Assembly: GCA_016190405.1 (NCBI GenBank)
Contig: JACPQO010000030.1
Location: 1-16,747, forward strand
From: Chloroflexota bacterium
GTDB taxonomy: Bacteria > Chloroflexota > Dehalococcoidia > SM23-28-2 > RBG-16-64-32
DNA: 16,747 nucleotides
Direction of reading: 5' to 3'
Shown here: positions 1 through 16,747 of the stretch, in pieces
Numbering within the stretch: position 1 is the stretch's first letter
Layout: each line of letters opens with the position of its first letter
Program-made: the position numbers and the translations under genes
Notes under the pieces: generated by a model
What the model was told of the DNA's origin: nothing
Seen by the model: only the letters and a program-made list of their open reading frames with translations
Database searches by the model: none

Positions 1-171
1 CCGGTCATCGGCTACCTGGACGACCTGCTGGTGGTAATTCTGGGGCTGTGGCTGTTCCTGCGGCTCTGCCCGCGGGAGCTGTTCCAGCAGCATATGGAGC
101 GACTGGCGGCGGAGGCGGAAGGGGAGAAGGGCGGCCGGGAAGGAGAGGAGGGAACACCCCCTGCGGGTTGA
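1..171 (+). CDS. DUF1232 (YkvA-like) membrane protein, 3' end only
   Basis: Frame 1 is open from the window edge to TGA at 169-171, giving the last 56 residues of a protein. The visible start, PVIGYLDDLLVVILGLWLFL, matches the conserved DUF1232 core: a Pro-(Val/Ile)-Gly-Tyr-Leu-Asp-Asp turn followed by a hydrophobic, probably membrane-embedded helix. After that come RLCPRELFQQHMERL and a charged Glu/Gly/Lys-rich tail. The biochemical function of DUF1232 proteins is not established. The N-terminal part lies outside the window. The stop codon is embedded in a perfect hairpin at 161-180, so termination of translation and the hairpin overlap. Confidence 0.72.
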   Translation, partial: PVIGYLDDLLVVILGLWLFLRLCPRELFQQHMERLAAEAEGEKGGREGEEGTPPAG

Positions 172-180
172 AACCCGCAG
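161..180 (+). terminator. Perfect hairpin over the DUF1232 stop codon
   Basis: CTGCGGGTT (161-169) is the exact reverse complement of AACCCGCAG (172-180), leaving a 2-nt gap (in practice 8 bp with a TGAA loop). There is no T-run after it, so it is at best a weak or processing-type 3' end, or an extragenic palindrome. Confidence 0.35.
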
Positions 181-226
181 CTTGAGAGGTAGCCACTGAC
201 AGGAGAGAGCAGCCCGTGCTATCATC

Positions 227-622
227 GTGCCGCTCTTCAGTAAGGAGGTGATGGCCCTGGCCGAACAATTCGACTTCGAGGCGGCGCTGAACGACTTCCG
301 TCGCGGCTGGAGCCAGGCGGTGTCCGCGAGGTCGCCCATCGTGGGCGGGCGGCTGTTCCACAAGACGATCAACTGCCAGTTGGCCGGAGGCGGGTCGTTC
401 GCCATCACGTTCTCGCCGCAAGGGGCGGAGATGCGAAGCGGCGCCGACCCCTCGGCCCACGCCACGCTGACCCTGGCGGAAGAGGACTGGCGGAGCGTCC
501 TCGGTGGCGTGTACAGCCTGTGGAGCGTGCAACTGGCCGGGCGCCAGCGGCCGCTCCTGGAAGAAGACGCCCTGCTGCGGCAACTGGGGCTGATCATGCA
601 GAGCTTCGCGCTGCGGAAGTGA
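227..622 (+). CDS. SCP2 sterol-carrier-like lipid-binding protein
   Basis: A 131-residue protein of the size and pattern of a stand-alone SCP2 domain. A helical start (ALAEQFDFEAALNDFRRGW) is followed by alternating beta strands (CQLAGGGSFAITFSPQGAEM, HATLTLAEEDWRSVLGG) and a C-terminal helix (LLRQLGLIMQSFAL). SCP2 folds bind fatty acyl, sterol or acyl-CoA ligands in a hydrophobic tunnel; the ligand here is unknown. The start is uncertain. GTG at 227 gives MPLFSKEV, resembling the N-terminus of many SCP2 proteins, but lacks a well-spaced ribosome site. ATG at 251 has AAGGAGG at 242-248 only 2 nt away, which is too close to be ideal. The gene lies 76 bp upstream of the MmgE/PrpD gene on the same strand, so co-transcription is plausible. 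Confidence 0.7.
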   Translation: MPLFSKEVMALAEQFDFEAALNDFRRGWSQAVSARSPIVGGRLFHKTINCQLAGGGSFAITFSPQGAEMRSGADPSAHATLTLAEEDWRSVLGGVYSLWSVQLAGRQRPLLEEDALLRQLGLIMQSFALRK

Positions 623-639
623 CGGCGCGCAACCGCCGT
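622..639 (+). terminator. Short hairpin after the SCP2 gene
   Basis: ACGGCG (622-627) pairs perfectly with CGCCGT (634-639) across a 6-nt loop, immediately after the SCP2 stop codon. No T-tract follows, so this is a weak terminator candidate at most. Confidence 0.25.
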
Positions 640-698
640 ATGAGGATGGAAGCCTGAAGGATTCCGCTACATTCGGATAGAGGTGACGGAGGTCGGCC

Positions 699-2090
699 AT
701 GGCCGGCGCCACTGAGACGTACGCCAACTGGGTGCACGAGCTGAAGTTCGAGGACCTGCCGGAGGGCGCGGTCCGGAACGCCAAGGAGCAGCTCCTGGGC
801 ATTCTGGGGGCTGCCTACGCCGGCGCCGCCACCGAGGCGGGACAGGCGATCATCGCCGCCGTGCGGGAATGGGGCGACCGTGAGGAATCAAGCGTGGTGG
901 CCGGGAACTACCGGACCAGCATGCGCTCGGCGGCGCTGGTGAACTCGGTGTCGGCGCAGGTGCTGGAGTACGAGGACTGGGGGGGGGGGGTGCACGCCGG
1001 CGCCACGGTGGTGCCGGTGGCCCTGGCGGCAGCCGAGGCGGTGGGGGCCGGCGGAAGACAGCTGCTGACGGCCCAAGTCGCCGGGAACGAGATCGCCACG
1101 CGGGTGGGCTTCGCCACGCTGGGCGGCCGCGGCGGCGGCAACCAGCACGCGGTGCACCAGGTGGAGGTGCCGCTGGTAGCCGGCAAGCTGCTAGGCCTGA
1201 GCCCCAGGCAGCTCATGGACGCCGTGGGCGGGTCCTGCACCCAGGCCCAGTTCCCGGTGGTGGCCGGCTGGACGAGCCACGCCAAAGGATACCTGACGGG
1301 GATGCCGGCCTACACGGGGATCGCGGCGGCGCAGATCGCGGCGCACGGGTTCACAGGGAACCGGGAGATCGTGGAGCACCCCAAGGGGTACTGCTTCGAG
1401 ACCCAGGGGTTGCTCTACCCGGAGCAGCTGACGCGCGGCCTGGGCGAGAAGTGGCACACGCAGGACTCCTTCACCAGCAAGCCGTACCCCATGTGCGGCT
1501 TCACCATGGCCCCCACGGACTGCATCCTGGACCTGGTGCGGCAGCACGACATCCGGCCGGAAGACGTCGAGGAGGTGGTGATCGAGTGCCCCATCACGTT
1601 CCTCATCACGGGAACCATGTGGTCGGCCGTCCCGGACATGTACCAGCGCATCCGGGACCCCCAGGCCAGCGGCTGGAGCTGGATCCCGCTACTGTTCGAC
1701 GGTTACTACCCGATCGCGGCGGCGATCGTGGACCGGGAGGTGACGCCGCGGCAGTTCCGGCCGGAGCGCATCTTCGACCAGCAGATCCAGGGCCTTCTAG
1801 ACAAGATCAGGTTCGTGCACGACCCGGAGCTGGACCTGGCTCTGATCGCGGGACGGGGCTTTGGGGCGAGGGTGACCATCCGGACGCGCCCGGGCGCCGT
1901 CCACGAGGCGTCGGTCACGGAGCACCGCGGCGGTCCCGGCAACCCGATAAGCGGGGCGGAGAAGTTCCAGACCGCGACGCGGGACATCGTATCTCCGGCA
2001 CGCCAGGAGGAGATCATCGCCGCCGTGCGCGGCCTGGACAAGATGAAGGACGTGCGGGAGCTGGGGGAGGTGCTGCGGGCGGCGGAGTAG
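699..2090 (+). CDS. MmgE/PrpD family protein
   Basis: A 463-residue protein, normal length for the MmgE/PrpD family, which includes 2-methylcitrate dehydratase, cis-aconitate decarboxylase and iminodisuccinate epimerase. The first ~270 residues form the helical domain: YANWVHELKFEDLPEGAV, a VLEYEDW-GGG-VHAG segment with Asp93 and His99, and HAKGYLTGMPAYTGIAAA with Lys196. The smaller second domain follows KPYPMCGFTMAPTD, the family's KPYP-C signature. The substrate cannot be assigned from sequence; a cytosolic lyase or epimerase on a small carboxylic acid is the family expectation. The start ATG has GGAGG a few bases upstream. The codons for Gly95-97 lie in a run of twelve Gs (979-990) inside the probable active-site loop, an indel-prone tract. 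The gene converges with the ABC transporter operon, 89 bp apart. Confidence 0.85.
   Translation: MAGATETYANWVHELKFEDLPEGAVRNAKEQLLGILGAAYAGAATEAGQAIIAAVREWGDREESSVVAGNYRTSMRSAALVNSVSAQVLEYEDWGGGVHAGATVVPVALAAAEAVGAGGRQLLTAQVAGNEIATRVGFATLGGRGGGNQHAVHQVEVPLVAGKLLGLSPRQLMDAVGGSCTQAQFPVVAGWTSHAKGYLTGMPAYTGIAAAQIAAHGFTGNREIVEHPKGYCFETQGLLYPEQLTRGLGEKWHTQDSFTSKPYPMCGFTMAPTDCILDLVRQHDIRPEDVEEVVIECPITFLITGTMWSAVPDMYQRIRDPQASGWSWIPLLFDGYYPIAAAIVDREVTPRQFRPERIFDQQIQGLLDKIRFVHDPELDLALIAGRGFGARVTIRTRPGAVHEASVTEHRGGPGNPISGAEKFQTATRDIVSPARQEEIIAAVRGLDKMKDVRELGEVLRAAE
979..990 (+). repeat. Homopolymer G12 tract inside the MmgE/PrpD gene
   Basis: Twelve consecutive Gs at 979-990 encode the end of Trp94, Gly95-97 and the first base of Val98. 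The frame is intact on both sides. It could be a hypermutable contingency tract or a site of assembly length error. Confidence 0.8.
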
Positions 2091-2110
2091 GCGGAAGCGC
2101 CGGGCGCACA

Positions 2111-2142
2111 CTCACCCTACCCTCTGTGAGCGAGGGAGAGGG
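2111..2142. repeat. Imperfect palindromic sequence between convergent genes
   Basis: CTCAC (2111-2115) can pair with GTGAG (2126-2130), or CCCTC (2120-2124) with GAGGG (2132-2136). The purine/pyrimidine pattern CTCACCCTACCCTC...GAGGGAGAGGG resembles a common extragenic palindrome type. It lies between convergent genes, where it could serve both as a transcription end, but there is no T-run. Confidence 0.3.
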
Positions 2143-2179
2143 CAGTGGCTGCTGCTGGGAAGCGGGTTCTCGACGGGTC

Positions 2180-3199
2180 TTAGAGGCCGCCGCGGCTGCT
2201 GCCGCCGCCGGGGCCGAGGCCGCCGCGCAGCCTGGGGTCAGAGATGTCGCGGAAGGCGTCGCCGAGCATGTTGAAGCCCAGGACCACCAGGCTGAGGGCG
2301 AGGCCGGGGAAGAAGGCCGGCCACCAGTCGCCGCTGAGGGCTGATTCCTGGTTTTTCCCCGTGAGGTCGGCGCCCCAGGAGGGGGTGGGCTGTTTCACGC
2401 CCACGCCCAGGAAGCTGATAGCCGCCTCGGCCAGGATAGCCAGGGGAAGGGTGATGCTGGCCAGGATAACGACCAGGGCGGCGACGTTGGGCAGGATGTG
2501 TCGCACCATAATGCGGGAGTCGCTGGCGCCCAGGGCGCGGGCGGCCTCGATGTAAACATTCTCTTTGATGGAGAGAACGGCGCCACGCACGACACGCGCC
2601 GTACCGACGGTGACGGCGATACCGATGCCGATGGAGATGATGAAGATGTCCAGGAAGAAGGGCACACCCAGGAAACTACCCTGGGGCACCGGCGTATGGT
2701 CCCTGAGAAAGATGCGAAAGGCGGAGTCCTCGTTGCCGATGACAGTGATGATGGCCAGCAGCATGACCACCTGTGGGAAGGCCAGAAGCACGTCGATGGA
2801 GCGCTGTATGATGCTATCCACCGTGCGGCCGAAGTAACCGGAGATGACCCCCAGCGTGGTGCCGGCGGTGACGCCGAAAGTCACGGAGACCAGGCCGATT
2901 AACAGGGAGATGCGGGCCCCGAAGATGGTGCGGCTGAGGACATCGCGGCCCAGGCGGTCCGTGCCGAAGGGGTGTTCCAGCGACGGTGAGGAGAGAAGGG
3001 CATTCCTGTCGATGGCCTGGGGATCGTAGGGGGCGATGACGTTGGCGAAGATGCCGCAGGCGAACAGTAGGACGACGACCAAGACCCCGAAGACCCCCAG
3101 GGGGTGCTGTCGGGCCAGGTTGAATACCCTACGCCGGGTGGAGAGCGGCTCTACGGCCTGCTCTTGGAGCTCCAGGGTGACGGCGGCTTCCTGAGCCAT
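2180..3199 (-). CDS. ABC importer permease, DppC/OppC type
   Basis: A 339-residue inner-membrane permease of the peptide/nickel importer family. An OppC-type N-terminal segment with one membrane helix (about residues 33-55, LGVFGVLVVVLLFACGIFA) is followed by the family motif HPFGTDRLGRDVLSRTIFGA. The BPD_transp_1 domain comes next, with the EAA loop EAARALGASDSRIMVRHILP that docks on the ATPase. It should pair with the DppB-like subunit to form the translocation channel. It starts 8 nt after the DppB stop, so translational coupling is likely; its own ribosome site is weak. The C-terminus ends in a Gly/Ser-rich tail (GGLGPGGGSSRGGL), unusual but low-complexity. It is the last gene of the operon in this window; no ATPase gene follows. 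Confidence 0.92.
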   Translation of the reverse strand: MAQEAAVTLELQEQAVEPLSTRRRVFNLARQHPLGVFGVLVVVLLFACGIFANVIAPYDPQAIDRNALLSSPSLEHPFGTDRLGRDVLSRTIFGARISLLIGLVSVTFGVTAGTTLGVISGYFGRTVDSIIQRSIDVLLAFPQVVMLLAIITVIGNEDSAFRIFLRDHTPVPQGSFLGVPFFLDIFIISIGIGIAVTVGTARVVRGAVLSIKENVYIEAARALGASDSRIMVRHILPNVAALVVILASITLPLAILAEAAISFLGVGVKQPTPSWGADLTGKNQESALSGDWWPAFFPGLALSLVVLGFNMLGDAFRDISDPRLRGGLGPGGGSSRGGL

Positions 3200-3207
3200 G
3201 TCAAGCT

Positions 3208-4161
3208 CTATGCGTAGCGTATCCGCGGATCGAGCCAGGCGTAAGCGACATCCACGAACAGGTTAGCGAACACGTAAACGGCGGCGAAGATGAGGACCAG
3301 GCTCTGGACGACGAAGAGGTCCCGGCGCAGGATCGCCTCCAGGATGTACTTGCCGACACCGTTCAGGTTGAACAAGGACTCGACGATGACGGAACCGCCG
3401 ATGAGGGCGCCGACCTGAAGTCCGATCACGGTGACCACAGGGATGAGGGCGTTCTTGAGGGCGTGCCTGAAGATGACCGTGCGCTCCCGCAGCCCCTTGG
3501 ACCAGGCCGTGCGGATGTAGTCGTTGCGGAGCACCTCCAGCATGGAGGAACGGGTAAGGCGCATGATGCCGGCGGCGCTGAACACGGCCAGGACCAGAGA
3601 TGGGAACACGAACTGCTGGAGGTTCACCCAGGGGTCGTCGAAAAAGGGCACATAGCCGACGCCGAACTGGGGGGGCGTCCAGTCGAACCAGCGGACGCCG
3701 AAGGTAATGATCAGTATCCCCAGATAGAACCCAGGCACCGACAACCAGAGGACGCTGGTGACACGGGCTATCCAGTCGATGGCCGTGCCCGGGCGCACCG
3801 CCGAGACGATGCCCGGCGGTATCCCCAGGATGATGGAGAAGATGCTGGTCATGATGAGAAGCTCACCGGTGATGGGGAGGCGGCGGTCCAGTTCCTTGGT
3901 GACGGCGACCTTGGTGAAGAAGGAGTGGCCCAGGTCGCCCTTGAAGGTATCGGCGATCCAGTTGCCGTACTGCTCGTACCAGGGCTGGTCCAGGCCGAAC
4001 TCGTGGCGCAGGCCTTCCACCACCTCCGGGGTGCAGCTGAGGCCGCAGGTGACGATGGCGGCGTCGCCGGGGATGACGCGAAAGGTGAAGAAGGTGAGAA
4101 GGCTGACGCCCAGCATGATGGGGACGACCAGGAGGAGGCGGCGGATAATGTAGTCGCGCAT
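3208..4161 (-). CDS. ABC importer permease, DppB/OppB type
   Basis: A 317-residue polytopic permease. The N-terminal helix MRDYIIRRLLLVVPIMLGVS and the following FRVIPGDAA are characteristic of DppB/OppB proteins. The core has the usual extra helices and the cytoplasmic EAA loop around residues 212-240 (DYIRTAWSKGLRERTVIFRH), ending with DVAYAWLDPRIRYA, the family's conserved C-terminal 'DPRI+Y' end. Six membrane helices are expected. It lies 43 nt downstream of the binding-protein gene and 8 nt upstream of the second permease, so the three form one operon. Substrate is probably an oligopeptide or similar solute by family; this cannot be refined. Confidence 0.92.
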   Translation of the reverse strand: MRDYIIRRLLLVVPIMLGVSLLTFFTFRVIPGDAAIVTCGLSCTPEVVEGLRHEFGLDQPWYEQYGNWIADTFKGDLGHSFFTKVAVTKELDRRLPITGELLIMTSIFSIILGIPPGIVSAVRPGTAIDWIARVTSVLWLSVPGFYLGILIITFGVRWFDWTPPQFGVGYVPFFDDPWVNLQQFVFPSLVLAVFSAAGIMRLTRSSMLEVLRNDYIRTAWSKGLRERTVIFRHALKNALIPVVTVIGLQVGALIGGSVIVESLFNLNGVGKYILEAILRRDLFVVQSLVLIFAAVYVFANLFVDVAYAWLDPRIRYA

Positions 4162-4204
4162 AGACTAGCCAGCCCCCGCAGACGCTAGAAAGACAGCATT
4201 CACC

Positions 4205-5902
4205 TTAGCCCTTATCGATCCAGATATCGGCGCCGAACGGCCCAGCGTCGGGCGTCGGCGTGGCCTCAGGATCGCTGAAGTCGAGACCGAAGTGGACGTA
4301 GTTCCAGCGGGCGGAGTAGCCGTAGCCGCCGGTCAGGCTTATCTGAGGGCCGTGCTCGGCCAGGATCTTGCGCTGGACGGTGGTGATGATCTCCATGCGC
4401 TTGACCTCGTCGAACTCCTGGCTTTGAGCGTTGATGAGCTCGTCGATCTCCTTGTTGGAGTAGTTGTTCCAGTTGCCGGAGCCGCTGACGCCCTTGGAAT
4501 GATAGAAGCTCAGGGGACGGTCGGGCTCGTCGTAAGGGAGGTTGGGGAAGAAGATCATCTGGAAGTTGCCGGAAAACAGGTCCGCGAGAAAAGCGCCCTG
4601 TTCAACCTCGTTGAGGTCGATGTTGATGCCGGCGCGGCGCAGCTGGTCCTTGATGAGGACAGCCGTGTCGCTGACGATGGCGGGGCCGGTAAGCTTAATG
4701 AGCTTCATCTTGGCGCTGATGCCATCTGGGTAGCCAGCCTCGGCCAGGATGGCCTTGGCCTTGTCAGGGTTGTACGTGAAGAAGGAGCGTAGCTCGTCCT
4801 GGGGCAGAGCCCACTTGGTCTGGCCCCACTGGATGGGGCCGTTGTAATTCCCTTCCCCATTCTGGAGGACGGAGATGATCTCGTCGCGGTCCAGGGCCAG
4901 GTCAAGCGCCTCCCGAACCCGGATGTCGTCGAACGGCGGTTTCATCTTGAGGTGGATAACCGGATAGAAGAGAGATGGGTTTTTGTTGACGACAAGTTGA
5001 TCGTTCTTCTGGAGGTCTTCGGCGTCACGCTTGGTGAGGACGGCGCCGTTGACGTCGTGCTGGCCGGAGCGAAAGGCCGCCAGGAGAGATGAGTTGTCCG
5101 TGATGACAATGTAGGTGAGGCTGTCCAGCCAGGGACGGGGCTTGAGGAAGTAGTCGGGGTGCCTCAAGAGTTCGATGCGCTCGGCGCCGTTGAAGTCGCC
5201 CAGTATGAACGGCCCGCTGCCGAAGGCGACCTGGCTGAGGCTGTTGTACTTCTCGATCACCTTCTTGGGGACGATGGCCCAGGTGGGATTGGCCATCTCG
5301 CGAATGGCGGCTACGAAGGGGGTCTTCATCACGAACTTGAACGTGTACGGGTCGGGTGTCTCGTAGTGGTCGATGCGGTTGGGAAAGCGCTTGTCGGGGG
5401 CGGTAAGGGCGGTGCCGCGGCGCACGAAGCTGGCCTCGCAGTCCTCGGAGGTGATCTCCTCGCCGGCGGCCGGGCCGACGGGCTGCGCCTTGACGCCGCG
5501 CCGTAGCGTGAAGATGAACTCCAGGTGCTCGGGGTCCGGCTGCTCGAAGGTTTCGGCCAGGTTGTTGGTCACGACCTGCTCGCGTCCGGGGGCCCAGGAG
5601 TAGAGATAGCTGTAGAGCAGGGGAGCCACGCCGAGGCCGAAGATGTCGATGTGAGGATCTAGGCCGGTTACGGCGACGCCAGCGCCCCACGTGAGGTTGC
5701 CGCCGGCGCGGGGAGTGCCGGCGCCGACAGGACTGCCGCCGGTGGTGGCGGGGCCCGACGTACCTTCATCGTCGCCGCCCGAGCCACAACCGACCAAGGC
5801 AGCGGCGGTCGCCCCGAGAGCGGTGGCGGCGCCAGCGCCCAGGAGGGCCCTCCTGCTGATCCGTCTGCGGTTGAGCCGCTTCCAGTAGTTGGACTCCTCC
5901 AT
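4205..5902 (-). CDS. ABC importer substrate-binding lipoprotein (SBP family 5), Tat-exported
   Basis: A 565-residue extracellular solute-binding protein of the DppA/OppA type. The N-terminus is NRRRISRRALLGAG, a twin-arginine signal with SRRALLG at 16-22, then a hydrophobic stretch and lipobox LVGC with Cys39, then a flexible Gly/Thr/Ser linker. This predicts a lipidated protein exported folded. The mature part has typical features: LTWGAGVAVTGLDPHID, NLAETFEQPDPEHLEFIFTL and FDDIRVREALDLALDRDEII. A longer reading to 5992 is rejected because it would start inside the promoter. The ATG at 5902 has GGGAG 7 nt upstream and directly precedes the Tat signal. It is the first gene of a three-gene operon. 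Ligand is unknown; peptides are the family default. Confidence 0.92.
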   Translation of the reverse strand: MEESNYWKRLNRRRISRRALLGAGAATALGATAAALVGCGSGGDDEGTSGPATTGGSPVGAGTPRAGGNLTWGAGVAVTGLDPHIDIFGLGVAPLLYSYLYSWAPGREQVVTNNLAETFEQPDPEHLEFIFTLRRGVKAQPVGPAAGEEITSEDCEASFVRRGTALTAPDKRFPNRIDHYETPDPYTFKFVMKTPFVAAIREMANPTWAIVPKKVIEKYNSLSQVAFGSGPFILGDFNGAERIELLRHPDYFLKPRPWLDSLTYIVITDNSSLLAAFRSGQHDVNGAVLTKRDAEDLQKNDQLVVNKNPSLFYPVIHLKMKPPFDDIRVREALDLALDRDEIISVLQNGEGNYNGPIQWGQTKWALPQDELRSFFTYNPDKAKAILAEAGYPDGISAKMKLIKLTGPAIVSDTAVLIKDQLRRAGINIDLNEVEQGAFLADLFSGNFQMIFFPNLPYDEPDRPLSFYHSKGVSGSGNWNNYSNKEIDELINAQSQEFDEVKRMEIITTVQRKILAEHGPQISLTGGYGYSARWNYVHFGLDFSDPEATPTPDAGPFGADIWIDKG

Positions 5903-5962
5903 ACCGGTCTCCCTCTGGCGAACCCTTGCGTGAACGTTACATTTCCAGCATACGGTACGTCC

Positions 5963-5992
5963 CTTATAGCCACTAGCGATGCCTTTTGTCAA
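5963..5992 (-). promoter_or_regulatory. Strong sigma-70-type promoter of the ABC importer operon
   Basis: On the minus strand there is a perfect TTGACA (-35, plus positions 5987-5992), an 18-nt spacer and TATAAG (-10, 5963-5968; 5 of 6 consensus). The start of transcription would be near 5956, giving a leader of about 54 nt before the ATG at 5902. Confidence 0.72.
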
Positions 5993-6047
5993 CGGCTGCG
6001 CCGCCGAATGCGGCAGTTCTAGCGTCCGCTAAGGTAGGGGGAATGGC

Positions 6048-6944
6048 TCAGGCGCCGACGGCGGGGTGGACCAGAACGACCGGCGCCAGGCCTTCGATAA
6101 CCTCGTCGGCGACGCTGCCCAGAGCCCAGTGACCGCCGGCGAACCGGCTGCGGGAGGCCATCACCACCAAGTCGGGCTGCAACTGCTCGACGGTCTGCAC
6201 CAGAACCTGAGCAGGAAAGCCGCGCTCCACCACGGCGGCCTCCACCACGTCCGGGTGGCGGTTCTTCACGCGATTGAGGTAGGACTTGGCGCGCTTCGCG
6301 AGCTGCCTGTCAACATCCGGGGGGTACGTCTCCGGCAGGCCGAGCTCGAACGGGGGCAGGACCGGCGGCACTACGCGCACGAGAGTGATGCGGGAGCCGG
6401 CGGCGCGGGCGATCTGGCTGGCCACCGGCATGGCGGCCTCGGATTCACTGCTACCGTCCAAGGGCACCAGGATGGAGCGCAGGCTGACCTCTTGGGGAGG
6501 CCAGCGTTCCGGGCCGCGGGGGCCGACGATGAGGACAGGTACCGTGGAGCCCCGCAGAACCTTATCGGCGACACTGCCGCGTCGCCGCTGGGTCACACCG
6601 CGGCGGCCGTGGCTGGCCATCGCCAGCAGATCGGCGTCCATCTCGCTCACCGCCAGCATGATCTCGTAGGCCGGGTGTCCGGCCCGCACCTCGGTGGACA
6701 CCAGCAGCCCCTGGCGTTGCAGGGCCTGGGCGATGTTGTGCAGATAGGCGCGGAAGTAGCGGACGCCGTGGTCACGGAGGACCCTGGCGTGGACGGGGCC
6801 GACGGTCTCCACCTCCTCCGGGAGCGTCTCCCATACCGAAAACAGGATCAGCTCGCAGCGGGCGGCTTCAGCCAGAGAGCGAGCCAGGGGGAGCGCGGTC
6901 TCGGAAAGAGGGGACCCGTCCAGAGCGACCAGTATCCGTCGCAT
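6048..6944 (-). CDS. Universal stress protein, two tandem UspA domains
   Basis: A 298-residue protein made of two UspA domains (about 1-145 and 155-298). Each begins with the beta-strand/nucleotide motif ILVALDGS or ILVPLDGS. The first domain keeps the ATP-binding signature SHG-x9-GS (SHGRRGVTQRRRGSVADKV). The second has the degenerate SRSRFAGGHWALGS, where His-Gly is replaced by Arg-Ser, so its nucleotide binding may be altered. USPs are cytoplasmic, often ATP-binding proteins of stasis and low-oxygen survival; molecular function varies. The start is supported by GGGAGG 8 nt upstream. Only 13 bp separate it from the preceding USP gene on the same strand, so the two form an operon. Confidence 0.92.
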   Translation of the reverse strand: MRRILVALDGSPLSETALPLARSLAEAARCELILFSVWETLPEEVETVGPVHARVLRDHGVRYFRAYLHNIAQALQRQGLLVSTEVRAGHPAYEIMLAVSEMDADLLAMASHGRRGVTQRRRGSVADKVLRGSTVPVLIVGPRGPERWPPQEVSLRSILVPLDGSSESEAAMPVASQIARAAGSRITLVRVVPPVLPPFELGLPETYPPDVDRQLAKRAKSYLNRVKNRHPDVVEAAVVERGFPAQVLVQTVEQLQPDLVVMASRSRFAGGHWALGSVADEVIEGLAPVVLVHPAVGA

Positions 6945-6957
6945 TTCATCCGCCTCC

Positions 6958-7488
6958 CTAAGCGGCGTGTTGGCCCAGGTCCTGCGGCCGCACCAGCAGC
7001 AGTGGCCGCACGCCGTCGGCCAGCACCTTGCCGGTCACGCTGCCGAAGATAAGGGTACGAAGGCCGGTATGCCCGTGCGTGGCCATAGCGATGAGGTCGA
7101 CGGGGTGGCTGCGGGCGTATTCGATGATCCTGTCGCCGGCGCCGTCGCCAACGTCAACCGCTACTTGCACCTGGATGCCGCGCTCGCGGAGGGGCTGCGC
7201 TTTCTCCTCCAGGTACTCCGTCATCTCGCGCTCGCGCCGTTCGATGGCCTGGGCCTTGGTCTCAACGTAGCGGGGCGCGGTGATTACGGGGGTGTAGAGC
7301 GCGCCCACCCCCCTGGACACGACGGGTGGCTGCACCTCCAGCGGAGCCTCGGGCGTGGCGGCAGGGAGCTCGCCGGCCATGAACAGAGTCACGCTGGCGC
7401 CGCTGCCGGCGGCCAGCTCCGTCACCGCGGGAAGGATAACCTCCGAATACTGAGAGCCGTCCAGGGTAACCAGGATGTTCCGAAACAT
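6958..7488 (-). CDS. Universal stress protein, single UspA domain
   Basis: A 176-residue single-domain USP: MFRNILVTLDGSQYSEVILP at the start and ATHGHTGLRTLIFGSVTGKV near the C-terminus, the THG-x9-GS ATP-binding signature. Between them is an inserted Pro-rich and then highly charged stretch (about residues 45-100, including EAPLEVQPPVVS and ERREREMTEYLEEKAQ), longer than in minimal UspA. The frame is open to 7983, but ATG at 7488 is chosen because GGAGGG lies 8 nt upstream and the domain begins there. It is the first gene of a two-gene USP operon, divergent from another USP gene across a shared control region with two dyad sites. Confidence 0.92.
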   Translation of the reverse strand: MFRNILVTLDGSQYSEVILPAVTELAAGSGASVTLFMAGELPAATPEAPLEVQPPVVSRGVGALYTPVITAPRYVETKAQAIERREREMTEYLEEKAQPLRERGIQVQVAVDVGDGAGDRIIEYARSHPVDLIAMATHGHTGLRTLIFGSVTGKVLADGVRPLLLVRPQDLGQHAA

Positions 7489-7512
7489 TGCCCCGTCCCT
7501 CCTTCCACTTAC

Positions 7513-7518
7513 AGTGTA
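7513..7518 (-). promoter_or_regulatory. Candidate -10 box for the minus-strand USP operon
   Basis: TACACT on the minus strand (4 of 6 consensus) lies 25 bp upstream of the ATG at 7488, with no recognisable -35. A start near 7506 would place the dyad at 7543-7556 at about -43.5, suiting an activator-dependent promoter. Confidence 0.4.
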
Positions 7519-7542
7519 CCGGCGGGCGGCCGCCGCCACGTA

Positions 7543-7556
7543 GGTACGTCCGTCCC
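7543..7556. promoter_or_regulatory. DosR-box-like dyad (site A2)
   Basis: GGTAC-GTCC-GTCCC differs at one half-site base from GGGAC-N4-GTCCC, the core of the mycobacterial DosR box. It is centred about 43.5 bp upstream of the inferred USP start on the minus strand and 23 bp from site A1. Confidence 0.45.
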
Positions 7557-7565
7557 CAGGCAGAA

Positions 7566-7579
7566 GGGCCATTCGGCAC
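7566..7579. promoter_or_regulatory. DosR-box-like dyad (site A1)
   Basis: GGGCC-ATTC-GGCAC differs at one half-site base from GGGCC-N4-GGCCC. It is centred about 41.5 bp upstream of the start inferred from the -10 box at 7602-7607, the classical position for an activator next to RNA polymerase. Confidence 0.45.
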
Positions 7580-7598
7580 GTTGGGGCGAGATGACCTA

Positions 7599-7607
7599 TG
7601 CTATAAT
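7599..7607 (+). promoter_or_regulatory. Extended -10 promoter of the USP-protease operon
   Basis: TGC-TATAAT (7599-7607) is a perfect extended -10 element. The only -35-like sequence is TTGGGG at 7581-7586 with a short 15-nt spacer, so activator help is likely. Transcription would begin near 7614, leaving a leader of about 190 nt before the ATG at 7801. Confidence 0.65.
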
Positions 7608-7632
7608 CAAATCGGGAGAGAACGGGAAAACA

Positions 7633-7783
7633 CGCCGGCGCCCGCAGATGGTGCAGGCCTCGATGACCTCTGTAAAAGGAGGCGGGCAGCCCCAAGCAGC
7701 GGTGGTTACTGTTGAGCGGGCGCCGGCGCGTTATGTGGGATGGCGCGGGCAAGGTGCTGAAGCCGCGCTTTTTTGTTGCCCGC
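7633..7783 (+). promoter_or_regulatory. Candidate attenuator leader with mutually exclusive stems
   Basis: Three features are read directly. First, CGCCGGCGCCCGC (7633-7645) and GCGGGCGCCGGCG (7716-7728) are perfect 13-bp inverted arms 70 nt apart. Second, GCGCGG (7743-7748) pairs with CCGCGC (7763-7768), directly followed by six Ts (7769-7774), like an intrinsic terminator. Third, GCGGGCAA (7745-7752) pairs perfectly with TTGCCCGC (7776-7783); this overlaps the terminator's 5' arm, so the two cannot form together. GCGGGC occurs three times (7682, 7716, 7745) and GCCCGC twice (7640, 7778), allowing partner switching. The element ends 6 nt before the AAGGAGG ribosome site. It matches no riboswitch class I can recognise. 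Confidence 0.5.
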
Positions 7784-7804
7784 AGGCGTAAGGAGGCTCC
7801 ATGA
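7733..7804 (+). CDS. Possible 23-residue leader peptide overlapping the USP start
   Basis: ATG at 7733 opens a 23-codon frame ending in TGA at 7802-7804, which overlaps the USP start codon as ATGA. The peptide begins MWDGAGKVLKPRFF and is basic (ARRRKEAP at the end). The frame spans the terminator/antiterminator arms, so ribosome movement could influence folding. No ribosome-binding site is visible upstream of the ATG, and a chance frame in GC-rich DNA is equally possible. Confidence 0.2.
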   Translation: MWDGAGKVLKPRFFVARRRKEAP

Positions 7805-8664
7805 TCGAACGGATCCTGGCTCCGCTGGACGGCTCCGAACTGGCCGAGACCGTACTCCCGTACGTCGAACACCTGGCGGTGCGGACCGGCGCCGATGTGC
7901 GGCTGCTGAGGGTGGCCCGCACGGAGGCCGAGAGGGCGGCAGCGAACGCCTATCTTCAGGCCAAGCGCCAGGAGCTCCGGCAACGGGCCGTGGAGGCTTC
8001 TGTGGCGGTGGCGCCGGACGGGGAGGCGGAGACGATCCTGGCCGAGGCGGACAACTGGGACGTGAGCCTAATCGCCATGAGCACCCACGGCCAGTCCGGG
8101 GTGTTACGCTGGGTGTTCGGCAGCGTGGCCGACAAGGTTCTGCACGGGAGCTCGCGCCCGCTGTTGGTGGTGCGCTCGCGCCCGGCCAGAGAGCGGCCGG
8201 CGGAGGTGAAGATCGAGCGCATCCTGGTGCCCCTGGACGGCTCGGAACTGTCGCTGACCGTGCTGCCCTACGTGGAAGACATAGCCAAAGCATTGGGGGC
8301 CAGCCTGGTGCTGTTCAACGCCGTGATCCCGCTGGACATCTATCCGGGCGCGGAGGTAGCGCCGACGCGCGTAGGAAGCCTCATCGACGACCTGCTGGCC
8401 CAGGCGCAATCGTTCCTGACGGCGGTCGAGAAGGAGTGCGCCGGACGGGGGGTCAAGGCGCGCAGCGTCGCCACCATCGGCTTCCCGGTCGATGAGACGG
8501 TGCGGGTGGCGACGGAGGTGGGGGCCGGGCTCATCGCCCTGGCCACCCACGGGCGCTCAGGGGTGAACCGCTGGATAATGGGCAGCGTGGCGGACGGGGT
8601 GGTACGCCGGAGCGCGCTGCCCTGCCTGCTGCTGCGACCGGAGGGGCTGGCGGCAGAGGAGTGA
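7801..8664 (+). CDS. Universal stress protein, two tandem UspA domains
   Basis: A 287-residue tandem USP. Domain 1 (about 1-130) begins MIERILAPLDGSELAETVLPYVE and carries STHGQSGVLRWVFGSVADKV. Domain 2 (about 138-285) begins IERILVPLDGSELSLTVLPYVE and carries ATHGRSGVNRWIMGSVADGV. Both keep the THG-x9-GS nucleotide-binding signature, unlike the minus-strand tandem USP. The two domains are clearly alike, suggesting an internal duplication. AAGGAGG at 7790-7796 sets the ATG. The stop codon lies 2 nt before the ATG of the M50 protease gene, so the two are co-translated. In mycobacteria a tandem USP (Rv2623) sits near a CBS-bearing M50 protease (Rv2625c) in the DosR regulon; the arrangement here is similar. 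Expression is probably governed by the promoter, dyads and leader just upstream. Confidence 0.93.
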   Translation: MIERILAPLDGSELAETVLPYVEHLAVRTGADVRLLRVARTEAERAAANAYLQAKRQELRQRAVEASVAVAPDGEAETILAEADNWDVSLIAMSTHGQSGVLRWVFGSVADKVLHGSSRPLLVVRSRPARERPAEVKIERILVPLDGSELSLTVLPYVEDIAKALGASLVLFNAVIPLDIYPGAEVAPTRVGSLIDDLLAQAQSFLTAVEKECAGRGVKARSVATIGFPVDETVRVATEVGAGLIALATHGRSGVNRWIMGSVADGVVRRSALPCLLLRPEGLAAEE

Positions 8665-8666
8665 CG

Positions 8667-9815
8667 ATGGGCTCCTTCCGGCTGGGACGCATCGCCGGGA
8701 TCGACATCCTGGTCCACTGGAGCTGGTTCGCCATCTTCTTCCTGCTCACCTGGTGGCTGGCGGCGGGCTTCTTCGCCGACGTGTACGAGGACTGGAGCGC
8801 CAGCGAGCGCTGGGGCTCGGCGGTAGTGGCAGCCCTCCTGTTCTTCGGCTCGGTGCTCCTGCACGAGCTTTCGCACTCGCTGGTAGCCAAACGGCTGGGG
8901 CTGCCGGTAAAGAGCATCACGCTGTTCATATTCGGCGGGGTGTCGGCCCTGGGGGCAGAGCCGAGCAACGCCAGGCAGGAGTTCCGGGTAGCCATCGTTG
9001 GCCCCCTGACGAGCTTCCTGCTGGCAGGGGTCTTCGGCGCTCTTCTGGTCGTGGCCTGGGCCGCCGACAGGCTGGATTCCCCGCCGGGGGCCATCGCGGA
9101 GTACCTGGCGTTCATCAACCTGGCCGTGGGCGTATTCAACATGCTGCCGGGCTACCCCCTGGACGGCGGGCGGGTGCTGCGGGCCAGCCTATGGGCCCGT
9201 AGCGGCAACCTGCTGTCGGCGACGAAGATAGCCGCCGGCGCCGGCACGTTCATCGCCTTCGGGCTGATCGCAGCGGGGGTGCTTTCCATCCTGGCCGGCT
9301 CCTTCATCGGCGGCGCCTGGTTCATCGTCATCGGCTGGTTCCTGCGCAACGTATCGGAGGCGTCGTACCAGCAGCTGCTGTTCCGCAGCTCGCTGGAAGG
9401 GACCAGAGTGAGCGAGGTCATCAACCGCAGCTTCCACGCGGCGCCGCCGGACATCTCGCTGAGCCAGCTGGTCAACGAATACATGCTGGCCTGGAGCCAG
9501 CGCTGCGTCCCCATCGTGGCCGGCGAAGAGCTGCTGGGGCTGGTGACGATGGGCGATCTGAAGCGGGTGGCTCAAGAGGAGTGGGCGACGACCAGCACGT
9601 TCCGGGCCATGACACCCCTGGAGAAGCTCCACGTAGCCAGGCCGCAGGACGACCTGACCCAGGCGCTGGACGCCATGGCGTCCCACGACGTGCACCAGCT
9701 GCCGGTGCTGGAAGGGCGCCTGTTCCTGGGCTTCGTGACCCGCGCCGATGTTCTGAAGCTGATCCAGATCCGCAGCGAGCTAGGCGGCAAGCCCAGCAGC
9801 GTCCAGGGGTCCTGA
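8667..9815 (+). CDS. M50 site-2-type membrane metalloprotease with CBS pair
   Basis: A 382-residue intramembrane zinc protease. The zinc motif HELSH (His66, Glu67, His70) is inside a membrane helix, and the third ligand Asp166 lies in NMLPGYPLDGGRVLR. Several further hydrophobic helices (about residues 15-35, 52-70, 108-130, 145-165, 190-225) match the family. The C-terminal part (about 240-375) is a CBS pair: CVPIVAGEELLGLVTMGDLK and HQLPVLEGRLFLGFVTRADVLK, which usually senses adenine nucleotides. This architecture matches the mycobacterial Rip3 (Rv2625c) type. Substrates are unknown; anti-sigma factors or regulators are typical of the fold. ATG at 8667 is preferred over GTG at 8661 because AGAGGAG ends 5 nt upstream of it. 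The gene ends 9 bp from a convergent receiver gene. Confidence 0.93.
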   Translation: MGSFRLGRIAGIDILVHWSWFAIFFLLTWWLAAGFFADVYEDWSASERWGSAVVAALLFFGSVLLHELSHSLVAKRLGLPVKSITLFIFGGVSALGAEPSNARQEFRVAIVGPLTSFLLAGVFGALLVVAWAADRLDSPPGAIAEYLAFINLAVGVFNMLPGYPLDGGRVLRASLWARSGNLLSATKIAAGAGTFIAFGLIAAGVLSILAGSFIGGAWFIVIGWFLRNVSEASYQQLLFRSSLEGTRVSEVINRSFHAAPPDISLSQLVNEYMLAWSQRCVPIVAGEELLGLVTMGDLKRVAQEEWATTSTFRAMTPLEKLHVARPQDDLTQALDAMASHDVHQLPVLEGRLFLGFVTRADVLKLIQIRSELGGKPSSVQGS

Positions 9816-9819
9816 GCCA

Positions 9820-9835
9820 CCGCCCTAGCAGGCGG
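9820..9835. terminator. Short hairpin between convergent genes
   Basis: CCGCC (9820-9824) pairs with GGCGG (9831-9835) across a 6-nt loop between the protease and receiver stop codons. It has no T-run and could be chance in GC-rich sequence. Confidence 0.25.
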
Positions 9836-10208
9836 CAACGGGCTGCAACAGACCGCGGAGCTCCTCGGTCAGGGCCTTCAGGCTAATGCCCTTCAAGAGG
9901 CACCTATCGACGCCGGCCTGGAGGTAGTCGCGCTCCTCCCCGGCCAGCAGGTACGAGGTGAAGACGACGAGGCGCGAGCCCGGGCTGGCGCGGGCGATGC
10001 GCCGGTACATAGGGGCGCTGTGAGCACCCATCCCCTTGAGGTCGACGAGGATGATGTCCGGTTCCCAGAACCAGGCCAGCTCCGTGCCCAACAGCGCGTC
10101 GCCGGTGTGCGCCACGACGCGGAACGGCGGGTAGGAGTTCAGCCGTCGGGCCAGCAGGCCCCGGACTCCGCTGTGTTCATCGATTATGAGGATAGTGATT
10201 TCCGGCAT
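9825..10208 (-). CDS. Orphan single-domain response regulator (receiver protein)
   Basis: A 127-residue stand-alone receiver domain: ITILIIDEHSGVRGLLARRL at the start, phosphoacceptor Asp56 in DIILVDLKG, Thr84 in LVVFTSY and Lys106 in CLLKG. The acidic pair is Asp10-Glu11 instead of Asp-Asp, still compatible with Mg2+ binding. No output domain follows. Such proteins act by protein contacts, as phosphate sinks or by competing for a kinase. It is divergent from the histidine kinase gene across 129 bp holding two dyad sites, so regulation with the kinase is likely. The frame is open further upstream, but the domain and GAGGGG 5 nt before the ATG at 10208 fix the start. Which kinase phosphorylates it is unknown; the adjacent one is the obvious candidate. 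Confidence 0.88.
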   Translation of the reverse strand: MPEITILIIDEHSGVRGLLARRLNSYPPFRVVAHTGDALLGTELAWFWEPDIILVDLKGMGAHSAPMYRRIARASPGSRLVVFTSYLLAGEERDYLQAGVDRCLLKGISLKALTEELRGLLQPVAAC

Positions 10209-10258
10209 GCCGCCCCTCTTCATCATCAAACGTAGCGCCCTCAAGAATGGATCGGACA

Positions 10259-10272
10259 GGGCATAGCGGCCC
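10259..10272. promoter_or_regulatory. DosR-box-like dyad (site D2)
   Basis: GGGCA-TAGC-GGCCC differs at one base from GGGCC-N4-GGCCC. It is centred exactly 23 bp from site D1 in the kinase/receiver intergenic region. It would fit an activator site for the minus-strand receiver gene, whose -10 is not clear (TACGTT near 10229-10234 is weak). Confidence 0.4.
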
Positions 10273-10287
10273 CTACAGAAGGGGCCG
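10267..10287. repeat. Perfect 8-bp inverted repeat between divergent genes
   Basis: CGGCCCCT (10267-10274) and AGGGGCCG (10280-10287) are exact inverted arms around ACAGA. It links the two dyads D2 and D1 and might partly arise from their similarity. Confidence 0.5.
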
Positions 10288-10295
10288 AGTGTCCC
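10282..10295. promoter_or_regulatory. DosR-box-like dyad (site D1)
   Basis: GGGCC-GAGT-GTCCC matches GGG(A/C)C-N4-GTCCC at all half-site positions. It is centred about 46.5 bp upstream of the inferred kinase transcription start and 23 bp from D2. Confidence 0.5.
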
Positions 10296-10322
10296 GTCAG
10301 GAGAGGGCCAGGCCGGGTGGGT

Positions 10323-10328
10323 TATAAT
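10323..10328 (+). promoter_or_regulatory. -10 box giving a leaderless kinase mRNA
   Basis: A perfect TATAAT ends 9 nt before the ATG at 10338. Usual -10 to start spacing puts the first transcribed base at about 10335-10338, so the mRNA has essentially no leader. There is no ribosome site and no -35 (GGAGAG at the expected place), so an activator at D1 may be needed. Confidence 0.62.
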
Positions 10329-10337
10329 CTCCCTAGA

Positions 10338-11786
10338 ATGACACGAAAAGTGCGGCCCTTGGGGAGCTTTTCCCTGAGCCTGAACACTCTGCGCTGGATC
10401 GCCATCATCGTTCCCGTGACGTTCGGGGTCGGCATCGGGGTGTTCGAGGACCAGGTGCTGGAACCGATGATGGCGGAGCACTGGGCGCACATCCTGGTAA
10501 CCGCCGTCATCGGGCTGGCTGCCCTGGCATTTTCCACGTTCATCTTCACCTTGCTGGGCCGGACGTACCGGCAGTTGAAGGAGCACGAGAAGCAACTGGA
10601 GCGCCAGGCCGTAGAGCTACAGTCGGCCACGCAAGCCACCCAGAAGCGAGCCGAGGAATGGAAGTCGCTGTTCGAGCTGGGGCGGGAGGTGACCGCCTCG
10701 CCGGACCTGGAGGCGCTGCTCCACTCCATCGTGTCCAGGGCCAAGAGCCTGCTGAACACGGACATCGCGGCCCTCATGCTGCTCACGCCGGACGGGGAGC
10801 ACGCCAACATGGCGGCCCAGGCGGGGCTCCGTACGCCGGCCATGCAGCAACTGCGGCTGCCGGCGGCGCACGGGATACAAGGGCTGGTGCTGGAGACCGG
10901 GGGACCGGTCATCGTGGAGGACTACCAGAGTGACGACAGGCTGCGCAGCCGGCCGGCTCGCTTGGTAGCGGCAGAGGGGTTGGTTTCGCTGGTTTCGGTG
11001 CCCTTCTCCGGGAAGGGCAGGCCGCTGGGTACGCTGACGGTGGGCAACCGCCAGCCCACGCGGTTCGACCAGCGACACGCCGAGCTGCTGGAGGCCTTCG
11101 CTAGCTGGGCCGCGGTGGCCGCCGAGACCAGCCACTTGTACGAGAAGGTGGAGAGCCTGGCCCGCCTGGAGGAACGCGAGCGCATCGGCATGGACCTGCA
11201 CGACGGCGTGATCCAGTCGATCTACGCGGTGGGGCTGAACCTGGAGGACTGCGCCGAGAGGGTCGAGCAAGCGCCGGAGGACGTACGCAAGGGACTGGAG
11301 AGGGCGATAGACGACCTGAGCCGGGTGATCAAGGACATCCGCAGCTACATTTTCGACCTGCGGCCGCAGGTGTCACAGGTGACCGACCTGCCGCAGGCGG
11401 TCAGCGAGCTGGTGCGGGATGTCCGCGTCAACACGCTGATGGATGTCGAACTTGCCATTGAGGGGAAACTGGATGGGCTGCTGGACCAGGACCAGGCGCT
11501 GGCCCTGTTCCACATCGCACAGGAGGCGCTGAACAACGTCAGCCGGCACTCCCAGGCCTCGTCCGTGCGGGTGCGGCTGGCAGCGGACGAGGACCGGGTC
11601 GTCCTGGAGGTGCAGGACAACGGCGTGGGCTTCGACGTGAAGGAGAGCGCCGGCACCGGCAAGCAGGGGATGCGCAACATCAATGACCGGGCCCGCAGCC
11701 TGGGGGCGGCCCTGACGGTTGCCAGCCAGCGCGGGCTCGGCACGCGAGTGGCGGTGGAACTGCCGATGGCCAGGGTGAAAGGCTAG
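10338..11786 (+). CDS. Membrane GAF histidine kinase, NarL/DosS type (HisKA_3)
   Basis: A 482-residue sensor kinase. Two membrane helices (about 18-35 and 51-74) are separated by a very short outside loop, so the signal is probably sensed in the cytoplasm or membrane. A coiled-coil (about 75-108) leads to a GAF domain (about 115-265). The HisKA_3 segment ERERIGMDLHDGVIQSIYAV has phosphorylated His288. The HATPase part shows the N-box FHIAQEALNN (391-400), G1 DNGVGFD (427-433) and G2 GKQGMRNIND. This is the architecture of NarL-family partners such as DosS and DesK-like kinases; the GAF ligand (heme, nucleotide or other) cannot be told. ATG at 10338 is chosen because an upstream GTG at 10317 would lie before the -10 box. 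The regulator gene starts 4 bp after its stop. Confidence 0.92.
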   Translation: MTRKVRPLGSFSLSLNTLRWIAIIVPVTFGVGIGVFEDQVLEPMMAEHWAHILVTAVIGLAALAFSTFIFTLLGRTYRQLKEHEKQLERQAVELQSATQATQKRAEEWKSLFELGREVTASPDLEALLHSIVSRAKSLLNTDIAALMLLTPDGEHANMAAQAGLRTPAMQQLRLPAAHGIQGLVLETGGPVIVEDYQSDDRLRSRPARLVAAEGLVSLVSVPFSGKGRPLGTLTVGNRQPTRFDQRHAELLEAFASWAAVAAETSHLYEKVESLARLEERERIGMDLHDGVIQSIYAVGLNLEDCAERVEQAPEDVRKGLERAIDDLSRVIKDIRSYIFDLRPQVSQVTDLPQAVSELVRDVRVNTLMDVELAIEGKLDGLLDQDQALALFHIAQEALNNVSRHSQASSVRVRLAADEDRVVLEVQDNGVGFDVKESAGTGKQGMRNINDRARSLGAALTVASQRGLGTRVAVELPMARVKG

Positions 11787-11790
11787 GGAT

Positions 11791-12453
11791 ATGCCCGAAG
11801 ATAAGATCACGATACTGATCGTGGACGACCATGAGGTGGTGCGGATGGGGCTGCGCACGCTGCTGGAGCGGCGGCCCGGCTTCCTGGTCGTGGGCGAAGC
11901 GGGAACGGTAGCGGAATCGATAGCGTCCGCCCGTCAATCGCAGCCCGACGTGGTGGTGATGGACATCCGGCTGCCGGACGGCAGCGGGGTGGAGGCCTGC
12001 CGCGAGATCCGGGACGAGCGGCCGCAGACGAAGGTGATCATGCTGACCTCCTACGCCGACGAAGAGGCGCTGTACGGCTCCATCATGGCCGGGGCTTCGG
12101 GGTACCTGCTGAAGCAGACGCGGGGACAGTCGCTGGCGGAGGCGATCGACCGCGTGGCGCGGGGCGAATCGCTGCTGGACCCGGCCGTGACCGATAAGGT
12201 GCTGGAGCGGATGCGTCAGCTGGCGCGGGGGGAGTCGGACGAGCTGGCGGCGCTATCGCCGCAGGAGCGCAAGATCCTGGCGCTGATAGCGGAAGGGAAG
12301 ACCAACAAGGAGATCGCGCAAGCGGTGTTTCTGAGCGATAAGACGGTGAAGAACTACGTCTCCAGCATCCTGAGCAAGCTGAACTTGAGGCGCCGTGCCG
12401 AGGCGGCGGCCTTCATCGCCGAGCGGCGGGGCAGGCAGCTCCGCCAGGACTGA
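11791..12453 (+). CDS. NarL/DosR-type response regulator
   Basis: A 220-residue two-domain regulator. The receiver domain (about 5-122) has Asp12-Asp13, phosphoacceptor Asp58 in VVVMDIRLPDG, Thr86 in IMLTSY and Lys108 in GYLLKQT. The LuxR-type HTH (about 155-208) reads LSPQERKILALIAEGKTNKE and then LSDKTVKNYVSSILSKLNLR. In Mycobacterium DosR, Lys179, Lys182 and Asn183 contact DNA; the same KTVKN pattern gives Lys184, Lys187 and Asn188 here. I infer a DosR-like regulator that may bind the GGGCC-N4-GGCCC dyads around it. It is coupled to the kinase gene 4 bp upstream, its likely partner. NarL-family proteins are numerous, so DosR orthology needs a tree. Confidence 0.93.
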   Translation: MPEDKITILIVDDHEVVRMGLRTLLERRPGFLVVGEAGTVAESIASARQSQPDVVVMDIRLPDGSGVEACREIRDERPQTKVIMLTSYADEEALYGSIMAGASGYLLKQTRGQSLAEAIDRVARGESLLDPAVTDKVLERMRQLARGESDELAALSPQERKILALIAEGKTNKEIAQAVFLSDKTVKNYVSSILSKLNLRRRAEAAAFIAERRGRQLRQD

Positions 12454-12459
12454 TCGTCC

Positions 12460-12476
12460 CCGGGTCGGAAGCCCGG
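12460..12476 (+). terminator. Weak hairpin after the response regulator
   Basis: CCGGG (12460-12464) pairs with CCCGG (12472-12476) across a 7-nt loop, 7 nt after the regulator's stop codon. No T-run is present. Confidence 0.3.
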
Positions 12477-12567
12477 AAGGGCAGCCTCCAGACACCCGCT
12501 AAGCCATCCGCCAGCCCATGCCCTTCGCGGGCTCCCTACGTGACCGCTTTCGTGTCAGGCCAGGCGC

Positions 12568-12747
12568 TCAGGCAGCCTTGACGACCGAGAACGGCTCGCC
12601 CAGGATGCCGGCCGTTAAGACACGAGCCTCTTCCGCCTGGTTGAGGATATAGCCGCACTGGACGCAGGAGATGTAGTAGCCGTAGATGTCGGACTCCTGG
12701 CGGAGATCGCCCCGGCAGCGCGGGCACTGCTTGAGCCAGTAACGCAC
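12568..12747 (-). CDS. 59-residue zinc-ribbon protein
   Basis: A short gene easily missed by length filters. GTG at 12747 starts MRYWLKQCPRCRGDL, followed by DIYGYYISCVQCGYIL, and the frame ends with EPFSVVKAA and TGA at 12568. The two pairs CPRC (8-11) and CVQC (28-31) form a four-cysteine zinc ribbon. Function is unknown; proteins of this kind may bind nucleic acid or a partner protein. I recall similar MRYWLK-CPRC-GDL proteins in Chloroflexota, but could not search. GGAGAGG lies about 4 nt upstream of the GTG, supporting the start. It has its own promoter with a palindrome overlapping the -10 and converges with the response regulator gene, 114 bp away. Confidence 0.82.
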   Translation of the reverse strand: MRYWLKQCPRCRGDLRQESDIYGYYISCVQCGYILNQAEEARVLTAGILGEPFSVVKAA

Positions 12748-12767
12748 GGTCCTCTCCGTTCCAGCCT

Positions 12768-12796
12768 TTTAGACGTCTAAGCCCGCCACCTCTCAA
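12768..12796 (-). promoter_or_regulatory. Promoter of the zinc-ribbon gene
   Basis: On the minus strand TTGAGA (plus 12791-12796; 5 of 6 consensus) is followed by a 17-nt spacer and TCTAAA (12768-12773; 4 of 6). Transcription would start near 12761, about 14 bases before the GTG at 12747. Confidence 0.55.
12769..12780. promoter_or_regulatory. Perfect 12-bp palindrome over the -10 (operator candidate)
   Basis: TTAGACGTCTAA reads the same on both strands and overlaps the -10 box of the zinc-ribbon promoter, the typical place for a repressor operator. It is AT-richer than its surroundings and unlike the GGGCC dyads, suggesting a different regulator. Confidence 0.5.
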
Positions 12797-12861
12797 CCTT
12801 CCAGGGCAAGGGTAATGGCATAGCCAGGCCGGGATGAGAAGGCGTTCGGCACTAGGTGCGG

Positions 12862-12875
12862 GGGCCTTTCGGCCC
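12862..12875. promoter_or_regulatory. DosR-box-like dyad (site B1)
   Basis: GGGCC-TTTC-GGCCC is a perfect dyad, flanked by G and A exactly as at site C1. Partial copies lie 23 bp on each side: AAGGC-GTTC-GGCAC at 12839-12852 and GGGCC-GAGA-GGGCT at 12885-12898. It is about 107 bp upstream of the zinc-ribbon start site, so its target promoter is unclear. Confidence 0.45.
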
Positions 12876-12896
12876 ATTGTGAGGGGGCCGAGAGGG

Positions 12897-13007
12897 CTAG
12901 CTGAAGGTGAGAAACTTGGGCTCGATGAAGGCCCTCAGGATATCTGGCCGCGAGATGACGCCCACCAGCCGCCCGTTCTCGGTCACAGGAACGCGGAGAG
13001 GCGCCGC
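12897..13007 (-). pseudogene. Remnant of a CBS-domain protein (C-terminal fragment)
   Basis: Reading the minus strand, the frame gives RVPVTENGRLVGVISRPDI, then LRAFIEPKFLTFS and a stop (plus 12897-12899). This is the characteristic last third of a CBS domain (hydrophobic-P-V-x-x-x-G-x-L-x-G-(V/I)-(I/V)-S-x-x-D-(I/L)-(L/V)). Everything before it is missing: an in-frame stop lies at 13008-13010, and the intact DUF302 gene ends at 13020. There is no start codon or ribosome site. I infer a deletion that joined the tail of a CBS protein to the 3' side of the DUF302 gene, with the junction near 12995-13010. Two-CBS proteins such as Hrp1 belong to the DosR regulon in mycobacteria, so the lost gene fits the neighbourhood. 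Confidence 0.72.
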
Positions 13008-13019
13008 CTATCCTATTTG

Positions 13020-13418
13020 TTAGCCGCTCAGCCGGTCAATGACGCGTTCCAGCTTCTCGCGGGCGATCCGGGAGACCTCGTCCAGGCCCGAGGCGCCGGA
13101 GAGCCGGGCCATCACCAGCGGGTCCAGGATCGACACGACGGAGCCGCCGTCCTCCTGTCGCACGGTGACGTTGCAGGGCAGCAGCAGCCCGGCCTCGATA
13201 TCGTCCTGGAGGGCGGCGAAGGCCAGCGGGGGGTTACAGGCGCCCAGGATGACGTAGGGCTGAAAGTCGGCGCCGATCTTCTCCCGCAACGTCTGGCGGA
13301 CATCGATCTCCGTGAGGATACCGAAGCCCTCTTCCTTGAGGGCGCCTCTTACGGCCGCGATAGCCGGCTCCAGGGGCAGGTCAAGGGCGATGGACAGGCC
13401 GTAGGGCAACTCTTTCAT
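13020..13418 (-). CDS. DUF302 protein
   Basis: A 132-residue single-domain protein. Its core, ALKEEGFGILTEIDVRQTLR, then FQPYVILGACNPPLAFAALQ and GLLLPCNVTVRQ, is the pattern of the DUF302 family: a 'GFG+L+EIDV' motif, a 'LGACNP' cysteine motif and a 'LLPCN' motif. The two Cys residues (in GACNPP and LPCNV) are conserved in the family and could bind a ligand or metal; the function is not established. ATG at 13418 is supported by GGAGG 8 nt upstream, and upstream in-frame sequence is not domain-like. A -10 like TACCAT (plus 13442-13447) lies about 43 bp from dyad C1, suggesting the same control as the USP genes. It is divergent from the SDR gene, 158 bp away. Confidence 0.87.
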   Translation of the reverse strand: MKELPYGLSIALDLPLEPAIAAVRGALKEEGFGILTEIDVRQTLREKIGADFQPYVILGACNPPLAFAALQDDIEAGLLLPCNVTVRQEDGGSVVSILDPLVMARLSGASGLDEVSRIAREKLERVIDRLSG

Positions 13419-13441
13419 CGTGACCACCTCCAACCAAGGAG

Positions 13442-13447
13442 ATGGTA
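13442..13447 (-). promoter_or_regulatory. Candidate -10 box of the DUF302 gene
   Basis: TACCAT on the minus strand (4 of 6 consensus) gives a start near 13435, so dyad C1 would be centred at about -43.5, as at the minus-strand USP promoter. No -35 is evident. Confidence 0.38.
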
Positions 13448-13471
13448 AGGCCAGAGAAGCGGCCAGGCTAG

Positions 13472-13485
13472 GGGCCGAACGGCCC
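13472..13485. promoter_or_regulatory. DosR-box-like dyad (site C1)
   Basis: GGGCC-GAAC-GGCCC is a perfect dyad with the same flanks as B1 (G before, A after). A lone GGGCC half-site follows at 13494-13498, 22 bp on. It lies in the DUF302/SDR intergenic region and is best placed for the DUF302 promoter. Confidence 0.48.
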
Positions 13486-13514
13486 ATCTCGGCGGGCCAC
13501 CAAGGACATCGAGT

Positions 13515-13544
13515 TTGACAAGAGGCAGCGAATGTGAAATTAAT
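13515..13544 (+). promoter_or_regulatory. Promoter of the SDR-hydratase operon
   Basis: A perfect TTGACA (13515-13520), an 18-nt spacer and ATTAAT (13539-13544; 4 of 6) lie in an AT-richer patch. Transcription would start near 13551, 26 nt before the GTG at 13577. Confidence 0.55.
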
Positions 13545-13576
13545 AACAGGGCTACCCAACAGATTGGAGGTCGCAC

Positions 13577-14503
13577 GTGAGTGAGGTCAGATTCGACGGC
13601 AGGGTCGCCATCGTGACAGGCGCAGGCGGGGGCCTGGGCAGAGCGCACGCGCTGCTCCTAGCGTCCCGCGGCGCCAAGGTGGTGGTGAACGACCTGGGCG
13701 GCGCCAGGGACGGCACCGGCGCCGGCACGGCGATGGCGGACCAGGTGGTGAACGAGATCGTGGGCGGCGGCGGCGAGGCCGCTCCCGACTACCACGGGGT
13801 GGACACGGCCGAGGGCGGCGAGGCCATCGTGAAGACGGCGCTGGACGCCTACGGAAAGTTGGACATCCTCATAAATAACGCCGGCATCCTGCGCGACCGC
13901 GCATACCACAACCTGACCGTGGAGGACTGGGACCGGGTGCTGGCGGTGCACTTGAAGGGCGCGTACTGCGTGACGCAGCCCGCCTTCCGGGTGATGCGCC
14001 AGAACGCGTACGGGCGGATTGTGTTCACGACCTCGGCGGCGGGGCTGTACGGCAACTTCGGGCAAACCAACTACGGCGCGGCGAAGATGGCGCTGGTGGG
14101 GATGATGAACACCTTGAAGCTCGAGGGGCAGAAGTACAACATCCTCGCCAACACCATCGCGCCCCTGGCCGCCTCGCGGTTGACCGCGGACATATTTCCC
14201 CCGCCAATCCTGGAGAAGTTGAAGCCGGAGCTCGTATCGCCGATGGTGGCATACCTATGCTCGGAGGAGTGCCAGGAGTCAGGCAGCATCTTGGCCGCCG
14301 GCGCCGGCTACTTCAGCCGCGCGGCGATGGTAGAAGGCAAGGGCGTCCTCCTCGAGCACGATGGCCCGATCAGCATCGAGCAGGTGCGGGACAACCTGGC
14401 GCGGATTAGGGACATGAGCGGAGCGGAGGAGTTCGCCAGCACCACCGCGGAGGGCATGGCGCGGGTCTTCTCGCAGCTCCAGAGAGGAGCGCCGACCCAA
14501 TGA
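13577..14503 (+). CDS. SDR-family 3-hydroxyacyl-CoA dehydrogenase (MFE-2 type)
   Basis: A 308-residue short-chain dehydrogenase with the NAD-binding motif TGAGGGLG (14-21), NNAG (100-103), and catalytic Ser153, Tyr166 and Lys170 in SAAGLYGNFGQTNYGAAK. The 'GNFGQ-NY-AAK' wording and the C-terminal extension of about 60 residues are typical of the (3R)-hydroxyacyl-CoA dehydrogenase part of the peroxisomal multifunctional enzyme type 2. It would oxidise (3R)-hydroxyacyl-CoA to 3-ketoacyl-CoA with NAD+. It overlaps the next gene, a hydratase 2, by ATGA, so the two catalyse consecutive beta-oxidation steps. GTG at 13577 has GGAGG about 7 nt upstream. The chain length or sterol side-chain substrate cannot be told. 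Confidence 0.9.
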   Translation: MSEVRFDGRVAIVTGAGGGLGRAHALLLASRGAKVVVNDLGGARDGTGAGTAMADQVVNEIVGGGGEAAPDYHGVDTAEGGEAIVKTALDAYGKLDILINNAGILRDRAYHNLTVEDWDRVLAVHLKGAYCVTQPAFRVMRQNAYGRIVFTTSAAGLYGNFGQTNYGAAKMALVGMMNTLKLEGQKYNILANTIAPLAASRLTADIFPPPILEKLKPELVSPMVAYLCSEECQESGSILAAGAGYFSRAAMVEGKGVLLEHDGPISIEQVRDNLARIRDMSGAEEFASTTAEGMARVFSQLQRGAPTQ

Positions 14504-15330
14504 CGCAGCGAGCCGCCCTCAGCCCCGATGTGGTGGGGTTGAAACTGCCGCCCACCGCCTTCGAGTACGAAGAGCGGGACGTGATGCTGTACGCCATCGG
14601 CGTGGGCGCCACGGAACTGGATTTCGTGTACGAGCGCAACCTGAAGGCGCTGCCCACCTTCGCTGTGATCCCGGCCTTTCCGGCCCTGATGGGACTGACC
14701 GGCTCCGTGGAGATCAACCCGGTGATGATCCTGCACGGCGAGCAGGGCTTCCGGATACACAAGACGATCCCGGTCAAGGGGAAGCTGACGACCTCGGGCA
14801 AGGTGACCGGCGTCTACGACAAGGGGAAGGGCGCCCTGGTGACGATAGAGACGGAGACCCGCGACGAGCAGGGCGACCTGCTGTTTGTGAACACGTCCGG
14901 CATCTTCGTGCGGGGCGCCGGCGGGTTCGGCGGCGACCGCGGGCCCGAGGCGGGCAATCTGCCGCCGGAGCGGGCCCCGGACAAGGTCGTGGAGATGACG
15001 ACACTGCCCATCCAGGGGATCATCTACCGGCTATCCGGCGACCGGAACCCGCTGCACGTGGACCCGGCCTTCGCCCAGATGGCGGGCTACGACCGGCCCA
15101 TCCTGCACGGCCTGTGCAGCTTCGGGCACGTGGGGCGGGCGGTGCTGGCCGAGTACTGCGGCAACGATCCCGGGCGGTTTGTCGGGATGTCGGTGCGCTT
15201 CTCGGGGGTTGTCTTCCCGGGCGACACCATCACCACGGAGATGTGGGATGAAGCCAACGGACGGCTCGTGCTCCAGGCCAAGACGCAGGCCGGGCGGGTG
15301 GTGATCAGCAACGCGGCGGCGGTGCTGTAG
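14500..15330 (+). CDS. MaoC-like (R)-specific enoyl-CoA hydratase 2
   Basis: A 276-residue double-hotdog hydratase. The N-terminal hotdog (about 10-140: YAIGVGATELDFVYERNLKA) lacks catalytic residues. The C-terminal hotdog has the hydratase-2 motif RLSGDRNPLHVDPAFAQMAG with catalytic Asp181 and His186, followed by RPILHGLCSFGH. It should hydrate trans-2-enoyl-CoA to (3R)-hydroxyacyl-CoA, the substrate of the SDR encoded just upstream. The ATG overlaps the SDR stop (ATGA), so translation is coupled. In eukaryotic MFE-2 these two activities are fused; here they are separate polypeptides. It is the last gene before a structured intergenic region. Confidence 0.92.
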   Translation: MTQRAALSPDVVGLKLPPTAFEYEERDVMLYAIGVGATELDFVYERNLKALPTFAVIPAFPALMGLTGSVEINPVMILHGEQGFRIHKTIPVKGKLTTSGKVTGVYDKGKGALVTIETETRDEQGDLLFVNTSGIFVRGAGGFGGDRGPEAGNLPPERAPDKVVEMTTLPIQGIIYRLSGDRNPLHVDPAFAQMAGYDRPILHGLCSFGHVGRAVLAEYCGNDPGRFVGMSVRFSGVVFPGDTITTEMWDEANGRLVLQAKTQAGRVVISNAAAVL

Positions 15331-15374
15331 GGGCGGCGACGGTTGGGACATAGGCCAAAGGCCCACCGGATGAG

Positions 15375-15418
15375 CTCGACTGCGGATTGATGGTCATCAG
15401 CAACGCAATCCGTTCGAG
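15375..15418. repeat. Long stem-loop after the hydratase gene
   Basis: CGGATTG (15383-15389) pairs with CAATCCG (15406-15412), extended outward by CTCGA (15375-15379) with TCGAG (15414-15418) over a small bulge. A smaller GTAGC/GCTAC hairpin follows at 15418-15431. No T-run is present. Confidence 0.45.
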
Positions 15419-15492
15419 TAGCTAACGCTACATCGACAGGGTCCCGAAAGACTCATCGCGCGGCTCGCAGCGGCGGCGATCGCTTCAAATCT

Positions 15493-15527
15493 GAGATTGC
15501 CGCGTCGCTTCGCTCCTCGCAATGACA
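15493..15527. repeat. REP/MITE-like extragenic repeat
   Basis: The sequence from GAGATTGC to GCAATGACA, with TCGCTTCGCTCCTC between, matches the widespread bacterial repeat whose other strand reads CATTGCGAGGAGCGAAGCGA. ATTGC (15496-15500) and GCAAT (15519-15523) are inverted arms. Copies are usually scattered between genes. Confidence 0.6.
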
Positions 15528-15566
15528 GATCGAGTTTTTCATCGCCCTGTTAATTGTCATGGAACC

Positions 15567-15586
15567 CCGCCGACCGAAGTTGGCGG
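15567..15586. repeat. Stem-loop with CGAA loop
   Basis: CCGCCGAC (15567-15574) pairs with GTTGGCGG (15579-15586), 8 bp with one G-T wobble, closing a CGAA tetraloop. Confidence 0.5.
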
Positions 15587-15603
15587 CTCCGACAAAGGGA
15601 GCA

Positions 15604-15619
15604 GCGCACTTGAGTGCGC
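15604..15619. repeat. Stem-loop GCGCAC/GTGCGC
   Basis: GCGCAC (15604-15609) and GTGCGC (15614-15619) are perfect 6-bp arms around TTGA. Confidence 0.45.
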
Positions 15620-15655
15620 GGGGTGTGAATTCTGTAGGCCGGTTGAAAAACGGTG

Positions 15656-15675
15656 CCCCACCATTCATGGTGGGG
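15656..15675. repeat. Perfect 8-bp stem-loop
   Basis: CCCCACCA (15656-15663) and TGGTGGGG (15668-15675) pair perfectly across TTCA; two G-T pairs could extend it outward. Confidence 0.55.
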
Positions 15676-15702
15676 TGTTGATATCCAAAATGCATGAATC
15701 GG

Positions 15703-15726
15703 CGAGGGGTCGTCCCTTCCCCCTCG
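15703..15726. repeat. 7-bp stem-loop
   Basis: CGAGGGG (15703-15709) pairs with CCCCTCG (15720-15726) over a 10-nt loop. Confidence 0.4.
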
Positions 15727-15727
15727 G

Positions 15728-15756
15728 TTGCAACGCCCCGCCGCAAGGGCTAGCAT
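15728..15756 (+). promoter_or_regulatory. Candidate promoter for rpiB and transaldolase
   Basis: TTGCAA (15728-15733; 4 of 6) and TAGCAT (15751-15756; 4 of 6) are 17 bp apart, directly after the stem-loop island. The leader to the ATG at 15882 would be about 120 nt. Both boxes are weak, so this is tentative. Confidence 0.33.
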
Positions 15757-15881
15757 AGATTGATGGGGCCACGAACCTCCCCCGTCTCACAGGGCGGCAC
15801 CAGTCCGTCGTCTAGAACCCATCCCGGCCGGATGCGCCAGCGACTCGAACCCAGCCCCAGGAACGCGCCAGAGGAGGAGTG

Positions 15882-16328
15882 ATGCGCATCGTCGTGGGGG
15901 CCGACCACCGCGGCTACGCCCTCAAGCAGACCATCGCCGAGCACCTGCGCTCGTGCGGGCACGAGGTGCTGAACGTGGGCACGAACGGCGAGGAGCCGGT
16001 GGACTACCCGGACTACGCGCTGGCCGTGGGCCAGGCGATCCTGAACGGCGAAGCGGAACGGGGGATCCTGGTCTGCGGCAGCGGCGTGGGCGGGGCTATC
16101 GCCGCCAACAAGCTGCCGGGCATCCGCGCCGGCCTCTGCCACGACACATATTCGGCGCACCAGGGCGTCGAACACGACGACATGAACCTGCTCTGCCTCG
16201 GGTCCAGAGTCATCGGCACGGAGCTGGCTCTGGAGCTGGCGCGGGCCTTCTTAGACGCGAAATTCAGCGGCGAGGAGCGCTATCTTCGCCGGTTGGCCAA
16301 GGTCAAGGAGTTAGAGCAGGGACCGTGA
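15882..16328 (+). CDS. rpiB: Ribose-5-phosphate isomerase B
   Basis: A 148-residue protein that begins [16 protein letters not shown] with the family's Asp8-His9-Arg10, followed by [10 protein letters not shown]. It carries the active-site loop [15 protein letters not shown], with catalytic Cys65 and Ser67 (often Thr in other species). The RpiB fingerprint is completed by [20 protein letters not shown] with His98. It interconverts ribose-5-phosphate and ribulose-5-phosphate in the non-oxidative pentose phosphate pathway; some relatives act on other aldose phosphates. GAGGAGGAG precedes both GTG at 15879 and ATG at 15882; the ATG is chosen because it starts at the conserved MRI. A transaldolase gene follows 44 bp downstream on the same strand, consistent with an operon. 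Confidence 0.94.
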
Positions 16329-16372
16329 CGCCGCCTAGCGGCAGACGTTCGGGGTAGGAAAGGAGTGGGGCT

Positions 16373-16747
16373 ATGGCCAATCCCTTGCGTGAGCTGAGGC
16401 GCCTGGGCCAGAGCGTCTGGTACGACAACCTGAACCGGGAGCTGATCGTCACAAGCAGGCTGCGGCGGATGGTGGAGGAGGACGGGGTGTCCGGCGGCAC
16501 GTCTAACCCTTCAATCTTCGAGAAGGCGCTCAGCGGCGGGGACGTGTACGACGACCACCTCAGAGAGCTGGTGGGCCAGGACAGGGACACGGCCGGGATC
16601 TACGACGGCCTGACAGTCAACGACGTGCAGCAGTCCGCCGACGTGTTCCGGGCGACATACGAAGAGACGCAGGGCGCCGACGGCCTGGCGTCCTTGGAGG
16701 TCTCGCCGCTGCTGGCATATGACACGCGGGCGAGCATCAGGGAGGCG
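16373..16747 (+). CDS. tal: Transaldolase, 5' part (runs off the window)
   Basis: The first 125 codons of a transaldolase. MANPLRELRRLGQSVWYDN begins the protein, then LIVTSRLRRMVEEDGVSGGT and SNPSIFEKALSGG, the 'G(V/T)T(S/T)NP(S/T)IF' signature of class I transaldolases. The spacing and 'VWYDNLNREL' resemble the long mycobacterial/cyanobacterial transaldolase group, sometimes fused to glucose-6-phosphate isomerase. The Schiff-base lysine lies beyond the window, so fusion cannot be judged. It transfers dihydroxyacetone units between sugar phosphates, the step that complements RpiB encoded just upstream. AAGGAG lies about 9 nt before the ATG at 16373. Although the 3' end is missing, the family is clear. 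Confidence 0.93.
   Translation, partial: MANPLRELRRLGQSVWYDNLNRELIVTSRLRRMVEEDGVSGGTSNPSIFEKALSGGDVYDDHLRELVGQDRDTAGIYDGLTVNDVQQSADVFRATYEETQGADGLASLEVSPLLAYDTRASIREA

Follow-up and report, generated by a model that had tools for sequence, protein, structure and literature searches.

The window, that is the whole stretch of 16,747 nucleotides of Chloroflexota DNA analysed in this work, encodes a sensor kinase and a NarL-family response regulator, together with Usp proteins, an M50 peptidase, a stand-alone receiver domain protein, a zinc-ribbon-like protein and a DUF302 protein (Table 1). Four regions of the window contain a GC-rich dyad, hereafter the box, and three of these regions lie between divergent genes. 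The box, GGG[A/C]C-N4-G[G/T]CCC, was found in tandem upstream of predicted targets.

Table 1. Genes, boxes and -10 elements of the window
Feature	Coordinates	Strand	Basis or remark
Double Usp protein	6048..6944	-	probably co-transcribed with 6958-7488, from closeness
Usp protein, predicted target	6958..7488	-	phased -10; probably with 6048-6944
Predicted -10 TACACT, Usp gene 6958-7488	7513..7518	-	31.5 bp from centre of box 7543
DosR/OsdR-type box	7543..7556	.	proximal to Usp gene 6958-7488; matrix score >11; 23 bp from 7566
DosR/OsdR-type box	7566..7579	.	+23 partner of 7543; motif and matrix scan
TATAAT of USP2b	7602..7607	+	29.5 bp from centre of box 7566
Double Usp protein (USP2b)	7801..8664	+	TATAAT off the fixed phase
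M50 peptidase with CBS domains	8661..9815	+	plus-strand gene
Stand-alone receiver domain protein, predicted target	9825..10208	-	box array, phased -10
Predicted -10 TACGTT, receiver gene	10229..10234	-	31.5 bp from box centre
Box	10259..10272	.	proximal to receiver gene 9825-10208; motif and matrix scan
Strong box	10282..10295	.	+23 partner of 10259; motif and matrix scan
TATAAT of kinase gene	10323..10328	+	34.5 bp from box centre
Sensor kinase	10338..11786	+	hydrophobic N-terminus, GAF, HisKA_3, HATPase; ATG 10338, ORF opens 10317
NarL-family response regulator, DosR/OsdR-type, presumed binder	11791..12453	+	sequence matches, alignment, tree
Zinc-ribbon-like protein, 59 aa, predicted target	12568..12747	-	box array, phased -10
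Predicted -10 TACCCT, zinc-ribbon gene	12809..12814	-	31.5 bp from centre of box 12839
Weak box	12839..12852	.	proximal to zinc-ribbon gene; matrix scan
Strong box	12862..12875	.	centre of triple array
Weak third box	12885..12898	.	+23 from 12862
DUF302 protein, predicted target	13020..13418	-	box, phased -10
Predicted -10 TACCAT, DUF302 gene	13442..13447	-	31.5 bp from box centre
Strong box	13472..13485	.	upstream of DUF302 gene; without good partner

Box sites and their spacing

The initial annotation had named six sites, at 7543, 7566, 10259, 10282, 12862 and 13472, and a rescan of the window recovered all six with at most one mismatch to GGGMC-N4-GKCCC. Single sites of this relaxed motif are unremarkable in number, with 14 matches found against 9.5 expected and as many present in 21 of 200 shuffles. 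The strict form, GGGCC-N4-GGCCC, occurs three times against 0.21 expected, a count reached in none of the 200 shuffles. The earlier statement that there were two exact matches, both between genes, was incomplete; it missed the third, at 10148, which is coding and lies within the receiver gene. Strong sites are nonetheless not as frequent in genes as between them, since the five top-scoring sites of a matrix derived from distant loci only are all intergenic, where intergenic bases amount to 2096 of 16,747. Above a matrix score of 8, eight of 13 sites are coding, the weaker ones being mostly so. The 14-mer of box 12862 recurs unchanged in another locus (L098, position 11855).

Pairs rather than single sites depart from chance. 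Three pairs with summed mismatches of no more than two are spaced at exactly 23 bp and none at any other distance between 14 and 80 bp, whereas 400 windows simulated with a second-order Markov model gave a mean of 0.0125 pairs at 23 bp and never reached three at any distance. The 23-bp spacing first reported for 7543/7566 and 10259/10282 was confirmed, as were the two weak sites (12839 and 12885) that flank 12862 at the same distance.

Across 25 whole genomes, a plain IUPAC pair pattern allowing three mismatches did not separate 23 bp from 28 bp (133 versus 121 matches in the 10 regulator-positive genomes, where a backwards control of the 23-bp pattern gave 105); the 15 other genomes gave 71 matches at 23 bp and 67 for the control. 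Because this pattern was non-discriminating, the matrix and held-out neighbourhoods were adopted, the matrix being trained on distant loci (L001-L080) with the window and its near relatives kept out. At 23 bp it detected four pairs in the window and 13 pairs in ten orthologous neighbourhoods over a background of 0.49 per spacing. A window pair at 8661 (score 14.0) falls in coding sequence. At the main cut-off, two regulator-lacking genomes (160 kb in all, with less G+C at 63.1 vs 65.8%, and perhaps incomplete) gave no 23-bp pair, and 200 kb distant from the regulator gave one; at a lower cut-off of 12 these sets held one and two. Nor is the spacing missing elsewhere: in 81 records there were 15 pairs at 22 bp and 11 at 23 bp, compared with a mean of 1.43 (maximum 5) for distances of 30 to 80 bp, and the peak in the ten orthologous neighbourhoods was at 23 bp. 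Relatives had 17 pairs spaced at 22-23 bp; nine were outside gene calls, four at their edge and four inside, as judged with a crude gene caller.

Phase of the -10 element and conservation of boxed promoters

Several sites had initially been placed 41-47 bp upstream of inferred starts. This stands for USP2b and the kinase gene, but the exact, conserved geometry is that of the opposite strand. There, a TAnnnT element begins 31.5 bp from the centre of the gene-proximal box, with the box centre at about -43.5 from the start, and this phase is shared by the four minus-strand genes beginning at 6958 (Usp), 9825 (receiver), 12568 (zinc ribbon) and 13020 (DUF302). For 28 automatically found pairs, read in both outward directions, TAnnnT counts reached ten at 31.5 and averaged 0.79 per offset, although this offset had first been noticed on many of those same promoters. 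At loci not used for discovery (66 distinct pairs, L002-L080), TAnnnT was found five times at 30.5 and seven times at 31.5, whereas counts at other offsets averaged 0.52 and never exceeded three. The phased -10 (30.5-31.5) recurs in distant Chloroflexota and Actinomycetota, and at the receiver gene it follows the box at all nine promoters covered (30.5-31.5 bp). TAnnnT at 30.5-31.5 was absent from the kinase genes, an SDR gene, both cupredoxin genes, all three nosZ genes and both tested L181 pairs. A proximal box over the -35 region fits TAnnnT at 31.5, many boxed promoters excepted.

The phase of the kinase TATAAT is variable, its distance to the box centre being 34.5 bp in the window and 37.5, 36.5 and 43.5 bp in L098, L101 and L099, respectively. 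An mRNA started from the window TATAAT would be nearly leaderless.

The sites are conserved in orthologous promoters, being kept upstream of the receiver, zinc-ribbon, DUF302 and kinase genes. Box arrays accompany the zinc-ribbon gene beside the regulator in all five relatives as well as in the window, and one regulator-lacking genome (G010) has a pair near a zinc-ribbon look-alike. A 23-bp pair is located upstream of nosZ in each of the three genomes of the order that carry this gene. No conservation contrast can be drawn from DUF302, because an orthologue was detected in only one of 25 genomes at E <=1e-8; in this sole relative the boxes are paired at 22 bp and TAGACT stands in phase.

The regulator, the sensor kinase and known relatives

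The regulator consists of a NarL-type receiver and a GerE HTH, with DevR nearest. Its top solved-structure match was M. tuberculosis DevR/DosR (198.5 bits), ahead of VraR (155) and NarL (124), and the stretch KTVKNYVS is identical in both proteins. Residues D58, T86 and K187 align with D54, T82 and K182 of DevR/DosR and are invariant in 30 aligned homologues; the three DosR residues are described as the phosphoacceptor (PMC3029386), a cooperativity residue (PMC4973870) and a DNA-contact residue (PMC5999986). In a 95-row tree, which did not include DevR and whose deep forks were moderately supported, the regulator was placed with Chloroflexota rows, in a family whose members include Actinomycetota. 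Judged by its sequence, the regulator belongs to the DosR/OsdR family. The earlier proposal of a shared DosR-like operator set tied to this regulator is supported, with its binding predicted.

The likeness of the motif to the DosR box also holds, with the correction that the consensus of OsdR from Streptomyces coelicolor, AGGGCCGATCGGCCCT, is as close a parallel. In PMC5069765 this consensus, which nearly equals the window motif, is accompanied by gel shifts, and OsdR, likewise of the NarL family, is described as also reading M. tuberculosis DevR targets. As in the window, Usp genes lie near the regulator in the OsdR/OsdK system, and Usp is in the OsdR regulon according to the same text. The window differs in phylum, in target set, in a kinase without the DevS-type histidine and in its conserved receiver-only target. 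Close-packed boxes with a proximal box over the -35 region are shared with M. tuberculosis DosR/DevR, for which PMC3029386 and PMC4973870 describe such packing and, in the former, cooperativity and -35 overlap. Usp genes are among the DosR/DevR targets in these sources; in the window, boxes are placed between two Usp genes, 6958-7488 and 7801-8664, which they may regulate. Unlike DosR/DevR, the window box core is more often GGGCC than GGGAC; the 23-bp spacing may be another difference. With regard to the M50 peptidase, Rv2625c is an M50/CBS protein of the M. tuberculosis DosR regulon.

The sensor kinase also differs from these systems. DosS has a haem-ligand histidine, H149, in its GAF domain, whereas a Leu is aligned at this position in the GAF domain of the window kinase. 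Haem-sensed oxygen control via the window kinase is unsupported given that no histidine is aligned. The G022 kinase, neighbour of the orthologous regulator, bears an extra GAF that matches DosT and DevS best among solved structures and has the histidine aligned; its FPPxHPxM stretch was seen by eye in the kinases of G012, G013 and G015. Kinases of four related genomes have this histidine, one by alignment and three by eye. A different GAF type occurs in the kinases of the window, G001 and G005-G009; by eye, hydrophobic segments precede it except in G001, whose contig ends within the kinase gene.

Predicted operation of the boxes and alternative explanations

On sequence grounds, the window can be described as a DosR/OsdR-type regulon in Dehalococcoidia, a system of known kind with another sensor kinase, a conserved receiver-only target and predicted binding. 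Among the matches listed, no description of such a system in Chloroflexota was found in the open-licence literature; one of them, the Rhodococcus equi genome paper (PMC2947987), contains DosR and, once, the word Chloroflexi. The boxes, their spacing, the -10 phase, conservation and the regulator family were computed directly. The palindromic repeats most probably serve as docking sites for the regulator encoded next to them, a relative of the tuberculosis and Streptomyces dormancy regulator, and stand at set distances ahead of stress and respiration genes in this uncultured lineage.

We infer that the regulator binds the boxes, does so cooperatively and activates transcription. The dyads are very probably its operators, acting as cooperative boxes that replace the -35 at promoters with a weak -10. 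With two or three boxes 23 bp apart, slightly more than two helical turns, neighbouring dimers would be able to touch. Phosphorylated regulator would bind cooperatively, a strong box aiding a weak one, and the gene-proximal box, centred at about -43.5, would substitute for the absent -35 and bring RNA polymerase to the weak TAnnnT -10. Direct targets in the window would be the Usp pair, the stand-alone receiver, the zinc-ribbon protein and the DUF302 protein. Less certainty attaches to effects on USP2b and the kinase-regulator operon, since neither TATAAT keeps to the fixed phase.

The regulator might also repress some targets, with the kinase-regulator operon autorepressed and only the other strand activated, which is rather unlikely although compatible with operator function and not exclusive of it. 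Box centres lie 17.5 bp (G013, L102) and 18.5 bp (G012, L103) from the kinase TATAAT, where they could block polymerase, and the lack of a fixed phase in the window, L098, L101 and L099 points the same way. However, the L106 kinase gene has a TATCAT at 32.5, close to the fixed phase, and the M. tuberculosis regulator activates its own operon.

It is improbable that the boxes belong to another LuxR/NarL-type regulator, a paralogue from a different part of the genome, and that the adjacent regulator has different targets. Paralogues of 38-51% identity are present in two related genomes, and NarL-family sites are often short dyads, but the arrays cluster near this regulator (at the main cut-off, none in the 160 kb of regulator-lacking sequence and one in the distant 200 kb), its recognition helix matches DosR, and in other phyla, too, relatives of this regulator have such boxes next to them. 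RNA or DNA structural elements such as terminators or REP-like repeats are a highly improbable source of the dyads: five-base GC stems with a four-base loop could form a hairpin, but three of the four regions are between divergent genes, a 23-bp array at a fixed -10 distance would be pointless in a terminator, and this reading was rejected as a terminator-like call was made at none of the boxes. Chance in 66% GC sequence agrees with the one-mismatch single-site counts, which are close to expected, but is scarcely credible given how the pairs are spaced, their conservation out of sample and the -10 phase.

Operator function for the DosR/OsdR-type regulator would extend dormancy and low-oxygen control, known from actinobacteria, together with its operator code, to an uncultured Chloroflexota lineage, with a predicted regulon of stress proteins, nitrous oxide reductase and molybdopterin oxidoreductases. 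The base-exact promoter rule could guide searches for DosR-type regulons in genomes that lack annotation. A wider possibility, towards which we are almost evenly disposed but lean slightly against, is that the promoter grammar (boxes every 22-23 bp, the proximal one at about -43.5) has persisted in both Chloroflexota and Actinomycetota through exchanges of the sensor, haem-type and membrane-linked GAF domains being swapped among close relatives. As part of the same tentative proposal, the lone phosphorylatable receiver, the most constant target in Dehalococcoidia, may draw phosphate from the kinase and so feed back negatively, as an intrinsic part of the system, on a regulon for stress and anaerobic respiration with nosZ among its members. 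With a receiver-only target that is conserved, this feedback hypothesis lends itself to direct in vitro testing.

Paired boxes within the window

The dyads of the window are a real operator system of the DosR/OsdR type, as observed in their sites, spacing, promoter phase, conservation and regulator family. A motif scan with the 14-bp dyad GGG(C/A)C-N4-G(G/T)CCC (a box) recovered every site listed in the initial annotation. Single boxes with one mismatch were unremarkable in the window (14 against 9.5 expected, with 21 of 200 shuffles equally high). The exact form, GGGCC-N4-GGCCC, occurred three times against 0.21 expected, a number reached in none of 200 shuffles. Only two exact matches had been counted previously, both between genes; these are indeed intergenic, and the third, at 10148–10161 within the receiver coding sequence, had been overlooked. 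The proposed 23-bp pairing was borne out, with three pairs (summed mismatches of at most two) at 23 bp and none at any other spacing from 14 to 80 bp, and three pairs at any distance were reached in none of 400 simulated windows. A matrix was trained on 42 sites from 22–23-bp pairs in loci L001–L080 of other genomes and applied to sequences outside training. Its top five window sites (score above 11; 7543, 7566, 10282, 12862 and 13472) were all intergenic, a class comprising 2096 of 16,747 bases. The expected preference for intergenic sequence therefore holds for strong sites, and weaker cut-offs include coding hits (5 of 7 intergenic over score 10, 5 of 13 over score 8).

Features of the window
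Feature	Coordinates	Strand	TAnnnT hexamer	Remark
Usp gene	6048–6944
Usp gene	6958–7488	minus	TACACT	start 7488 read from sequence
Usp gene (USP2b)	7801–8664	plus
M50 peptidase with CBS domains	8661–9815
Lone receiver gene	9825–10208	minus	TACGTT
GAF-HisKA_3 kinase	10338–11786	plus		start 10338 read from sequence
NarL-type regulator	11791–12453
Zinc-ribbon-like gene, 59 residues	12568–12747	minus	TACCCT	start 12747 read from sequence
DUF302 gene	13020–13418	minus	TACCAT	start 13418 read from sequence

Spacing and promoter phase in other genomes

Spacing was counted in 81 records, comprising the window and the best 80 of 591 confirmed loci with a regulator relative from a scan of named genomes; among these 80 the nearest was that of Chloroflexi bacterium RBG_16_64_32 (82%). 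Peaks stood at 22 bp (15 pairs, three of them from L033, L034 and L036, which share identical boxes) and 23 bp (11 pairs, three from the window), whereas spacings of 30–80 bp averaged 1.43 pairs and reached 5 at most. The 23-bp spacing also recurs around orthologous regulators: in ten such neighbourhoods, 180 kb in all, the matrix found 13 pairs at 23 bp, 4 at 22 bp and 0.49 per spacing otherwise. Locus L100 is the same contig as L001, from which no training pair came. No 23-bp matrix pair was present in the 160 kb taken from two regulator-lacking genomes (G026 and G027; G+C 63.1 versus 65.8%), and one was present in 200 kb far from the regulator in four regulator-positive genomes. At a cut-off of 12, the corresponding 23-bp counts were 18 near orthologous regulators, 1 in the regulator-lacking set and 2 in the far set.

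Set against a crude gene caller, 9 of the relatives' 17 pairs lay clear of any gene call, 4 touched the edge of one and 4 fell within one (L098 11855, L101 18632, L103 8687 and L106 2510). At L101 18632 and L106 2510 the calls appear to be over-extended receiver and kinase gene starts, and the one at L098 11855 was judged a short frame. Genome G258 (L186) carries two pairs at 22 bp and two at 23 bp, one within a called gene, and L187 and L188, chosen for nosZ, carry one each at 23 bp.

A predicted −10 hexamer, TAnnnT, was first noticed at a fixed offset from the centre of the gene-proximal box on hand-listed promoters. The offset was recounted without a gene model, outward on both sides of 28 pairs, drawn from the window, from the ten neighbourhoods and from L180, L181, L183 and L184. 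In ten cases TAnnnT began at exactly 31.5 bp from the centre of the box, whereas an offset had 0.79 cases on average; L180 and L181, selected for visible pairs, supply none of these cases. Among 66 distinct pairs of L002–L080, which were not used to find the offset, TAnnnT occurred five times at 30.5 and seven times at 31.5, whereas other offsets averaged 0.52 and never exceeded 3. These twelve cases fall in Chloroflexota (L008, L012, L015, L019, L023 and, twice, L061), Actinomycetota (L053, L062 and, twice, L056) and one other phylum (L076). If TAnnnT begins at −12, the box centre would lie near −43.5, the usual place of a −35 element. In the window the phased hexamers are the four given in the table, every one on the minus strand. 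The plus-strand genes of the window have TATAAT at 29.5 (USP2b) and 34.5 (kinase) from the box centre, and the offset is variable in kinase promoters of relatives. At 10323–10338 a perfect TATAAT ends 10 bases before the kinase ATG, so the mRNA may be nearly leaderless; by eye, the layout seems similar for the kinases of L101, L102 and L103.

Regulator, sensor kinase and known systems

The closest solved structure to the regulator is DevR/DosR, with an identical KTVKNYVS stretch. Residues D58, T86 and K187 occupy the aligned positions of D54, T82 and K182 in DevR/DosR and are unvarying in 30 homologues. In a 95-row tree with moderately supported deeper forks, the regulator groups with Chloroflexota relatives, away from most Actinomycetota members; its closest homologues with an organism name are from Dehalococcoidia bacteria (83–88% identity). 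The window itself is Chloroflexota DNA. Close orthologues are rare: at E 1e-95 or better, 9 of 393 genomes sampled from the class had one, and 8 of these 9 belong to a single order.

H149 of DosS has a role in haem binding. The GAF domain of the window kinase has Leu at the position of the DosS histidine in PPYHPPM. The same-position kinase of G022 has an extra GAF domain that matches DosT/DevS best among solved structures and carries the DosS-aligned histidine, and FPPxHPxM was seen by eye in the kinases of G012, G013 and G015. These differences indicate that close relatives differ in the sensor but keep the boxes and the regulator.

Published work describes a 16-base OsdR consensus in S. coelicolor, AGGGCCGATCGGCCCT, tested by gel shift and with Usp genes nearby (PMC5069765), and, in M. 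tuberculosis, one, two or more closely packed boxes, bound cooperatively, with the proximal box over the −35 (PMC3029386); cooperative tandem-site binding and T82 are treated in a further paper (PMC4973870). As the operator and its use are already known in those systems, the additions here are the taxon and the exactness of the phase, together with the exchange of the sensor and the receiver as a target. Among the literature matches listed, no paper tied a DosR/OsdR-type system to Chloroflexota. Judged from sequence, the boxes would be bound by the window's regulator; binding is predicted to be cooperative and to activate target transcription, and the lone receiver product may feed back on the system.

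Conserved and additional predicted targets

Boxes are conserved in orthologous promoters, recurring upstream of the receiver gene (9 of 9 loci) and the zinc-ribbon gene (5 of 5 relatives). All nine receiver promoters seen have a phased TAnnnT behind the box, at 31.5 in the window, L098, L101, L103, L186 and L017, at 30.5 in L099 and L019, and, by reading, at 31.5 in L193, whose contig stops at the box. Proximal receiver boxes are weak in L017 (score 2.8), L019 (3.6) and L103 (3.7). Across 25 genomes of the order, the receiver gene (E 1e-12 or better) was found in 5 of the 10 that carry the regulator and in none of the other 15. Asp and Lys of the receiver do not vary among eight sequences.

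Where the zinc-ribbon gene adjoins the regulator, 22–23-bp pairs or triples were found in all five relatives, at a lower cut-off (sum >12) than in the neighbourhood scan. Other zinc-ribbon-like loci, mostly remote look-alikes, had a pair in 1 of 25 (G010), and none was found at the two nearest homologues among genomes lacking the regulator, in G017 (59%) and G018 (60%). The G010 pair, at 22 bp (L155 1351/1373), lies near one such look-alike, and G010 has no close orthologue of the regulator. In the window, the stretch from the zinc-ribbon array to DUF302 holds a fragment resembling a CBS-domain end by eye (GRLVGVISRPDILRAF; 12908–13000, minus strand), which looks like a gene remnant.

Within the 25 genomes, nosZ occurs in three, all regulator-positive, and in each a 23-bp pair precedes the gene (scores 25.9, 21.1 and 14.7); two of the cases are independent, the motif itself having led to the first. 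The G022 pair sits within a called upstream Rrf2-like frame, and TAnnnT at 31.5 is absent at all three promoters. The TIGR04246-type nosZ is confined, within the order, to regulator-positive genomes (G008, G013 and G022; 3 of 10 versus 0 of 15), in small numbers of draft genomes. Further pairs lie upstream of molybdopterin oxidoreductases (L104, L105), a DoxX-like gene slightly below the Pfam cut-off (L104), cupredoxins (L103), a multicopper oxidase gene and a DMSO-reductase-like gene (L181) and DUF302 (L102). A CRP/FNR-like dyad, TGTKA-N6-TMACR (K = G/T, M = A/C, R = A/G), a possible site of a second regulator, lies 25 bp past the proximal box ahead of two cupredoxin genes (L103 11346 and 18992) and adjoins the array that precedes nosZ in G013 (L188 9580); such dyads number 5 in 297 kb versus 1 in 360 kb of control sequence.
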